Shown piece by piece: positions 1 to 64,000 of a stretch of DNA of 64,000 nucleotides (position 1 is its first letter; the number at the start of each line of letters is the position of its first letter). Made by a program: the position numbers and the translations under genes. Location of the stretch: positions 186,001 through 250,000 of the forward strand of contig NZ_SMSE01000002.1 in the NCBI RefSeq assembly GCF_004354085.1, given 5' to 3'. The notes under the pieces are model-generated. The model was not told the DNA's origin. It saw only the letters and a program-made list of their open reading frames with translations, and did no database searches. Source of the DNA: Seongchinamella unica. GTDB lineage: Bacteria; Pseudomonadota; Gammaproteobacteria; Pseudomonadales; Halieaceae.

Positions 1-455
1 AAGGGTGCCCGGTAAGAGAAGGACAGGCTCAGCTCTCCCGCCGGCAACGCCTGCTCGGCAGTCAGGTTCACCACCCCGCCCTCGGTCAGCTGCTTCCAGT
101 CCAGGTTTATCGTCCTGCCGTCGTCCAACAGGGCTTTCGCCTCACTGATCTCAAGGTCCCGCCCATGCAGGTAAAGGGTCCTGGTCGCATGCTGCAGTGA
201 GGCCCTGATTCTCGCCTCTCCGGAGAAGGCCTCCCGCCGCGGGTCGACGGTCAGCTGCAGGCTGTAATTCAGCGGGGCGGCGTTGGCCGGCAACAGGCCA
301 TCGGGCACAGGCTCTTCGATCACCCCGCTGGTATGGGCAACCGTCGATACTGCAGCGGGTTGTATGGCCGTCCTGTCGGACTCGTCAACACCGCAGGCGG
401 TAACTGCGAACAGCAACGCGGTGCCGAAAGCGCTCGCCATAGTCTTGATTTGCAT
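1..455 (-). CDS. M1 family metallopeptidase (aminopeptidase N-like), 5' part only
   Basis: The reading frame opens with ATG at 455 and runs off the left edge, so only about 151 N-terminal residues are present. The leader is MQIKTMASAFGTALLFAVTAC; the V-T-A-C ending fits a lipobox, so I infer an envelope-anchored lipoprotein. Residues from about 55 onward (LPANAAPLNYSLQLTVDP, then a beta-rich stretch with FSGEARI) match the N-terminal beta-sandwich of M1 zinc aminopeptidases, which trim N-terminal residues from peptides. The catalytic HExxH region lies outside the window, so activity cannot be confirmed. It sits 157 bases downstream of the CAP-domain gene on the same strand, with a strong inverted repeat between them. 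Confidence 0.75.
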   Translation of the reverse strand, partial: MQIKTMASAFGTALLFAVTACGVDESDRTAIQPAAVSTVAHTSGVIEEPVPDGLLPANAAPLNYSLQLTVDPRREAFSGEARIRASLQHATRTLYLHGRDLEISEAKALLDDGRTINLDWKQLTEGGVVNLTAEQALPAGELSLSFSYRAP

Positions 456-496
456 GGGGCTATCCCTGGCAGGCTATTTGTTGGTCTTGTAAATGC

Positions 497-526
497 AGCG
501 CGGGCAAGTCATGGCTTGCCCGCGCT
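497..526. repeat. perfect 12-bp inverted repeat (hairpin)
   Basis: AGCGCGGGCAAG at 497-508 and CTTGCCCGCGCT at 515-526 are perfect reverse complements around a 6-base loop. The repeat lies between the end of the CAP-domain gene and the start of the M1 peptidase gene, both on the minus strand. Neither side has a run of T, so it is not a textbook intrinsic terminator. It may still terminate transcription, protect a 3' end, or bind a protein. Confidence 0.6.
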
Positions 527-611
527 CCGGCGGGAAGAAGTATAGGCCAGTCAGGGACAATTTTCTGCTGTATTTCCCTGCAAACTATCAGGGAATATCT
601 GCCCTGCAGGC

Positions 612-2339
612 CTAGTAGCCCCTGCCGAACACCTGGGTCCAGTAGGTGCCGTAATCGCTGCTGGCGTTGTAGTAGCGAGCCGTACCCATCTCGTCGAAAG
701 ATGGGTTCATCAGATTGGCACAGTGCCCGTCGCTGTCGATCCACCCCTGTAACACGGTGCCTACCGAACTGTATCCGGCGGCTATGTTCTCGCCCAGGGC
801 GCTCCAGTTGTAGCCTGCAGCGGTTGCCCTGTTGCCAAGGTCAGATCCATCGGAGCCCGTGTGACTGAAAAAATTATTGTTGGCCATGTCGGCGGAGTGG
901 GCACGGGCGGCAGTCTCCAGCTTGCAGTTCCATGCCAGTGGCGGGGCGGGAGAGAACACGCCGCGTGAGCCACAGTCCCTGGTGCCGGCGCGGAAATCAT
1001 TGACTGAATCGAGCATCGACTGCGCTTCCGTGGATACCGCGCAGGCGCCAGCGGAACCCCCCGGGCCGCTGTTGTCCACGGGGTCGCAGCTATCGCCAAT
1101 GCCGTCATTGTCGCGATCTGCCTGGCTGGGGTTATAGTCGTCGGGACAATTGTCGGTTGGCGAGTTTACACCGTCGTTGTCCGGGTCGAGATTATTGAAG
1201 CTGTCGCAGGCATCGCCAATGCCGTCGCCGTCACTGTCGGCCTGGGAAGGATTGGATATGCTGGGACAGTTGTCCCCGGCGTTGCTGACGTAACCTTCGG
1301 GCTGTTCAATATCGGCGATCGAGTCGGCGGCATCACCAAAGCCGTCGGCATCCGCATCGCGGTAGTAGGTGGTGGTGCTGAACCCTTCGTCGGTCAGGCC
1401 GTCACAATCGTTGTCTGTGGCATCGAACTGTTCAGGGGCGCCGGGGAATATGTCGCTGTTGTTATCGTCGCAATCACCGGCCTCGGTCGTGTAACCCGGC
1501 AGCGGTTCCAGCGACGACATGCTCCCGGTTTCGACACCGTAACCGTCGCCATCCACGTCGCGGAAATAGGTAAGCAACTGCTCGTCAATGTTTCCGTCGC
1601 AGTTATTGTCCCTGTTGTCAGCGACTTCCGGTGCGTCGGGATGTTGCCCGGCATCGTTGTCGTTACAGTCGAGATTATTTCTGACGAAGCCGCCGGGTTT
1701 GCGCCGGGACATGCGGGATACCGCGGGATCACCGAAGCCGTCGCCGTCGATATCCCGGTAGTAGGTCTCATCGACGAAGCCCTCATCAATGCGACCGTTG
1801 CAGTTGTTGTCCACACCGTCTTCCAGTTCGCTGGTCCATGGGTGGATGTCGGCGCTGTCGTCATTGCAATCGAGGTTATTAATCACGTAGCCGTCAGGTT
1901 GGCTGGCGGCAAGGAGCGAGTCATTGGCACTGCCATAGTCATCGCCATCCCGGTCGGCATACCAGGTCCTGGTACTGTTGGCCGGTTCAAACTCGGCAGC
2001 GAGCGGTATGTCGCCGTCGAACTGCTGGTACTGCTCGGCAAGTGGCGCTATGGTCGCCAGGCAGACGCTGGTGGGGGAGGGGGTGCACAGGCCGGTCCAG
2101 CGCACGAAACGATAGCCCGGTGCGGGGAGGGCGGTAAAGGTGTCAGTGGTCGATTGGGTGATCTCAAAGGCGCATTCAGCCTGGTCACAGTCCAGGCTCC
2201 CGGAGCCGGAAATGATCTCGCCCGTGGCGTCCGTGTTGACAATGAGGCGACAACTGGCCAGCAGGATCACGCTCAGGCACAGCCCCATCATTCGCGGAGC
2301 CTGCTTTACCTGCCAGTTCTTTTCCTTGCTGGTTATCAC
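612..2339 (-). CDS. secreted CAP-domain lipoprotein with MopE-type and TSP3-type metal-binding repeats
   Basis: This is a protein of about 575 residues with an I-L-L-A-S-C lipobox near residue 30. Residues 45-115 resemble a divergent InlB-type bacterial repeat (GYRFVRWTG). Residues about 124-320 hold three to four copies of a 65-residue unit, YYRDxDGDGFGD then GY-x-(N)-DCNDD...DNNCDGxxDEG, of the putative metal-binding (MopE) type. Residues 357-420 are calcium-binding thrombospondin type-3-like repeats (DSDGDGIGDACD). The C-terminal 135 residues form a CAP/SCP (YkwD-like) domain with HSADMA, GEN and SDGHCANLMNP. I chose a GTG at 2339 because GGAAG lies a few bases upstream; a GTG at 2375 or an ATG at 2291 is also possible. 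Substrate and role are unknown; such proteins usually act at the cell surface. Confidence 0.8.
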   Translation of the reverse strand: MITSKEKNWQVKQAPRMMGLCLSVILLASCRLIVNTDATGEIISGSGSLDCDQAECAFEITQSTTDTFTALPAPGYRFVRWTGLCTPSPTSVCLATIAPLAEQYQQFDGDIPLAAEFEPANSTRTWYADRDGDDYGSANDSLLAASQPDGYVINNLDCNDDSADIHPWTSELEDGVDNNCNGRIDEGFVDETYYRDIDGDGFGDPAVSRMSRRKPGGFVRNNLDCNDNDAGQHPDAPEVADNRDNNCDGNIDEQLLTYFRDVDGDGYGVETGSMSSLEPLPGYTTEAGDCDDNNSDIFPGAPEQFDATDNDCDGLTDEGFSTTTYYRDADADGFGDAADSIADIEQPEGYVSNAGDNCPSISNPSQADSDGDGIGDACDSFNNLDPDNDGVNSPTDNCPDDYNPSQADRDNDGIGDSCDPVDNSGPGGSAGACAVSTEAQSMLDSVNDFRAGTRDCGSRGVFSPAPPLAWNCKLETAARAHSADMANNNFFSHTGSDGSDLGNRATAAGYNWSALGENIAAGYSSVGTVLQGWIDSDGHCANLMNPSFDEMGTARYYNASSDYGTYWTQVFGRGY

Positions 2340-2572
2340 CACCAATCTTCCGGACCTGCTTCTCAGTTTCGCCACTATTGAAGTGCAAGACCGGCAGCTG
2401 CTCCATTGTTTTTACGACTTTTCTCCAGTTTTCTTCTCGAAACTGTGACCGCAGTGGAAAAAATGAGCAAGATTCGCGACGCCTGACCGGACGATCGCCC
2501 GCCGACAGCCCCCACTGCTGGTAATAGCCCGTGCGGCCGACGGCCAGCCTTGCAGCTCGATGCCGAGGTCTG

Positions 2573-3592
2573 TCAGCCGAGGTAGCCGGAGGTCATTTCC
2601 TCGGCGGTCTGCCACAGTTTTTTCGCCATGGCAGTATTGGTCATGTGATGTGGGCCGCTGACGATGACCGGGTTGCAGTCTTCAAAGTAAGCGCCTGATA
2701 CGCCGGCCAGGGCGGGGTTGGTCGCCACGTAAAGTTGGGTGGCTGACCCCTGGGCAGGAGACTTGGCGATGAGTCCACCCAGCAGTTCAAAGGCACGGCG
2801 CACCACCAGCGGCGCGGTGCGCGCGATACTGGTCTTTACCAGTCCGGGGTGGATGGCATTGCTGGTAACGCCGGTGCCTTCCAGTCGCTGGGCCAGTTCC
2901 AGTGAGAACAGGGCATTGGCGAGTTTGGAGCGGCCGTAGGCTTCGCTCGCATCAAAGGCTTTTTCCCCCCTCAGGTTGTCGAAGTCGATGCCTTCCGGTG
3001 GCGCCTGGCGATAGCCCGAGCGACTGCTGACGTGGACCACCCGCCCCTGTCCACGCGCCATCATCGGCGGTAGCAGGTGATTCAGCAGCACGAAGTGACC
3101 CAGGAAGTTGACCATAAACATTTTTTCAATACCGTTGATCAACTGCAGGTCACCAAAGGTGTTGATGCCGGCATTGAGCACCACCATGTCAGGTGTGACA
3201 CCCAGGGCAGACACTGCCGAGGCGCAGTCCACCGCAGACTGGAAATCCGCGAGTTCCAGCGCCAGTGGTGTGGTTTCGCCGGCTACGCTGGCACAGGCGG
3301 TTTCGGCCTTTGCCAGTGTTCGTCCGGTGCCCAGTACATGGGCGCCGCGCAATGCCAGTACGCGCATGGTCTCGAAGCCCAGGCCGGAATTGCAGCCGGT
3401 GACCAGTGCCACCTTGCCACTGAGGTCCAGGCCCGCAGTCACTTCCTCCCCGGTGGACTCTGCGCCAAAGTTGCTTACCGGCAGGCTGCGGTCGATACTG
3501 ACTTGGTAGGTGTCGCCGCCACACGCGGAAAGCGTGCCGGCTGCACCGAGTGCGGCAGTGGAGGCTAACATCTGGCGGCGGGTCATTGGCAT
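2573..3592 (-). CDS. Tat-exported short-chain dehydrogenase/reductase
   Basis: The 339-residue protein begins MPMTRRQMLASTAALGAAG, a twin-arginine signal, and is followed by L-S-A-C, which could be a lipobox. From about residue 58 it is a classical SDR: cofactor loop TGCNSGLG, VVLNAGI, a Ser in HVSSRSG, and the YGRSK catalytic Tyr/Lys pair, in a retinol dehydrogenase/WW-oxidoreductase-like arrangement. GGAG lies nine bases before the chosen ATG at 3592; an in-frame ATG at 3586 (MTRRQ) is possible. Export is odd, because NAD(P)-dependent SDRs normally work in the cytosol; Tat export would let it fold with cofactor bound. It lies 85 bases downstream of the molybdopterin oxidoreductase gene on the same strand. 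The substrate is unknown. Confidence 0.82.
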   Translation of the reverse strand: MPMTRRQMLASTAALGAAGTLSACGGDTYQVSIDRSLPVSNFGAESTGEEVTAGLDLSGKVALVTGCNSGLGFETMRVLALRGAHVLGTGRTLAKAETACASVAGETTPLALELADFQSAVDCASAVSALGVTPDMVVLNAGINTFGDLQLINGIEKMFMVNFLGHFVLLNHLLPPMMARGQGRVVHVSSRSGYRQAPPEGIDFDNLRGEKAFDASEAYGRSKLANALFSLELAQRLEGTGVTSNAIHPGLVKTSIARTAPLVVRRAFELLGGLIAKSPAQGSATQLYVATNPALAGVSGAYFEDCNPVIVSGPHHMTNTAMAKKLWQTAEEMTSGYLG

Positions 3593-3677
3593 GGCGTAGT
3601 GCTCCGGTCGCAACTTTCAGGGCATGTTGGTATGGCTGCCGGGACTGCACTGCAGGCTGGCGGCAAGCGCATCCTCA

Positions 3678-5786
3678 TTATAGCGGCGTTACCGTCACTG
3701 CCACGCCATTCACTGCAGCGTTGCCGGACAGGGCGTCGAGGTACTGCTCATCGGTGACATCGTTGCAACTGACGCCCGGTCGCCGGCTCGCTTCCGTCAG
3801 GCGGACTCCCGGCCGCTGGTGGCCATAGCCATGGGGCAGGCTGACCACGCCCGGCATCATGTCGGCAGAAGCCTCGGCGATTGCTTCCACAGAGCCGACC
3901 CGTGAGCTGAGCGCTACCTGGGCGCCCTCCGTGATGTTCAATTGTTCCATGTCGGCAGGGTTCATCATCAGCGTGCAGCGGTCGCGGCCTTTCACCAGCC
4001 GGTGATAATTGTGCATCCAGGAATTATTGGAGCGCACGTGGCGCCGGCCTATCAGGCGCAGCGCTTGAGCGCCATCCTGGTCGAACTCCCGGCGCAGGCG
4101 CTGCAGGTCGGCCAGTGGCTCGGGGGTATTGCAGCGGATGATTTTGTCCCTGGTGGCCAGGCGTTCCGGCAACTGCGATTGCAAGGGTCCCAGGTCCAGG
4201 CCTGAGGGATATTCCCTGAGCATTGCCAGTGACAGGCCCCGTTCGGCCCAGGGACCGTGCCGAAGCCCCATGTCGACGATCTCGGCCGGTGGCGCCGACG
4301 GCTGCTCTGGCAGGTCCAGCAGCCGTTCCAGCCGCTTCCCCAACTCGGTGAATATCTCCCAGTCATGCAGGCTGCCCTCGGGTTTATCGAATACCGGCGG
4401 GTTGTAACGGGCGGTGTTCCGGATTGCCAGCACATGGAAGGACAAATCGTAATGGTCGTGCTCCAGGGGCGAGGTGGGCGGCAGGATAATGTCTGCGTGG
4501 CGTGTGGTTTCGTTGATGTAGGGGTCCAGCGAAACCATGAAATCAAGGGTCGGCAGCGCCTCGTCCAGCCGCCTGCCGTTAGGGGTGGACAGCACCGGGT
4601 TGCCAGCCCCGGTAAATAGTACCCTGATCTGCCCGTCACCCGGAGTCATGATCTCCTCGGCCAGCGCGCTGGCAGGTAACTCGCGGTCGAATTCCGGCAG
4701 TGAACGCACCCGACTATGGTGCCTGCCGAATCCGCCCGGACCGCTGCTGGCCACGGTGTCCACAGCGGGGGTGGTGAACAGGCTGCCACCGGGCTTGTCC
4801 AGATTTCCGGTAGCGATATTGATCAGCTGGCTCAGCCACTGGCACAGGGCGCCATAGGCCTGGGTAGATATCCCCATGCGCCCGTAACAGATGCCCCGCT
4901 CGGCCGCGGCCAGCTCCCGGGCTATCTCGCGTGTGCTGTGGGCGCTGATACCGGTATGGGGCTCGGCGTACTCCGGGGTGAAATCGCTAATGCTGGCAGC
5001 GACCTCATCGAGGCCATGGGTAAAGGCCGTGAGGTGGCCCGGGTCCACGAGGTCCTCGGCGAACAGGGTATTGAGAATGGCCAGCAGGAACAGGGCATCC
5101 GTTCCCGGCCGGATAAAGTGATGCTGGTCCGCCAGTTGCGCGGTCTCGCTGCGGCGCGGGTCTACGACCACCAGTTTGCCACCCCGGGCCCGCAGGGCTT
5201 TCAGTCGCTTTTTAACATCGGGTACGGTCCAGATACTGCCGTTGGAGGCCAGGGGGTTGGCTCCCAGCATCAGAAAGTAGTCGGTGTTATCCACGTCGGG
5301 GATGGGCAGCAGTAATTTGTGCCCGTAGAGCCACAGGCCCACCAGGTGGTGCGGTAACTGGTCGACGCTGGTGGCTGAAAAACGGTTATTGGTGCGGATG
5401 TGCCGGAACAGGTTGCCCTGGTGCGTCAACATGCCGTAGTTGTGTACGCTGGGGTTGCCCAGGTAAACCCCCACCGAGTGCACGCCGTGATCGCCAATGC
5501 TTTGGGCCAGTGCCGCGGCGGTGGTATCCAGCGCCTCCTCCCAATCGATCTCCTGCCACCGGGTGCTGCCGTCTTCGGCAACGACTTTCTTGACCGGACT
5601 GCGCAGACGGTCGGGGTCCTCGTGAATGTCCCGCAGGGCGACGGCTTTGGGGCAGATATGACCGCGGCTGAGCGGGTCGTTGCTGTCCCCCTTGATGGAG
5701 ACGATTTCCGCGCCATCGGTTTCGATGACCAGTCCGCAGATTGCCTCGCAAAGGTGACAGGCTCGATAGTGGGTTTGGCTCGACAT
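3678..5786 (-). CDS. molybdopterin-dependent oxidoreductase (DMSO reductase/formate dehydrogenase superfamily)
   Basis: The 702-residue protein carries an N-terminal [4Fe-4S] motif, C10-x2-C13-x3-C17-x27-C45 (HLCEAICG ... GHICPK). It continues through the bis-MGD oxidoreductase core (VDPRRSETA, GRMGIS, ATGNLDKPGG, DPYINETTRHADIILPP) and ends in a molydop-binding domain (SRVGSVEA ... SLPHGYGH). There is no Tat signal, so it is probably cytoplasmic. No iron-sulfur electron-transfer or membrane subunit gene lies beside it, so the electron partner is unknown. ATG 5786 is preferred over an in-frame TTG at 5798 because GGGAA sits just before it. It lies 32 bases after the acyl-CoA synthetase gene on the same strand, which suggests one transcript. 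The substrate cannot be assigned. Confidence 0.85.
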   Translation of the reverse strand: MSSQTHYRACHLCEAICGLVIETDGAEIVSIKGDSNDPLSRGHICPKAVALRDIHEDPDRLRSPVKKVVAEDGSTRWQEIDWEEALDTTAAALAQSIGDHGVHSVGVYLGNPSVHNYGMLTHQGNLFRHIRTNNRFSATSVDQLPHHLVGLWLYGHKLLLPIPDVDNTDYFLMLGANPLASNGSIWTVPDVKKRLKALRARGGKLVVVDPRRSETAQLADQHHFIRPGTDALFLLAILNTLFAEDLVDPGHLTAFTHGLDEVAASISDFTPEYAEPHTGISAHSTREIARELAAAERGICYGRMGISTQAYGALCQWLSQLINIATGNLDKPGGSLFTTPAVDTVASSGPGGFGRHHSRVRSLPEFDRELPASALAEEIMTPGDGQIRVLFTGAGNPVLSTPNGRRLDEALPTLDFMVSLDPYINETTRHADIILPPTSPLEHDHYDLSFHVLAIRNTARYNPPVFDKPEGSLHDWEIFTELGKRLERLLDLPEQPSAPPAEIVDMGLRHGPWAERGLSLAMLREYPSGLDLGPLQSQLPERLATRDKIIRCNTPEPLADLQRLRREFDQDGAQALRLIGRRHVRSNNSWMHNYHRLVKGRDRCTLMMNPADMEQLNITEGAQVALSSRVGSVEAIAEASADMMPGVVSLPHGYGHQRPGVRLTEASRRPGVSCNDVTDEQYLDALSGNAAVNGVAVTVTPL

Positions 5787-5818
5787 GGTGGTTCCCAATT
5801 CTGATGATTAACTGACGG

Positions 5819-7543
5819 TTAGCCTGCTTCGGCAATATCCAGCGTGTTCTGCAGCTCGCGCTTGACGAACTTGCCACTGGCGTTGCGGGGCAGGGGCGTA
5901 TCCAGAATCCAGATGTAGCGTGGAATCTTGAATGCGGCGAGCTTGTCAGCGCAGAAGTCCCGGATCTCCCCCGCGCTCAGTGCCAGCCCTTCAACTGGCA
6001 CGACCGCCGCCCCCACTTCCTCTCCCAGGCGTTCGTCGGGTACCGAGAATACAGCGGCCTCGGCAACCGCGTCATGCTTGAAAATGGCGACCTCGACTTC
6101 GGTACAGTAGATGTTTTCGCCGCCTCGCAGCACCATGTCCTTGGCCCTGTCCACCAGGTGGACGAAATTGTCCTCATCGACGAAACCGATGTCGCCGGTG
6201 TGCAGCCAGCCATCGACAATGGTTTCGGCCGTGGCTTCCGGGCGGTTGAGGTAACCCTTGATGATTTGCGGGCCTTTCAGGCAGATCTCCCCGGTTTCCC
6301 CCGTGGGCAGTGTGTTGCCCTCGGCGTCGACGGCCTTGACGTCGAATACTGGCAGTATTCGCCCGGCGGCGCTGGGTTTGTCGTTGAGAAAAATCCCCCA
6401 ACTGCTTGCCGCTATTCCGCAGGTTTCGGTCAGGCCGTAACCCTGGGCTGGCAGGGTGGCCCCACCGCGGCGCATGACCTTCTCTGTCAGGTCGGCATGC
6501 ACTGGCGCGCCACCGCCTCCCAGTATGCGCAAGGAAGATGTGTCCCGTTGGGCGAACTCCGGGTGGTTGATGATTTCCCGGCTCATAACCGGAACGCCGG
6601 AGAAATTGGTGATTTTTTCCTCCTCGATAATACGCAGTGCGTCACCGGCATCCCATTTGTACATGTGCACCAGTTTACCGCCGGTAATGGTGAACACGTG
6701 GGCGACGGCATTGTTGGCGGTGACGTGAAACAGCGGGGTGGCGATAATAGCAGCCGGTTGTGGCTGTGACTTGCCGACAGGATTTGTGGGCTCCTTGCCT
6801 TCGATCATAGCCTGGGCATTGATCTGGCTGAGGGTGGCAAACAGGGCGCTGAAGACGTTGTTGACGCAGCCCCGGTGGGTCAGTTGCGCGCCCTTGGGCC
6901 TACCTGTGGTTCCAGAGGTGTAAAAAATACACGCGTCATCCTCAGGATCGACAGCGACCTCCGGAATGGAGGGCTCTGACTGCAGTACCGCTGACCAGGG
7001 CGTTGCCCACTCGGGCACCGTATCGGTTCTTACCGCGACCGCCCGCACCTCGGGCAGCGCCTTGCGAACCTCCGCAAAGCGTTCGAGTCGCTCCCTGTCG
7101 CAGATGATCATGCGTACCGCTGAATCCTGCAGGCCATATTCCAGTTCGTCGGCCACCCACCAGGCGTTAATCCCGACACTGACAGCACCGATACTGGCAA
7201 GTGCCCAGTAGGTGAGCAACCATTCGGGGTAGTTACGCATGGCGATCGCGACCCGGTCATGCTGGCCGATGCCGTTCGCGGTGAGCCAGCCTGCGATTCT
7301 GGCGACCTGCTCGTGGGCCTCCCGGTATGTCCAGCGTTCGTCCTGGTAAATCAGGTAGTCCTTGTCGCCATGGCTGGCCGTGCCCAGCCACATATCCCGC
7401 AGCGAAGGCGGTGCCAGCGCCCAGGTTTTCAGGGTCTGGCCGGCGACTTCCGTTTCGCGAATTTCGAACATTTCGCCGGGGGCGGTCATCTGGCTGATGA
7501 CCTGTGCAAGTTGCTGGTACATGCTGAGGTTCTCTTTACTCAT
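5819..7543 (-). CDS. acyl-CoA synthetase (class I AMP-forming ligase)
   Basis: About 574 residues. It activates a carboxylic acid to acyl-AMP and then acyl-CoA. The P-loop IFYTSGTTGRPKGAQLTH, the A5 motif GYGLTETCG, A7 GWLHTGDIG and A8 DRAKDMVLRGGENIY, plus a C-terminal catalytic lysine region (PRNASGKFVKREL), are all present. The start is either ATG 7543 (MSKENLS) or ATG 7522 (MYQQLA), the latter with AAAGAGAA upstream. An open frame continues further upstream but looks non-coding and would invade the divergent lipase promoter. The gene probably leads an operon with the molybdopterin oxidoreductase and the exported SDR. Chain length and type of the acid are not evident. Confidence 0.88.
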   Translation of the reverse strand: MSKENLSMYQQLAQVISQMTAPGEMFEIRETEVAGQTLKTWALAPPSLRDMWLGTASHGDKDYLIYQDERWTYREAHEQVARIAGWLTANGIGQHDRVAIAMRNYPEWLLTYWALASIGAVSVGINAWWVADELEYGLQDSAVRMIICDRERLERFAEVRKALPEVRAVAVRTDTVPEWATPWSAVLQSEPSIPEVAVDPEDDACIFYTSGTTGRPKGAQLTHRGCVNNVFSALFATLSQINAQAMIEGKEPTNPVGKSQPQPAAIIATPLFHVTANNAVAHVFTITGGKLVHMYKWDAGDALRIIEEEKITNFSGVPVMSREIINHPEFAQRDTSSLRILGGGGAPVHADLTEKVMRRGGATLPAQGYGLTETCGIAASSWGIFLNDKPSAAGRILPVFDVKAVDAEGNTLPTGETGEICLKGPQIIKGYLNRPEATAETIVDGWLHTGDIGFVDEDNFVHLVDRAKDMVLRGGENIYCTEVEVAIFKHDAVAEAAVFSVPDERLGEEVGAAVVPVEGLALSAGEIRDFCADKLAAFKIPRYIWILDTPLPRNASGKFVKRELQNTLDIAEAG

Positions 7544-7758
7544 TATGATTCTGCTGAAGAGCATAGGCGACCTTCGACCAGATCGCGAGCGGTATCGATT
7601 GTGCAAAACGCCCCCTTTAGTGTCAAAATGGTCCCCACTCCCGTTCTGCCGTCGCCAGCTGTGCCACAGTTCGGGCGCTAACAGCCAGGTGGGACCGATC
7701 ATAGAGGGGCAGGCCCGTTGGATTCCCTGCGCCGCAACCAGGTTGAGGAAACGTGTAT

Positions 7759-9177
7759 ATGGCAGTCGTCACGAAATTGCAGCTGAAGCGCTCGCTGCGC
7801 AGCGCCGCTAGCTACCAGGAGTGGCTGGATGCGGCGCAGGCCTACGACCGTTATACCGGTCAGGACCTCTGGCGCAAGAAGGACTACAGCAGCCAGTATG
7901 ACTATGTCTCCATTCGCATCCGGCTCGACCGCCTGCGCGGGCTCAAAGCCAGGCACGATACCCGTGGCATGCTGTTCACCCTGAACGAGGGAATTCATGG
8001 CAACATGGGCGGCATGGGCAGGGCCGGCCTTTACAGCCGCGCCAGGTGCGGCACCAAGCATCTCATCGAGGATTACATCGACGAAATCGTGCACACGCTC
8101 GAATACCTGGCCCAGGAGGACAGTTCAGGCATCAGCCCCGAGGAAAAGCTGGACTTTTTCCGGCGCGCAAGCCACTGCTTCGGCCACTCGGCTTTTATGA
8201 TGAGTGGGTCGGGATCACTGCTGTTTTTCCATGTCGGGGTGGTCAAGGCCCTGGCGGAAGCTGAATTGCTGCCCAGTGTCATGTCCGGATCCAGCGGCGG
8301 TGCCATTGTCGGCAGCATGGTGTGCAGTCACCGTGACGAGGATCTTCCCGGCCTGCTGAACTCCGGGTATTTTCTTGACCGGGTGCCCGAGTCCTCAGGC
8401 AAGCAGGGGGTTGCCGATGTCGGTGAACTGGAAGAGAGTATTTCCGCCTTTATTCCGGATCTCACTTTTGAACAGGCCTTTGCCCTCACTGGCCGGGCGA
8501 TGAATGTGTCCATCGCTCCGGCGGAAACCCACCAGACGTCCCGCCTGCTGAACGCCACCACGTCACCGAGCGTGTTGATTCGCAGTGCGGTCATGGCCTC
8601 GGCGGCAGTGCCGGGTATTTTCCCGCCGGTAACCCTGCAGGCCCTGGACAGCCATGGTGAACGCAAGAGTTACCTGCCTTCGCGCAAGTGGGTGGACGGC
8701 TCAGTCAGCGATGACATGCCCGCCAAGCGTCTGGCGAGACTTTATGGGGTCAATCACTACATCGTCAGCCAGACCAATCCCCATGTGCTGCCTTTTGTCA
8801 CCGACGGGCATCGTAAAAACACGCCCATGGGCCTGATCGAAAATGCCGCCCGGCGTTCCGCCCGTGAATGGTTCAATGCCATGACCCTGATTCTCGATCG
8901 TGCCGACAGGAAAAACGGCACCGTGACCCAGGCTACCAGCCTGATGCGCTCGGTGATCAATCAGGACTATGTTGGCGACATCAACATCCTGCCCGACTAC
9001 AAGCTATTCAACCCACTGACAATTCTGAATTTCCCCAGTGAAAAGCAGATTGACAAGCTGATTGCGTCTGGCGAGCGCTGCACCTGGCCCAAGCTGGAGA
9101 TGATCCGCCAGCAGACCCGAATCAGTCGTAAGTTGCGCGACATATTGCAGCGCTATGAGGACGTACCCGTGGTTTAG
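7759..9177 (+). CDS. patatin-like phospholipase with DUF3336 domain
   Basis: About 472 residues. Residues 10-135 match DUF3336, the N-terminal domain of yeast TGL3/4/5-type triacylglycerol lipases. The patatin domain follows, with glycine-rich oxyanion loop GSGSLLFFHVGVV (about 150-162), nucleophile elbow GSSGG (Ser about 179) and catalytic Asp in VDGS (about 313). It is likely to hydrolyse acylglycerols or phospholipids, supplying fatty acids that the divergent acyl-CoA synthetase could activate; that link is an inference. ATG 7759 has GAGGA nine bases upstream; GTG 7753 is in frame but too close to it. It is followed after 45 bases by a GST-like gene on the same strand. Confidence 0.87.
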   Translation: MAVVTKLQLKRSLRSAASYQEWLDAAQAYDRYTGQDLWRKKDYSSQYDYVSIRIRLDRLRGLKARHDTRGMLFTLNEGIHGNMGGMGRAGLYSRARCGTKHLIEDYIDEIVHTLEYLAQEDSSGISPEEKLDFFRRASHCFGHSAFMMSGSGSLLFFHVGVVKALAEAELLPSVMSGSSGGAIVGSMVCSHRDEDLPGLLNSGYFLDRVPESSGKQGVADVGELEESISAFIPDLTFEQAFALTGRAMNVSIAPAETHQTSRLLNATTSPSVLIRSAVMASAAVPGIFPPVTLQALDSHGERKSYLPSRKWVDGSVSDDMPAKRLARLYGVNHYIVSQTNPHVLPFVTDGHRKNTPMGLIENAARRSAREWFNAMTLILDRADRKNGTVTQATSLMRSVINQDYVGDINILPDYKLFNPLTILNFPSEKQIDKLIASGERCTWPKLEMIRQQTRISRKLRDILQRYEDVPVV

Positions 9178-9222
9178 CCGACACGTCCGGCATACCAATT
9201 GGCCGTAAGCGGAGGAAACAGC

Positions 9223-10266
9223 ATGTCAGTACAACATCGGCTTGAACTGGTTGGGGCACCAGCCTCTCCCTACACCCAGAAGATGCTCGCGCTGCTGCGT
9301 TATCGCCATATCCCCTATGCGGTAAGTTGGGGGCAGCCAGGCGAATTCTGCGAAAGCCGCGGTATCGCCAAGCCCCGGCCCGTTCTGATGCCCACCTTCC
9401 TGCTGGAAGAGGCGGGGGGCGGTGTCGAGGCTGTGTGCGATTCAACGCCCATCATCCGCCGGCTGGAAGATATGTTCACCGGTCGCTCGGTGCTGCCTGC
9501 TGACCCGGCACTGGCTTTTGTAGACTATCTCATTGAGGATTTTGCCGACGAGTGGTGTACCCGGTACATGTTCCACTACCGTTGGCATCGGCAGCGCGAC
9601 GCCGAGAACGCGGGCACCCTGTTGCCACTGGGCATGGACGTTTCCCTGGCCTCAGAGACCCTGCAACAGGCCAGGCGCTTTATCACTGACCGCCAGGTTG
9701 GACGGCTGTACGTGGTCGGATCCAGCGACATCACCGCGCCGGTGATCGAAGCCAGCTACCGTCGCTTTCTACAGGCGATGGAAAGTCACCTGCAGAGTCA
9801 GCAGTTCATGCTCGGGGCGCGGCCCGGTGCGGGGGACTTCGGCCTGTTCGGCCAGCTCAGTCAACTGGTTGGCTTTGATCCCACCCCGAGGGAAATCGCC
9901 CGGGAAGTTGCGCCGCGAGTTGTGGCCTGGGTGGACCTGATGCAGGACCAGAGCGGTCACCAGCCGGATGACAGTCAGTGGCTCCCGCTGCAGGAGCAAC
10001 CGGCGTCGCTGCGCAGCCTGCTGGTCGAGATCGGCCGGGTATACGCCCCCGCCCAGTTGCTCAATGCCCGCGCCGTTGAGGCAGGTGAAAAGACCTGGGC
10101 GGGCGAAATCGATGGCGCCCTGTGGACACAGCAGACCTTTCCTTACCAGGCCAAGTGCCTGAAATGGACCAATGAACGCTACCGGGCACTGGGTGCGGGT
10201 GACCGCAGTCGGGTAGATTCCCTGTTGGCGGGAACCGGGGTAGAGAGCATGCTGGTACAATCCTGA
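9223..10266 (+). CDS. glutathione S-transferase family protein, long form (first of pair)
   Basis: 347 residues, much longer than the usual 200-230 for GSTs. The N-terminal thioredoxin-like fold is clear (LVGAPASPYTQKMLALLRYRHIPY) and a helical GST C domain follows with LIEDFADEWCTRYMFHYRWH. The extra C-terminal 100 residues are shared with the gene at 11261, so these are paralogues. GGAGGA lies before ATG 9223; an upstream in-frame TTG at 9199 is not needed. No catalytic Cys of the CPYC type is seen; S-P-Y-T occupies that place. It is co-directional with the patatin gene and the nitronate monooxygenase gene 28 bases downstream. The substrate is unknown. Confidence 0.8.
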   Translation: MSVQHRLELVGAPASPYTQKMLALLRYRHIPYAVSWGQPGEFCESRGIAKPRPVLMPTFLLEEAGGGVEAVCDSTPIIRRLEDMFTGRSVLPADPALAFVDYLIEDFADEWCTRYMFHYRWHRQRDAENAGTLLPLGMDVSLASETLQQARRFITDRQVGRLYVVGSSDITAPVIEASYRRFLQAMESHLQSQQFMLGARPGAGDFGLFGQLSQLVGFDPTPREIAREVAPRVVAWVDLMQDQSGHQPDDSQWLPLQEQPASLRSLLVEIGRVYAPAQLLNARAVEAGEKTWAGEIDGALWTQQTFPYQAKCLKWTNERYRALGAGDRSRVDSLLAGTGVESMLVQS

Positions 10267-10294
10267 GCCTTTACCCGCACCGAGGAATCACTGC

Positions 10295-11251
10295 ATGACC
10301 GCACGGCCCGTTTGCAATCGTATTACCGAGATGACCGGCACCGACTACCCGATTATCCAGGCCCCGATGGGCTGGATTGCCCGGGCGCAACTGGCGTCGG
10401 CGGTCAGTAACGGCGGTGGCCTGGGTATTATCGAGACCTCCTCCGGCGAGCTCGACAATATCAAGGCGGAAGTCGCCAGAATGCGGGAACTCACTGACAA
10501 GCCCTTTGGCATGAATGTGGCGCTGTCTTACGTCAAGGGCAGTAACATCATTGATTTTGTTATTGAGCAGGGCATCAAGTTTGTCACCACATCCTCGGGC
10601 AGTCCCGGGGTGTGTACCGAGGCCTTCCAGGCGGCGGGCATCAAGGTGTTTCATGTGGTGCCCACGCTGGATATGGCCCTCAAGGCCATCGACTGCGGTG
10701 TCGACGGCCTGATTGTCGAAGGCGGGGAGGGCGGTGGTTTCAAGAACCCGAGCCCGGTCTCGACCATGGTGTTGTTGCCGTTGGTCCGCTCGCGGACAGA
10801 GCTACCGATCATTGCCGCTGGCGGTATTTGTGATGGCCCTTCCATGGCGGGAGCTTTCGCCATGGGCGCCGAAGGCGTGCAAATGGGCACCCGTATGCTG
10901 TCCAGCGCGGAGTCGCCCGTGCACGACAACTGGAAACAGGCCATGCTTGTCGCACGCGAAACCGATACGGTCTTTCTCAACCAGGCCTCGCGGCCCGCGT
11001 TAAGGGCTTTGCGTACCCGGTTGACGGAAGAACTTCAGCCCAAGGGCGCGTTCAATGCGATGGGGTATTTTACCCGTGTGAAAGACCTTTACTTCGGTGG
11101 CGATATGGAGGCATCCATCCCCTTGTCTGGTCAGGTGGTGGGCAGGATTGACAGAATCACCCCGGTGGCGGAGGTCCTCCAGGACACGATGGCCGGGTTC
11201 TATCAGGTCGTGGGCGAACTTGCCGGGCAGTACGCCCCCGGCCAGGCCTGA
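10295..11251 (+). CDS. nitronate monooxygenase family flavoprotein
   Basis: 318 residues of the FMN-dependent 2-nitropropane dioxygenase/NMO TIM-barrel family. It shows YPIIQAPMGW near the N terminus, GGLGIIE, GVDGLIVEGGEGGGF and the phosphate-binding stretch LPIIAAGGICDG followed by GAEGVQMGTRML. Members oxidise alkyl nitronates, while others act as quinone or enoyl reductases, so the exact reaction is not certain. The second GGHxG-type motif is replaced by EGGEGGG, seen in many broad-family members. GAGGAA precedes ATG 10295. It lies between two GST-like paralogues, with 28- and 9-base gaps, in an apparent operon. Confidence 0.83.
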   Translation: MTARPVCNRITEMTGTDYPIIQAPMGWIARAQLASAVSNGGGLGIIETSSGELDNIKAEVARMRELTDKPFGMNVALSYVKGSNIIDFVIEQGIKFVTTSSGSPGVCTEAFQAAGIKVFHVVPTLDMALKAIDCGVDGLIVEGGEGGGFKNPSPVSTMVLLPLVRSRTELPIIAAGGICDGPSMAGAFAMGAEGVQMGTRMLSSAESPVHDNWKQAMLVARETDTVFLNQASRPALRALRTRLTEELQPKGAFNAMGYFTRVKDLYFGGDMEASIPLSGQVVGRIDRITPVAEVLQDTMAGFYQVVGELAGQYAPGQA

Positions 11252-11260
11252 GGCGTTCAT

Positions 11261-12373
11261 TTGTCGCCTGACACTGAATCAATACAGCCGCTGATACTGC
11301 ACGGCTCAAACATTTCCTATTTCACCGGCAAGCTGGAGAACTATTTTCGTCTGCGCGGAATCCCATACCAGCTGTGCAGCATGCAGTTTCCGGCCGATAA
11401 AAAGCGCATGGAGCAGGAAGTCGGCTTGATGCAAATGCCGGTTCTGGAGCTGGGTGACGGGCGCTGGATGACCGACAGCACCAGTATTATCCAGTGGTTC
11501 GAAGCCGAGTATCCCGGGAACGGACTGGTCCCGGAGAATCCACTGCTGGCCTATTTCTGCCTGCTGATAGAAGACTGGGCCGACGAGTGGTGGTGGCGAC
11601 CCGCCATGCACTACCGCTGGCATTATGCCGAAGGCGCCATGTTGCAGTCCCGTCACCTGGTAGATGAAACCCTCGCCGGGGTACCGCTGCCCGGCGGGTT
11701 AAAACGCTGGTTCATGCGCCATCGCCAGCGCTCGGGCTACACGACCGGCGACGGCATCACGCCGCAGGGTGTCGCCGGGGTGGAAGCCCTGTTCCTGCAA
11801 CTGCTGGCTCAACTGCAGGCAATTTTCAGCCGCCGGCCGTTTCTGTTGGGGGACCGACCCAGCCTGGCAGATGTGGGACTGTCAGGTCCGTTTTTTCGGC
11901 ATTTTGCCCTGGACCCGGTGCCCCTGGAAATCATTCGGGTACGGGCTCCGGCCGTGCTCGAGTGGGTTGCCCGCCTGTGGAACACGCGGCTTGCAGAATG
12001 TGACGGGGCCTGGCCCCAAAGCCTGCCAGACGACATCGAGCCTCTGCTGGCAGACATTGGAGCGAGCTACCTGCCTTACCTCAATGCCAATGCCCGGGCT
12101 GTGGCAGCCGGTCATCGGCGCTTTGATTCCGAAGTCGGCGGGGTCAGCTATAAACGGGCCCGCTGTTCTCGCTACCGGGTCTGGTGTCTGAAGCAATTGC
12201 GCTCACACTACAATGCGTTGGGTGAACACGACCGGCGCGCCGGTCGAGAGGTACTCGAACGAACAGGCTGCTGGGAGCCACTATGGCGGGAACGGGACTT
12301 GCCCCTGTTGCCGGGGCAGGAACAGGGCCTGCCGTTCCGCGCGTCCACTAAAATGCTGGCGGTGAATGAGTGA
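11261..12373 (+). CDS. glutathione S-transferase family protein, long form (second of pair)
   Basis: 370 residues starting at TTG 11261, with GAGGCG just upstream and no usable ATG before residue 40. The thioredoxin-like half contains ILHGSNISYFTGKLENYFRL, and MPVLELGDGRWMTDSTSI matches the GST cis-Pro and Glu/Asp-Ser glutathione-binding region. The helical half has LIEDWADEWWWRPAMHYRWH, nearly the same block as in the gene at 9223, so the two are diverged paralogues that share an unusual C-terminal extension. It lies 9 bases after the nitronate monooxygenase gene and 24 before the DUF2855 gene. Glutathione use is inferred; fold-related non-GSH roles are possible. Confidence 0.78.
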   Translation: MSPDTESIQPLILHGSNISYFTGKLENYFRLRGIPYQLCSMQFPADKKRMEQEVGLMQMPVLELGDGRWMTDSTSIIQWFEAEYPGNGLVPENPLLAYFCLLIEDWADEWWWRPAMHYRWHYAEGAMLQSRHLVDETLAGVPLPGGLKRWFMRHRQRSGYTTGDGITPQGVAGVEALFLQLLAQLQAIFSRRPFLLGDRPSLADVGLSGPFFRHFALDPVPLEIIRVRAPAVLEWVARLWNTRLAECDGAWPQSLPDDIEPLLADIGASYLPYLNANARAVAAGHRRFDSEVGGVSYKRARCSRYRVWCLKQLRSHYNALGEHDRRAGREVLERTGCWEPLWRERDLPLLPGQEQGLPFRASTKMLAVNE

Positions 12374-12397
12374 CATGGCTGGCCGGGAGAAACGAGT

Positions 12398-13498
12398 ATG
12401 ACTGCAGTAACCGCAACCACCCTTGAAGTTCGCAAAGCCGACTGGTCCGATACCCGCCTGGTCAGCGAGGAACTGCCGGGGGCACTGGCGGAGAACGAAG
12501 TGTTGCTCGCCGTAGACCGGCTGGCGTTGACCGCCAACAATATATCCTACGCCGCGGCGGGGGACAGTCTTGGTTACTGGCGTTTTTTCCCGACCGATGA
12601 GTCCTGGGGTCGGATACCGGCGATGGGCTGGGCAGACGTTGTTGCCTCCAGCCATCCGCAGATTTCCGAGGGTGAACGGGTCTGGGGTTTCCTGCCAATG
12701 GGAACCCACCTCAGGATCCTCGCCGGCAAAGTCACCCCGCAGGGCTTTGCCGATGTCTCGCCTCACCGGGAGGGACTTGCCCCAGTGTATGCCAATTTCG
12801 ATCGCGCCTCGGCCTACCCCCTCTATGAACAGGCGCGGGAAGACCAGGACTCGTTGTTGCGTGGCCTGTTCATGACCTCCTGGCTGGTGGAGGACTTTCT
12901 TGAGGTGAACGGCTTTTTTGCTTCCCGCAGCTGCCTGATTACCAGCGCATCCAGTAAAACCAGCATAGCCCTGGGGTACTGTGTAAAGCAGCGCGGTGAA
13001 CTGGAAAGCGTGGCGGTGACTTCGGCTGGCAACGCCGCTTTCTGTCACAGCCTCGATTGTTACGACCGGGTGGTCAGTTATGACCAGTTGAACGTGCTGG
13101 ATAGTACCCGGCCGGTGGTGATGGTGGACATGGCGGGCAGCGCCGGGATCCTCTCCGACCTGCACCATCACTACCGAGACAATATGCAGTACTCCTGCCG
13201 CATCGGGGCTACCCATCTGGAGGGTTTTGGCCCGATAGACGACCTGCCCGGCGCCAAACCGACGTTCTTTTTTGCCCCCGAACACCTGCAGACCCGCAGC
13301 AGGCAGTTGGGGGCAGCTGAGTTCATGATGCGCCTGGGGAGTGCTTATGCGGGATTCCGCCAGTTTTGTGACGGCTGGCTCAGGATCGAACAAAGCCGCG
13401 GTGCCGATGCGGTGCAGGCGGCCTACCGAAAAGTGCTTGCGGGCAGGGCAGACCCGGCCAGCGGCCAGATCATTACGCTCAGCCAGGAGGAAAAATAA
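12398..13498 (+). CDS. DUF2855 family protein (MDR-like)
   Basis: 366 residues. The N-terminal half looks like the GroES-like part of medium-chain dehydrogenases (ENEVLLAVDRLALTANNISY ... GWADVV ... GERVWGFLPMGTHL). A central SASSKTSIALGY resembles a degenerate dinucleotide loop. Proteins of this shape are annotated DUF2855 and have no established reaction. ATG 12398 has GGGAGAAA upstream. The gene ends 3 bases before the stop of the converging carboxyltransferase gene. Its position after the GST and nitronate monooxygenase genes suggests it belongs to the same pathway. Confidence 0.8.
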   Translation: MTAVTATTLEVRKADWSDTRLVSEELPGALAENEVLLAVDRLALTANNISYAAAGDSLGYWRFFPTDESWGRIPAMGWADVVASSHPQISEGERVWGFLPMGTHLRILAGKVTPQGFADVSPHREGLAPVYANFDRASAYPLYEQAREDQDSLLRGLFMTSWLVEDFLEVNGFFASRSCLITSASSKTSIALGYCVKQRGELESVAVTSAGNAAFCHSLDCYDRVVSYDQLNVLDSTRPVVMVDMAGSAGILSDLHHHYRDNMQYSCRIGATHLEGFGPIDDLPGAKPTFFFAPEHLQTRSRQLGAAEFMMRLGSAYAGFRQFCDGWLRIEQSRGADAVQAAYRKVLAGRADPASGQIITLSQEEK

Positions 13499-13501
13499 GC
13501 G

Positions 13502-15046
13502 TCACGCCAGTGCGCGAAGCACCACCTTGCGGGTTTCCGCGGGGTCAATAACGGCATCAATTTCCGTGGCCGCCGCCGATTCGGTGGCCTTGCCGCGCTG
13601 GTACATTTCATCCAGCAGCTGGTTGAACAGGGCCTCCCGCTCGCTGGGATCCGCCGCTGCCTCCAGTTCCTTCTTGAAGCCCAGTCTAACGGCGCCCTCA
13701 AGCCCCATCGGGCCAGTCTCGCCGGTGGGCCAGGCTGCGGTGAACACCGGTACCTTGAGACTGCCTCCCGCCATGGCCATGGCGCCAAGGCCATAGGCCT
13801 TGCGCAGGATGACAGTCACCACCGGCACCGCCAATGCTGCGCCTGCCTTGAACAGTCCGGCCATGTGCAGGGCGGCACCCTGTTTTTCGCTATCGGGCCC
13901 GACCATGAATCCGGGAGTGTCGCAAAGCGAAAGCAGCGGCAGCCCCAGTTTGTCACAGAGCCCGATAAAGCGGCTGGTTTTGGCGGATGCATCGCAATCC
14001 ACGGCGCCACCCAGCACCCGGCAGTCGTTGGCCAGCAGGCCCATGGGCTTGCCCTGAATACGGATGAAACCGGTAATCACGGCGCCGCCGAAGGCACGGG
14101 TCATTTCGATAAAGCTGTCCTTGTCGGCAATGGTATGGATGATGCGTCGCACGTCGTAGGCGTAGCGGCGATCGGCGGGCATCACGGTGCGCAGTGTTTC
14201 CTGGTCGGCACATTCCCAATCCGCGATTTCGCCCTGGGTGTAGCCGAGCAACTGTTTCGCCAGTGCCGTGGCCTGGGCTTCGTCATCCGCCACCAGATCA
14301 ATGACCGCGTTTCCGCTCTGCACCTCTGCCGGGCCGATCTCCTTGGGGGAAAACTGGCCCAGGCCGCCTCCCTCTATCATCGCCGGACCGGCCATTCCGA
14401 TCCAGGAGTTGCGGGTGGCGATGCGGATGTCGGCGCAACCGAACAGGGCGGCATTGCCGGCGAAACAGTAGCCGTTATTCACTGCGATGGTGGGCAGGGT
14501 GTTGCACAGGTTTGCCCACTGCACAAAGGAACTCACATCCAGGGTACCGCCACTGATTTGTATATCGGTATCGCCGGGTCGACCGCCGCCACCCTCGGTA
14601 TACATAACCACCGGTAAACGGCGCTCCATTGCCACGTGGATAATACGGTCGAGCTTAAGGTGGTGGAAGAAACCCTGGGTGCCCGCAAGCACCGTATAGT
14701 CGTTGACGATCACCGCAGCGGCCGCCCGGGAGTCGCCAAACTGCCCTGCGTTGATGGTGGCCAGGCCAGTGATTACGCCGTCGGCGGGGGTATTGCTGCG
14801 CAGGTCTTCAAGGCTGCGCCGGGCCCGTTGAGCGGCGACTGCCAGCTGTCCGTACTCGATAAAAGAGCCCTCATCGACGAGGTCCGCAAGGTTTTCTCTC
14901 GCCGTGCGGTAGCCACTGGCATGGCGCTTGCTGACCGCCTCCTGACGCGCGGCGTCAAGGGTCATTGCCTGTTGCGCCTGTACGTCTTCCAGCTTGCTGA
15001 GATTGCCCTTGCCGGGATTAAAGGGGTGGTCGCTATTGTTGGTCAT
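13502..15046 (-). CDS. acyl-CoA carboxylase carboxyltransferase subunit (PccB/MccB-like)
   Basis: 514 residues with both crotonase-like halves of biotin-dependent acyl-CoA carboxyltransferases. The N half carries YTEGGGGRPGDTD and GYCFAGNAALFGCAD; the C half carries GGAVITGFIRIQGKPMGLLANDCRVLGGAVDCDASAK and LCDTPGFMVGPDSEKQGA. These subunits move CO2 from carboxybiotin to an acyl-CoA (propionyl-, methylcrotonyl-, geranyl- or similar). No biotin carboxylase or BCCP gene is adjacent, so the partner must be elsewhere or the enzyme works as an acyl-CoA decarboxylase-like protein. It lies 7 bases downstream of the PhyH gene on the same strand and is probably cotranscribed. Confidence 0.85.
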   Translation of the reverse strand: MTNNSDHPFNPGKGNLSKLEDVQAQQAMTLDAARQEAVSKRHASGYRTARENLADLVDEGSFIEYGQLAVAAQRARRSLEDLRSNTPADGVITGLATINAGQFGDSRAAAAVIVNDYTVLAGTQGFFHHLKLDRIIHVAMERRLPVVMYTEGGGGRPGDTDIQISGGTLDVSSFVQWANLCNTLPTIAVNNGYCFAGNAALFGCADIRIATRNSWIGMAGPAMIEGGGLGQFSPKEIGPAEVQSGNAVIDLVADDEAQATALAKQLLGYTQGEIADWECADQETLRTVMPADRRYAYDVRRIIHTIADKDSFIEMTRAFGGAVITGFIRIQGKPMGLLANDCRVLGGAVDCDASAKTSRFIGLCDKLGLPLLSLCDTPGFMVGPDSEKQGAALHMAGLFKAGAALAVPVVTVILRKAYGLGAMAMAGGSLKVPVFTAAWPTGETGPMGLEGAVRLGFKKELEAAADPSEREALFNQLLDEMYQRGKATESAAATEIDAVIDPAETRKVVLRALA

Positions 15047-15053
15047 GGACAGC

Positions 15054-15932
15054 CTAGAAACAGTTGGGATAGGAACGCCAGTAATACTGGCCTTCGGTGC
15101 TCTTCCAATTACGGTAAATGGATTCCCAGTTCAGTGAGGGAATACGCCAGCCGTGATGTGGCTCGAGGTTGGTGGAAAATACCGGCGCACCGTAGTCGCA
15201 AAAGCGGGTATCCACACTCAGCCTGACCTTGTTGCTGGCGGTATTGGGCTCCGCCCGGTGCACCGTAGCGGAGTTGAAAATGAGCATGTCGCCCTGTTCA
15301 AAATCGGAGACGTGCCAGTGGGTCTCATGTTCGTGGATTCGGCATTGCACGCCGCCGACCCCCTGGGCCTCGAACACCTCGCGAACACCGCCATGGTGAG
15401 AGCCCGGCAGCACGGTAACCCGTCCCATGCTGGCATCCACATCGTGCAGCGCGACCCAGACCCCCGCCATGGTCGGGCCGGCATGATGAGAATAGGCATC
15501 CTGGTGGGGCGGCGTTTCGTAGCCAAGCATTCTCGGTGTGGCGACCCGCGCCATCTTGATCGGGTATACCCAGGGTTCGCAGCCCAGGATTCTGGCCATG
15601 ATTTGCAGCATCCAATCCTGGTGAAAAAACCGGTGAAAGGATTCCAGTTGCTGGATCCGGGGGTAGACCTTGTCCCAGATTTCGTCGGTCTCGTAGAACG
15701 GCTCACCGCACAATACCGGTTTGCCCTGGCTTTCGTCGAGAGCCACGTGGGGGAAAAGTGCCGCCAGCAGGTCATCCAGCAGGGTGTTGCAGTGCACCGG
15801 CGAAACCGCTCGCTTGAGCAGGAGGTATCCGTCTTCGGCGTAGCGCTGGCGCAACAGGTCATCACTCTCGTCGAGGTGAGAGCAGTGGAACTCGGAACTG
15901 GTATTCAAAATCTCTGTCTGTATCGGGGGCAC
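15054..15932 (-). CDS. phytanoyl-CoA dioxygenase (PhyH) family protein
   Basis: 292 residues of the PhyH Fe(II)/2-oxoglutarate dioxygenase family. The metal HxD is in PPHQDAYSHHAGP, the distal His in NSATVHRAEPN, and a candidate 2-oxoglutarate Arg follows in RLSVDTRF. The early motif YAEDGYLLLKRAVSP is typical of the family. The start is GTG 15932, with no in-frame ATG nearby and only a weak ribosome site. It shares a transcript with the acyl-CoA carboxyltransferase gene, so an acyl-CoA substrate (alpha-hydroxylation of a branched chain) is plausible but not shown. Confidence 0.85.
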   Translation of the reverse strand: MPPIQTEILNTSSEFHCSHLDESDDLLRQRYAEDGYLLLKRAVSPVHCNTLLDDLLAALFPHVALDESQGKPVLCGEPFYETDEIWDKVYPRIQQLESFHRFFHQDWMLQIMARILGCEPWVYPIKMARVATPRMLGYETPPHQDAYSHHAGPTMAGVWVALHDVDASMGRVTVLPGSHHGGVREVFEAQGVGGVQCRIHEHETHWHVSDFEQGDMLIFNSATVHRAEPNTASNKVRLSVDTRFCDYGAPVFSTNLEPHHGWRIPSLNWESIYRNWKSTEGQYYWRSYPNCF

Positions 15933-16012
15933 AAATGCACCGGTGTCAGGTGCAGTCGATTATAACCCCATGGCCAGGGATCGCCGACAATAAATGTTAT
16001 CAGGGGCTGGAG

Positions 16013-16150
16013 TCAGATCAGCAGGCCGCTCAGCGCAATCACCGAGACAGCCGCCAGGACGAGGGCGGCCAGTTCCAGGGTGGTGGCGCGGCGCTTCGGT
16101 TTGTCGCAGTTGGCGGCGAGCATAAAATAGTCTCGGTTGTTTCTGTTCAT
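16013..16150 (-). CDS. small single-span membrane protein, 45 residues
   Basis: A short frame reads MNRNNRDYFMLAANCDKPKR and then continues with one hydrophobic span (LELAALVLAAVSVIALSGLLI) to a TGA stop at 16013. The layout, a basic N terminus then a C-terminal helix, fits a tail-anchored small inner-membrane protein. It fills the gap between the PhyH gene and the divergent DUF4124 gene. No strong ribosome site is visible (GAGTG near -7). I do not recognise a family. Confidence 0.45.
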   Translation of the reverse strand: MNRNNRDYFMLAANCDKPKRRATTLELAALVLAAVSVIALSGLLI

Positions 16151-16335
16151 GGCACTCAGTTTAGGTGGCGCGTAACCGGAATCCAGCGATTGGGATGAAA
16201 ATTGTGAAACAGTTCCGCCTAATCTTCGAAAGTGTGAAGTGGGTCAGGTTTTTTCGCCCCGGCAAGCCTTGGGTGAACCGGGGTTTATTTGAGTGGTCTA
16301 TACTGTTAGCGGTAGAAACTGGGGTGGCGCCGGCA

Positions 16336-16830
16336 ATGAAAAAACTGATTCCTGCACTGTTTCTGGGCGTGGCCATGGCCCACGCACAAACGGTGTACCG
16401 CACCGTAGATGATTCGGGCGTCGTCAGTTTTTCCGATACTCCTCCCACCGGTGACGAAGACGTCGAGGCGTTGGCCATAGAGGTGGTTCCCCCCCAGGAC
16501 CCGGAAGCATACAGCCAGCGCCTTGAGGACATGCGCAAGACCACTGATCGCATGGCCGAGGACCGCAGGGCCCGGGAGAAGCACCGGGCGGAGTTACGTG
16601 AAATCGCCGCCCGTGAAGCCCCCCGGCAGTCGTATCAGCCGGACCTGGTCGACCACTACCGTAGCGTATGGAGCGGCACTGGCGGTTATTACTACCGGCC
16701 CGGCCGCCCGCCCTGGCGACCGGGACACGGCCCGCCGCCTGTCCACCGGCCACCCGGGCCTGTGAAACCCGCGCCGAGCCACCCGCTACAGGGTAATTCA
16801 CAGTTGATGCGGCCCATCCTGCCCCGGTAG
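16336..16830 (+). CDS. DUF4124 domain-containing periplasmic protein
   Basis: 164 residues from ATG 16336, with a Sec signal (MKKLIPALFLGVAMAHA) cut before QTVYR. The next 35 residues, TVYRTVDDSGVVSFSDTPP, are the DUF4124 signature, a small domain of unknown role common in gammaproteobacterial envelope proteins. After a charged helical stretch (SQRLEDMRKTTDRMAEDRR) the tail is rich in Pro, Gly, Arg and Tyr (YYYRPGRPPWRPGHGPPP) and probably disordered. It stands alone between the small membrane protein gene and rlmA. A longer open frame upstream lacks a signal and is rejected as a start. Confidence 0.75.
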   Translation: MKKLIPALFLGVAMAHAQTVYRTVDDSGVVSFSDTPPTGDEDVEALAIEVVPPQDPEAYSQRLEDMRKTTDRMAEDRRAREKHRAELREIAAREAPRQSYQPDLVDHYRSVWSGTGGYYYRPGRPPWRPGHGPPPVHRPPGPVKPAPSHPLQGNSQLMRPILPR

Positions 16831-16915
16831 TGCTTTACTCGCGCAGTGGGTGTTCCGGACAGTGGGATGTGGTCTGTGCGATACTGGCTGTTGTTGCAAA
16901 CTCGCCGAATCTGTC

Positions 16916-17725
16916 GTGAACTGGATCTGCCCCAACTGCCGCCAGCCTCTTGCTCCGCGTGATCGTTCTCTCGTGTGTCCCGCCAATCACTGTTTCGACC
17001 AGGCCAAAGAAGGCTATGTGAACCTGCTACCGGCTCATCGCAAACGGAGCAGGGACCCGGGCGATAATCGGGAAATGATTGACGCCAGGCGGCGAGTGCA
17101 TCAGTCGAAACTCTACCAGCCATTAGCAGACCGGATTTCACGGGAGCTGGGCAAACAGGTACGTGACGAAGCCAGTTTGCTCGACCTTGGCTGTGGTGAG
17201 GGTTACTACAGCGGCGAGTTGTTACGCCAGCTGGCAGGCGTTCGCCTGCACGGCGTGGATATATCCCGGCCCGCCATCAGGCTTGCGGCCAGGGCCTGTC
17301 CGGATGGCGAGTTCGCCGTCGCCAGCAGCTTCGATGTGCCCCTGGCGGATGCCAGCGTGGATGTTGCTTTGAGCGTCTTTGCACCCACCGCCGAGGCGGA
17401 ACTGAGGCGCCTGGTAGCCCCCCTTGGCTGCTTCCTCAGGGTCACTCCGGGGCCATTGCATCTCTGGGAACTGCGCCAGGCACTTTATGCCCGGCCGCGT
17501 CCACACCCGGCGCCCACCACCCGGCTCGCGGGCTTCGAGGATGCCGACCAGCAGTCGCTTCAGTTCGAGATGCAACTGCAGGGCCAGCAATTGCAGGATG
17601 TTATTACCATGACACCCTACGCTTACGGCGGACGGCGGGAGCACAAACAACAACTTGCCGGCTTGCAGTCCATGCGGCTGCAGGCAGACTTTGTGCTTAG
17701 CTTTCACCGGCGGCTGCCAGCCTGA
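16916..17725 (+). CDS. rlmA: 23S rRNA (guanine-N1)-methyltransferase RlmA
   Basis: 269 residues from GTG 16916, the usual RlmA length. It transfers a methyl group from SAM to N1 of G745 of 23S rRNA (E. coli numbering). The N-terminal zinc finger has CPNC and CPANHC, followed by FDQAKEGYVNLLPAH, DPGDNREMIDARR and the SAM-binding motif LLDLGCGEGYYSGEL. The later stretch SVFAPTAEAELRRLVAPLG and MTPYAYGG are also family features. Reading further upstream adds a Cys-rich extension that is not conserved in the family, so the GTG just before NWICPNC is preferred. It lies directly upstream of the TPP riboswitch but is not expected to be controlled by it. Confidence 0.9.
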   Translation: MNWICPNCRQPLAPRDRSLVCPANHCFDQAKEGYVNLLPAHRKRSRDPGDNREMIDARRRVHQSKLYQPLADRISRELGKQVRDEASLLDLGCGEGYYSGELLRQLAGVRLHGVDISRPAIRLAARACPDGEFAVASSFDVPLADASVDVALSVFAPTAEAELRRLVAPLGCFLRVTPGPLHLWELRQALYARPRPHPAPTTRLAGFEDADQQSLQFEMQLQGQQLQDVITMTPYAYGGRREHKQQLAGLQSMRLQADFVLSFHRRLPA

Positions 17726-17784
17726 ATTTCGGCCCTGAGTGCCATCCGTTGCCGCGGCGCCGGAGATAGTCTAGACTTCGTTGC

Positions 17785-17866
17785 TTCCTAAGGGGCGGCC
17801 AGTGCGCCTGAGATGTTGCCAGCAACAGACCCTTTGAACCTGATCCGGATAACACCGGCGTAGGAA
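17785..17866 (+). ncRNA. TPP riboswitch (THI element)
   Basis: The conserved TPP aptamer core is readable: CTGAGATG at 17808-17815, then ACCCTTTGAACCTGATCC at about 17828-17846 and GGATAACACCGGCGTAGGAA ending at 17866. The closing helix P1 is TTCCTA at 17785-17790 pairing with TAGGAA at 17861-17866. It binds thiamin pyrophosphate and turns expression off when thiamin is plentiful. It sits 82 bases before the TonB receptor start, so the receptor is assigned to thiamin or thiamin-precursor uptake. Confidence 0.93.
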
Positions 17867-17919
17867 TAGGTATCTGACCGGTGCCCAGACTCCGGCCTTT
17901 AGCTCTCCACCGCTATCCG

Positions 17920-17944
17920 GGTCTCTGATTTTCCAATGGAGACC
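17920..17944 (+). promoter_or_regulatory. Shine-Dalgarno-sequestering hairpin of the TPP riboswitch
   Basis: GGTCTC at 17920-17925 is perfectly complementary to GAGACC at 17939-17944, and U-G pairs can extend it by two more. The right arm covers the ribosome site (GGAG at 17938-17941) of the receptor gene. This gives a simple expression platform for translational shut-off when TPP is bound. No T-run that would mark a terminator is seen between aptamer and start codon. The alternative anti-sequestering pairing was not worked out. Confidence 0.6.
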
Positions 17945-17947
17945 ACG

Positions 17948-20089
17948 ATGAACTCATACTCCCGTCCCTCTATTTTTTTGGCTCTAGCGCTTGCGGCCAG
18001 CGTCACCCAGGCTGCCGACGAGCTGGAAGAAGTGATTGTTACCGCCGACTTCCGCGCCAGCGAACTGATGAATAGCGCTGCCAGCGTCAGTGTACTGGGC
18101 GAGTTGCAGATTCAGGAGCGCGGTGCCCGGCACCTGGAGGACATTCTCAGTGCCGCTCCCAACGTCAGCTGGTCAACCGGCGCCTCCCGCAGTCGCTTTG
18201 TCCAGATTCGCGGGGTCGGTGACCTGGAGCAGTATGCTGAACCCAAGTATTACCCCTCGGTCGGGGTTATGGTGGATGAACTGGAACTGGGCAGTGCGGC
18301 CAATGCCGGCATGTTGTTCGATATATCCCAGGTAGAGGTGCTGCGAGGACCCCAGGGTACCCGCTTCGGGGCCAGCGCCCACGCCGGCATGATCAAGATT
18401 AACAGCAACGCGCCGACCGATGAGTTCGAAGCCCTGCTGAGCGGTGGGGTGGGCAATTACGGCGCCTACAATTACGGGGCGGTTATCAGCGGACCGCTGG
18501 GGGACAGCGTTACCGGCAGAATAGCACTGCAACAAAACCAGGGTGACGGATATATCGAGAACGAGCACCTCGGAGAGGACGACACTGCCGGATACGATGA
18601 ACTCACCGGGCGGGCGCGACTGCGCTGGCAGCCCGACGACGGCAGCCGCTATGAACTGGCCCTCTTCAGCTTCGATGCCGAAAATGGTTACGATGCCTAC
18701 TCGCTGGATAATGAACGCAAGACCTGGTCGGACCAGCCCGGCGCGGATGAACAGGATACCCTGGCGGTCAGTGCCCGGGGAGAGTGGCAGCTTGGCGTGA
18801 GCACCACCCTGCAGGCCGTCGTCAGCGACCTGGACGCGGATTTGCTGTACAGCTATGACGCCGACTGGATTTCAGCGGAAGTCTGCCAGATCAATACCTG
18901 CTCCTTCGGGCATGATACGGCTCGCGAGATCTTCGACCGCCGGCGTGACCAGAGCACCCTCGATGTGCGACTACTGGGCGGTGCAGAGGCGATGGCGGCC
19001 GGTGAATGGCGCTACGCATTGGGATTTTACGGCAACCAGAGCCGCGAAAAGCTCAACTACGCCTACCCGAGCGCCTGGTATGGGCTCTACGAAAGCGCCA
19101 GCAGGTATGAGACTGATCGCTATGCGATTTATGGTGAGCTCGAATATGCTTTCAGCAATCGCCTGAGCCTGACCGGCGGGTTGCGGCTGGAGCGTTTCGA
19201 GGATGACTACCGCGACAGCAATGGCGTCGGCCACGATAATAGCGAGGATCTCTACAACGGCGAGTTGAGCCTGCAATACGACTTCAGCGACAACAGTTTC
19301 GGTTACGCGACACTGGCCCTGGCCAGTAAACCCGGCGGCGTGAACGTGGCTGCCAGCTCCCAGTACGGTTTCATGAGTCCGGCTTTCCAGGGCTTTATGC
19401 AGGGTAAACTGCGCTTTGATGACGAACGTCTGTTAAACCGCGAGATCGGCTTCAAGAGCCGGCAGCTCGATGGTCGCCTGGAACTGCGCGCGGCCCTGTT
19501 TTACGCGACCCGGGAAAATGCCCAGTTGGAAAACTGGATGTGGGATGACAGTGCGGGCCTGTGGATAGGCTACCTGGACAGTAACTCCGATACAGACAGC
19601 TATGGTCTGGAACTGGAGACGACCTTCGTCGCCAGCGAGGCCATCGAACTGGTTGCCAACATTGGCTGGCTGGACACCGAAGTGGATACCGTTACCACCT
19701 TCGACCTGGATCGCTGGGACTTTGTCAGCAAGAAGGACCGCGAACAGACCAAGTCTCCCGGCTACCAGTACAACGCCGGGATGCGTACGGCCTTGCCGGC
19801 CGGGTTCTCTGGCGTACTGGAGCTGGAGGGGAGGGACGAGAGTTATTTCGGCTACTATCACGATGGCCAGTTGGAAGCCTACAATCTGTTAAACGCCAGC
19901 CTGTCCTGGAGCAATGCGTCGCTGACCCTGAACCTGTGGGGCAGGAACCTGACCGACGAGGAATACGCCACTCATGGCCTTTATTTCGGTGCTGACCCGC
20001 GCGATGATTTCGGCGCCTGGAGTAACCAGACCTATTACCAGTTCGGTGCACCCCGAACCTACGGTCTCGATATATCCTGGCGGCTGTAG
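17948..20089 (+). CDS. TonB-dependent outer-membrane receptor, probable thiamin (or precursor) importer
   Basis: 713 residues from ATG 17948 (GGAG 6 bases upstream). There is a Sec signal (LALALAASVTQA), then a TonB-box-like DELEEVIVTAD, a plug domain (RHLEDILSAAPNVSW, FVQIRGVGD, VEVLRGPQGTRFGASAHAGM), and a 22-strand-type barrel ending NLTDEEYATHGLYFG ... YGLDISWRL. The last residue is Leu rather than the usual Phe or Trp. Substrate assignment rests on the TPP riboswitch in the leader and on the PnuT-like permease gene nearby. Its 3' end overlaps the converging oxygenase gene by 31 bases. Confidence 0.9.
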   Translation: MNSYSRPSIFLALALAASVTQAADELEEVIVTADFRASELMNSAASVSVLGELQIQERGARHLEDILSAAPNVSWSTGASRSRFVQIRGVGDLEQYAEPKYYPSVGVMVDELELGSAANAGMLFDISQVEVLRGPQGTRFGASAHAGMIKINSNAPTDEFEALLSGGVGNYGAYNYGAVISGPLGDSVTGRIALQQNQGDGYIENEHLGEDDTAGYDELTGRARLRWQPDDGSRYELALFSFDAENGYDAYSLDNERKTWSDQPGADEQDTLAVSARGEWQLGVSTTLQAVVSDLDADLLYSYDADWISAEVCQINTCSFGHDTAREIFDRRRDQSTLDVRLLGGAEAMAAGEWRYALGFYGNQSREKLNYAYPSAWYGLYESASRYETDRYAIYGELEYAFSNRLSLTGGLRLERFEDDYRDSNGVGHDNSEDLYNGELSLQYDFSDNSFGYATLALASKPGGVNVAASSQYGFMSPAFQGFMQGKLRFDDERLLNREIGFKSRQLDGRLELRAALFYATRENAQLENWMWDDSAGLWIGYLDSNSDTDSYGLELETTFVASEAIELVANIGWLDTEVDTVTTFDLDRWDFVSKKDREQTKSPGYQYNAGMRTALPAGFSGVLELEGRDESYFGYYHDGQLEAYNLLNASLSWSNASLTLNLWGRNLTDEEYATHGLYFGADPRDDFGAWSNQTYYQFGAPRTYGLDISWRL

Positions 20090-20883
20090 CCGGTGTCGTC
20101 CCACTGACTGAGGTGAAGTCGATACCAATCCTCGGTGCTGATGGTTGCACCCGCGATACTGTGGAGACTGGCGCCCGGTTGCGGTAGCGAGAACAGGGCG
20201 AAGGAAAACCGCTCGCTGTCGTTGGGCTGTTGCCTGACGCGGTGCCGCAGTGCCGGAACGGTGCCGTCGCTCAGCCACTCGAGAAGTTCACCGGCAAACA
20301 CGGTCACCGTGTGGGTGACCGGGGCATCGCGCCAGCAACCCGTCGGGTCACGGTATTGAAAACCGTGGCCGAGGCCCTGGACGAATACAGTGAGCAGTGA
20401 CACGTCCGGGTGTGCTGACAGCCGCAGTGGCGATGAACCGGGCTGTACCGGGTTTCCAGCGGGGTAGTAGTTTGCCGACATCATGTGGCCGAAGTGACGC
20501 TGGTGTTGGCTGGCGACGGGGGCAAGCCCGAGGGCCAGGAGGAGGGACTGCTCCAGCGCGTGTACCTGCCGGCACAGGGGCGCCCAGCAGGTACTGATGA
20601 ACGCCTGGAACTCGGGCGGATATTTTTCTTGGGGTGAAAAGTCCGAGAATACAAACGAGTGCAGCCTGTCCTCCGGCCCCTGGTTACGGCTGTCCTCCTG
20701 GCCGGGGTACGAGTAGCCGTCAAAGGCCACGTCGTAGCGACTTTGCAGGTGATTGAGCCGGTAGGACAAAGGCCTGTGACAAAAGGCCCTGAGAGCCGCG
20801 GGTAAACCGGCCACGGACACTGCCGGGATATCGGTTACCAGCGGTCGGTGACAAAAATCAGGGTGTTTTGGAATCGCAGTCAT
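20059..20883 (-). CDS. Fe(II)/2-oxoglutarate-dependent oxygenase, isopenicillin N synthase-like
   Basis: 274 residues of the DIOX/IPNS-like superfamily. Iron ligands are H158 and D160 (LSAHPDVSLLTVF) and H214 (LRHRV); R225 and S227 (ERFSFALF) form the RxS motif that holds 2-oxoglutarate. The N-terminal region with IPAVSV resembles the DIOX_N segment but is short. The gene lies between the TPP-regulated receptor gene, whose end it overlaps tail to tail, and the divergent pnuT-like gene. This suggests, without proving, a role in modifying or salvaging a thiamin-related compound. No riboswitch precedes this gene itself. Small-molecule oxidation of another substrate is possible. Confidence 0.8.
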   Translation of the reverse strand: MTAIPKHPDFCHRPLVTDIPAVSVAGLPAALRAFCHRPLSYRLNHLQSRYDVAFDGYSYPGQEDSRNQGPEDRLHSFVFSDFSPQEKYPPEFQAFISTCWAPLCRQVHALEQSLLLALGLAPVASQHQRHFGHMMSANYYPAGNPVQPGSSPLRLSAHPDVSLLTVFVQGLGHGFQYRDPTGCWRDAPVTHTVTVFAGELLEWLSDGTVPALRHRVRQQPNDSERFSFALFSLPQPGASLHSIAGATISTEDWYRLHLSQWDDTGYSRQDISRP

Positions 20884-20918
20884 TGCAGCTGTCAGTCGGA
20901 CTTTATTGAGAACACTAT

Positions 20919-21497
20919 ATGGGAATCAATACCGGGATAGAAATTATCGCCACGCTGGCGGGACTGCTCTACATCATACTGTTGATTCGGGAGAATATAA
21001 TCTGCTGGCCTTTCGGCATCGTGGGCTCCTTGCTCTCCATCTACCTGTTCATCGATGGCAAGCTCTACTCGGAGGCGTTTCTGTACTCTTACTATGTCAT
21101 CATGGGTGCCTGGGGCTGGATGCGCTGGAGTCAGCGCAATGCCGCTCACGAGAACCCTGTGGTGCGCTATGGTTTACCGGCGCATTTCACAATTATCCTG
21201 GTTTCTGCCGCCGGGGCATTGGCACTGGGCAGTTTTTTCAGCGCTTACACTGATGCCCATCACCCCTACATTGACGCCTTTACCACCACCTTCAGCTTTG
21301 CCGCGACTTACATGGAGGTGAAAAAGGTGCTCGAAACCTGGGTGTACTGGATCGCCCTGAACCTGGTCTCCATCTGGTTGTACATGGACCGTTCACTGGA
21401 TATTTATGCTGCGCTGATTTGCGTTTATGCGGTGATGTCGGTCTGGGGGCTGGTGCAGTGGACGCGCGTCTATCGGGGACAACAAGTGGTCAGCTGA
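20919..21497 (+). CDS. pnuT: PnuC/PnuT-family inner-membrane permease, probable thiamin uptake
   Basis: 192 residues, almost all hydrophobic, with about seven membrane spans. The family signature is visible in ENIICWPFGIVGSLLSIYLF and YYVIMGAWGWMRW, followed by a C-terminal block with WIALNLVSIWLYM. PnuC relatives move nicotinamide riboside; PnuT relatives move thiamin, usually by facilitated diffusion with trapping by phosphorylation. The thiamin reading is chosen because the TPP-riboswitch-controlled receptor gene is close by. It starts 35 bases from the divergent oxygenase start and overlaps the converging MFS gene by 8 bases. No kinase gene is adjacent. Confidence 0.8.
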   Translation: MGINTGIEIIATLAGLLYIILLIRENIICWPFGIVGSLLSIYLFIDGKLYSEAFLYSYYVIMGAWGWMRWSQRNAAHENPVVRYGLPAHFTIILVSAAGALALGSFFSAYTDAHHPYIDAFTTTFSFAATYMEVKKVLETWVYWIALNLVSIWLYMDRSLDIYAALICVYAVMSVWGLVQWTRVYRGQQVVS

Positions 21498-22845
21498 TGT
21501 TTTTCGCCGCGGCTTGGCCGCGTTGTTCATTAACGGTAAATAACAGCAGCAGGCCCGCAACAAAGAATGTGAGGGTGGAAATCAGCGACAGCTGGTGGTC
21601 TCCACCACCGATACGGTTGATAAGCCCATAGCTGATGGGGCCGATAATAGCGGCTGAGCGATTGGCCAGGCCCCACAAGCCAAAGATCTCGCCATTGTGA
21701 GACGGGGGTGTTAACTGGCCGATCAGCGCGCGGCCACCGGCCTGTGTTGCTCCCATGGCCAGCCCGATCAGGTTACCCGCCAGCCAGACATCCGTCTGCG
21801 ATTCTGCCTGCAGAGCCACTGCGATGGCCGCAATCCACACCAGCAGAGCGCCCGCCAGGCTGTTGACCGAGCCAAAGTGATCTTGCATGAAACCGAATAA
21901 AAAGGCGCCCACCGCGGCGGTCAGGTTAACCACCATAATCAGTACGATCAGCTGTTGACTGTTGAACTGCATCACTTCCTGGGCGTAGATGGCCGCGATG
22001 ACTACCACCGTGGCCACCCCGGCCTGGAATAAGATGATGCACAGCAGGAAGCGAAACAGGTCGGGCAGGTTCCTGGCGTGCCCCAGGGTATGTTTAACCT
22101 GGGCCAGGCCCGCGCCAAGCCAGGTTATCCCCGCGGCCGGTGGGCGGGGTACGGCCCGCTCCCTGAGCCAGAGGAAGGTGGGCGTGGCGGTAATCGCGAA
22201 AATGACCGCAGTCAGCACCAGGCACACCGGTACATAGTGATCCGCCGCCAGGCCCTGGCCGGTAGCGTAATTGATGTAGGCGAGACAGCAGCCGAGGGTG
22301 AGCAGGCCGCCAAAGTAACCAAGGCTCCAGCCGTAGCCGGATATCCGGCCCATGTTGTCGCTGCTGGCGATTTCAGGCAGGAAAGCGGCGATCAGGTTTT
22401 CTCCACTGGCGAAGGCTACCGAGGATATTGTCACCAGCACCACCGCCAGCGCCACCTGCCCCGGCGCTGCACCCGCCAGCATTGCCGTTGACGCGATACA
22501 GAGTATCGACGACAACAGCAGGAAATGCTTTTTACTGGCGCGGAAGTCGGCGATCGCGCCGATTATCGGCCCGCTGACCAGTACAATCAGGTTGGCCGCA
22601 CTAATGGCCAGGGTCCACAGCAGGGTAGCCGCACCCGGCTGCCCGCTGTCGAGCTCTGTCGCCACGACCCCGACAAAATAGGCGCTGTAGATGGTGGTGA
22701 GGACGACGGTGGTGTAGCCTGAGTTGGCAAAGTCGTAGAATGCCCAGGCGATGATTTCGCGCCGGCTGGCGGGGGTCTTTTCAGGTGAAGAGGACACGGC
22801 TGCCGGGCTATTTGGGCAACAGGGGGTAGAACAGGTTGAAAGCAT
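21490..22845 (-). CDS. MFS transporter, UMF1/Atg22-like family
   Basis: About 451 residues with twelve predicted membrane spans. The N-terminal motif IIAWAFYDFANSGYTTVVLT is diagnostic of the UMF1 (Atg22-like) branch of the major facilitator superfamily. Later spans include ADFRASKKHFLLLSS at the loop 2-3 position and GLAMGATQAGGRALIGQL. Substrates of bacterial members are mostly unknown; export or uptake of amino acids or other small solutes is possible. The start is uncertain: ATG 22845 overlaps the divergent GDPD gene start region, and GTG 22797 (VSSSPEK) would avoid that. Neither has a clear ribosome site. Confidence 0.85.
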   Translation of the reverse strand: MLSTCSTPCCPNSPAAVSSSPEKTPASRREIIAWAFYDFANSGYTTVVLTTIYSAYFVGVVATELDSGQPGAATLLWTLAISAANLIVLVSGPIIGAIADFRASKKHFLLLSSILCIASTAMLAGAAPGQVALAVVLVTISSVAFASGENLIAAFLPEIASSDNMGRISGYGWSLGYFGGLLTLGCCLAYINYATGQGLAADHYVPVCLVLTAVIFAITATPTFLWLRERAVPRPPAAGITWLGAGLAQVKHTLGHARNLPDLFRFLLCIILFQAGVATVVVIAAIYAQEVMQFNSQQLIVLIMVVNLTAAVGAFLFGFMQDHFGSVNSLAGALLVWIAAIAVALQAESQTDVWLAGNLIGLAMGATQAGGRALIGQLTPPSHNGEIFGLWGLANRSAAIIGPISYGLINRIGGGDHQLSLISTLTFFVAGLLLLFTVNEQRGQAAAKNIS

Positions 22846-22862
22846 TGCTGCAGAAGCTGGCC

Positions 22863-23642
22863 ATGGACCTGGTGGATATGTTCATGGCGCTCATTCCTCG
22901 AGCTGTACCTTCGGCCGCGGCGCTGCGCAATTGCAAAATCGTCTCCCATCGCGGCGAACACGATAACCGCCGTGTCATGGAAAATACCCTGCTTGCCTTT
23001 GATATTGCAAGGGCTGCCGGCGTCTGGGGAATCGAATGCGACATTCGCTGGACTCGCGACCTGGTGCCGGTTATTTGCCACGATGCGTCTGCCGAGCGGG
23101 TGTTCGGTCAACCGGTGCTGATCGAGTCCCTGGCATTCAGCGATCTCAGGCAGCAACTGCCGGCGATCCCTTCTCTGGAGGAGGTGGTCGCCCGTTATAG
23201 TGGCAATACCCACCTGATGCTGGAACTCAAGAGCCTGTCCGCAGAGCACCTGTTGCAGCAACGCGAGACCCTGGCGCGGATCCTGGGTAGGGTCACCGCC
23301 GGCGAGGACTACCACATACTGGCGCTTGATCCCGGCCTGTTTACCCTGGTCGATTTTATTGATCCGGGTTGCCTGTTACCGGTGGCGGAAACCAATGTCC
23401 GTCGCTTGAGCGATATCAGCCTGCAACGGGGCTACGGCGGGCTGGCTGGTCATTATTTGCTGCTGGGGGAGGGGGTTCGGCGCCGGCATCTGGCCGCGGG
23501 GCAGGATATCGGAACCGGGTTCCCGCGCTCAAGGAATTGCCTCTGCCGCGAGCTCAATCGCGGGGTGCGGTGGATCTTCAGCAATGACGCTGTGTATCTG
23601 CAGGGCGCGGTCAATTCCCTGCTGGCCCGGCAGGGGGATTAA
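22863..23642 (+). CDS. glycerophosphodiester phosphodiesterase family protein
   Basis: About 259 residues of the GDPD TIM-barrel family. Expected catalytic pieces are present: [22 protein letters not shown] (His-Arg and the Glu-Asn pair), [20 protein letters not shown] (metal Glu/Asp and the second His), and [10 protein letters not shown]. The family hydrolyses glycerophosphodiesters to glycerol-3-phosphate and an alcohol. The middle is short and the C-terminal strand [10 protein letters not shown] replaces the usual GITDxP motif. Start candidates are ATG 22863, ATG 22878 and TTG 22836; the last would overlap the divergent MFS gene. Function as a true GDPD is likely but the substrate is open. 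Confidence 0.8.
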
Positions 23643-23737
23643 GGGGCGGTATCAATTTAAGCGCCGATGCAGTAAGATGCGCGCCCTTCGCCGGCGCCAT
23701 ACCCTGCACGGCAGTATTTCCAGACAAGAGATCACTC

Positions 23738-25051
23738 ATGACATTCGAGCAACTCGGCCTGTCACCCGCACTGCTGCAAGCAGTTCAGGAAAAAGGCTAT
23801 ACCACGCCGTCGCCCATTCAGGTCCAGGCCATTCCCGCAGTACTCACCGGCAAGGACGTGATGGCCGCAGCCCAAACCGGCACCGGCAAAACCGCAGGCT
23901 TCACCCTGCCCATATTACAGCGCCTGCAGGAAAGTGCGCCGCTCAAGCCGCACCGTGTGCGTGCCCTGATTCTCACTCCAACCCGTGAGCTCGCGGCGCA
24001 AGTCGGAGAGAGCGTTAACGTCTATGGTGCTCACTTGCCGTTGAAGTCTGCGGTGGTATTCGGCGGCGTGAAAATCAATCCGCAGATCGCCAAACTGCGT
24101 CGCGGTATCGACATACTGGTCGCCACCCCCGGTCGCCTTCTGGACCTGCACGGCCAGGGAGAGGTAAGTTTCAAGGAGCTGGAAATCCTGGTGCTGGATG
24201 AGGCTGACCGAATGCTGGATATGGGCTTTATCCACGACATTCGCCGGATACTGAAACTGCTGCCGGAAAAACGGCAGAATCTCCTGTTTTCCGCGACCTT
24301 TGCCCCTGAAATTCGCGAACTGACCGGCAAGTTGCTGCACCAGCCGGTGGAAGTGGAAGTCGCCTCCCGCAACGCCACTGCCGACACGGTGGAGCAGTGG
24401 GTTTACCCGGTGGACAAAAAACGCAAGAGCGCCCTGCTGCGGGAACTGGTGGAAGAAAACAACTGGACCCAGGTACTGGTGTTCACCCGCACCAAACACG
24501 GTGCCAATCGCCTTGCCCAGCAGCTGGACAAGGCGGGTCTCGAAGCGGCCGCGATTCATGGCAACAAGAGCCAGGGTGCACGTACCCGGGCCCTGGAGGG
24601 GTTCAAGAAGGGCAAACTGCGGGTGCTGGTGGCGACCGATATTGCCGCCCGTGGCCTGGACATTGCCGAGCTTCCGCAGGTGGTGAACTTCGACTTGCCC
24701 AATGTGGCAGAAGATTATGTCCATCGTATCGGTCGCACCGGCAGGGCAGGGGCGACCGGCAAGGCCTACTCACTGGTCAGCGCTGATGAGATCAAGCAGC
24801 TCAATGGTATTGAACAGCTGATTCAGCGCCACCTCACTCGCGACTACATTGGCGGCTTCGAGCCGGAGCATGAGGTACCTGCCAGCGCGCCGCTGCGCAA
24901 GCCGCCGCAGCCGGGACAGCGGCCAAAACATGCCGGCGGTGGCAAGGGTGATGGCAAGCACACCGCCCGTGGCCGCGGGAGTGAGGGGCACAACCGTCCC
25001 CGCCGCCGGCGTTCCCGGTCCGGCTCCGGCAACCAGCGGGCCCAGGGCTGA
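23738..25051 (+). CDS. rhlE: DEAD-box ATP-dependent RNA helicase RhlE
   Basis: 437 residues with the full DEAD-box set: Q motif ([19 protein letters not shown] ... TPSPIQ), [42 protein letters not shown] and [10 protein letters not shown]. The C-terminal tail after residue 390 is basic and rich in Gly, Arg, Ser and Pro, as in RhlE proteins, and probably binds RNA. RhlE helps remodel RNA in ribosome assembly and in the degradosome. It starts 95 bases after the GDPD gene and is likely monocistronic. Confidence 0.93.
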
Positions 25052-25129
25052 ACTGGCGGGGTTTTTGCGCTCATAACCAATGGGCATAATCTTTCCAGCT
25101 TGCCGGGAAAAAATTCTATATCTCTGGGC

Positions 25130-25158
25130 CTTGAAGAGGCCCCCTGCTGACCTCATGT
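25130..25158 (+). promoter_or_regulatory. candidate sigma-32 (heat-shock) promoter for hsp20
   Basis: CTTGAAG at 25130-25136 and CTCATGT at 25152-25158 are separated by 15 bases. They match the sigma-32 consensus CTTGAAA and CCCATnT in six of seven positions each. Transcription would begin near 25166, giving a leader of about 70 bases. Placement before a small heat-shock protein gene supports the call. Confidence 0.5.
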
Positions 25159-25165
25159 TGTTCCT

Positions 25166-25239
25166 GTCGGGGAGGTCAACCTGACCCCCGGCAAAGATTG
25201 AATTTGTTTTATATTGCTTCTACTGGAGGATATATCATG
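25166..25239 (+). promoter_or_regulatory. ROSE-like RNA thermometer in the hsp20 leader
   Basis: TTGCT at 25214-25218 faces the ribosome site GGAGGA at 25225-25230 across a short loop, and flanking TAT/ATA bases close the stem. The U-U/C-G-C-U stretch opposite the Shine-Dalgarno is the hallmark of ROSE thermometers in front of ibpA-type genes, which melt at high temperature. A second, GC-rich hairpin around GGTCA-ACC-TGACC lies upstream near 25175-25195. The fold was judged by eye only. Confidence 0.5.
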
Positions 25240-25698
25240 AGCTCAATTGACCTCAGCCCCTTCTATCGAAACAGCATCGGTTATGATCGCGTCGGCGCGT
25301 TGATAGACAGCGCCCTGCGCAGTGCCGACAGTACTTCCGGGTATCCGCCCTACAATATCGAAGTTCTCGACCAAGACCGCTATGCCATTACCCTGGCAGT
25401 GGCCGGGTTCAGACATGAAGACCTGAAAATCACCGTCGAGAATAACGTTCTGACGGTAGCTGGCAGCAGGGACAGGGACGTCGGTGATCGGCGCTATCTC
25501 CACCAGGGGATTGCCAACCGGGCCTTCGAACGGCGCTTCAACCTGGCCGAACATGTCGAGGTGACTGATGCCGATCTCAGCGACGGTATGCTCAATATCA
25601 GCCTCAAGCGCGAGGTTCCTGACGCCATGAAACCCCGGACGATTCCCATCGGGGGTGGCGACAGCAATGTACTGGAGCATAGCGACCAGGCCGCCTGA
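25237..25698 (+). CDS. small heat-shock protein, IbpA/Hsp20 family
   Basis: 153 residues from ATG 25237, with GGAGGA seven bases before it. The start SSIDLSPFYRNSIGYDRVG matches IbpA-type proteins, and the alpha-crystallin domain runs through YPPYNIEVLDQDRYAITLAVAGF, LKITVENNVLTVAG, GIANRAFERRFNLAEHV and LSDGMLNISLKREVP. A C-terminal R-T-I-P-I stretch fits the IxI oligomerisation motif. It is an ATP-independent holdase that keeps aggregated proteins ready for refolding. A sigma-32-like promoter and a ROSE-like leader precede it, and a hairpin follows the stop codon. Confidence 0.92.
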   Translation: MSSIDLSPFYRNSIGYDRVGALIDSALRSADSTSGYPPYNIEVLDQDRYAITLAVAGFRHEDLKITVENNVLTVAGSRDRDVGDRRYLHQGIANRAFERRFNLAEHVEVTDADLSDGMLNISLKREVPDAMKPRTIPIGGGDSNVLEHSDQAA

Positions 25699-25705
25699 AC
25701 CGGTT

Positions 25706-25740
25706 GAGGGACTGCAACAGAGCAGGCTCCGCAGTCCCTC
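25706..25740 (+). terminator. hairpin after hsp20, possible terminator
   Basis: GAGGGACTGC at 25706-25715 and GCAGTCCCTC at 25731-25740 are perfect reverse complements with a 15-base loop, starting eight bases after the hsp20 stop codon. The downstream bases (CTTACCC) are not a T-run, so termination strength is uncertain. Confidence 0.45.
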
Positions 25741-25838
25741 CTTACCCGGCGATCAGGGTTGCTCCCCCGGGTCCAAACACGTCCTGCCTGTCGGCGGTCA
25801 GCGGCCGGGGAGAGCAGCAGGCTTGTGTCCGCATGGAC

Positions 25839-27647
25839 TCAATAGCCCGCCTCACCAGCCAGCACTTTCGTCGCGAAATCCCGGGTGAGTGGTTCGTAGC
25901 GTTCTGATCCTGGTTTAAGAACATACAGCGGATCGCTGACCTTATCGGGGTCATAGCGCTGTTCACGCAGGTCCCCCTTGAGCATCTTGAAGGTACCTGT
26001 AGTGTCTATTTCCGGTAACACGCGCAGAAACAGCGGCCGGGCATAGGCGGGTAGCTGCTCGCACACCAGCGCCGAAAAACTGTCCAGGTCCAGTTCATCC
26101 TCGCCATCCTCCAGCAGTAGGGCTGCCATGCCGGCGCGACCGTTGGTGTTGGGAAGTTCGACGCCGTACACGTTGCTGAATGCGATCTGCGGGTGGGTGT
26201 TAATGGTCTCGCCCACCTCGTTGGTCGACACGTTTTCACTCATCCAGCGGAAGGTATCGCCCACCCGGTCGACGAACTGGTAGTGAGGCAGGCCCAGGGC
26301 AAATCCCACGTCGACACTTTTCAGCAGGTCGCCGGTGTTAAACCATGCGTCACCCGGCTCGTACACATCGCGCATGATTTTCTTTTCGGTAGCCTCAGCG
26401 CTGGTATAGCCTTCGAATTCAGTCATTTTGGTGATTTTACCCAGTAGCAGTCCGGCTTCACCGGGGTCCGCCTTGATGCAAAAGCCCTGGTCGTTGCGGA
26501 TAACCTCGTCTGCGTCTACATCGTACTTCACCAGGGTGTGGGGGAGACTGCCGGTGCCCACGGTACAGTCTTTGTTGAGCAGGTTGATGAAGCCCATGTT
26601 GCCCTCGCTGGAGCCATAGAACTCGGCGACACGCTGGATACCGAAACGCTGTTTGAATTCCATCCAGATGTCGGGGCGCAGGCCGTTGCCCATAATCGTG
26701 GTCAAAGGACTCTGGTAGTCGTCAGGCGCCTCCGGGGTGCTCATCAGGAAACGGCATATTTCTCCGATATAGAGAAAACATGTGGTGCCGTGTTCACGCA
26801 CTTCCGGAAGGAAACTGGTGGCAGAAAATTTGCGCCGCAGGAACATACTGGCACCGGTGATGAAGGCGGACCCGGCGCCCAGAAAGAGGGCCGTACCGTG
26901 GTACAGGGGCAGGCACAGGTAAATCCGGTCATTGATGTCACAGCGCAATCCGGCGTGTGCAGCCACCGTGGATGTCTGCAAAAAGCGCCGGTTGCTCATA
27001 ACCGCGGCCTTGGGCAGGCCAGTAGTCCCCGAAGTGAAGATATACAGCGCTTTGTCCTGCAAGCTGCAGTCGGCGGTGTCCGGCGGATTCAGCGGTGTTT
27101 CATATTCACTTTCTTCGGCGAGATCTGTTGCCCAGTTGGGGCAGGGCGTTTGCGCGCTGTCGGGTGCGAAAATCCAGGCTTTTACCGTGGCCGTTCCGGG
27201 ATTAAGCCGGATCTCGTCGATGGCCGCCAGGCGTTCTTCACCGAACAGGCACCAGCGGGCGTCGGTGACCTCGAGGCAATGAGCCAGTGCCTTGCCCTGG
27301 AGGTTGGTATTGATCAACGCCGCGATAGCCCCCAGTTTGTTGAGTGCAATCAGGCAGGCGAGGAAGTCCACCCGGTTTTCCATGAACAGTGCACAGCAGT
27401 CGCCGCGTTTCACTCCTGTGCCCTTCAGGGCTCTGGCGTAACGGTTTGCCAGGCCATTGAGCTGGCGCCAGGTTAACTCCTGGCCCTCTGACACCACAGC
27501 ACTGCGATCCCCGTTCCTCTGGGCGAGGGTTTCGACGCGGGCTGCAAAGCAATCGGGGGTGGATGGTGGCCTCGGTTTGAGGTGTCTTGCCGCCGCCAGA
27601 AGCGCCGGCACCTGGGCGAGGGTGCTCCTCATATCTCGTAGTGTCAT
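25839..27647 (-). CDS. long-chain-acyl-CoA synthetase (FATP/FadD-like)
   Basis: 602 residues of the AMP-forming ligase superfamily, closest in layout to the FATP/very-long-chain group. The P-loop is LYIFTSGTTGLPKAAVMSNRR; FYGSSEGNMGFINLL replaces the usual A5 YGxTE; WFNTGDLL and FVDRVGDTFRWMSENVSTNEV follow. It ligates CoA to fatty acids entering from the medium or from lipid turnover. ATG 27647 overlaps the stop of the upstream EEP gene in an ATGA arrangement, so translation is probably coupled. No predicted export signal is seen; membrane association is common in the family. Confidence 0.88.
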   Translation of the reverse strand: MTLRDMRSTLAQVPALLAAARHLKPRPPSTPDCFAARVETLAQRNGDRSAVVSEGQELTWRQLNGLANRYARALKGTGVKRGDCCALFMENRVDFLACLIALNKLGAIAALINTNLQGKALAHCLEVTDARWCLFGEERLAAIDEIRLNPGTATVKAWIFAPDSAQTPCPNWATDLAEESEYETPLNPPDTADCSLQDKALYIFTSGTTGLPKAAVMSNRRFLQTSTVAAHAGLRCDINDRIYLCLPLYHGTALFLGAGSAFITGASMFLRRKFSATSFLPEVREHGTTCFLYIGEICRFLMSTPEAPDDYQSPLTTIMGNGLRPDIWMEFKQRFGIQRVAEFYGSSEGNMGFINLLNKDCTVGTGSLPHTLVKYDVDADEVIRNDQGFCIKADPGEAGLLLGKITKMTEFEGYTSAEATEKKIMRDVYEPGDAWFNTGDLLKSVDVGFALGLPHYQFVDRVGDTFRWMSENVSTNEVGETINTHPQIAFSNVYGVELPNTNGRAGMAALLLEDGEDELDLDSFSALVCEQLPAYARPLFLRVLPEIDTTGTFKMLKGDLREQRYDPDKVSDPLYVLKPGSERYEPLTRDFATKVLAGEAGY

Positions 27648-28402
27648 GTCAGGTCAAAGACTCCAAACAGTGCTGCATGGTCAGAGAGATCCCGCCAGTG
27701 CCCGGTCGCAAGGCGCCGGCAGGAGCGGGGGCTGAGCCCCCGAAAATACACCCGATCTACGGGTAGCATTGGCGCCCAGACGGGAAATGTCCTGGCGTGG
27801 CGTCCCTGCAGGGTGACAAACAGCTCCTCGAGACCGAGGTCGTCGTGCAGGTGGTTTTCGGCCCGGCGGCGCCAGTCGTTGAAGTCGCCGGCGATTATCA
27901 TTGGCTCGCTTCGGGGTACGTGCTGGTCGATGCGTTCGGTCAGCGTATGGAGCTGTTCTCGCCGTTCCTGTTCCAGTAAGCCAAGGTGCACGCAAAGTGT
28001 GTGCAGGCGGGTGTTTTTGCCGGGCAGTTCCATCACGCCGTGGAGAATACTGCGGCTGGAGCGGGGAAATATGGAGACGTCGATGTTTTCCCAGCTGATG
28101 AATGGGTATTTGCTGAGTATGGCATTGCCGTGATCGCCCTTGCGATAGATGGCGTTGCGGCCGTAGGCAAAATGGGGCCAGGCCTGGTCCGCCAGATACT
28201 CAAAATGGGGCTGGTCGGGATAGGAAAATTTGCGTTTTTTGGCCTCGCTCTTGATCGCGTGGCCGTGGATTTCCTGCAGGAAAACAATGTCTGCGCCGGT
28301 CTCGGCTATCCGCTCGCGCATGGAGTCGAGCATAAAGCGGCGATTGCCGCTGCAGTAGCCCTTGTGGATGTTATAGGTCAGGATGTTGATACGGTCGCTC
28401 AT
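27644..28402 (-). CDS. endonuclease/exonuclease/phosphatase (EEP) family hydrolase
   Basis: 252 residues from ATG 28402 (MSDRINILTYNIHKGY). Metal-dependent EEP motifs are clear: LTYNIHKG, IVFLQEIHG (metal Glu), GDHGNAIL, CVHLGLLEQER, IIAGDFNDW (the GDFN motif) and LSDHAALFG (the SDH motif). The family cleaves phosphodiesters or phosphomonoesters of nucleic acids, phosphoinositides or sphingomyelin; which one is not evident. It lies between a CDP-alcohol phosphotransferase gene 4 bases upstream and the acyl-CoA ligase gene that overlaps its stop. This lipid neighbourhood favours a phospholipid-linked role, by inference. Confidence 0.85.
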   Translation of the reverse strand: MSDRINILTYNIHKGYCSGNRRFMLDSMRERIAETGADIVFLQEIHGHAIKSEAKKRKFSYPDQPHFEYLADQAWPHFAYGRNAIYRKGDHGNAILSKYPFISWENIDVSIFPRSSRSILHGVMELPGKNTRLHTLCVHLGLLEQERREQLHTLTERIDQHVPRSEPMIIAGDFNDWRRRAENHLHDDLGLEELFVTLQGRHARTFPVWAPMLPVDRVYFRGLSPRSCRRLATGHWRDLSDHAALFGVFDLT

Positions 28403-28406
28403 GGCT

Positions 28407-28958
28407 TCACTGCCTGCCCCGGTTTTGCCATGCCCTGCGGGACCAGGTGTTGATATAGTCGATGCCGCTGGCCAGGGCACTGATCACCACGACCGCCGCG
28501 GCACCGGCAATCAGCAGGGGTGGCACTGCCACCAGCTGGGCGGCCAGCAGCAGCACGCAGAACGCGATCTGGATCGCCATGTTCAGCTTGCTCAGCGGGG
28601 TGGCGCCAAACTCGAACGGTCCGATCAGCGCGCGATAACACAGCGCCCCGAGCACGATGACGATATCCCTGCCGACCACCACTGCCGCCAGCCACCAGTC
28701 AATCAATCCCGCGCTGGCCAGGCAGCAGAAGGTAACGAGAATAAGCAGTTTGTCGGCGATAGGATCGAGGGCAGCGCCAAAGCGGGAAAAATAGCCCAGT
28801 TTGCGCGCACTGAACCCGTCCAGCGCATCGGTAGCGCCGGCGAGGAATCCCACCGCCAGGGCCCAGCCATACTCCTGGCGCAGAATCAGCAGGCCCAATG
28901 GCATGGCCAGCAGGAGTCGGCTGATCGTCAGCGCGTTGGGCAGGTATCTGAGTATCAC
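28407..28958 (-). CDS. CDP-alcohol phosphatidyltransferase family protein (PgsA-like)
   Basis: 183 residues with about six membrane spans. The defining motif D-x2-DG-x2-AR-x8-G-x3-D-x3-D is complete in DALDGFSAR then GAALDPIAD. N-terminal LPNALTISRLLLAMPLGLLI resembles PgsA, the phosphatidylglycerophosphate synthase, but a second, dedicated pgsA usually sits near uvrC, so this may be a paralogue using another alcohol acceptor. It is the first gene of a three-gene lipid operon with the EEP hydrolase and the acyl-CoA ligase. The dehydrogenase/cytochrome gene ends 4 bases before it. Confidence 0.87.
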   Translation of the reverse strand: MILRYLPNALTISRLLLAMPLGLLILRQEYGWALAVGFLAGATDALDGFSARKLGYFSRFGAALDPIADKLLILVTFCCLASAGLIDWWLAAVVVGRDIVIVLGALCYRALIGPFEFGATPLSKLNMAIQIAFCVLLLAAQLVAVPPLLIAGAAAVVVISALASGIDYINTWSRRAWQNRGRQ

Positions 28959-28962
28959 CTGG

Positions 28963-30468
28963 TCAGTGTACCTTACCCCAGTTCCCCGCTTTCAACAGGA
29001 AAACGCTGAGTGCCCGCAACTGCTGTTCATCCAGTGGCAGCAGGGGCATGGGTGGGGGTGGGGCTCGCAGCGTGTCCATCACTGCAGTGTAGTCCATGCG
29101 TGTGGCCAGGCCTTCAAGGGATACCGGGTTTTCGCCCTGTTCGTGACAACTGGCACAATGGTACTGCCGATACAGCGCTTCACCCACCGCGCTCATTTCA
29201 GGCAGGTCGTTGTCGCTGAGCCAGGCCGGCGGAGATGTCCCCGTTCTCGATGATGACCTGGGGACGATCGCCGGGGCGCTTGACAGCGGGCTGTCGGTAG
29301 ATACCCGGTATATGGCTCCCGCGTAGTCATCCGAAATGTAGATGGCGCCATCCGGTCCCTGCACCACGTCGACCGGTCGGCCAATGATCTTCCCGTCCCG
29401 GTTGAAGCCGCTGAGGAAATCGCGCTCTTCGATGCCCGCCTCCCCGAAGTGAAGGGAAACGACCTTGTAGCCGTCCGGTGTACTCCTGTTCCAGGAGCCG
29501 TGCAGTGCCACCAGCGCGATTCGCTCGTAGTTGCCGGGCCAGCTGCTGCTGTCGACAAAGCTGATCCCCAGTGGCGCATTGTGCGCTGCGAAGCCGTGGA
29601 CCGGTGCGGTAGCCTGGCGACTGTCGGCCTGCGGGTCGGCGCCCATGTCCGGATCCGGTACGTTGTTGTCATTAAAGTAGGGCCAGCCATAAAACCGGCC
29701 CTGCTCAATCCGGTTCAGTTCGCAAACCGGGAAGTCATCTCCGAGCATGTCCCGACCATTGTCGGTGGCGTAGAGCGCGTTGTTCCAGGGCGCCCAGTCA
29801 AAGCCCACGCTGTTGCGCAGCCCGGTGGCGAAAATCTCGCCATTGCTGCCGTCCGCCTTGAATCGCATGATGGTCGCCCGGCGTTCATCGTCCTCCACGC
29901 AGATATTACAGGTAGATCCCTGGGCCAGGTATAACAGGTCGTCGGGCCCGAAGCGCAGGGTTTTACTCCAGTGGTTGCCATTGCCTGTGAGTCCGGTGAT
30001 GACTGGCTGGTAGTCACCCCGCGGGCCCTTGTCATCGAAGCGGATGCGCCCTACCTGCTTCCGCTCGCCGACATAGAGCCAGCCATCATGAAAATCCAGC
30101 CCGTGGGGACGATCAAGGCCCTGTAAAATGGCAACCCTGCCGTCGTGCCTGCCATCGCCATTGGCGTCCTTGCGCAGCAGGATGACTTCTCCGGCATGGC
30201 TCCTGCTGACGACCAGGTCGCCGTTGGGTGCGAAGCGCATGAATCGGGCCCTGGGTACATCGTCGGCATACAGCTGCAGACTGAACCCTGGCGGCAGGGT
30301 GAAGGTGGCGCTGGTGCGCTCATCGGCTGGCGGGCCGCCAATACCCAGTGCGGTATTGGCAATCATGGCCAGGCTGGAAGTGCTGATGGTGCCGCTGCCC
30401 AGCGCGATACCGAATGCCGCAAGCGTCAGCACCGCCAGGGCGGCAACAAGGGCCATTAAAGCTTTCAC
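28963..30468 (-). CDS. periplasmic PQQ-type sugar (sorbosone-like) dehydrogenase fused to cytochrome c
   Basis: About 501 residues from GTG 30468 (AGG six bases upstream), with an N-terminal hydrophobic signal (VKALMALVAALAVLTLAAFG). Residues about 60-390 form a six-bladed propeller of the GdhB/L-sorbosone dehydrogenase type: LVVSRSHAGEVILL, LDRPHGLDFHDGWLYVGER, GRDMLGDDFP, GRPVDVVQGPDGAIYISDDYAGAIYRV. The C-terminal 80 residues are a class I cytochrome c domain with one haem site, CASCH. It would oxidise a sugar or alcohol in the periplasm and pass electrons to its own haem and on to the respiratory chain. It lies 81 bases downstream of hexR on the same strand. Confidence 0.85.
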   Translation of the reverse strand: MKALMALVAALAVLTLAAFGIALGSGTISTSSLAMIANTALGIGGPPADERTSATFTLPPGFSLQLYADDVPRARFMRFAPNGDLVVSRSHAGEVILLRKDANGDGRHDGRVAILQGLDRPHGLDFHDGWLYVGERKQVGRIRFDDKGPRGDYQPVITGLTGNGNHWSKTLRFGPDDLLYLAQGSTCNICVEDDERRATIMRFKADGSNGEIFATGLRNSVGFDWAPWNNALYATDNGRDMLGDDFPVCELNRIEQGRFYGWPYFNDNNVPDPDMGADPQADSRQATAPVHGFAAHNAPLGISFVDSSSWPGNYERIALVALHGSWNRSTPDGYKVVSLHFGEAGIEERDFLSGFNRDGKIIGRPVDVVQGPDGAIYISDDYAGAIYRVSTDSPLSSAPAIVPRSSSRTGTSPPAWLSDNDLPEMSAVGEALYRQYHCASCHEQGENPVSLEGLATRMDYTAVMDTLRAPPPPMPLLPLDEQQLRALSVFLLKAGNWGKVH

Positions 30469-30549
30469 CGAATACCTCAGGCTGTCTATTTGAGGCAAAC
30501 CTTAAGCCAAAGTGTTTCGGAGATACAGCCCCGGATCCTGCTTCCCGGA

Positions 30550-31386
30550 TCAGCGCCGGGTTTTGCCCAGGTTACGCTTGATTTCCCGCAGGTGTTCGCT
30601 GAATTCCTCTGGCTGCCGCAGTGCCAGGCAGGTCGCGATGATGTCGACGATAACCAGCTGGGCGATGCGGGATGTCATCGGGGTGTAGAGATCGGTGTCC
30701 TCGCCGGTCTCCACGCCCAGCACCAGCGAGCAACTCCGGGCCAGGGGAGAGTCTGGTGAGGTGATGCCCACCACAGGACAATGCCGTTCGCGGGCCAGTT
30801 CAGCCAGCTCGATAATGTCCTTGGTGCGCCCGGTGTAGGAAATGCAGATTAACAGGTCGTCGGGGGAGAGACCGACCGCCAGCATTCGCTGGTTGATGAT
30901 GTCCGTGTGGGCCATAACCGGTATGGGGAAGCGCAGCAGCTTGTGTTGGGCATCCAGCGCCACCGAGGCGGAGGCTCCGAGCCCGCAAAAGGTCACTGAG
31001 CGGGCATTTCCCATCGCCTCTACCACATCCTGCAGGGCACCCAGGTCAAGATGGTCCTGGGTATTGCAGAGACTGGCATGGGTACTTTCGAATATCTTTG
31101 CCACCACTTTACCGGCGGAGTCGTCCGGATCGATGTTGTGTGTGATGCGCGGCTGTTTGCGGGCCAGTTCCGCCGCCAGCGCCAGTTTGAAATCCGGAAA
31201 TCCCTTGTATCCCAGGCCGGTGCAAAATCGATTCACCGTGGGTTCGCTGACCCCGGTCTTGGCCGCGAGTGAGGCCGTGGTGGTGGAGAGGATGGCTTCC
31301 GGGTCTGCTACTACACAGGCGGCGATCTTTTGCGCCGATTTGCTGCGCTTGCTTCGTGGGTCTGCGAGGTCGGAGAGTATTGTCAT
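30550..31386 (-). CDS. hexR: HexR, RpiR-family regulator of central carbon metabolism
   Basis: 278 residues. The N-terminal HTH_6 domain (SAQKIAACVVADPEAILSTT, SLAAKTGVSEPTVNRFCTGL) is followed by a SIS sugar-phosphate-binding domain (VTFCGLGASASVALDAQHK, LICISYTGRTKDIIELAELA). HexR senses 2-keto-3-deoxy-6-phosphogluconate and controls Entner-Doudoroff and glycolytic genes. It is divergent from eda and the gap genes, with two HexR-like sites in the 232-base spacer, so it is likely both their regulator and self-regulated. Confidence 0.92.
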   Translation of the reverse strand: MTILSDLADPRSKRSKSAQKIAACVVADPEAILSTTTASLAAKTGVSEPTVNRFCTGLGYKGFPDFKLALAAELARKQPRITHNIDPDDSAGKVVAKIFESTHASLCNTQDHLDLGALQDVVEAMGNARSVTFCGLGASASVALDAQHKLLRFPIPVMAHTDIINQRMLAVGLSPDDLLICISYTGRTKDIIELAELARERHCPVVGITSPDSPLARSCSLVLGVETGEDTDLYTPMTSRIAQLVIVDIIATCLALRQPEEFSEHLREIKRNLGKTRR

Positions 31387-31414
31387 GAGATATCAACCCG
31401 GTGGAGCATAAAAA

Positions 31415-31429
31415 TGTAATAAAAATACT
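31415..31429. promoter_or_regulatory. candidate HexR operator, hexR-proximal
   Basis: TGTAATAAAAATACT resembles the HexR consensus TGTARTwwwATTACA, with mismatches in the right half-site. It lies 29 bases upstream of the hexR start codon, where it could mediate autoregulation. Confidence 0.5.
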
Positions 31430-31591
31430 ATAGTGCCGGACGCTATTCTGTCCACAGCGAAAGCGCTAAAATAGAGCAATAGTGGTGCTTATAATGCATC
31501 ACTGGCTAATTTCACCGCCATGTAAGCACGACCGGCAGTTATTTTCCCGTGGGCTTGCAGTCAGGCGAATTTGGGTCTAGAGTTTGCAAAA

Positions 31592-31606
31592 TGTAATAAA
31601 ATTTCA
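31592..31606. promoter_or_regulatory. candidate HexR operator, eda-proximal
   Basis: TGTAATAAAATTTCA is a near-palindrome matching the HexR consensus at all but one half-site base (T for A at position 13). It ends two bases before the eda ribosome site (TAAGG at 31608-31612), so bound protein would sit within or just before the start of the message. Confidence 0.6.
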
Positions 31607-31618
31607 TTAAGGCGCGCC

Positions 31619-32230
31619 ATGCGAGACCATAATCTAGCCGAATTCAGAGTGCTCCCGGTGGTAACCGCCAGGGACGCAGCCTCTACCGTCGCCCTGTCAC
31701 GGGCGCTGCTGGCCGGCGGGATGAGGGCGATAGAGATCACTTTGCGTACCGACGCCGCTCTGGACGCTATCGCCGCAGTGCGACAGGAGGTGCCGGAAAT
31801 GCTGGTGGCCGCCGGCACCGTCACCAACCCGACGGAACTGGAGCAGGTTGTCGCGGCCGGGGTCTCGCTTGCCCTCAGCCCCGGAGGTACCGACCAGCTG
31901 CTGGCTGCCGCTGCCGAGGCGCCGCTGCAGTTTATACCCGGGGTGGCCACTGCATCTGACGTCATGCGGGCGATGGACTATGGTATGTCGGTGTGCAAGC
32001 TGTTTCCCGCCACGGTGGTGGGTGGTGAGGCCATGCTCAAGGCGCTGGGGGGTCCTTTCCCGAACATGAAATTCTGTCCCACTGGCGGCCTTGGGCCGAA
32101 CAATTTTCGCGACTTTCTGGCGCTTCCCAATGTGGTCTGTTGCGGTGGATCATGGATGGTGGCCGCCGACCTGGTCGACAATGGCCGCTGGAATGAAATC
32201 GAACGACTGGCCCGCGAGGCCATGAGCTAA
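31619..32230 (+). CDS. eda: KDPG aldolase (2-dehydro-3-deoxy-phosphogluconate aldolase)
   Basis: 203 residues from ATG 31619, with TAAGG six bases before. It splits KDPG into pyruvate and glyceraldehyde-3-phosphate, the last Entner-Doudoroff step. Family features are RVLPVV, GGMRAIEITLRT (catalytic Glu), AAGTVTNPTELEQ, FIPGVATASDV, the Schiff-base lysine in VCKLFPA, and CPTGGLGPNNF. It is the first gene of a tight plus-strand operon with the GAPDH-like gene, gap and ppc, so its glyceraldehyde-3-phosphate product feeds the next enzyme. Expression is probably repressed by HexR. Confidence 0.95.
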   Translation: MRDHNLAEFRVLPVVTARDAASTVALSRALLAGGMRAIEITLRTDAALDAIAAVRQEVPEMLVAAGTVTNPTELEQVVAAGVSLALSPGGTDQLLAAAAEAPLQFIPGVATASDVMRAMDYGMSVCKLFPATVVGGEAMLKALGGPFPNMKFCPTGGLGPNNFRDFLALPNVVCCGGSWMVAADLVDNGRWNEIERLAREAMS

Positions 32231-32256
32231 CAAGAGCCGTATTGAGGAGAACAAAG

Positions 32257-33279
32257 ATGACTCAGCGAGGCCCCATCAAGGTGGGTATTATGGGATTCGG
32301 CCAGACCGGTAGGCAGATATTTGAGCTTGCCTCTCACAGCGACGATGTTGAAGTGGTGGCCATTGCCGATATCGGCAAACCGGAAATTCTCCACTACCTG
32401 CTCTGTTCCGAGGTTGAGCAGCCGGGGCGTCATCGCCTGGAGGGTAATTTCCTGGTCAACGAAAGCTGTCGTGCCCGGCTAATGGAAATCGATCGACCTG
32501 CGGAGATGCCCTGGGACATTTTTGGCGTCGACGTCGTTATCGATTCCACCGGTAAATACCGTGACCGTGAGCGTATGGAGGATCATCTGGCGAACGGTGC
32601 GCCGCGGGTGCTGCTGCGCACACTGCCCACCGATCATATAGACCGGATTATCATTCCCGGAATCAATGAGTATAGCGCCAGTGCAGACGATCGGATGATC
32701 TCTGCCGGTTCGGCCACCACCAGCGCCCTGGCTTTGCTGCTGCACAGCCTGGCGGGCAGCTTCAAGATTGAGTGTGGCAGCATGACGACTATTCACGCGT
32801 TTACCTCGGACCAGGCGCTGCAGGACTATGCCGGGTCAGATTTTCGTCGCAGCCGTTCCGCCGCCAAGAACATCATTCCCAACAGCCATGAGGCCAGCCT
32901 CTGGTTAGGCAACATCCTGCCTGAGTTCGACGGCAAGATCCTCACTTACGCGCTCAACGTGCCGGTGCAGGAAGGCTGTCTGCTGGACGTCAACCTGGTC
33001 ATGGCTGACAGCTCGGTCGACGCGGAGTCGGTGAACGAGGCCATGCGTGCCGCAGCGGCCGGCAGCCCCGGAATCATCGGTGTGGTCGAGGACCCGATTG
33101 TCTCGTCCGACGTGATTGGCAGCCCGCTGTCGCTACTGTTTGATACCAAGGGCACGATCAAGGCCGGCAGCAACACCATTAAAACCCTCAGCTGGTATGA
33201 AAACCTGGGTCACGCGGCACGCCTGCTGGACGTGGTGAGGCTCTACAGCAAGCTGGATCAGCAACAGGAGGCCGCGTAA
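32257..33279 (+). CDS. GAPDH-like protein lacking the catalytic cysteine (predicted pseudoenzyme)
   Basis: 340 residues from ATG 32257 (GAGGAG seven bases upstream). The overall fold is GAPDH: Rossmann motif MGFGQTGRQ, STGKYRDRE, TTIHAFTSDQ with the general-base His (about 180) kept, and FRRSRSAAKNIIP. The active-site SNASCTTNC of the neighbouring gap reads SAGSATTSA here, so the nucleophilic Cys is Ala (about 153) and the following Asn is Ser. The phosphate-site TSTGAAK becomes NSHEASL, the Arg of RVPVP becomes Asn (NVPVQ), and NEWGYS becomes NLGHAA. Oxidative phosphorylation of glyceraldehyde-3-phosphate therefore looks impossible, while NAD binding may survive. Its stop overlaps the gap start by one base. 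A regulatory or structural partner of Gap is my inference. Confidence 0.85.
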   Translation: MTQRGPIKVGIMGFGQTGRQIFELASHSDDVEVVAIADIGKPEILHYLLCSEVEQPGRHRLEGNFLVNESCRARLMEIDRPAEMPWDIFGVDVVIDSTGKYRDRERMEDHLANGAPRVLLRTLPTDHIDRIIIPGINEYSASADDRMISAGSATTSALALLLHSLAGSFKIECGSMTTIHAFTSDQALQDYAGSDFRRSRSAAKNIIPNSHEASLWLGNILPEFDGKILTYALNVPVQEGCLLDVNLVMADSSVDAESVNEAMRAAAAGSPGIIGVVEDPIVSSDVIGSPLSLLFDTKGTIKAGSNTIKTLSWYENLGHAARLLDVVRLYSKLDQQQEAA

Positions 33280-34277
33280 TGAGAGTCGGTATCAATGGTT
33301 TTGGTCGCATAGGCCGCTCGGTCTTTCGGATTCTCGAAAACGTGGAAGGTGTGGATGTCGTAGCCATCAATGACCTGTTCGATAACGACGCCCTGCGCTA
33401 CCTGCTTAGCTACGATACGGTGATGGGCCCCTTCGGCAAGAACCTGAAACTCGAGGATGATCACTTCGTGACGGACAAGGGTCGGGTAAAGCTGACCAAC
33501 GAGCGCAACCCGGCTGATATTCCCTGGGGAGACCTGGGCGTCGATGTGGTCGTGGAAGCTACGGGTGTGTTCCGCGCCAGAGAGCAACTGATGCAGCACC
33601 TGCAGGCCGGGGCAGGGCGCGTGGTGCTGACCGTGCCGTCCAAGGACCCGGTGGATTACACCGTGGTGCTGGGTGTCAACGATGATGGGCTGAATAAAGA
33701 GCACCGCATTATTTCCAATGCCAGTTGCACCACCAACTGCCTTGCGCCCATGGCGAAAGTGCTCAATGATGCCTTTGGTATCGAGGAAGGGGTCATCAAC
33801 ACGGTGCACGCCTATACCAACGACCAGCGGCTTGCCGATGTGCCGCACTCGGACTGGCGCCGCAGTCGCGCTGCCGCCGAGAACATCATTCCAACCTCTA
33901 CCGGTGCTGCCAAGGCGGTGGGGGAAGTGCTGCCCCAGCTGCAGGGCAAGTTGCACGGAATCGCGGCGCGGGTGCCTGTGCCCGACGGCTCTGTGGTTGA
34001 CCTGTTCGTCAAACTGGGCAAGCGGGTAACCGTCGACGATGTCAATGCGGTGGTGCGCGAAGCCTCCGAATCCGAGCGGCTCATGGGTATTCTGCAGTAC
34101 AGTGATGTGCCCGTGGTTTCCTCCGATATCATCGGCAATTCCCACTCCTCAATCTACGACGCGGGTTTTAGCGGGGTCACTGCGGATCGCTATCTGCGGG
34201 TGCTGAACTGGTACGACAACGAATGGGGCTATTCCTCCAGGGTTTGCGATCTGCTGGGGAGAATCGACGCCTGGTGA
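33279..34277 (+). CDS. gap: glyceraldehyde-3-phosphate dehydrogenase, type I
   Basis: 332 residues with every catalytic element: NAD loop [28 protein letters not shown] with Cys150, TVHAYTNDQ with His177, [19 protein letters not shown] and RVPVP with Arg231, then [12 protein letters not shown] near the end. It oxidises glyceraldehyde-3-phosphate to 1,3-bisphosphoglycerate. Asp32 in INDLFD suggests NAD preference. ATG 33279 overlaps the stop of the cysteine-less paralogue (TAATG), and CAGGAG precedes it. Its own stop overlaps the ppc start, so three proteins are translationally coupled. Confidence 0.95.
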
Positions 34278-36913
34278 CCACTTCTGGACCACAACCTGAT
34301 TACAGCTCGCTGCGCAGCAATGTCAGCGAGCTCGGGCGCATCCTGGGCGACACCATGGCCAGCGCCGAGGGTGATGACTTCCTCGAATTGATCGAACGGA
34401 TTCGCGGTTTGTCCAAGGGCGCCCGTGAAGGTTCCGGGCAGGACCAGGCACAGCTGCTTGAGCAGCTGCGTGCGCTGGATAACGACCAGCTGGTGCCGGT
34501 GGCGAGGGCGTTCGCCCAGTTCCTGAACCTCGCTAACATTGCCGAGCAGCATCACCTGGTTTCCCGGGAAATGGACCCATTATTGTCCGCCTCCCGGAAT
34601 CTCAGTAACAGCCTGGGGGAATTGCGGAAAGAGGGCGTAGCGATTGCCGACATCGAGCAGGCAATCTCCGCCCTCAAAATCGAACTGGTGCTTACCGCCC
34701 ATCCCACCGAAATCACCCGGCGCACCCTGATTCACAAACACAGTGAGATCGGGGAGTGCCTCGCCCGCCTGGAACTGGGCGGCCTGACATCGCGGGAGCA
34801 ATCCCAGTTGCAGTTGCGGCTGCGGGAACTGGTGGCGCAAATCTGGTACGGCGATGATTTTCGCCGAGAGCGTCCCACCCCGGTGGACGAGGCCAAGTGG
34901 GGGTTCGCGGTGGTAGAGGAGTCCCTGTGGCGCGCTGTTCCGGAATTTCTGCGACGCCTGGACGAAGCCCTGGAGCAGCACTGCGGCCTGGCTTTGCCCC
35001 TGGAGGCGGCTCCGGTCAGCTTTGTTTCCTGGATGGGCGGTGACCGTGACGGCAATCCCAATGTCACTGCCGAGGTGACTCGAGAAGTGATGCTGCTTTC
35101 ACGCTGGCAGGCGGCAGAACTGTACCTGGGAGATGTCACCCAGTTGCTGGAAGAGCTCTCCATGACTCGCTGCAGCGATGATTTGCGCCAGCTAGCGGGC
35201 GATGCCCACGAACCTTACCGGGCCATCCTGCGCCAGCTGCGCAGTTTATTGCGCGACACTCTCGCCAGTATCGAGGCGCAATTGCGCGGCGAGCCCGCCC
35301 TGGAACTGGAAACCCTGCAGTGCCAGGAGCAACTGTGGCAGCCTCTGCTGGCCTGCTACCACTCGCTGATGGACTGCGGCATGGATATTATCGCCCGCCG
35401 TACCCTGCTGGATGTGTTGCGCCGGGTGCGCTGTTTTGGCGTTCACCTGGTGCGCCACGACATTCGCCAGGACAGTGCCCGCCATACGGAGGCGCTGTCC
35501 GAGATTACCCGTTGCCTGGGCCTGGGCGATTACGCCGACTGGGACGAGGATACGCGACGCGCCTTTCTGCTGCGCGAGCTGGGCAATACCCGGCCGCTGG
35601 TGCCGCGACACTGGCAGCCCTCCGCCGATGTCCGGGAAGTGCTGGACACTTGTGCGGTGGCCGCAGAACAATCTCCGGAGGCCCTGGGAGCTTACGTCAT
35701 ATCCATGGCGAGACAGGCCTCCGACGTCCTGGCCGTGCATTTGCTGCTGCAGGAAGCCGGGGTGCAGAAACCGATACCCGTGGCCCCGCTGTTCGAGACC
35801 CTGGACGATTTGTCCAGGGCCCGCGAGGTGATTGGGGATCTGCTCGAGAACCACTGGTACCGGGGCCAGACCGGCGGCAGACTGATGGTGATGATTGGCT
35901 ATTCCGACTCCGCCAAGGATGCCGGGGTGATGGCCGCCTCCTGGGCCCAGTACCGGGCTCAGGAAGAGTTGCTGGAGGTCTGTAAGCATCACGAGGTAGA
36001 ACTGACCCTGTTTCACGGTCGCGGCGGCACCATTGGCCGTGGCGGCGCGCCTGCACACCAAGCGCTGTTATCGCAACCGCCCGGGTCGCTGAAAAATGGC
36101 CTGCGGGTAACAGAACAGGGAGAGATGATCCGCACCAAGTTGGGCTGGACCTCGCTGGCGGTCAAAACCCTGGCGCTCTATACGGTGGCGATCTGCCAGG
36201 CCAACCTGCGCACCCCACCTGCGCCGCGCAAGGAATGGCGGGAAGTCATGGAAGAGCTGTCCGTCGAGTCCTGTAAAGCCTATCGGGCGGTGGTCCGCGA
36301 GGAACCGGATTTTGTGCCCTATTTTCGCCATGCGACGCCGGAACAGGAGTTGGCCAAGTTGCCCCTGGGTTCCCGTCCAGCACGGCGCAAGGCCGGTGGC
36401 GGCATAGAGAGCCTGCGGGCGATACCGTGGATTTTTGCCTGGTCGCAGAATCGCCTCATGCTGCCGGCGTGGCTGGGGGCGGGAGCGGCCCTTGCCAGTG
36501 CCTGCAGCAATGGCAGGGCAGCGCTTATCGGCGAAATGGCGGCCAGCTGGCCGTTCTTTGCCACCCGCTTATCCATGCTGGAGATGGTGTATGCGAAGGC
36601 GGACGTGGAGCTGTCAGCCTATTACGATCAAACGCTGGTGCCCGAGGAGTTGAGTTTTATTGGTGAGAGGCTGCGTCAGCAGCTGCAGGCGGACATGGCC
36701 ACGGTGCTGGAAATTGACGGTAGCGACCAGTTGCTGGCAAACCAGCCCTGGACGGCGGAATCCATCCGACTCCGGAATATTTACACCGACCCCCTGAACT
36801 TTCTGCAGGCGGAATTGCTCAAACGCAACAGGCAGCAGGAAGAGCCGCGGCTGGAGCGCGCCATCATGGTAACCATTGCTGGTATCGCCGCGGGAATGCG
36901 TAACACCGGCTGA
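34274..36913 (+). CDS. ppc: phosphoenolpyruvate carboxylase
   Basis: 879 residues from GTG 34274, which overlaps the gap stop as GTGA. It adds bicarbonate to PEP to give oxaloacetate, refilling the TCA cycle. Signature motifs are [15 protein letters not shown] (catalytic His), [37 protein letters not shown] and [15 protein letters not shown], with [20 protein letters not shown] and a final RNTG C terminus, as in active enzymes. A longer upstream frame inside gap is rejected. Coupling to gap and eda ties anaplerosis to Entner-Doudoroff flux. Confidence 0.95.
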
Positions 36914-36993
36914 CACCCTTGACCGGGTCGCGGTAGCTGCCGACAATAGCGTGCCCCATGCCGGGGCCTATTCTCCCCATTCAGAGGTTTAGC

Positions 36994-37569
36994 ATGCAAC
37001 GACTTTTCAAGCTTACATTCCTGCTTTCATTCCTGATGCTGCTGGGCCAGGGCGCCTGGGCACAGGACAGTTATGACAAGGCCATCGCGGCGTTCAAGTC
37101 CGCCGGTGGCAGTGCTGCCTATTTTGACAGTGCCTATGGCTATGCGCTTTTCCCCACAATTGGCAAGGGTGGCATCGGTATCGGAGGCGCCCACGGGAAG
37201 GGTCGGGTATACGTGGGCGGGCGCCATGTGGGTGATACCACCATGACCCAGCTCACCGTGGGACTGCAGTTGGGCGGCCAGGCATTCAGCCAGATCATTT
37301 TCTTTGAAGACCAGCGGGCATTCCGGGAGTTCACCACCGGCCATTTTGAATTCAGCGCCCAGGCGACAGCGGTGGCGATTACCGCCGGCGTCTCCGCCGA
37401 GGCCAATACCGGTGGTGGCGTAGCCGCGGGTGCCAGCGGAGGGCAGAACAATGCCAGAACGAGCCATGGCGGTTACCGCAAGGGCATGGCGATATTTACC
37501 ATCGCCAAGGGCGGGCTGATGTACGAAGCGGCCCTGGGCGGCCAGAAGTTTGCCTACACGCCGCTGTAG
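36994..37569 (+). CDS. SYLF (YSC84-type) lipid-binding domain protein, exported
   Basis: 191 residues from ATG 36994 (AGAGG six bases upstream), with a Sec signal (MQRLFKLTFLLSFLMLLGQGAWA) cut before QDSYD. The rest is one SYLF domain: AYGYALFPTIGKGGIGIGGAHGKG, VGLQLGGQAFSQIIFFED and KGMAIFTIAKGGLMYEA. Eukaryotic relatives bind phosphoinositides; bacterial ones are periplasmic and their job is not known. It follows ppc by 80 bases and ends in a strong terminator. Confidence 0.88.
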   Translation: MQRLFKLTFLLSFLMLLGQGAWAQDSYDKAIAAFKSAGGSAAYFDSAYGYALFPTIGKGGIGIGGAHGKGRVYVGGRHVGDTTMTQLTVGLQLGGQAFSQIIFFEDQRAFREFTTGHFEFSAQATAVAITAGVSAEANTGGGVAAGASGGQNNARTSHGGYRKGMAIFTIAKGGLMYEAALGGQKFAYTPL

Positions 37570-37586
37570 ATTCGCGCCAGAACCCT

Positions 37587-37623
37587 CCCGGCCGCAGCCT
37601 TAACTGCCGCCGGGATTTTTTTT
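37587..37623 (+). terminator. intrinsic terminator of the SYLF gene
   Basis: CCCGGC-C-GCAG at 37587-37597 pairs with CTGC-C-GCCGGG at 37604-37614 (one internal C-C mismatch, 6-base loop), followed by ATTTTTTTT at 37615-37623. The hairpin overlaps the last codons and stop of the converging lutC gene. Confidence 0.8.
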
Positions 37624-38319
37624 GCTGGAGAGAACGTCCAAGGCGGTATCCAGTTGCTCCTGGCGAACCTCGCCGGTCAGGATGACATGCCAGGCCCTGG
37701 GTCCGTGAGCACCACAGACGAGCTGCGCCTCGATATCCGCGGTGCTGGATGGTCCGGCAATACAGAACAGGGCCCGGGGTCGCTCGGCTCCGGTGATTGC
37801 CGGCTCAAGCTGTTGCCAGAGTGATTCCAGGTCCGGCAGCAACTGGTTCACATCGAGAACCACCAGGTGGTGTTCAGGCAGCAGGTTGTTGCGAGCGGGG
37901 TTATTTCTGCCGCTGAGGAATATCGTGGCCCCGGTTTCTGCCACGCCCCACTGGGCATAACTGAGCGCGACGGGCTCGCCCGGTTCAATCTCGCCAAAGC
38001 GCGGCAGCACGCCGCCATCGCGCCAGGGCATGGCGGCGAGATGGGGGTCGTTACCCGCCACCAGCCGGTGACTGCGGTAGTGCCGGTAGATGTACTGGCC
38101 CACTGCCTTTACTACATCGACCCGCTGGGGGGCGACATCGATGCTGCCCTGGTTGCGCAGGACATTGATCATGAAGGCGACACAGGTGTCATCGTGGGGC
38201 AGTTCCGCCGCCGGGGCGACGCCAAAGTCATCCAGTTGTGCCTCGATGGCGGCAGCATTCTGCCCGAGGCTGGCGTGGCGCACCCGGGCCATGATCCGGG
38301 ACCGGCTCTCACTACTCAC
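37600..38319 (-). CDS. lutC: lactate utilization protein LutC (LUD domain)
   Basis: 239 residues from GTG 38319, inside the last codons of lutB (8-base overlap), with GGAGG nine bases upstream. The LUD/DUF162 domain shows VGQYIYRHYRSHRLVAGND, YAQWGVAETGATIF, LLPEHHLVVLDVNQLL and CIAGPSSTADIEAQLVCGAHGPR. LutABC together oxidise L-lactate to pyruvate and replace flavin-type lactate dehydrogenases. The final residues NPGGS are encoded within the terminator hairpin of the converging SYLF gene. Confidence 0.9.
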   Translation of the reverse strand: MSSESRSRIMARVRHASLGQNAAAIEAQLDDFGVAPAAELPHDDTCVAFMINVLRNQGSIDVAPQRVDVVKAVGQYIYRHYRSHRLVAGNDPHLAAMPWRDGGVLPRFGEIEPGEPVALSYAQWGVAETGATIFLSGRNNPARNNLLPEHHLVVLDVNQLLPDLESLWQQLEPAITGAERPRALFCIAGPSSTADIEAQLVCGAHGPRAWHVILTGEVRQEQLDTALDVLSSKKNPGGS

Positions 38320-39730
38320 GATCGTCCCTCCGGGCCTTGTACTGCTGCATGAAACTCTCACCCTGGGGGCTGGGGAAATCCCGTTGATCGGTCCAGCCCG
38401 AGGCGAAAGGGAGCTTGTGGAAGCTGCCTTTCCTGCGTCCCAGTTTATTCAATATCGACATGACTCTGGTGGTCAGGAACTGGTATAGGCCGGGCCTGGC
38501 CGCCACCCAGGCGTGCAGGCGTAATCCCATCCGCCAGCGCGGCGAACCGATGTTTTCCTGGCTTTGCTGGTGCCTCAGGTCGCGCAGCAGATCGGGCAGG
38601 GGGATATCTGCGGGGCAGACTTCTGCGCAGCGGCCGCAGCTGGTGCAGGCATTGGGCAGGGCTGCTGTGTCCTCGAGCGAGTTGAGCAGCGGCGTGAGCA
38701 CAGAGCCCATCGGCCCCGGATATACCCAGCCGTAGCTATGGCCTCCGCTGGCGGTGAAGATCGGGCAGTGATTCAGGCAGGCACCGCAGCGGATACATTG
38801 CAGCATCTCACGGTAGTCGCTGGCGAGAATATCGCTGCGCTGATTGTCCAGCAGCACAATATGCGTTTCCAGCGGGCCATCAAGCTCGGTTTCCCGGCGG
38901 GGGCCCGAATAAAAACTGGTGTAACAGGTTTGCGGTTGTCCTGTCGCGGAGCGCACCAGCAGCCGTTGTACGGCGGTCGCATCCTCCCCTCGTGGCAGTA
39001 TCCGATCCAGGGTGGTGCAGATGATCAACACCCGGGGCAGGTTGGCACAGAGGTCGCCGTTACCCTCATTGGTCACCAGCATGGAATAACCGGTTTCGGC
39101 AATCAGGGCGTTGGCGCCAATGATGCCAATGTCCGCTTGCAGGAAGTGGTCGCGCAGAACTGATCTGGCCTCGCCAACCAGGTCGCTGATGGATTCCAGC
39201 TCGCGTTCGCCCAGGGCATGCTTTTCCAGGAACAGTTCCCGTACCTGCTCTTTGGATTTGTGCAACGCCGGGCCGACAATGTGACTGGGTGTTTCTCCCG
39301 CCTGCTGGATGATGTATTCGCCCAGGTCGGTTTCGATCACCTCGAGGCCACCGCGTTTCAGGTAGTCGTTGAGGCCGGTTTCCTCGGTGACCATGGATTT
39401 TCCCTTGGCCACCTTACGGGCGTCGTGCTGCTGGCAGATGTCGAGGACAATCGAGTTGAGTTCAGAGGCAGAATCCGCGTAATGGACCTGGTTGCCGTTG
39501 TTGGTGGCCTCCAGTTCAAAGCGCGCCAGGTAGTAATCCAGGTTGTCCAGGCTATGCCGGCGAATGCGTTTAACATGCTGCCGCAGGGCTTCGAAATCAC
39601 CGAACTGTTGTACCGCAGCCTCGCGCACAACCGGGGTAAACAGGGCCATCGCGTCACGTTGTGCCGCCGCCGCTTCGTCCGCCAGCGCAGCTACCGCTTT
39701 ACGGGTGAAATGTTGGCTTTGCAATTCCAC
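38312..39730 (-). CDS. lutB: lactate utilization iron-sulfur protein LutB
   Basis: 472 residues starting at GTG 39730, with GGAGAG upstream and a 5-base gap after lutA. The N-terminal two thirds form a LUD domain (DYYLARFELEATNNGNQVHYA, MVTEETGLNDYLKRGGLEVIETDLGEY in parts). Two ferredoxin-type clusters follow in CIRCGACLNHCP and CTSCGRCAEVCP. A C-terminal LutB-type extension includes FHKLPFASGWTDQRDFP. It passes electrons within the LutABC lactate oxidase complex. Confidence 0.92.
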   Translation of the reverse strand: MELQSQHFTRKAVAALADEAAAAQRDAMALFTPVVREAAVQQFGDFEALRQHVKRIRRHSLDNLDYYLARFELEATNNGNQVHYADSASELNSIVLDICQQHDARKVAKGKSMVTEETGLNDYLKRGGLEVIETDLGEYIIQQAGETPSHIVGPALHKSKEQVRELFLEKHALGERELESISDLVGEARSVLRDHFLQADIGIIGANALIAETGYSMLVTNEGNGDLCANLPRVLIICTTLDRILPRGEDATAVQRLLVRSATGQPQTCYTSFYSGPRRETELDGPLETHIVLLDNQRSDILASDYREMLQCIRCGACLNHCPIFTASGGHSYGWVYPGPMGSVLTPLLNSLEDTAALPNACTSCGRCAEVCPADIPLPDLLRDLRHQQSQENIGSPRWRMGLRLHAWVAARPGLYQFLTTRVMSILNKLGRRKGSFHKLPFASGWTDQRDFPSPQGESFMQQYKARRDDRE

Positions 39731-39735
39731 CGGAA

Positions 39736-40503
39736 CTACTCTCCCTCGCCGATAGCGGGGGAATAAAGTTCGCCAGCCAGGATTTCCGCGACATGCCGGA
39801 CTTCAATATCGATGCCCTGGCGGCGGGCACGGCCGGCGATGCTCAGCAGGCAGCCGAGATCGCCGCCGGCGAGCATGGCGGCACCGGTAGCGGTGGCGTT
39901 GCGCAGTTTGTCGTCGGTCATTTTCGCGGAAATTTCCGGCATCTTGGCGCAGAATGTGCCGCCAAAACCGCAGCAGACCTCAGTTTGTTGCATCTCCCTG
40001 ACTTCGACCTGGCACAGTTTGCGCAGTAGTTCCCGGGGTTGTTCCCTGATGCCCAGCTCGCGCAGGCCGGCACAACTGTCGTGGTAGGTGATGGTCGGTA
40101 GTTCGGTCATCACCGCAGGGGCTTTGTCCAGTTGGACGACGTCAGAGAGGAAACTGGTCAGCTCATAGGTTTTTTGTGCCAGCGCCAGGGCCCGTTGCCG
40201 CCACTCCCCGTCCAGTAATTTCGGGTAGTGCTCGCAGACCATGCCGGCGCAGGAGCCGGAGGGTGCGACCACGTACTGCGCGTCTTCGAACTGCTCGATA
40301 AACTGTTTGGCGAGCACGGAGGCGGATGCGTATTCACCCGCGTTGTAGCTCGGCTGGCCGCAGCAGGTTTGCCGTTGCGGTACATCGACGATACAACCGG
40401 CCTGCTCCAGCAGGCGGATGCTGGCGAAAGCGACGGAGGGACGCATGAGGTCGGCAAGGCAGGTGACGAATAGGGATACGCGCGGGGCGCTGGAGTCGCT
40501 CAT
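39736..40503 (-). CDS. lutA: lactate utilization protein LutA (CCG-domain subunit)
   Basis: 255 residues with two cysteine-rich CCG domains: QRQTCCGQPSYNAGE and EVCCGFGGTFCAKMPEIS, each preceded by its partner motif (SLFVTCLADLM, YHDSCAGLRELGI). Such domains hold a [4Fe-4S]-type centre in LutA, GlcF and heterodisulfide reductases. It leads the minus-strand lutABC operon. Lactate permease or a LutR-type regulator gene is not adjacent. Confidence 0.92.
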   Translation of the reverse strand: MSDSSAPRVSLFVTCLADLMRPSVAFASIRLLEQAGCIVDVPQRQTCCGQPSYNAGEYASASVLAKQFIEQFEDAQYVVAPSGSCAGMVCEHYPKLLDGEWRQRALALAQKTYELTSFLSDVVQLDKAPAVMTELPTITYHDSCAGLRELGIREQPRELLRKLCQVEVREMQQTEVCCGFGGTFCAKMPEISAKMTDDKLRNATATGAAMLAGGDLGCLLSIAGRARRQGIDIEVRHVAEILAGELYSPAIGEGE

Positions 40504-40558
40504 GCTGGTACGGGTCCGGAAGACATGGGCCCCAGTATATCTGATTCACGCCGAGGCT

Positions 40559-43500
40559 CTAGCCCTGCCAGGGTAGTTGCCCCAGAATCATTACCAGCAG
40601 GCCACTGGCCAGGCAAAAACCGACCGCCTGTCCCGCTCGGGCGACGGGGTGGCGGCTTTCCAGTAGTTTGACGAGCACGGTTTTGCGATCAACCCGGACC
40701 CCCGCCCTGGCCAGGGGGGCCACCTCCTGGTTGATCGACTTTCCGTCCATTGCCGGCAACAGGGGGGTGCCGGTGAAAATCACCACATCGTCTATCAGTA
40801 AAAAGGGACCGCGATACTGGATTCTGGCGCCGCTGGCCAGCTGGTACAGCTGGCGGTGATCCACCACCACCAGGTGGTCGTCCCAGGTACCCAGGTATTC
40901 GCGCTCACTGCGCAGCAATAACTGCAGTGCAACCACCGGTCCACACAAGGCCAGCATGGCCCCGACCAGCGTGGCAAGGGATACGCCAAGCCCGATCAGT
41001 ACAATGATGACAGCCAGCGACAGCACGGCAACACCCACATTGGCATGTCTGAGTTGTTGCTTGCGGGCAGCGACGGCATTGACCCAGTGGATATCGTCGG
41101 CAATATCGTCCAGTGGTGCGGCGCCGCGCGCAGGCCGGCTTTTGTAGACCAGGGCGCGTGAAGCCTGCAGGTAGGCGAAGGCGAGGCTGGCGATAACCGT
41201 CCCGGTCAGCAGGATCAGGACAACTGACCAGGCTGCGTTCCCAAGTCGACGCTCTGCCGCCCTGCTGTCGATCATACGTTGCAATGAGTCTGACAGCAGT
41301 GGAACCTCGGCGTTGCCGGTGGCGCTGAACCGAAGTATCTGCGCCTGTTGGGGATGGTATTGCAGTATCTTGTTACCCCAGTTAAGCAGTTGTCCGGGGC
41401 TGCCAGGCAGGGAGCCGGGCAATTGCCTGATGAATGTCCAGTTGGCGTCGAAAAGATACAGCCCACTGTCGCCACTGCCCGGGTTATACAAAGTCACCCA
41501 CCAGTGACTGCCGCTGGTGGCGAAGTCCCAGACTCGCGTCTGCTCGGCTTCCAGGGCGGCTGGTGGCAGCAGCAATATCTCGTCCAGTTGTTGGCCAAAG
41601 GCCTGGTCTTCATAGCGCAGTACCGACACCGCGGGCCCGTCGCTGCCGTTGACAAACAGCAACCCCGCGTCCAGGCGCAGTACCGGGTGGTCAGCAATGG
41701 GCCTCGCGGCGTCAGCCATGAGCTCGCCGCCAGCGGCCAGCTTCGCCAGGGCCTGGCCTGCCATATTGGCAACAAACAGCTCGCCCGTCAGTGGATGTAC
41801 GGTGAGTGCGTCGGGCGCTAGTGCTGGCGCGATGGGGGTGCAAAGCCTTTCGTCCAGTTGGCACTGCCACAACTGCGGTTGTGCTGAGGAATGCTCCAGC
41901 GATTTGGCGCTCAACAGCAAATCCCCCGATGGGGTGTATGCGAGGGGAGGGGACAGTGCCGTCAATCCCAGGTCCCTGGCGACGATAGATTCCCTGCTTA
42001 CCCCGGCACGGTCGTGCAGCAGTAATTCGTTGCCCGCCAGGATAACCAGCTCCCCGGCGCTGCTGGCGGCAACCGCGCTCGGGCCTTCCACGTTCCCGGG
42101 CGGTGTAAGACTGACAAACCGCCCCAGCAGGATTAGCAGCAGGGCGAGTGCGGTTATCCCGGTCAGCAGGCCTTTGCGCATTTTTTGCCTGGCAATGGCG
42201 GGACGCTCCCTGACCTGGGCAGTATTGCGAAATGGCCGCAGGCGATACAGGTTCGGGGCCGCCGGGGAGTGGCTGGCTTTGCCCGAGTGGTAGGCCGTGT
42301 TGCGGCGAGGCAGTTCCAGTCGTGATCTGACACTGGCCTGTGTTGCCTTGATAGCGTTCGATTCAGCGAGCGCCCTGGCGCCGCGCTCGATGGCTCTTTC
42401 TTCCAATTCCCGTTCCCGACGCAGAGCCTCTTCCTCTGCCCGGTGGCGCGCCTGCTCCTGTCTGGCCTGCTCCGCCAGTTCCGCTTCCCGTTGCCTGCGC
42501 CGGATTTCTTTTTGCTCTGCCTCGCGCTGCTTGCGTTGCGCTTCCGCTGCGGCCTTTTCCTTTGCCGCCGCCTCGGCCGCCCTGCGACGTTTTTCCTGCT
42601 CAGCCGCTTTCTTTCGTGCGGCTGCCTCCGCCTTGCGTTGTTTCTCGGCCTGCTTCTCAGCCTTGATGCGAGCGGCTTCTTCGGCCTGGCGCTTTTTCTC
42701 CGCCGCCTGCTCGGCTTTGCGTCGCGCGGCTTCCTCGGCCCTGCGTTTGCGTTCGGCTTCCTGTTCTGCCTTGCGCTTGGCAGCTTCTTCGGCCTGGCGC
42801 TCTTTCTCCGCGGCCTGCTCGGCTTTGTGTCGCGCGGCTTCCTCGGCCCTGAGTTTGCGTTCGGCTTCCTGTTCTGCCTTGCGCTTGGCAGCTTCTTCGG
42901 CCTGGCGCTTCTTCTCCGCCGCCTGCTCGGCTTTGTGTCGCGCGGCTTCCTCGGCCCTGCGTTTGCGTTCGGCTTCCTGTTCTGCCTTGCGCTTGGCAGC
43001 TTCTTCGGCCTGGCGCTTCTTCTCCGCCGCTTGCTCGGCTTTGCGTCGCGCGGCTTCCTCGGCCCTGCGTTTGCGTTCGGCTTCCTGTTCTGCCTTGCGC
43101 TGGGCAGCTTCTTCGGCCTGGCGCTTCTTCTCTGCCGCCTGCTCGGCTTTGCGTCGCGCGGCTTCCTCGGCGCTGCGTTTGCGTTCGGCTTCCTGTTCTG
43201 CCTTGCGCTGGGCAGCTTCTTCGGCCTGGCGCTTCTTCTCCGCCGCCTGCTCGGCTTTGTGTCGCGCGGCTTCCTCGGCGCTGCGTTTGCGTTCGGCTTC
43301 CTGTTCTGCCTTGCGCTGGGCAGCTTCTTCGGCCTGGCGCTTTTTCTCCGCGGCCTGGTTGCTGGCCTCCTTTCGCTGCTGCGCTTCCCGGTTTCTTCTC
43401 TGCAGTGCCTCGCGCTCGGCCTGCTGCCTGGCGATTTCCCAGTCGGATTCGGTGTTGTTGCTGTTGCTGGCGGGTTCGGCCAGGGGTACCTCGCCGGTCA

Positions 43501-43726
43501 CCTTGACCAACTCGGCCTCGACGCCCAGTTTGTGGAGTTTGTGGTAGTACTCGCCTGCGACTTTGCGATCGAGGTTGCGACGCAGAATGATTGTTTCGCC
43601 GGTGAAAAAGTGTTCCAGGCGCTCGGGGTCGGTGATATCGAAAAGCCTGGCAAAACGAGCCTTTACCTGCTCCGGATCCTTGCCCGGCAGGATTTCGCCC
43701 CAGAACGTGAGGTTAAACCTGTTCAC
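40559..43726 (-). CDS. large coiled-coil repeat protein with membrane spans and an extracytoplasmic propeller-like region
   Basis: 1055 residues. Residues 1-80 form a compact domain (RFNLTFWGEILPG then VKARFARLFDITDPERLEHF, ETIILRRNL) that I have seen only in uncharacterised gammaproteobacterial proteins. Residues 125-340 are six nearly identical 36-residue units (AAEKKRQAEEAAQRKAEQ then EAERKRxAEEAARxKAEQ), continuing as degenerate Ala/Glu/Lys/Arg coiled coil to about 470. One span lies near 518-540. Residues 545-820 hold short repeated strands (AVAASSAGELVILAGNELLLHD, PLTGELFVANMAGQALAKL) resembling a propeller outside the membrane. Spans follow near 831-853, 897-938 (two) and 1035-1052. 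Function is not recognised; it resembles TolA only in composition. Confidence 0.75.
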   Translation of the reverse strand: MNRFNLTFWGEILPGKDPEQVKARFARLFDITDPERLEHFFTGETIILRRNLDRKVAGEYYHKLHKLGVEAELVKVTGEVPLAEPASNSNNTESDWEIARQQAEREALQRRNREAQQRKEASNQAAEKKRQAEEAAQRKAEQEAERKRSAEEAARHKAEQAAEKKRQAEEAAQRKAEQEAERKRSAEEAARRKAEQAAEKKRQAEEAAQRKAEQEAERKRRAEEAARRKAEQAAEKKRQAEEAAKRKAEQEAERKRRAEEAARHKAEQAAEKKRQAEEAAKRKAEQEAERKLRAEEAARHKAEQAAEKERQAEEAAKRKAEQEAERKRRAEEAARRKAEQAAEKKRQAEEAARIKAEKQAEKQRKAEAAARKKAAEQEKRRRAAEAAAKEKAAAEAQRKQREAEQKEIRRRQREAELAEQARQEQARHRAEEEALRRERELEERAIERGARALAESNAIKATQASVRSRLELPRRNTAYHSGKASHSPAAPNLYRLRPFRNTAQVRERPAIARQKMRKGLLTGITALALLLILLGRFVSLTPPGNVEGPSAVAASSAGELVILAGNELLLHDRAGVSRESIVARDLGLTALSPPLAYTPSGDLLLSAKSLEHSSAQPQLWQCQLDERLCTPIAPALAPDALTVHPLTGELFVANMAGQALAKLAAGGELMADAARPIADHPVLRLDAGLLFVNGSDGPAVSVLRYEDQAFGQQLDEILLLPPAALEAEQTRVWDFATSGSHWWVTLYNPGSGDSGLYLFDANWTFIRQLPGSLPGSPGQLLNWGNKILQYHPQQAQILRFSATGNAEVPLLSDSLQRMIDSRAAERRLGNAAWSVVLILLTGTVIASLAFAYLQASRALVYKSRPARGAAPLDDIADDIHWVNAVAARKQQLRHANVGVAVLSLAVIIVLIGLGVSLATLVGAMLALCGPVVALQLLLRSEREYLGTWDDHLVVVDHRQLYQLASGARIQYRGPFLLIDDVVIFTGTPLLPAMDGKSINQEVAPLARAGVRVDRKTVLVKLLESRHPVARAGQAVGFCLASGLLVMILGQLPWQG
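42707..43354. repeat. six tandem 108-bp in-frame repeats
   Basis: Six copies of 108 bases encode the 36-residue coiled-coil unit, with a degenerate seventh copy down to about 42650. Copies differ by only a few bases (for example AAG/CAG and CGT/CAC changes), which points to recent expansion. The strong periodic bias also creates long open frames on the opposite strand; these are not genes. Confidence 0.9.
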
Positions 43727-43811
43727 CTCGCGTCAATGTCCCCTGTTTGTTCTAGTTTATGGTTTCAATGTAAGGGGATAGAGGCGACTTTGCCAAGACT
43801 TGATCTGGTGA

Positions 43812-45362
43812 TTAGTGCACTCCGTGCATCATCTTGCGCAGCAGCGGGGATAACAGCAACAGCAGAACCGCAAAACCAAGGCCGAAATACAGCAGATCAC
43901 TGAACAGGGTGGTGTAGCTCGCCAGGGCTGCGTTTACGTCGCTGACACTGCCACCGCTGGTTTCGATAGCGGCGAGCTTGGACAATTGGGCGGCGACAAA
44001 TTCGGAATAGGCTGTCGCCAGGAACCAGGCGCCCATCATCACCCCGACCACGCGGGGAACCGCCAGCTTGGTAACAGCGGAGAGGCCGACCGGCGAAAGG
44101 CACAGTTCGCCGCTGGTGTGCAACAGGTAGGCCAGCACCATCCAGTAGCCGGTAACCATGCCTGCCTGATCTGGGTTGGCGGCGCCCAGTACCAGCGCAC
44201 CAAAGCCAAGGCCCGCCTGGCCAATACCGAGGGCGAACTTAACCGGCGTGCTGGGTTCCAACCCCCGGCGCCCCAGCGCAGTCCACAGCCAGGCGAAAAT
44301 CGGCGCAAGCAGGAAAATAAACAGGGAGTTGAGGGAACCGTACTGCGCGGCGGTGAGCTCCAGGCCAACGATTTTGCGGTCCATCACCCTGTCTGCGAAC
44401 AGCGTCATGGAGCCCGCGGCCTGCTCGAACAGTGCCCAGAACACAACGGTGGACAGGGTCAGTATCACCAGGGCGATCATTCGCTGCCGCTCGACGACGT
44501 CACACTGGGTCGTCACAAACCAGGTCAGACCCAGCAGCACGGCGACTGACATGAGGTTGAGGGTCAGGCCCACGGCTGCGTGGAATTGCAGCATTTGCCA
44601 GATAACCGCGACACCTGCAATGGCACTCAGGTATATCGTCCACTCGCGGTTGATGCCTATGGGCGACTTTTCTTTCAGTGATTGCGGGTCGTGTGGTTCT
44701 GCGTGGCCATGCAGGTGTTTCTGGCCGGTGATAAAAGTAACCAGTCCCAGCAGCATACCAATGCCGGCTGCGCCAAATCCGTAGGCCCAGCCGAGGGTCT
44801 CACCAAGGTAGCCGCACAGCAGGGTAGCGGCGAATGCGCCCAGATTGATACCCATGTAGAAGATGGTAAAGCCGGAGTCCCGGCGCGGGTCATCCTCGGT
44901 GTATAGCCTGCCCACAATCGTGGAAATGTTCGGTTTGAGAAAGCCGACACCCACGACGATGAGCGCCAGCGAGAGGTAAAAGACCTGCAGGGCGGCGGTG
45001 TCCCTGACAATCTGGTCGCCCACCTGGCGCGCCTGTTCACCTTCCACGGCCATACCCAGGTGACCCAGCACCAGCAGAAGACCACCGAAAATGACCGCTT
45101 TGCGCATTCCCAGGTAACGGTCTGCCAGCAGGCCCCCGATGACCGGCGTGGCGAATACCAGCGCGGCGTAACCGCCGAGCACATCCAGGCCGTTGGCGTC
45201 GCTGAAGAGGTGGTACTTGGTCAGGTAAAGCAGCAGCAGGTACTTCATGCCGTAGAAGGAAAAGCGTTCCCACAGTTCAGTGGCGAAGCAAACGAACAGG
45301 CCCCTGGGGTGGCCGAAGAATCCCGTATCCGTGACCGGGTCGACGGCAATACTGGTGGTCAT
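43812..45362 (-). CDS. POT/PTR family peptide:H+ symporter
   Basis: 516 residues and about 14 membrane spans, the usual bacterial POT size. The proton-coupling ExxER motif appears as ELWERFSFYGMKYLL, followed by GGLLADRYLGMRKAV and GVGFLKPNISTIVGRLY, GFTIFYMGINLGA (PTR2 signature) and GELCLSPVGLSAVTKLA. It imports di- and tripeptides driven by the proton gradient. The divergent neighbour is an exported M28 peptidase, so the pair may work in external peptide use. The 155-base spacer between them shows no clear operator. Confidence 0.92.
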   Translation of the reverse strand: MTTSIAVDPVTDTGFFGHPRGLFVCFATELWERFSFYGMKYLLLLYLTKYHLFSDANGLDVLGGYAALVFATPVIGGLLADRYLGMRKAVIFGGLLLVLGHLGMAVEGEQARQVGDQIVRDTAALQVFYLSLALIVVGVGFLKPNISTIVGRLYTEDDPRRDSGFTIFYMGINLGAFAATLLCGYLGETLGWAYGFGAAGIGMLLGLVTFITGQKHLHGHAEPHDPQSLKEKSPIGINREWTIYLSAIAGVAVIWQMLQFHAAVGLTLNLMSVAVLLGLTWFVTTQCDVVERQRMIALVILTLSTVVFWALFEQAAGSMTLFADRVMDRKIVGLELTAAQYGSLNSLFIFLLAPIFAWLWTALGRRGLEPSTPVKFALGIGQAGLGFGALVLGAANPDQAGMVTGYWMVLAYLLHTSGELCLSPVGLSAVTKLAVPRVVGVMMGAWFLATAYSEFVAAQLSKLAAIETSGGSVSDVNAALASYTTLFSDLLYFGLGFAVLLLLLSPLLRKMMHGVH

Positions 45363-45517
45363 AAGGTTTTCCTGTGTGGCCAGTCCTGCTGGGCAAGGCG
45401 GGTGCAGCGCGTATTAAACGCCACAGGCGCCGGCTGAAGCAAACCCTGGGCCGGCCGTGCGAATCGCTGCGATTGTCAGTACCATAACGCTCCTGGTTGT
45501 TGTTTTAGGGGATTTTC

Positions 45518-47224
45518 ATGCGAACCACACTGTTGCTGGCCAGCGCGTTGCTGGCACTCACCGCCTGCTCCGGGGAGAATCACCCGTCCAGCCCGCCCGC
45601 TGTTGGCGCCGACGTTGCCGCGGTGAGCCCGGACCCGGGAGAAAAGATCAATACAGAGTTGCATCGCCATATCGCTGAACTCGCCTCAGACGCCTACCAA
45701 GGGCGGGAGCCCGGCACAGCGGGTGAGGACAAGACCATAGCCTACCTGGTCGGGGAATTCGAGGCCCTGGGCCTGCAGCCCGGCAATCACGGAGACTGGT
45801 TCCAGGAAGTTCCCATTACCGCAGTGAAAACCGCCCACGACGCGGTGTTGTCCCTGCGCGGTGAAAACTACACTGCCGATCTCAGCTTCGGTGATGAGAT
45901 GGTGGTGTTCACCCAGCGACAGGTGCCGGTTGCCGAACTGGTCGAGTCGCCCCTGGTATTCGCCGGCTATGGTATTAACGCCCCGGAACGCAACTGGAAC
46001 GATTACGCCGATATCGATGTCACCGGCAAAACCGTGGTCGTGCTGATCAATGACCCCGGTTTTGCGACCCAGGATCCGGCGTTATTCAATGGCAATGCCA
46101 TGACCTATTACGGGCGCTGGAGCTACAAATTCGAGCAGGCTGCCCGGCAGGGCGCCGCAGGTGTGATTATTGTTCATGAGACGGCCCCGGCCGCCTATGG
46201 CTGGGACGTGGTGCGTAACGGCGGTATGTCCGCCAAGATTGGCCTGACGGCCGAAAACAGGAAAGCAGACACCGTGGCCGTGGAAAGCTGGATTCCGCTG
46301 GAGCAGGCCCGGGCCTTGTTTGCTGCGGCAGGGGTCGACTATGCCCAGGCCAGCGCCGCGGCAGCCAGGCCGGGCTTCAAGGCATTTCCGCTGGCAGGCA
46401 TCACTGCGTCGGTGACGCTCAATAACGAGGTCAGCAACAAAATCAGCCATAACGTGGCGGCGCTGCTGCCGGGCAGCAAGTACCCCGATGAAGTGGTGAT
46501 CTATACCGCACACTGGGACCATTTGGGAGTGCGACCGGGCACCGAGGGCGACAATATTTACAACGGAGCCAGCGATAATGCCTCCGGTACCGCGGCATTA
46601 TTCTCCCTGGCGAGGATGTTTACAGAGCAGGCGCAGCGGCCTGAGCGCTCGGTCTTGTTCCTGGCGGTGACTGCGGAGGAATCCGGTCTGCTGGGGTCGC
46701 GGTGGTATGGTGAAAATCCGATCTTTGCGCTGGACAAAACCGTGGCCAATTTCAACATGGATAATATCGCCGCGGGCCAGATTGGCCCCACCAGCGAGGT
46801 CGCGGTAGTGGGATTCGGCAACAGTGAACTGGAAAACTACCTCGCCAGGGCGGCGGAGAAGCAGGGGCGCAAGCTGGTTCAGGAGCCCTTTCCGGAAAAA
46901 GGCTTTTACTACCGCTCCGACCACTTTTCCCTGGCACGGGTCGGTGTGCCGGCACTCTACCTGACCCGGTCCACTGCCAGCGAGGAGCATGGTCGCGAGT
47001 GGGGCGAGAAACGCCTGCAGGGCTACATCGAGAATCATTACCACAAGCCTTCCGATGAGTATGATCCAGGCTGGGACCTGCGCGGCGCGGTACAGGAAGT
47101 GCAGCTGCTCTATCACATGGGCAGCGAGCTTGCCTCCAGTCGCGACTTCCCACAATGGACGGATGGGGTTGAGTTCAAGGCAATTCGGGATGCCATTATG
47201 GCAGCGGTCCCCGACCGGGAGTAA
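45518..47224 (+). CDS. M28-family zinc metallopeptidase, exported lipoprotein with PA insert
   Basis: 568 residues. The leader MRTTLLLASALLALTACSG ends in an L-T-A-C lipobox. After a 70-residue lead-in (DAYQGREPGTAGEDKTIAYL), a protease-associated domain covers about 110-290 (FAGYGINAPERNWNDYADI, GAAGVIIVHET). The M28 catalytic core shows the two-zinc ligands: HWDHLG, SDNASGTAALF, VTAEESGLLGSRWY, FNMDNI and YRSDHFSLAR. It would cleave N-terminal residues from peptides in the periplasm or at the surface. Divergent from the POT symporter gene. Confidence 0.9.
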   Translation: MRTTLLLASALLALTACSGENHPSSPPAVGADVAAVSPDPGEKINTELHRHIAELASDAYQGREPGTAGEDKTIAYLVGEFEALGLQPGNHGDWFQEVPITAVKTAHDAVLSLRGENYTADLSFGDEMVVFTQRQVPVAELVESPLVFAGYGINAPERNWNDYADIDVTGKTVVVLINDPGFATQDPALFNGNAMTYYGRWSYKFEQAARQGAAGVIIVHETAPAAYGWDVVRNGGMSAKIGLTAENRKADTVAVESWIPLEQARALFAAAGVDYAQASAAAARPGFKAFPLAGITASVTLNNEVSNKISHNVAALLPGSKYPDEVVIYTAHWDHLGVRPGTEGDNIYNGASDNASGTAALFSLARMFTEQAQRPERSVLFLAVTAEESGLLGSRWYGENPIFALDKTVANFNMDNIAAGQIGPTSEVAVVGFGNSELENYLARAAEKQGRKLVQEPFPEKGFYYRSDHFSLARVGVPALYLTRSTASEEHGREWGEKRLQGYIENHYHKPSDEYDPGWDLRGAVQEVQLLYHMGSELASSRDFPQWTDGVEFKAIRDAIMAAVPDRE

Positions 47225-47407
47225 AGCCGTATGGACGGGACAAGGAGCCCTGGCTTGCAGACCCGGTAGTCCCCGGGGTTTGTTGCTGCACCTGCCTGCC
47301 CGATTGTCGCCCGCAGCCATGCGGGTGGCGCGGTCGGCAATGCCGGACGGGCTCTGACTCGGGCCAAATACACAGTCAGATAAAACTGTGATTTCCGGAG
47401 TCAGAAA

Positions 47408-47878
47408 ATGAAGATGTTTACCCGTCTGTTTGGTCGCGTCGGTGGCGACCATCGTGAACTGGATTTTCTCCAGGCCCAGCGCATGGTGCTGGATTACGCC
47501 CGTTTCCTTGAGCACTCGGCCCCCATGCCCGGACGGATTGCTGACCAGTCCCGATTACCGCATCCCAAAGCCAGGCTGAAAAGCGCCCTGTTGCTGTGCA
47601 TCGGCAACAGCTCCGACGAACGCCTGTCGGAGCATCTCAGGGCAGGTTACCTGATGCTCAGTGCATTCCAGCCGGACGTTGGCGAGCAGGCCCTGGGAAC
47701 CGATTTCACCTCGCTGGATCTGGAGGGCGATATGCTGGATGTCGCCCTGCAACTGGAGCAGGACGACGCGGCCGCAAGTCCGCTGCGCCCCAAAGTGCGC
47801 CGCGAACTGGAAGAACTCAAGCAGGAGTTGTATGCGTTGGAACTGGAATTGGCGCAGTCCGAGCGCCTCACCGCCTAG
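47408..47878 (+). CDS. conserved-type hypothetical protein, 156 residues
   Basis: The 156-residue protein starts MKMFTRLFGRVGGDHRELDF. It has no signal or membrane span. A central stretch (LLLCIGNSSDERLSEHLRAGYLMLSAFQPDVG) is helical, and the C-terminal third (VRRELEELKQELYALELELAQSERL) is a short coiled coil. Codon use matches its neighbours and ATG has a leader with GGAGTCAG just upstream. I do not recognise a family. It stands alone between the M28 peptidase gene and the converging dusC gene. Confidence 0.7.
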   Translation: MKMFTRLFGRVGGDHRELDFLQAQRMVLDYARFLEHSAPMPGRIADQSRLPHPKARLKSALLLCIGNSSDERLSEHLRAGYLMLSAFQPDVGEQALGTDFTSLDLEGDMLDVALQLEQDDAAASPLRPKVRRELEELKQELYALELELAQSERLTA

Positions 47879-47981
47879 GGCCTGATCACGCTGAATGAGT
47901 GGGCCCTGTGGTGACAGAACACGCACCAATCGAGGCAGCAGGGTCAGCTCAGTTAATGTGACCAGGCCCCGGGTCGTTGCG

Positions 47982-48959
47982 TCAGGCGGCCGTCAGCCGG
48001 CAACCCTGGACTGCGGCTTCACTGTGCAGGCATGCTTCTATCGCCTCGGCGTCTCGCAGGCGCTTGATCTTCTCGAACAAGAGGGCCGCGTGAGGGTAAT
48101 AGGTACGCAGGTAGACCAGCCATTGCTTGATCGGGTTGCCCACATGGCTGGCGTCGTAGTGAGTGAGGGTCAGTTGATAGAACGCCAGTAGCAGCGGAAC
48201 CACCTGCTGCCACTGCAGCGGGTCCATCTCCTTGCCGGCAACAGTGGCGCGGACCAGTCGCGGCAGGTCGGGACGGCACAGGGCTCCTCTGCCCAGCATC
48301 AGATCCTCTGCGCCACTGAGCTCGCGGCAGCGCAGGGCGTCGCTGGTATTCCAGATTTCACCATTGGCGATCACCGGGATGCTGGTGGTCTCCCTGGCAC
48401 GGGCAATTTCCTCCCAGTAGGCCGGCGGGCGATATCCGTGGCGCTTGGTCCTGGCGTGCACGGTCAGTTCGGTAGCGCCCGCCTCTCCGATACCGCGAAC
48501 GAGCTCAAGAAACCGTTGCTGGTCCTCGTAGCCGAGACGGATTTTGACAGTGACCGGAATCCCTGAGGGCACAGCCTTCCTTGTGGCAGCGGTAATCGCC
48601 GCGACCCGCTCCGGTTCCCGCAGCAGAATCGATCCACCATCGGATTTGTTGACCGTTTTCGCCGGGCAACCAAAATTGAGGTCTATGCCCGGTGCCCCGA
48701 GCTCAGCCGCGCGAGCTGCGTTCTCAGCCACCACGGTGGGATGGCCACCCAGCAACTGCAGGTAGACCGGTACCCCTGAAGGCGTCTTGCCGCCGGCCTT
48801 CAGCTCCGGGCACAAGCGGTAAAAGACCCGCGCCGGCAGCAGCCGTTCACTGACCCGGACAAACTCGGTGACGCAGCGATCCAGCCCCCCCAGGCCAGTG
48901 AGCAATTCGCGCATTGTGTGGTCTATCACCCCCTCCATGGGGGCCAGCATGAGTCTCAT
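47982..48959 (-). CDS. dusC: tRNA-dihydrouridine synthase C
   Basis: 325 residues of the FMN-dependent Dus family, which reduces uridine in the tRNA D-loop (U16 in E. coli DusC). Motifs are LAPMEGVIDHTMRELL, QLLGGHPTVVAENAARA, IDLNFGCPAKTVNKSDGG with catalytic Cys, TVHARTKRHGYRPPAYW and VIANGEIWN, then LMLGRGALCRPDL for FMN phosphate. The C-terminal helical RNA-binding domain has HVGNPIKQWLVYLR. MEGV rather than AGVT at the start, and the length, favour DusC over DusA/B. Confidence 0.92.
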   Translation of the reverse strand: MRLMLAPMEGVIDHTMRELLTGLGGLDRCVTEFVRVSERLLPARVFYRLCPELKAGGKTPSGVPVYLQLLGGHPTVVAENAARAAELGAPGIDLNFGCPAKTVNKSDGGSILLREPERVAAITAATRKAVPSGIPVTVKIRLGYEDQQRFLELVRGIGEAGATELTVHARTKRHGYRPPAYWEEIARARETTSIPVIANGEIWNTSDALRCRELSGAEDLMLGRGALCRPDLPRLVRATVAGKEMDPLQWQQVVPLLLAFYQLTLTHYDASHVGNPIKQWLVYLRTYYPHAALLFEKIKRLRDAEAIEACLHSEAAVQGCRLTAA

Positions 48960-49128
48960 GGCGTCTCAACCGGGTTGTCTGGCGGCGGATTATACGCCAG
49001 CGGGCCGGGCCCCTCCATCGCTTAAGTGCCCCGGGGAGATGGCAACCAGCCCGCAGCTGCTTTATAGTTGGGGCATTCTTGCTCCGCCCGACAGGTGGAG
49101 CTCAGTCGGGACTTGCGAGTAGGGACAA

Positions 49129-49377
49129 ATGCAACAGGATATTGTGGCGCAGGGTGTGGAGCTAATGCTGTTTGGCATGGGCACCGTCGTCGTGTTTCTT
49201 GCGCTTCTGGTCGTGGCAACCAATGCCATGTCGGCTTTTGTCAGTCGCTACTTTCCCGAGACCCAGCCGGCGCCTGTCGCCGGCAGCAAGCCTTCTGCCG
49301 CTGCTGCGTCGCCCGACGCAGAGGTGGTTGCCGCGATAACCGCAGCGGTTCATCAACACCGTAAGCGCAAGCCCTGA
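49129..49377 (+). CDS. oadG: oxaloacetate decarboxylase gamma chain
   Basis: 82 residues with one N-terminal membrane span (GVELMLFGMGTVVVFLALLV), typical of OadG, and a short soluble tail ending in basic residues (VHQHRKRKP). OadG tethers the complex and helps assembly. It is first in an oadGAB operon, 29 bases before oadA. A His/Lys-rich C-terminus is common in the family and may bind zinc. Confidence 0.88.
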   Translation: MQQDIVAQGVELMLFGMGTVVVFLALLVVATNAMSAFVSRYFPETQPAPVAGSKPSAAAASPDAEVVAAITAAVHQHRKRKP

Positions 49378-49406
49378 TCAGCAATTTGATGTAAAGAGGT
49401 TCCTCT

Positions 49407-51215
49407 ATGGACGAGAGCAAACGCCCTCTGGGTATTACCGATGTGGTTCTCAGGGATGCATCGCAATCCCTGCTTGCCACGCGGGTCCGTATCGACGATA
49501 TGTTGCCGATCGCAGCCAAATTGGATGAGATCGGATTCTGGTCCCTGGAATCCTGGGGCGGAGCCACTTTCGACGCCTGCATCCGTTACCTGGGTGAAGA
49601 TCCCTGGGACCGGATTCGCGAGCTGAAAAAAGCCATGCCCAACACCCCGCAGCAGATGTTGTTCCGGGGCCAGAATATTCTCGGCTACCGCCACTACGCG
49701 GATGATGTGGTGAGGAAGTTCGTTGAACGCGCAGCCAGCAACGGTGTTGACGTATTCCGGGTGTTCGACGCGATGAATGACATGCGCAACATCGAGGTGG
49801 CGCTGCAAGCGGTCAAGGAGGTGGGCAAGCACGCCCAGGGGACCATTTCCTATACCATCAGCCCGGTGCACGACATCGAAACCTGGGTGGCCCAGGGTAA
49901 ACGCATCGAGGACATGGGCGCCGATTCCATCGCCATCAAGGATATGGCGGGTCTGTTGCATCCCTACGATGGTTATGAACTGGTCAAGCGGCTCAAAGCC
50001 GCCTGTGATATCCCGATCCACATGCAATGTCACGCCACCACAGGTCTTTCCACATCGACCATCCTGAAGTGCGTGGAAGCGGGCATTGATAACGTGGACA
50101 CCTCTATTTCCTCCATGTCCATGACCTACGGCCACTCGCCCACCGAGACCGTGGTCGCCATGCTCAAGGGCACAGATCGCGACACCGGCCTTGATATCCA
50201 GAAGCTGGAAGAGATCGCCTCCTACTTCCGTAAAGTGCGCAAGAAGTACGCAAAGTTCGAAGGGGCACTGCGCGGGGTGGATTCACGCATCCTGGTCGCG
50301 CAGGTGCCCGGTGGCATGCTCACCAACATGGAAAACCAGCTGAAAGAGCAGGGGGCTGCCGACAAGCTGGACGAGGTGCTGGAAGAAATTCCCCGGGTGC
50401 GCGAGGACCTGGGATTTATCCCACTGGTTACCCCCACCTCGCAGATCGTCGGCACCCAGTCGGTGATCAACGTGCTGACCGGCGAGCGCTACAAGTCGAT
50501 CTCCAAAGAGACAGCGGGCGTCCTCAAGGGCGAGTACGGTGCATCGCCGGCCCCGGTCAACGAGGATCTGCAGGCGCGGGTGCTGGAGGGCGGCGAGCCG
50601 ATCACCTGTCGTCCGGCGGACCTGCTGGAGCCGGAACTGGAGACCCTGAGCGCCGAGCTGCGGCAGCTGGCCGCCGAGAAGAACATTTCCCTCAGCAAGG
50701 GGGACGGGGAAATTGACGATGTCCTGACTTATGCACTGTTCCCCCAGATCGGCCTCAGGTTCCTCGAGAACCGCGGCAACCCGGATGCCTTCGAGCCGGC
50801 TCCAGGCGAGGAGCCAGCGCCTGAGGCCGCAGCCACTGCGGCACCCGCGGCCACTGCTCCCGGTGCCGCCGAGGTCTATACGGTGTCTGTCAACGGCAAT
50901 CGCTACGTGGTGGAAGTCGCCGAAGGTGGCGATGTATCGGCCGTGAGCCCAGCCGCGACCCGCGCCGCAGCGGCGGCGCCAAGCACCGCCACAGCCAGCG
51001 CGGCGGAACCCCTGCCAGCACCGCTGGCGGGCAATATCTTCAAGGTGACGGTCAGCCCGGGTGATGCAGTGAACGCCGGCGATGTCATTGTCATCCTGGA
51101 GGCCATGAAAATGGAAACCGAGGTTCGGGCCAGTCGTGACGGCACCATTGCCTCGGTGGATGTCAAGGTCGGCGACACAGTCGCGGTCGGCGACACCCTG
51201 ATCAGCATAAGCTGA
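49407..51215 (+). CDS. oadA: oxaloacetate decarboxylase alpha chain (biotin carboxyltransferase)
   Basis: 602 residues. The carboxyltransferase TIM barrel covers about 1-450: [48 protein letters not shown] and [15 protein letters not shown], with metal-binding [11 protein letters not shown]. An Ala/Pro-rich linker follows and then the biotinyl domain with EAMKM at Lys568. It moves CO2 from oxaloacetate to biotin, giving pyruvate. With OadB the reaction drives sodium out of the cell. Confidence 0.95.
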
Positions 51216-51220
51216 GCGCC

Positions 51221-52525
51221 ATGGATAACCTGTTACAGCTTTGGATTTCCTCAGGGCTCGCCCAGATCACCCCCGGGCAGGCCTTTATGATGCTGATTGG
51301 CCTGCTGCTGTTGTTCCTGGCCATACGCAAACAGTTTGAGCCCCTGTTGCTGGTCCCCATCGGCTTTGGTGGCATTCTGGCCAACATTCCCGGTGCCGGC
51401 CTGGCCTACTCGGCGGTGGAGAATGCCCTGCAGGGGGCCGATCCGGCGCTGCTGCTGGAATTCGCCCGGGTCCTGGGCGTGAGCGCCACCGACAACGTCA
51501 AGGAACTGATGGCCGCTTATGACGCCACCGATGCGGCGGGCCACATGGCCGTGCAGCAGTTGGCGCTGGATTCAGGGTTTGGCAATGGCATGCTCTATAA
51601 CTTCTACTCGGTGGCCATCGCCAGCGGCGTGGCCCCCCTGGTGATTTTCATGGGTGTTGGCGCCATGACGGACTTTGGTCCGTTGCTGGCCAATCCCAAA
51701 ACCCTGTTTCTGGGAGCCGCCGCCCAGTTTGGCATTTTCGCGACCGTCATCGGTGCCGTGTTCCTGACCTCCATCGGCTGGATGGATTTCAGTATCGCCG
51801 ATGCTGCAGCGATTGGCATTATCGGCGGCGCCGACGGTCCCACGGCCATTTACGTCTCCAGCGTACTGGCCCCCGACCTGCTCGGGGCCATCGCTGTGGC
51901 CGCTTATTCCTACATGGCCCTGGTGCCCATGATCCAGCCGCCGATCATGCGAGCCCTGACCACTGAGGACGAGCGCAAGATTGAAATGGTGCAGTTGCGC
52001 CCGGTGTCCCAGCGCGAAAAAATCGTCTTTCCGCTGGTGCTGCTGATTCTGGTGGCACTGTTGCTGCCTGATGCGGCACCGCTGCTGGGTATGTTCTGTT
52101 TCGGCAATCTGATGAAAGAGTGTGGTGTGGTGGAGCGACTGTCATCGACGGCCCAGAATGCGCTCATCAATATCACAACGATTTTCCTCGGCCTGTCCGT
52201 GGGATCCAAACTGGTGGCCGACAAATTCCTGGACCTGAATACCCTCGGCATCCTCGGTCTGGGTATCATCGCCTTCGGTATCGGGACTGCGTCCGGGGTG
52301 CTTATCGCCAAGCTGATGAATCGCTTCGGCAGCACGCCGCTCAATCCCCTGATCGGCTCTGCGGGCGTTTCCGCGGTTCCCATGGCGGCCCGGGTCAGTA
52401 ACAAGGTTGGCCTGGAAGCCAACCCGCACAACTTCCTGCTGATGCACGCCATGGGACCCAACGTCGCCGGGGTGATCGGTTCGGCGGTGGCAGCGGGGGT
52501 CATGATTACCCTTGTAGGCGGTTGA
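51221..52525 (+). CDS. oadB: oxaloacetate decarboxylase beta chain (sodium pump)
   Basis: 434 residues and about nine to eleven membrane spans. The conserved sodium-binding region reads [17 protein letters not shown] with the functional Asp; [18 protein letters not shown] and a [15 protein letters not shown] end follow. It decarboxylates carboxybiotin from OadA and exports sodium ions. It starts five bases after oadA, and a thioesterase gene begins directly after its stop codon. Confidence 0.95.
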
Positions 52526-52933
52526 GTGGTGTCGGATTTCAGCCTGACCATCACCCCCCGCTTTTATGAGACGGACGCTCAGGGCCACATCAGCAATGTC
52601 ACTATCGCCGGTTGGTTTGAGGTCGCAAGAACCGCGTTGCTCGGCAGGGTGCTGGCAGACGACATGAGCTCCCAGGTGCAGTGGCTGCTGGCTAACGTCA
52701 ATATCGATTACCTGGCGGAAACCCACTTCGGCAGCGATGTCACTGTCACCCTGGAAAAACTGCAGGTAGGTAACACCTCGCTTACCATGAGCTGTGTGAT
52801 GACCCAGCAGGGCAGGGAGTGCGTCCGTGGCAAGGCCGTGTTGGTGAATATCGACCCGCATGGTCGGGGCAAGTGCACGATATCCGATGAGTTGCGAGGC
52901 CAGCTCAGGGCGCTGTTTCCGCAGGAGACGTAG
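52526..52933 (+). CDS. hotdog-fold acyl-CoA thioesterase (YbgC/4HBT family)
   Basis: 135 residues. The 4HBT-type core is clear: PRFYETDAQGHISNVTIAGWFEVAR, with the catalytic Asp in ETDAQGH, then NIDYLAETHFGSDVTVTLE and GRECVRGKAVLVNID. It hydrolyses an acyl-CoA thioester, but the chain is unknown. Two GTG codons (52526, 52529) directly follow the oadB stop, so translation is probably coupled to it. Its presence in an oad operon is not standard. Confidence 0.85.
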   Translation: MVSDFSLTITPRFYETDAQGHISNVTIAGWFEVARTALLGRVLADDMSSQVQWLLANVNIDYLAETHFGSDVTVTLEKLQVGNTSLTMSCVMTQQGRECVRGKAVLVNIDPHGRGKCTISDELRGQLRALFPQET

Positions 52934-53064
52934 AGCCCGGTAGTCAAGAAGCGGCTATAGACGATGGTTCGATACCTCAGCGCCGACCAGAGAGGAATCG
53001 GGTGGGGCAAACCTTTGGGTTTTATGCCTGGCGATTGGAGCCTGCAGCCAAACCTGAACCGGGT

Positions 53065-53598
53065 CTATCGCTGACCCCATTTGAACAGGCGGAAGAATTC
53101 GTATGAGGGGTCATCAGGCCCCGGTTTGCCAATATGCGAGCCCTGCACCAGCGGGTGATCCAGCTGCACGGTGGAGGGCGAGTTAACCGTGGCCCAGTCG
53201 GCGACCACGGCCTTGGCGCTGAACTTCCAGATACCGTCGCGTTTCTCGTAACGGTCGAAATAGCGGCCACCGATCAGCAGGTCCATAGGTTCGGCATCAG
53301 TGCGAATACGATGAAATGCCAGCACGTAAATTTCACCCTCCGCATAGTCGCCATCCAGGGCGATGTTCAGGTTGGTGATGTTGTGGTGCAGGATTTCCAT
53401 CGGTGCCTGGATCTCGGGCAGCCGATCGATGAACTCGCTGGCCAGCCCCTTAAAAAATCCGCCGTGATCGTCAGTGGCGTCGGGGTGGTAGAGGGCGCGA
53501 AGCCTGGCGTGATCGTGCCGGTCCGAGGCACTGCAATAGGCATACACCAGATCGGTAATCGCCTGCTTGTCGAGCAGTGCCTGCAACCGCGCGTCCAT
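53065..53598 (-). CDS. SnoaL/NTF2-like family protein
   Basis: 177 residues from ATG 53598, with GGGGAAG just upstream. The cone-shaped SnoaL-like fold is indicated by LLDKQAITDLVYAYCSASDRHD, LRALYHPDATDDHGGFF and GRYFDRYEKRDGIWKFSAK. Such proteins include isomerases, hydratases and dehydratases of small molecules, and the Asp-His dyad (DRHDHARL) is compatible with catalysis. It starts one base after pdxJ ends, so it is probably in that operon. A steroid or polyketide-like substrate is only a guess. Confidence 0.82.
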   Translation of the reverse strand: MDARLQALLDKQAITDLVYAYCSASDRHDHARLRALYHPDATDDHGGFFKGLASEFIDRLPEIQAPMEILHHNITNLNIALDGDYAEGEIYVLAFHRIRTDAEPMDLLIGGRYFDRYEKRDGIWKFSAKAVVADWATVNSPSTVQLDHPLVQGSHIGKPGPDDPSYEFFRLFKWGQR

Positions 53599-53599
53599 A

Positions 53600-54361
53600 T
53601 TACTTCCCCAGGGCCTTCTGGTAAGCCGCAACGGCATTGGCCAGGCCCATGCGGATGGCGTCCACGGTCAACGCGTGGCCGATGGAAACTTCCAGCAGAC
53701 CCGGAATCGCGGCGAAGCGCGGCAGGTTATCCAGATCCAGGTCGTGGCCGGCGTTCAGTCCCAGGCCTTCCCCGGCGGCCACTTCGGCGGCAGTGACGAA
53801 GCGAGCGAACACGGCGTCCACATCCTTGCCCGATTTGCAGGCGTCGGCGTAGGACTCGGTATAGAGTTCGATGCGGTCGGTGCCGGTCTGGGCCGCCAGC
53901 CGGATCTGTTCAGGATCCGGGTCCATGAACAGGCTGGTGCGGATGCCCAGCGACTTGAGTTCAGCCACCAGCGGTGCCACCCGGTCTCCGTCGCGGGTCA
54001 GGTCGAAGCCGTGATCCGAGGTCAGCTGGCCATCGGTATCGGGTACCAGCGTGCACTGGGCCGGACGTATTTCCCGCACCAGCTGCATAAAGCCCGGATA
54101 ATCGCTGACGCCTTCACGCTCACTTTTGCGCGGGCCGGTGAAGGGGTTGCCCTCGATATTGAATTCCACCGACAGCATTTCGGCCAGGTCAAAGCAGTCC
54201 TGGGCGCGGATGTGGCGTTGGTCCGGTCGCGGGTGCACGGTGATGCCGTCGGCGCCGGCGTCGATACACATCTGCGCATGTTCGGGCACACCGGGATTGG
54301 TGGTGTCCCGGGAATTGCGGATCAGGGCGATCTTGTTGAGGTTGACGGATAGCGCAATCAC
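53600..54361 (-). CDS. pdxJ: pyridoxine 5'-phosphate synthase PdxJ
   Basis: 253 residues starting with GTG 54361, overlapping the cyclophilin stop as GTGA. It condenses 1-deoxyxylulose-5-phosphate with 3-hydroxy-1-aminoacetone phosphate to form pyridoxine 5'-phosphate. Family features: LSVNLNKIALIRNSR, GADGITVHPRPDQRHI (His-Arg phosphate site), FNIEGNP with catalytic Glu, LVPD and GLGLNAGHDLDLDNLP, then VSIGHAL. The NSRDTTNP region resembles the alphaproteobacterial-type subgroup more than E. coli PdxJ, and the gene is not next to recO as it often is elsewhere. Confidence 0.93.
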   Translation of the reverse strand: MIALSVNLNKIALIRNSRDTTNPGVPEHAQMCIDAGADGITVHPRPDQRHIRAQDCFDLAEMLSVEFNIEGNPFTGPRKSEREGVSDYPGFMQLVREIRPAQCTLVPDTDGQLTSDHGFDLTRDGDRVAPLVAELKSLGIRTSLFMDPDPEQIRLAAQTGTDRIELYTESYADACKSGKDVDAVFARFVTAAEVAAGEGLGLNAGHDLDLDNLPRFAAIPGLLEVSIGHALTVDAIRMGLANAVAAYQKALGK

Positions 54362-54930
54362 AGGGCGGACTTGCGGCTGACTTCGATAATGGTGATCGGC
54401 TCCACGGGCACATTCTGGTGCCCCCCCACCGAGGTGGTGGGGGCGGTGACGATATAGTCCACCACGCTCATGCCGCCGATCACCTCGCCGAATACCGTGT
54501 AACCGGGATTGCCGGGTGCCCAGTCCAGGCGCATGTTGTTACGCACATTGATAAAAAACTGGGAGGTGGCGGAGTCGGGGTCGTTGGTGCGCGCCATGGC
54601 CACGGTACCGCGCATATTGTGCAGTCGGTTTCTGGATTCGCTGACAATGGGGTCGCGCGTCGGTTTCTCGCTCATATCAGGCAGAAATCCGCCGCCCTGG
54701 ACCATAAAGTCGGGAATGACCCGGTGGAAAATGGTGCCGTTGTAGAACCCGTCGTCGACGTAGGCCATAAAGTTTTCGACGGTGACCGGGGCCTTGTCGT
54801 GGAACAGCCGCAGGGTGAAGGTACCCTCTGAGGTTTTGACATCCACCACCGGGTTCGGCAGGTGGGTGTCTTCAGCGCTGGCCAGTGGGGCCAGAGCGAG
54901 CAGGCAACAGGTAATCAGTGTGCGTAGCAT
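54358..54930 (-). CDS. periplasmic peptidyl-prolyl cis-trans isomerase, cyclophilin type
   Basis: 190 residues with a Sec signal (MLRTLITCCLLALAPLASA) cut before EDTHLP. The cyclophilin domain shows NFMAYVDDGFYNGTIFHRVIPDFMVQGGGF, GTVAMARTNDPDSATSQFFINV and GYTVFGEVIGGM, with the active-site FHR, FMVQG and QFF sets intact. It speeds proline isomerisation in exported proteins. It is the first gene of a minus-strand operon with pdxJ and the SnoaL-like gene. Confidence 0.93.
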   Translation of the reverse strand: MLRTLITCCLLALAPLASAEDTHLPNPVVDVKTSEGTFTLRLFHDKAPVTVENFMAYVDDGFYNGTIFHRVIPDFMVQGGGFLPDMSEKPTRDPIVSESRNRLHNMRGTVAMARTNDPDSATSQFFINVRNNMRLDWAPGNPGYTVFGEVIGGMSVVDYIVTAPTTSVGGHQNVPVEPITIIEVSRKSAL

Positions 54931-54956
54931 GGTGTTCTCCTGGTGGTGATCCGGGT

Positions 54957-55649
54957 TCAGGCCCAGCTTGAGCTCTTGCGGCGCTTGGGCCAGAGGCGCG
55001 GTACCACCAGGGTGATGAATACACCCAGCAGTACGGCCAACGCGCCGTTAAGAAAATCTTCGCTCCCGAGCTTGTCCTGCAGGCGCATGTTTTCGGCCTT
55101 CAGCATCTCAACTTCAGAGCGCAGGTTCTCAGACTCTTCCACCAGGCGGCGATTGTCAGCGTCCAGCTGCACAGCGTTGCCAGAGATCTGTTTCAGGTTG
55201 GCCAGCTCCTGTGACACGTCCCCGAGTTCCGAGTCGGTAGAATTGACTTTGTTCAGCAGGTCGAGCTTTTCCGCCTGCAGTGTTTTGACCTGGCCGGTAA
55301 GCTCCGCGTTTTTTGCTGCCAGCTGTTCGGCGCGAGCCTCTGCCGCGGGCAGTTTCACCTGGGCTGTCGGCTCGGCGGTGAGAAACTCGGTGCCCACCCA
55401 GCCACTGGTGCCGCGCGAGGTGGTGACCTGGGCCCATTTCCCGTCCGCCGAGAGGTCGGCGACTTCCATACGGGTACCCGGGGTAAGTTTGGCGGCCCAG
55501 CGATACTCCTTGCCGGGGCCGGTGTGCAGGACGACAAAAACCTCGTCGCTCACGTAACGGGTGTCCTGGGCTGAGGCCGGCAGGATGGCGACGAGCAGCA
55601 GGGCTAGAACAGACAGGTAACGCAACAAAACAGACTTCCTCGACAGCAT
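54957..55649 (-). CDS. TIGR04211-type SH3 domain protein (YgiM-like)
   Basis: 230 residues: Sec signal (LSVLALLLVAILPASA), a bacterial SH3 domain (TRYVSDEVFVVLHTGPGKEY through GTSGWVGTEFLT), a coiled coil over about 95-195 (AEQLAAKNAELTGQVKTLQ), and a C-terminal membrane anchor (LNGALAVLLGVFITLVVPRLW). This matches the YgiM family of periplasmic inner-membrane proteins of unresolved function, possibly linked to the envelope. It ends 26 bases before the cyclophilin gene start on the same strand and might be cotranscribed with it. Confidence 0.87.
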   Translation of the reverse strand: MLSRKSVLLRYLSVLALLLVAILPASAQDTRYVSDEVFVVLHTGPGKEYRWAAKLTPGTRMEVADLSADGKWAQVTTSRGTSGWVGTEFLTAEPTAQVKLPAAEARAEQLAAKNAELTGQVKTLQAEKLDLLNKVNSTDSELGDVSQELANLKQISGNAVQLDADNRRLVEESENLRSEVEMLKAENMRLQDKLGSEDFLNGALAVLLGVFITLVVPRLWPKRRKSSSWA

Positions 55650-55731
55650 GGTGAAAAACGGCGCTAGTGTAACGCCGAACCCCGGTTTTTTGTAGAAAAC
55701 AGACAGATATGACCTGGCCAGATAGCAATAC

Positions 55732-56310
55732 TCAGGATGTCTCTTCCTTGAGGTGCGGGCTGATCAGGATGGCGGTAAGCACCGTCAGCAGCAGGGTGAA
55801 ACCGATGGCCGAGTAGAGCTTGTAGCTGACCCAGGTCGCTTCGGAGAAGCCATAGGCCACCACCAGGTTCAGCGCCCCGACGATGGCGAAGTTGCTCACC
55901 CACAGCAGGTTCAGTCGGGTCCACACCGGTTTCGGCAGTCGTATCTGGCTCCCCAGGGTGCGCTCCATCAGGTTTTTATCGCCGATGAACTGGGAGGCGC
56001 CAAAGGCCAGCGCCAGCACCCAGTTGAAGATAGTCGGCTTCCACTGGATAAACATCTGGTTGCGCAGCAGCAGGGTGGCGCCGCCGAATACCAGCACCGC
56101 CAGCAGCATCCACACGGCACGTTTTTCCAACTCGCGGGTGAGGGCGTAGGCGAGGGTCACCTGTACCACTGTCGCCAGCATAAGCACCGCCGTGGCGCTG
56201 AATATGCCGTCAAAGGTGTAGCTCCACTCGCCCAATGACACGGTTTCTCCGTTCAACTGGTAGACGATGAAGAACAGGGCGATGGGAACAAATTCTAACA
56301 ATTGCTTCAT
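55732..56310 (-). CDS. yciB: YciB/IspZ inner-membrane septation protein
   Basis: 192 residues from ATG 56310 (MKQLLEFVPIALFFIVY) with about five membrane spans. Features: FNWVLALAFGASQFIGDKNLMERTLG and LNLLWVSNFAIVGALNLVVAYGFSEATWV, both standard for the family. YciB takes part in cell-envelope and division processes. The divergent gene is a PHP-domain phosphoesterase, as in many gammaproteobacteria. A longer upstream frame is rejected because the family starts at this Met. Confidence 0.93.
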   Translation of the reverse strand: MKQLLEFVPIALFFIVYQLNGETVSLGEWSYTFDGIFSATAVLMLATVVQVTLAYALTRELEKRAVWMLLAVLVFGGATLLLRNQMFIQWKPTIFNWVLALAFGASQFIGDKNLMERTLGSQIRLPKPVWTRLNLLWVSNFAIVGALNLVVAYGFSEATWVSYKLYSAIGFTLLLTVLTAILISPHLKEETS

Positions 56311-56411
56311 GGTGTGGCGGGTACCTGGGCTGTTACCATAGGGAACTATCCCCTGATTATTGTGTACCGCATTTGCCAGTGCAGGCGTCGCGGCCACTAA
56401 GTGTAAAGATT

Positions 56412-57266
56412 GTGCTGATTGACTTCCACACCCATACCACCGCTTCTGATGGTGCCCTGACTCCCGCCGAGATGCTCGGTCGGGCCGCCGCAGCCGGTAT
56501 CGGCTTGCTGGCGATCACCGACCACGACACCGTGCGGGGATATCGCGCGGCCCAGGCTATCAGTTCTGACTACCCGGAGGTACATCTGGTTCCCGGGATC
56601 GAGTACTCATGCCGTTGGTCCGCCACCACCATTCATATTGTGGGCCTGGGGATGGATTGCGATCATCCGGCTATGGTCGAAGGGCTGGCGGTGCTGGATG
56701 CGGCTCGCATCGAGCGCGGTGAGAAAATTGCCCAGCGGCTGGAGCGTCGTGGGTTTGAAGGAGCCCTGGCCGGCGCCGTGGCCGAGGCCGGGGAGAGCCA
56801 GCTGGGCAGGCCGCACTTTTCCGCGTGGATGGTAGCCCAGGGTCATGTCAGGGATCACAATGAAGCCTTCGACAAATACCTTGGCCAGGGCAAGCCGGGC
56901 GATGTCAAAGCCTTCTGGCCGGAGCTGGCCGAGGTGGTCCAGTGGATCGCCCAGGCCGGCGGGGTGGCGGTAATTGCCCATCCCCTCAAGTACAGTTTCA
57001 CCCGGATGAAACTGCGCCGCCTGGTCAAGGATTTTGTTGCCGCCGGCGGGCAGGCGATGGAAGTCTTGAGCGGCCGCCAGACCCCGGACCAGAGCCACCG
57101 CTTACAGCGCCTGGCCGACGAATTCGGGCTGCAGGTATCAGCCGGCAGTGATTTTCATCGCGATGGACCCTTCAACCCGGATCTGGGTGTAGAATTGGGC
57201 CGCCTGCAGGCCGCCACCGGCGTGTGGCAGCGTTGGCTGGACGACAAGCACGGGAACCGACAGTGA
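56412..57266 (+). CDS. PHP-domain phosphoesterase (YciV/TrpH, RNase AM-like)
   Basis: 284 residues from GTG 56412 (no strong ribosome site; the start is set by family length). The metal-binding PHP motifs are IDFHTHTTASDGALTPAEM, LAITDHDTV, LVPGIEYSCRW, GRPHFS and VAVIAHPLKY, then SAGSDFHRDG. E. coli YciV is a 5'-3' exonuclease acting on short RNAs and also hydrolyses 3',5'-bisphosphates. It is the first gene of a run with the YciO-type protein gene, scpA, scpB and rluB. Confidence 0.9.
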   Translation: MLIDFHTHTTASDGALTPAEMLGRAAAAGIGLLAITDHDTVRGYRAAQAISSDYPEVHLVPGIEYSCRWSATTIHIVGLGMDCDHPAMVEGLAVLDAARIERGEKIAQRLERRGFEGALAGAVAEAGESQLGRPHFSAWMVAQGHVRDHNEAFDKYLGQGKPGDVKAFWPELAEVVQWIAQAGGVAVIAHPLKYSFTRMKLRRLVKDFVAAGGQAMEVLSGRQTPDQSHRLQRLADEFGLQVSAGSDFHRDGPFNPDLGVELGRLQAATGVWQRWLDDKHGNRQ

Positions 57267-57886
57267 GCCAGTTTTTCCAGATACATCCCGAGAACCCACA
57301 GGCGCGACTGGTGAGCCAGGCTGCCGACATCATCCGCGGCGGTGGCGTGGTGGTTTACCCCACGGACTCCGCCTATGCCATCGGCTGCCACATCGGGGAC
57401 AAGAACGCCCTGGATCGTATCCGCCGGATTCGCAAGCTGGATGCCCGCCACAATTTCACCCTGGTATGCCGGGACCTGTCCGAAATTGCCACCTACGCAC
57501 GGGTGAACAACGCGGTCTACCGCTTGCTCAAGCACTGTACCCCGGGCCCCTATACTTTCATCCTGCGGGCGACCTCCGAGGTACCCCGTCGGCTGATGCA
57601 CAGCAAGCGCAAGACCGTCGGATTGCGGGTGCCGGATAACAATATTGCCCAGGCCCTGCTGACTGACCTGGGCGAGCCGATGATGAGTGTGACGCTGATC
57701 ATGCCGGGCGACGAATACCCGCTGATTGATCCCTACGATATTCGTGAAACGCTGCAGCATGACGTTGACCTGGTCATCGACGGCGGCTACTGCGGCATGG
57801 AGCCAACCACGGTGGTTGATCTGGTAGACGAAACGCCACTGGTCATGCGTGCCGGCAAGGGAGATATTGCCCCATTTGAGGATTGA
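57263..57886 (+). CDS. YciO/Sua5/YrdC-family protein
   Basis: 207 residues from GTG 57263, overlapping the PHP gene stop as GTGA. YrdC-type features: GGGVVVYPTDSAYAIGCHIGDKNAL, KLDARHNFTLVCRDLSEIATY, PGPYTFILRAT, KRKTVGLRVPDN and EPMMSVTL. Relatives make threonylcarbamoyl-AMP for tRNA t6A; YciO itself is a paralogue with uncertain role. ScpA starts 39 bases after its stop. Confidence 0.9.
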   Translation: MSQFFQIHPENPQARLVSQAADIIRGGGVVVYPTDSAYAIGCHIGDKNALDRIRRIRKLDARHNFTLVCRDLSEIATYARVNNAVYRLLKHCTPGPYTFILRATSEVPRRLMHSKRKTVGLRVPDNNIAQALLTDLGEPMMSVTLIMPGDEYPLIDPYDIRETLQHDVDLVIDGGYCGMEPTTVVDLVDETPLVMRAGKGDIAPFED

Positions 57887-57924
57887 TCAGGTATACTGCC
57901 CACTCATTGACCACAGGTAGGCCC

Positions 57925-58842
57925 GTGTCAGTAAACGAACCCAATTCTGAAGCGCAGGCCGGGGCCGGGGAATCCCCCTCCCAGGCAGCCCCGCAGGCGC
58001 AAAACACGCAGCCGGACACGGCCGCCCAATCTCCCCGGAGCCAGTCCCAGGTCAACCCCCAGCAGGGAGAAATGCCCTTTGCCGTGGTCATGGGCCAGGC
58101 GATGACCGAGCTTCCCAAGGACCTGTATATCCCGCCCCAGGCCCTGGAAGTATTCCTGGAGGCCTTCGAAGGGCCGCTGGACCTGCTGCTGTACCTGATC
58201 AAGCGCCAGAACCTCGATATCCTGGAGATCGATGTCTCCAGGATTACCGAGCAGTACATGCACTACGTCGAGCTGATGGATGCCATGCAGTTCGAGCTGG
58301 CTGCGGAGTACCTGCTGATGGCAGCCATGCTGGCGGAGATCAAGTCGCGGATGCTGCTGCCACGTTCCACCGAGGTCGATGAGGACGAGGAAGATCCCCG
58401 GGCCCAGCTGATTCGTCGCCTGCAGGAATACGAGCGCTTCAAGAAGGCCGCCGAGGACATCGAGGAAATGCCGCGCATGGAGCGCGACACCTGGGTGGGC
58501 AGCGCCAATCCGCCGGACATCAATCGCTCCCGGCCGGACCCGGACGTGGACATGCGCGAGTTGCTGGTGGCCCTGTCGGAAGTATTGCGCCGGGCGGATA
58601 TGTATGAGAGCCACCACGTTCAGCGCGAAGCCCTGTCCACACGTGAGCGCATGTCCGATGTGCTGGAGGCGCTGTCGGGACAACAGTTTGTGCCGTTTGT
58701 GTCCCTGTTCAGGGCGCAAGAGGGTCGCCTCGGGGTGGTCGTCACTTTCCTCGCGGTGATGGAATTGATCAAGGAATCACTGGTGGAAATTGTCCAGACC
58801 GACTCGTTCGGTCCCATCCACGTCAAGGCAAGGTCGGAATAA
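57925..58842 (+). CDS. scpA: segregation and condensation protein ScpA
   Basis: 305 residues from GTG 57925. The first 60 residues are Gln/Ala/Pro-rich and probably disordered (AGAGESPSQAAPQAQNT), an extension that many ScpA proteins lack. The kleisin core runs through FEGPLDLLLYLIKRQNLDILEIDVS, EYLLMAAMLAEIKSRMLLP and RLGVVVTFLAVMELIKE. ScpA links the SMC head domains in chromosome condensation. ScpB follows after 1 base. Confidence 0.9.
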   Translation: MSVNEPNSEAQAGAGESPSQAAPQAQNTQPDTAAQSPRSQSQVNPQQGEMPFAVVMGQAMTELPKDLYIPPQALEVFLEAFEGPLDLLLYLIKRQNLDILEIDVSRITEQYMHYVELMDAMQFELAAEYLLMAAMLAEIKSRMLLPRSTEVDEDEEDPRAQLIRRLQEYERFKKAAEDIEEMPRMERDTWVGSANPPDINRSRPDPDVDMRELLVALSEVLRRADMYESHHVQREALSTRERMSDVLEALSGQQFVPFVSLFRAQEGRLGVVVTFLAVMELIKESLVEIVQTDSFGPIHVKARSE

Positions 58843-58843
58843 C

Positions 58844-59713
58844 ATGTCGGAAACTGGTCTGGTACAAATTCTCGAAGGGGCGTTGCTGGCGGCGGGCAAG
58901 CCGCTGAGCGTGGCGCAAATGGCCGAGCTGTTCGAGGAGCATGAACGGCCCGAAACCGCCGCCATCCGGGACGCCATGAAAGAAATTGCAGAACGGTGTA
59001 ATGACCGCGGTTTCGAGCTGGTGGAAGTAGCCAGCGGCTTTCGTTTCCAGGTGCGCCAGGCCCTGAGCCCCTGGGTGGCCCGGCTGTGGCATGAGCGCCC
59101 GGCGAAGTACTCCCGCGCCCTGCTGGAAACGCTGGCCCTGATCGCCTATCGGCAGCCGATCACCCGCGGCGAAATCGAGGAAATTCGCGGTGTGGCGGTC
59201 AGCTCCAATATCATCAAGACATTGCACGAGCGCGAATGGATCCGGGTGGTGGGCCACCGTGACGTACCCGGCCGGCCGGCGATGTACGCCACCACTCGCC
59301 AGTTCCTGGACTACTTCAACCTGAAGAACCTGGACCAGTTGCCCGCCCTCGCCGAGATCCGTGACCTGGATACCCTCAATGCGGAACTGGGTTTCGCCGA
59401 GCCCCTGCCGGAAGAGGCAAAACAGGAAGGCGGCGATGCGCCGGGATTGACCGTTGTCGGTGGCACGGACCACGTACCCGCCGGTAGCGCGGATGACGCT
59501 GTGGCAGGGCCATCAGCGAACGGGGCGGCGGAGTCCGACGCATCGGAGCCGGCCGCTGAAAACGGGCTGGAACAAGTCGAGCCCGACAGTGTCGAGGCGC
59601 TGGCCGAAGCGGCGGGCGAACTGGGCCTGCAGGCGGAGGATGGCAGTGGTGAAGTCGCGGACGCGGAAACCGATCGGGACGCCGAGGCCGTAAAGCCCGA
59701 GAGTCAGGCCTGA
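58844..59713 (+). CDS. scpB: segregation and condensation protein ScpB with long acidic tail
   Basis: 289 residues. The two winged-helix modules lie within 1-180 (ILEGALLAAGKPLSVAQMAELF, FRFQVRQALSPWVARLW, RALLETLALIAYRQPITRGEIE, EWIRVVGHRDVPGRPAMYATT). About 100 residues of acidic, Ala/Glu-rich sequence follow (EQVEPDSVEALAEAAGELG). Typical ScpB proteins are near 190-200 residues, so the tail is an addition. It starts two bases after scpA ends. Confidence 0.92.
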   Translation: MSETGLVQILEGALLAAGKPLSVAQMAELFEEHERPETAAIRDAMKEIAERCNDRGFELVEVASGFRFQVRQALSPWVARLWHERPAKYSRALLETLALIAYRQPITRGEIEEIRGVAVSSNIIKTLHEREWIRVVGHRDVPGRPAMYATTRQFLDYFNLKNLDQLPALAEIRDLDTLNAELGFAEPLPEEAKQEGGDAPGLTVVGGTDHVPAGSADDAVAGPSANGAAESDASEPAAENGLEQVEPDSVEALAEAAGELGLQAEDGSGEVADAETDRDAEAVKPESQA

Positions 59714-59725
59714 GTATATCCAGTC

Positions 59726-60619
59726 ATGGCAGATAATCCCAAGGCGGGGTCGCCTCAAGACACCCCGGCGAAAGCACTACCCGGCGAAAAATTGCAGAAA
59801 GTCCTGGCCCGCAGCGGTCTTGGCTCCCGGCGTGAAATGGAGCGCTGGATAGAGCAGGGCAGGGTCACTGTCGACGGCAAGCCCGCACGCCTGGGCGACC
59901 GTGTCACCCAGCGAGCGCGTATTAACGTGGACGGACGTCCGCTGAGTACCGCCCCCGCCCAGCAGACCCGCTGTATTCTTTACCATAAGCCCACCGGTGA
60001 AGTGTGCTCGCGCAAGGATCCCCAAGGGCGCAGGACCGTGTTTGAACGACTTCCCAAACTGAAATCCGGGCGCTGGATTTCTATTGGTCGCCTCGACTAC
60101 AACACTTCGGGCCTGCTGTTGTTCACCACCGACGGTGAGTTGGCCAACAAACTCATGCACCCTTCCTCAAATATCGAGCGGGAGTATATGGTGCGGGTGA
60201 TGGGCGAGTGGGATGAGGCCATGCTGCAACGGCTGCTGGAAGGGGTCATGCTGGAAGATGGCGTGGCTCGCTTTAGCGATATCCAGGATGGCGGAGGCGA
60301 CGGCATCAATCACTGGTTCTACGTGGTAATCATGGAGGGGCGTAACCGCGAGGTTCGCCGGCTGTGGGAGTCCCAGGGCCTCACCGTATCGCGACTCAAG
60401 CGGGTACGTTATGGCGACGTCTTTATCCCCTCCAAGGTCAAGCAGGGTCAGTGGGTGGAGTTGGACAACAAGGAAGTGAAATCACTCTACCGGATGGCCG
60501 ACCTGCCGCTGAAAGACCTCAAGCGCGGCAGCGTCAAGGAGCGCGAGCAGATGGAGCGCCAGTTCAGCAAGCGCAAGGGACCAGGAGCGGCCTCCCGCCC
60601 GGGACGCAAGCGGCGCTAG
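59726..60619 (+). CDS. rluB: 23S rRNA pseudouridine2605 synthase RluB
   Basis: 297 residues. An S4 domain ([31 protein letters not shown]) precedes the RsuA-type catalytic domain with [24 protein letters not shown] (catalytic Asp), [15 protein letters not shown] and [10 protein letters not shown]. The C-terminal tail is basic ([16 protein letters not shown]). It converts a uridine in helix 89-93 region of 23S rRNA. It follows scpB by 12 bases, the common gammaproteobacterial order. Confidence 0.93.
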
Positions 60620-60640
60620 TCCCGTTTGCCGGGAGGCCGG

Positions 60641-61399
60641 TTACTGGGCGTTGAAAGAAACCCCGGTAACGCCGATGCTGTCCGCACCCATCAGATACAG
60701 GTAAACCCCCATGATGTCATTTGCCGACGGGTTGTCGTCCGGATTTTCCGCCGGGTAGGCCGCGCGGCGCATGGCGGTGTTGGTGGCACCGGGATTGATA
60801 CAGTTAACCCGGATATCGGAGGTGTTCTCCAGCTCTTCCGACAGCACCTGCATGAATCCCTCGGTGGCAAATTTGGAAACCGCATAGGCTCCCCAGTAGG
60901 CGCGTCCGGTTCGCCCCACCCCGGACGAGGTGAACACGATGGACGCCGAAGGCGCCGCCTGCAGCAGTGGCAGCAAATGGCGGGTCAGTGCGAACTGGGC
61001 GTTGACGTTCACCTGCAGCACCTCCTGCCAGGCCTGGTAGGAAGCGTTTTCGATGGGGCAACGCTCACCCAGCAGGCTGGCGTTGTGCAGCAGGCCGTCG
61101 AGCTGGCCAAATTCTTCCGCCAGGCCCTGGGCCAGGTGGATACACTGTTCATCGGTCACGGTGGCCAGGTCCATGGGCACCAGGGCCGGCTTCGGGTGGC
61201 CGGCGGACTCAATGTCATCATAAACCGCCTCCAGTTTGCTCTCGGTGCGACCCAGCAGGATGACCGTGGCCCCGTGGGCGGCGTAGGTCAGCGCGGCTAC
61301 CCGGCCAATGCCGTCACCCGCGCCAGTAACCAGGATTGTCTTACCCGCAAGCAGGTCGGGGGCGGCGCGGTAATCGGCGGGTGCAGGTTGAACATTCAT
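60641..61399 (-). CDS. yciK: YciK-type short-chain dehydrogenase
   Basis: 252 residues of the classical SDR fold: KTILVTGAGDGIGRVAALTYA, DGLLHNASLLGERCPIEN, IVFTSSGVGRTGRAYWGAYAVSKFA with the Ser-Tyr-Lys set, and INPGATNTAMRRAAYP. The YciK group is widespread with no firmly known substrate. It lies downstream of mupP, ubiG and the mtaD-like gene, an order shared with Pseudomonas. Confidence 0.88.
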   Translation of the reverse strand: MNVQPAPADYRAAPDLLAGKTILVTGAGDGIGRVAALTYAAHGATVILLGRTESKLEAVYDDIESAGHPKPALVPMDLATVTDEQCIHLAQGLAEEFGQLDGLLHNASLLGERCPIENASYQAWQEVLQVNVNAQFALTRHLLPLLQAAPSASIVFTSSGVGRTGRAYWGAYAVSKFATEGFMQVLSEELENTSDIRVNCINPGATNTAMRRAAYPAENPDDNPSANDIMGVYLYLMGADSIGVTGVSFNAQ

Positions 61400-61414
61400 G
61401 GGTCGTGTCCGTAT

Positions 61415-62080
61415 TCAGGAGTTAAAAATCAGCCCGGCCAGTTGAGTGCTGTCGTCGGTCAGCAGGTCGGCGCCCCAGGCCGCGGGATCGTCGCCGGACT
61501 CAATGTAGCCGTAGGCCGCTGCGATGGTGCGCATGCCCGCGCGCTTGCCGGCTTCAATGTCCCGCAGGTGGTCGCCGATGTAAATGGCCTCGTGGGGAGC
61601 ACAGCCCAGGTCACGGCAATTGCGGTACAGGGATTCCGGGTGCGGTTTGCGGTCTTTGACATCATCAGGGCACACCAGGCTGGGGCAGGGCGGCAGGTCG
61701 ATACGCGCCAGCAGCGGTTCAGCGTAGGCCCTGGGTTTGTTGGTGGCCACGCCCCAGCTGATACCCCGTCGATCGAGTTCCTGGAGGAGCCCGGTAATGC
61801 CGGGATAGGGCCTGGCTGACGTTCCCAGCACCCCGCTGTAGAGTTCCAGAAGCCGCTGGCGCTTGTCCTCGAATATCGCGTCTTGCGGATCCAGGTCGAG
61901 GCCGAGTGCCACCAGGGCTCTCGCGCCATTGGAAACCGAGCGGCGGATTCGCGCCGGCTCCATGGCCGGCAGGTCGTGTTCCGCGCGCAGTTGCTGCACC
62001 ACCACCACGAACTCATCGGCGGTGTCTACCAGGGTGCCGTCCAGGTCGAACAGCACGGCCTTGAGCCGGACCGGGCTCAC
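61415..62080 (-). CDS. mupP: HAD phosphatase, MupP/Gph-like (N-acetylmuramate-6-phosphate phosphatase)
   Basis: 221 residues from GTG 62080, overlapping the ubiG stop (GTGA). HAD motifs: FDLDGTLVDTADEF, VATNKPRAYAEPLL, KPHPESLY, and IYIGDHLRDIEAGKRAGM. In Pseudomonas the equivalent gene after ubiG makes MupP, which dephosphorylates MurNAc-6-phosphate in peptidoglycan recycling; phosphoglycolate phosphatase is the close alternative. The call rests mainly on gene order. Confidence 0.82.
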   Translation of the reverse strand: MSPVRLKAVLFDLDGTLVDTADEFVVVVQQLRAEHDLPAMEPARIRRSVSNGARALVALGLDLDPQDAIFEDKRQRLLELYSGVLGTSARPYPGITGLLQELDRRGISWGVATNKPRAYAEPLLARIDLPPCPSLVCPDDVKDRKPHPESLYRNCRDLGCAPHEAIYIGDHLRDIEAGKRAGMRTIAAAYGYIESGDDPAAWGADLLTDDSTQLAGLIFNS

Positions 62081-62787
62081 GCGGGTTTTACCGCGTGAAC
62101 GAGGTAGTTGACACTGACGTCCCCGGGGTTGAGCCGGTAGTTGCGGGTGATCGGGTTGTAGGTGAGTCCGGTCATGTCTTCCAGCACCAGGCCGGCGTCA
62201 CGCAACCAGCCTGCCAGTTCGGAGGGCTTGATGAATTTGTCATACTCGTGGGTGCCCGCCGGCAATAGCTGGAGAATATGCTCGGCGCCGACAATGGCGA
62301 ACAGGAAGGCCTTGGGATTTCGATTAATGGTGGAGAAGTACAGCGCTGCCCCGGGTCTGGCCATGTCCGCGCAGGCCTGTATGACCGCACCCGGGTCGGG
62401 CACATGTTCCAGCATTTCCAGACAGCAGACGATGTCGAAACTTTCCGGCTGGCCGGCGGCCAGCGTCTCGGCGGTGCTGTGCAGGTACTCAACTTCAACC
62501 CCGGACTCCAGCTGGTGCAGCCTGGCTACCGCAAGGGGGGCTTCCCCCATGTCGATACCCGTCACCCGGGCGCCGCGCTGGGCCATGGCTTCCGCCAGTA
62601 TGCCGCCGCCGCAGCCGACGTCTACCAGCCGTTTGCCGGCCACCGGTGAAAGCCGGTCAATGTAGTTTGCCCGCAGCGGGTTGATGTCGTGCAGGGGTTT
62701 GAATTCGCTGTTACGGTCCCACCAGCGTGAGGCGAGGGCTTCAAACTTGGCGATTTCCGCCGGATCGACATTGGCTTCAGAGGTCAT
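62077..62787 (-). CDS. ubiG: ubiquinone biosynthesis O-methyltransferase UbiG
   Basis: 236 residues. UbiG does both O-methylations of ubiquinone synthesis. Seen: KFEALASRWWDRNSEFKPLHDINPLRANYI, SAM motif LVDVGCGGGILAEAMAQRGA, GIDMGEAPLAVARLH, FDIVCCLEMLEHVPDP and FSTINRNPKAFLFAIVGAE. It starts 4 bases after the mtaD-like gene ends and overlaps mupP downstream. Confidence 0.95.
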   Translation of the reverse strand: MTSEANVDPAEIAKFEALASRWWDRNSEFKPLHDINPLRANYIDRLSPVAGKRLVDVGCGGGILAEAMAQRGARVTGIDMGEAPLAVARLHQLESGVEVEYLHSTAETLAAGQPESFDIVCCLEMLEHVPDPGAVIQACADMARPGAALYFSTINRNPKAFLFAIVGAEHILQLLPAGTHEYDKFIKPSELAGWLRDAGLVLEDMTGLTYNPITRNYRLNPGDVSVNYLVHAVKPA

Positions 62788-62791
62788 GTGC

Positions 62792-64000
62792 TCAGGCCTG
62801 TTGGCTGTTGATTTTCTGCTGCCAGCGCGCGCAGCGCGAGAGCAGGTCAGTGATGTTGATACGGGTCAGGTTGCCCTCCCGGACCAGCACGTGGCCCGCC
62901 ACCCAGCTGTGCGTCACCTGGCTGCCGTTGCAGGCGTAGACCAGTTGCGACAGCGGGTTGTAGAGCGGCTGGCACTCGGGGCCGGAGAGATTCACGGCGA
63001 TCAGGTCGGCCTGCTTGCCGGTCTCCAGGCTGCCGATATCGTCGGCCAGCCCCATTGCCCGGGCTCCGCCCATGGTGGCCATGTACAGGCTGTCCTCGGC
63101 GGGCACGGCGGCGGCGTCCGCAGCGGACAGTTTGCCCAGCAGGGCGGCTGACTGCATTTCCATGAACATATTGAGACCGTTGTTGCTGGCCGCACCATCG
63201 GTGCCCAAAGCGACGTTAATGCCCTTGTCGAGCAATCTGGCGGCAGGGCAGGCGCCGGAGGCCAGCTTCATATTGGATTTGGGGCAGTGCACCACATGAG
63301 CGCCGGTGGCCGCCAGCAGGGCCATGTCCTGGTCACCCAGGTCGGTCATGTGGACACACTGGGTGCGCGGCCCCAGCAGGCCGATGGCGTTGAGTGTGTC
63401 CAGCGGGCGCTCGCCGTTTTCTTCCACCGCGGCCAGTACCTCGCCGGTGGTCTCGTGCAGGTGAATCTGCACCGGCACGTCCAGCTCCGCCGCCAGGGTC
63501 GCTACTTTCTGCAGGTTGGGCCTGGACACGGTATAGGGCGCGTGGGGCCCGAAGCCGACGGTCACCAGCGCCTGGTGCTTGAGGTCGTCACGCAGGCGCA
63601 GCCCCTTGCTGATGTATTCGTCGGCATCCCGGGCCCAGGCGGTAGCGAAGTCCAGTACCGGGAAGACGAGCTGGCTGCGGATGCCGCTGCTGATGGCCGC
63701 GGCCGCGGCCGCGTCGGGAAAAAAGTACATGTCGCTGAAGGTGGTGGTGCCGCTGCGCAGCATTTCCGCAATGGCCAGTTCTGTGCCGTCACGGACGAAC
63801 TCGGCGCTGACGTGCTGGCCCTCGGCGGGCCAGATATGTTGTTCCAGCCAGGGGATCAGTGGCAGGTCGTCGGCGAAGCCGCGCAACAGGCTCATGGCAG
63901 CGTGGCCGTGCAGGTTGACCAGCCCCGGCATCAGCGCCTGACCGGGCAGTTCCAGCTCCTCGTCCGCCTGCAGATCGCGGGCCCGGTCGCGGGGCAGTAT
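62792..64000 (-). CDS. TRZ/ATZ-family amidohydrolase, probable MTA/SAH deaminase (5' end missing)
   Basis: About 403 residues are present; the frame is open to the right edge, so the N terminus lies outside. Amidohydrolase metal sites are MPGLVNLHGHAAMSLLRG (HxH), VQIHLHETTGEV, THxxD-like TQCVHMTDLGDQD, VVHCPKSNMKLASG and ALGTDGAASNNGLNMF. This is the S-adenosylhomocysteine/5'-methylthioadenosine deaminase pattern (MtaD), which sends MTA or SAH to the inosine forms for salvage. Its place before ubiG matches the mtaD-ubiG order, where UbiG produces SAH. Confidence 0.9.
   Translation of the reverse strand: MLPRDRARDLQADEELELPGQALMPGLVNLHGHAAMSLLRGFADDLPLIPWLEQHIWPAEGQHVSAEFVRDGTELAIAEMLRSGTTTFSDMYFFPDAAAAAAISSGIRSQLVFPVLDFATAWARDADEYISKGLRLRDDLKHQALVTVGFGPHAPYTVSRPNLQKVATLAAELDVPVQIHLHETTGEVLAAVEENGERPLDTLNAIGLLGPRTQCVHMTDLGDQDMALLAATGAHVVHCPKSNMKLASGACPAARLLDKGINVALGTDGAASNNGLNMFMEMQSAALLGKLSAADAAAVPAEDSLYMATMGGARAMGLADDIGSLETGKQADLIAVNLSGPECQPLYNPLSQLVYACNGSQVTHSWVAGHVLVREGNLTRINITDLLSRCARWQQKINSQQA

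Follow-up and report, generated by a model that had tools for sequence, protein, structure and literature searches.

The window analysed here, a stretch of 64,000 nucleotides from Seongchinamella unica, carries directly upstream of an ordinary gap gene a paralog, called PAR below, that has the fold of glyceraldehyde-3-phosphate dehydrogenase (GAPDH) but lacks its catalytic cysteine. We propose, with a probability of about 60%, that PAR is a non-catalytic pseudo-subunit of a hetero-oligomeric GAPDH, which it would form with its own Gap. The proposal is built on five observations made in sequence: loss of the nucleophile, conservation of the paralog among relatives, purifying selection, reciprocal pairing with one Gap clade, and overlap of the two genes. 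The frames and coordinates that an earlier note on this DNA had given for the tandem GAPDH-fold genes proved correct and are listed in Table 1 with the surrounding features.

Table 1. Features of the PAR-gap region, in window coordinates.
Feature	Position	Strand	Remarks
hexR regulator	30550..31386	-	divergent; above NF008451 cut-off
HexR-like palindrome	31415..31429	+	2 mismatches against consensus
HexR-like palindrome	31592..31606	+	1 mismatch against consensus
eda, KDPG aldolase (start codon uncertain)	31619..32230	+	upstream of PAR
PAR, cysteine-less GAPDH paralog (340 aa)	32257..33279, stop included	+	ORF, Pfam, TIGR01534, AF2
Ala153 codon, catalytic Cys position	32713..32715	+	Cys in 0/96 PAR, 0/8 PAR2
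His180 codon (catalytic His176)	32794..32796	+	kept in 96/96 PAR, 8/8 PAR2
Asn209 codon (Thr in Gap)	32881..32883	+	Asn in 96/96 PAR, 8/8 PAR2
Asn234 codon (substrate-binding Arg231 in Gap)	32956..32958	+	Asn in 96/96 PAR, 8/8 PAR2
His319 codon (Tyr317 in Gap)	33211..33213	+	His in 96/96 PAR; in PAR2 Tyr 4, Phe 2, Ile 2
AGGAGG, likely ribosome-binding site of gap, within final PAR codons	33266..33271	+	read from sequence
gap, partner gene for a canonical type I GAPDH (332 aa)	33279..34277	+	catalytic residues present
ppc, PEP carboxylase (start codon uncertain)	34265..36913	+	downstream of gap

PAR and Gap both matched the Pfam domains Gp_dh_N and Gp_dh_C above the gathering scores, and a Pfam search found no extra domain in PAR. 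On the type I GAPDH model TIGR01534 (cut-off 367.2 bits), Gap scored 424.0 bits and PAR 243.6, below the cut-off; PAR likewise did not reach the cut-off of the erythrose-4-phosphate dehydrogenase model TIGR01532 (169.1 bits against 530.55). The AF2 model of the PAR monomer has the full GAPDH fold (pLDDT 91, pTM 0.90), and the PDB relative closest to PAR by both sequence and fold is an ordinary GAPDH (7jwk; Foldseek TM 0.86–0.87). Judged from these models, PAR appears to be a member of the GAPDH superfamily by fold and not a type I GAPDH equivalog. The S-loop blocks of the monomer model had pLDDT values of 51–68, as might be expected if the loop is ordered by a neighboring subunit. The S-loop sits at the core of the GAPDH tetramer, and 15 of the 55 invariant PAR residues fall within its 27 positions, where 4.4 would be expected; the same loop is also highly conserved in Gap, so that its conservation is not specific to PAR. 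The GAPDH C domain occurs in four genes of the genome, namely PAR, Gap, an epd-like gene and a PRK08289-type gene. The epd-like gene, which adjoins transketolase and PGK-like genes, scored 510.8 bits on TIGR01532 (cut-off 530.55) and 368.8 on TIGR01534, and the PRK08289-type gene scored 787.2 against a cut-off of 431 and 375.3 on TIGR01534. Since both of these Cys-bearing genes pass the TIGR01534 cut-off of 367.2, Gap may not be the only GAPDH of the cell.

To compare PAR across genomes, we fetched a first set of 83 loci from the family and the order, giving 83 PARs (that of the window included, the split PAR of locus L122 excluded) against 81 Gaps; a scan of public contigs, from which the best 80 of 167 relatives were taken, added 13 PARs for a total of 96. 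The joint alignment held 96 PARs, 8 members of a sister family (PAR2, described below), 94 Gaps, 7 Gap2 partners of PAR2 and 36 other GAPDHs, and the residue counts exclude L122, whose PAR pieces are shorter than 250 aa, and short Gap fragments. In the window, PAR reads SAGSATTSA at the nucleophile motif where Gap reads SNASCTTNC, NSHE in place of the TSTG of Gap, NVPVQ where Gap reads RVPVP, and NLGHAA where Gap reads NEWGYS, and it retains His180, equivalent to His176, and the GxGxxG motif. These are the active-site changes reported in the earlier note, in the cysteine, the phosphate loop, the arginine of RVPVP and NEWGYS, and our reading confirmed them along with the retention of His176 and the Rossmann loop. 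Across the 96 PARs the nucleophile column holds Ala in 72, Pro in 18, Gly in 4 and Ser in 2, and never Cys, whereas all 94 partner Gaps have Cys there. No conserved Cys that might act as a substitute nucleophile was found in the PARs beside the lost one; a Cys six residues downstream of the column is present in about half of them and absent from the PAR of the window. Phosphate-loop Thr208 is retained in just 3 of 96 PARs, Gly209 is outside the four commonest residues of its column, and most PARs have NSHE-like letters there (His in 71/96, Glu in 71/96). The invariant Asn209 occupies the column of the Thr that, in Gap, stands two residues ahead of the phosphate-loop Thr, and the Glu of NEWGY is deleted in 95 of the 96 PARs. 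Asp32 is retained in all 96. Among residues that we assign to the NAD site, Asn6 has become Met in 94 PARs and Asn31 has become Ala in 85, and Asn313 is kept in 45 of 96, changes that weigh against the subunit proposal. Because the loss of the cysteine, Asn234 and His319 recur in all 96 PARs, the observation made in the window exceeds chance.

Codon-based comparisons show that PAR is being retained under purifying selection and is not decaying. In the 11 closest pairs, dN/dS of PAR was 0.024–0.103 in ten and 0.205 in one, compared with 0.02–0.18 for Gap. The next four of the 15 listed pairs gave PAR values of 0.30–0.48, with dS near 0.6 and dN of 0.18–0.28, and when all 3160 pairs were filtered for dS below 1.5, the 896 that passed had a median of 0.25 for PAR and 0.15 for Gap, with a PAR maximum of 0.66; we attribute the four values of 0.30–0.48 and the maximum to saturation of dS. 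A single PAR frame of at least 250 aa was present in 83 of 84 first-set loci and in the 13 added ones. At the remaining locus, L122 in genome G042, PAR is split into two overlapping frames beside an intact gap, reflecting either a sequencing error or a rare loss. That split is what can be said for the view that PAR is a decaying duplicate or an assembly artefact, and we regard this view as refuted by the intact frames, the low dN/dS of the closest pairs and the invariant signature residues. The claim that PAR has a selected non-catalytic role is, at the level of sequence, strongly supported by the same low dN/dS values and by the signature residues invariant in 96 of 96 PARs. As evidence that would count against it, the earlier note had named a substitute nucleophile and homologs that are rare, frameshifted or evolving without constraint; our sequence searches turned up none of these other than the split at L122 (1 of 84).

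The pocket of PAR has been rebuilt and not simply lost, with invariant Asn209, Asn234 and His319 standing beside His180, and such a pocket could serve either in sensing a ligand or in new chemistry. PAR might accordingly be an enzyme that carries out a different, non-redox reaction in a Cys-free pocket made of His180, His319, Asn209, Asn234, Ser152 and Lys309, for example by repairing or isomerizing a triose or a damaged product or cofactor of Gap, which would explain why the two proteins are produced together. The replacement of pocket residues by others that do not vary (Asn209, Asn234 and His319 in 96/96 PARs, with Lys309 present in 83/83) and the purifying selection on PAR are what an enzyme of this kind would lead one to expect. 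However, the nucleophile position itself drifts among Ala, Pro, Gly and Ser, His319 is not kept in PAR2, and an independent enzyme would not need strict pairing with one clade of Gap, so we consider new chemistry of this kind unlikely.

The pairing of PAR with one Gap clade was reciprocal at both taxonomic levels surveyed. Among 390 genomes of the order, PAR was found in 32 (E<=1e-65) and a Gap of at least 63% identity in exactly those 32; the next-best Gaps, 53–57% identical, occurred in five genomes, all of them without a PAR match. Among 140 genomes of the family, PAR was found in 66, counting G042 with its split frame, and the partner Gap (at least 74% identity) in 65 of these and in no other genome; in the 66th PAR genome, G119 (L089), a contig end leaves just a fragment of Gap, the Gap match is partial in two of the 65 (G048 and G049), and the Gap of one genome without PAR, G122, is 55% identical and stands in a different setting. 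Up to five candidates per genome were scored in the order and phylum scans, and single absences are soft since genomes without a match may be incomplete. Gap adjoins PAR in 95 of 96 loci, the exception (L070) being cut by a contig end. One draft genome, G031 (contigs C16 and C318), contains two adjacent PAR-Gap pairs, which reflects either a duplication that took in both genes or a mixed assembly.

The genes themselves are tightly joined. In the window the PAR stop codon and the gap start codon have one base in common (TAATG), and across 79 pairs the spacing between the two codons was -1 (46 pairs), -4 (23 pairs), 0 (4 pairs) or 1 to 15 (6 pairs), so that in 73 of them the genes overlap or directly adjoin. 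Of 80 loci, 76 have a Shine-Dalgarno-like core no more than 20 nt from the gap start. Positions 33260–33279 of the window encode the common C-terminal tail of PAR, which ends in EAA, and the same bases contain the likely ribosome-binding site of gap; conservation of EAA may thus be set by the DNA and not by the protein. A scan of the operon for promoters and terminators stayed near the level of shuffled sequence (5 versus 2.1 and 7 versus 5.2, respectively).

On visual comparison the subtrees of PAR and Gap are similar, and the PAR and Gap distances over 80 loci are strongly correlated (Mantel r 0.91, with 0 of 2000 permutations as high). When five neighbors were controlled one at a time, the partial r between PAR and Gap ranged from 0.46 to 0.91, being 0.65–0.91 given PPC, SylF, EEP or LutC (41, 26, 10 and 20 loci). 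With HexR controlled (18 loci), the PAR-Gap partial r of 0.46 was lower than that of PAR and HexR given Gap (0.51). We therefore rejected correlation relative to neighbors as proof of contact between PAR and Gap, the signal being modest and unspecific with respect to HexR.

GAPDH is well known for moonlighting, and PAR could in principle be a free-standing sensor of NAD(H) or triose phosphate that reports the flux through Gap to other targets, such as DNA or enzymes. Its Rossmann glycines, retained in 83 of 83 PARs, and its constant Asp32 fit a sensor of this kind. Against it are the lack of any extra domain in the Pfam search, the position of Gap as the sole constant neighbor among those tested, and the pairing with a single Gap clade, and we find a free-standing role rather improbable.

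We favor the pseudo-subunit reading, in which the overlapping genes would keep the production of PAR matched to that of its own Gap, and the two proteins would assemble as a hetero-oligomer, a mixed tetramer being the likeliest form. Within the complex, PAR, which we infer from its residues to be inactive, may stabilize, activate or regulate Gap, and its rebuilt pocket (His180, His319, Asn209, Asn234 and Ser152) probably binds NAD(H) and/or a phosphorylated ligand. A stronger version is that the hetero-oligomer is obligate, Gap being unable to work properly or to be controlled without a dead twin that senses a metabolite; we hold this version tentatively, at somewhat less than even odds. Of the roles suggested previously, mixed tetramers with Gap emerged as the best-supported mechanism, through reciprocal co-occurrence, gene overlap and similar subtrees, with contact between the proteins being the inferred part. 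Co-occurrence and overlap would also fit two proteins of one pathway. An AF2 model of a fused PAR-Gap chain, made from a four-row alignment, reached pLDDT 44 and pTM 0.36, values too low to bear on contact; a larger alignment for the fused chain was set aside since it aligned rows of PAR to the Gap half.

The gene neighborhoods bear on a more specific role, in which PAR would be a flux-control subunit serving specifically the Entner-Doudoroff pathway in a HexR-controlled operon. The earlier note put this forward, and in its favor the window has hexR and eda next to PAR and two HexR-like boxes upstream of eda. The boxes, between hexR and eda, are the only sites with three or fewer mismatches in the 64 kb, in a scan that used one form of the consensus and found as many matches in 4 of 100 shuffled sequences. 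One study gives a different form of the HexR site, TTGT-N7-8-ACAA, and describes repression of gap-1 by HexR in Pseudomonas (PMC5489143). HexR control of the operon in the window is plausible from its sequence, as a local matter. Among the 96 PAR loci, Gap was a neighbor in 95, against 48 for ppc, 29 for eda and 18 for hexR, and no tested gene other than Gap exceeded 48; these counts are lower bounds, some loci being cut by contig ends. Flanking genes of the distant loci were mutually unrelated (20 proteins at 13 of 18 gene-listed loci, including one PFK, at L210), and 5 of the 20 flanking proteins had no match. We found edd in 89 of the 140 family genomes, distributed independently of PAR: 42 genomes had both genes, 24 had PAR only, 47 had edd only and 27 had neither (odds ratio 1.0, Fisher P 1.0). 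Given this independence and the variable neighbors, an Entner-Doudoroff role is not supported; as a general role the flux-control subunit had to be given up, and we regard a dedicated one as very improbable. Farther downstream in the window, beyond ppc and a SylF-like gene, lies a three-gene cluster (37600–40503) that we take, from labels assigned by eye, to be LutC/LutB/LutA-like, and its first gene is present in 32 of the 96 PAR loci of relatives.

PAR is also found outside the order. Eight contigs of metagenome-assembled genomes (MAGs) labelled deltaproteobacterial (L208 and L210–L216) encode PARs 57–61% identical to that of the window with gap immediately downstream, and one of these MAGs is named Syntrophobacter (Thermodesulfobacteriota in NCBI). 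In the tree, four deltaproteobacterial-labelled rows and two rows of one family of the order (f9) group together in the PAR half and again in the Gap half, which suggests that the pair may have been transferred horizontally as a unit between lineages. Among 148 genomes of the phylum of one such MAG, a close PAR was found only in the genome of that MAG, and a search at E 1e-65 of 398 genomes sampled from the phylum to which the window belongs found PAR only in the window's genome. A tblastn search of plasmids at E 1e-70 gave no PAR match.

Of 12 genomes from a single order, 8 carried the sister family PAR2 (L291/L295, which are both G976:C75:14701-16709, and L296–L302). All eight PAR2 proteins have Ser at the nucleophile position, and their genes precede gap with spacings of -4 (four loci), 2 (two loci), 4 and 14. 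In common with PAR they have Asn at the Arg231 position, Asn before the phosphate loop, Ala at the second Cys (Cys153) and further residues, and one of them (P0003) scored 298.4 bits on TIGR01534, below the cut-off of 367.2. PAR and PAR2 joined in the tree with SH-aLRT support of 100, compared with only 89 for Gap and Gap2, in an analysis that flags long branches meeting where the PAR side joins the Gap side and excludes the Gap of L298, which is split in two frames. The simplest history would be one ancient duplication that produced a dead twin, kept together with its Gap, after which both diverged.

GAPDH is ordinarily a homotetramer and serves as a reference enzyme for central metabolism. 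Dead paralogs that act as activators, and a hetero-oligomeric GAPDH in plastids, are already known; if our reading is true, a non-catalytic GAPDH twin would be a new way of controlling glycolysis or gluconeogenesis. Under the stronger, obligate version, the homotetramer would have been replaced in about half of the sampled genomes of the Halieaceae family, in part of the genomes from seven other families of the order and in a deltaproteobacterial lineage, with PAR2 elsewhere. PAR and PAR2, with different residues at the dead nucleophile, could provide a natural test case for how dead paralogs become obligate subunits. There is also a consequence for annotation, since PAR matches GAPDH domains and could readily be miscalled as GAPDH, which this analysis would correct. 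In the literature searched, which for the most part did not include subscription papers and preprints, we found no description of a Gap-paired GAPDH that lacks the cysteine, and the main text of a pseudoenzyme review mentions neither GAPDH nor glyceraldehyde (PMC10211241).

Comparison with known systems places PAR among several partial likenesses. It resembles type I GAPDH (TIGR01534, PF00044 + PF02800) in its fold, Rossmann glycine motif, Asp32, His176 and S-loop, but differs in having no catalytic Cys, Asn in place of Arg231, a rebuilt phosphate loop and, in 95 of 96 proteins, no Glu in the NEWGY motif. Erythrose-4-phosphate dehydrogenase (TIGR01532) is, like PAR, a paralog of GAPDH, but has kept the Cys. 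Plant GapA and GapB are both catalytic, and GapB carries a redox tail, whereas PAR is without the Cys and the tail of the PAR in the window is without a redox extension. The plastid enzyme (A2B2) is a hetero-oligomeric GAPDH formed by these two paralogs (PMC11025378). Trypanosomatids have a deoxyhypusine synthase that forms a heterotetramer with a dead paralog and gains 3000-fold in activity (PMC3663545), and prozymes, including that of AdoMetDC, in which a dead paralog stands beside a live partner (PMC5201418). PAR would be a paralog of this prozyme type, being dead by its residues, under purifying selection and kept with a live partner; the trypanosomatid cases are from other enzyme families and from eukaryotes, with complexes that were demonstrated, whereas the PAR-Gap complex is a proposed one and the PAR and gap genes overlap. 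A bacterial precedent is HisZ, which descends from a tRNA synthetase and not from the family of its own partner. In the HisZ-HisGS ATP phosphoribosyltransferase (PMC9734150, PMC10795190), a regulatory subunit activates a catalytic one, much as we propose for PAR and Gap, with the difference that PAR comes from the same family as the enzyme it would serve.
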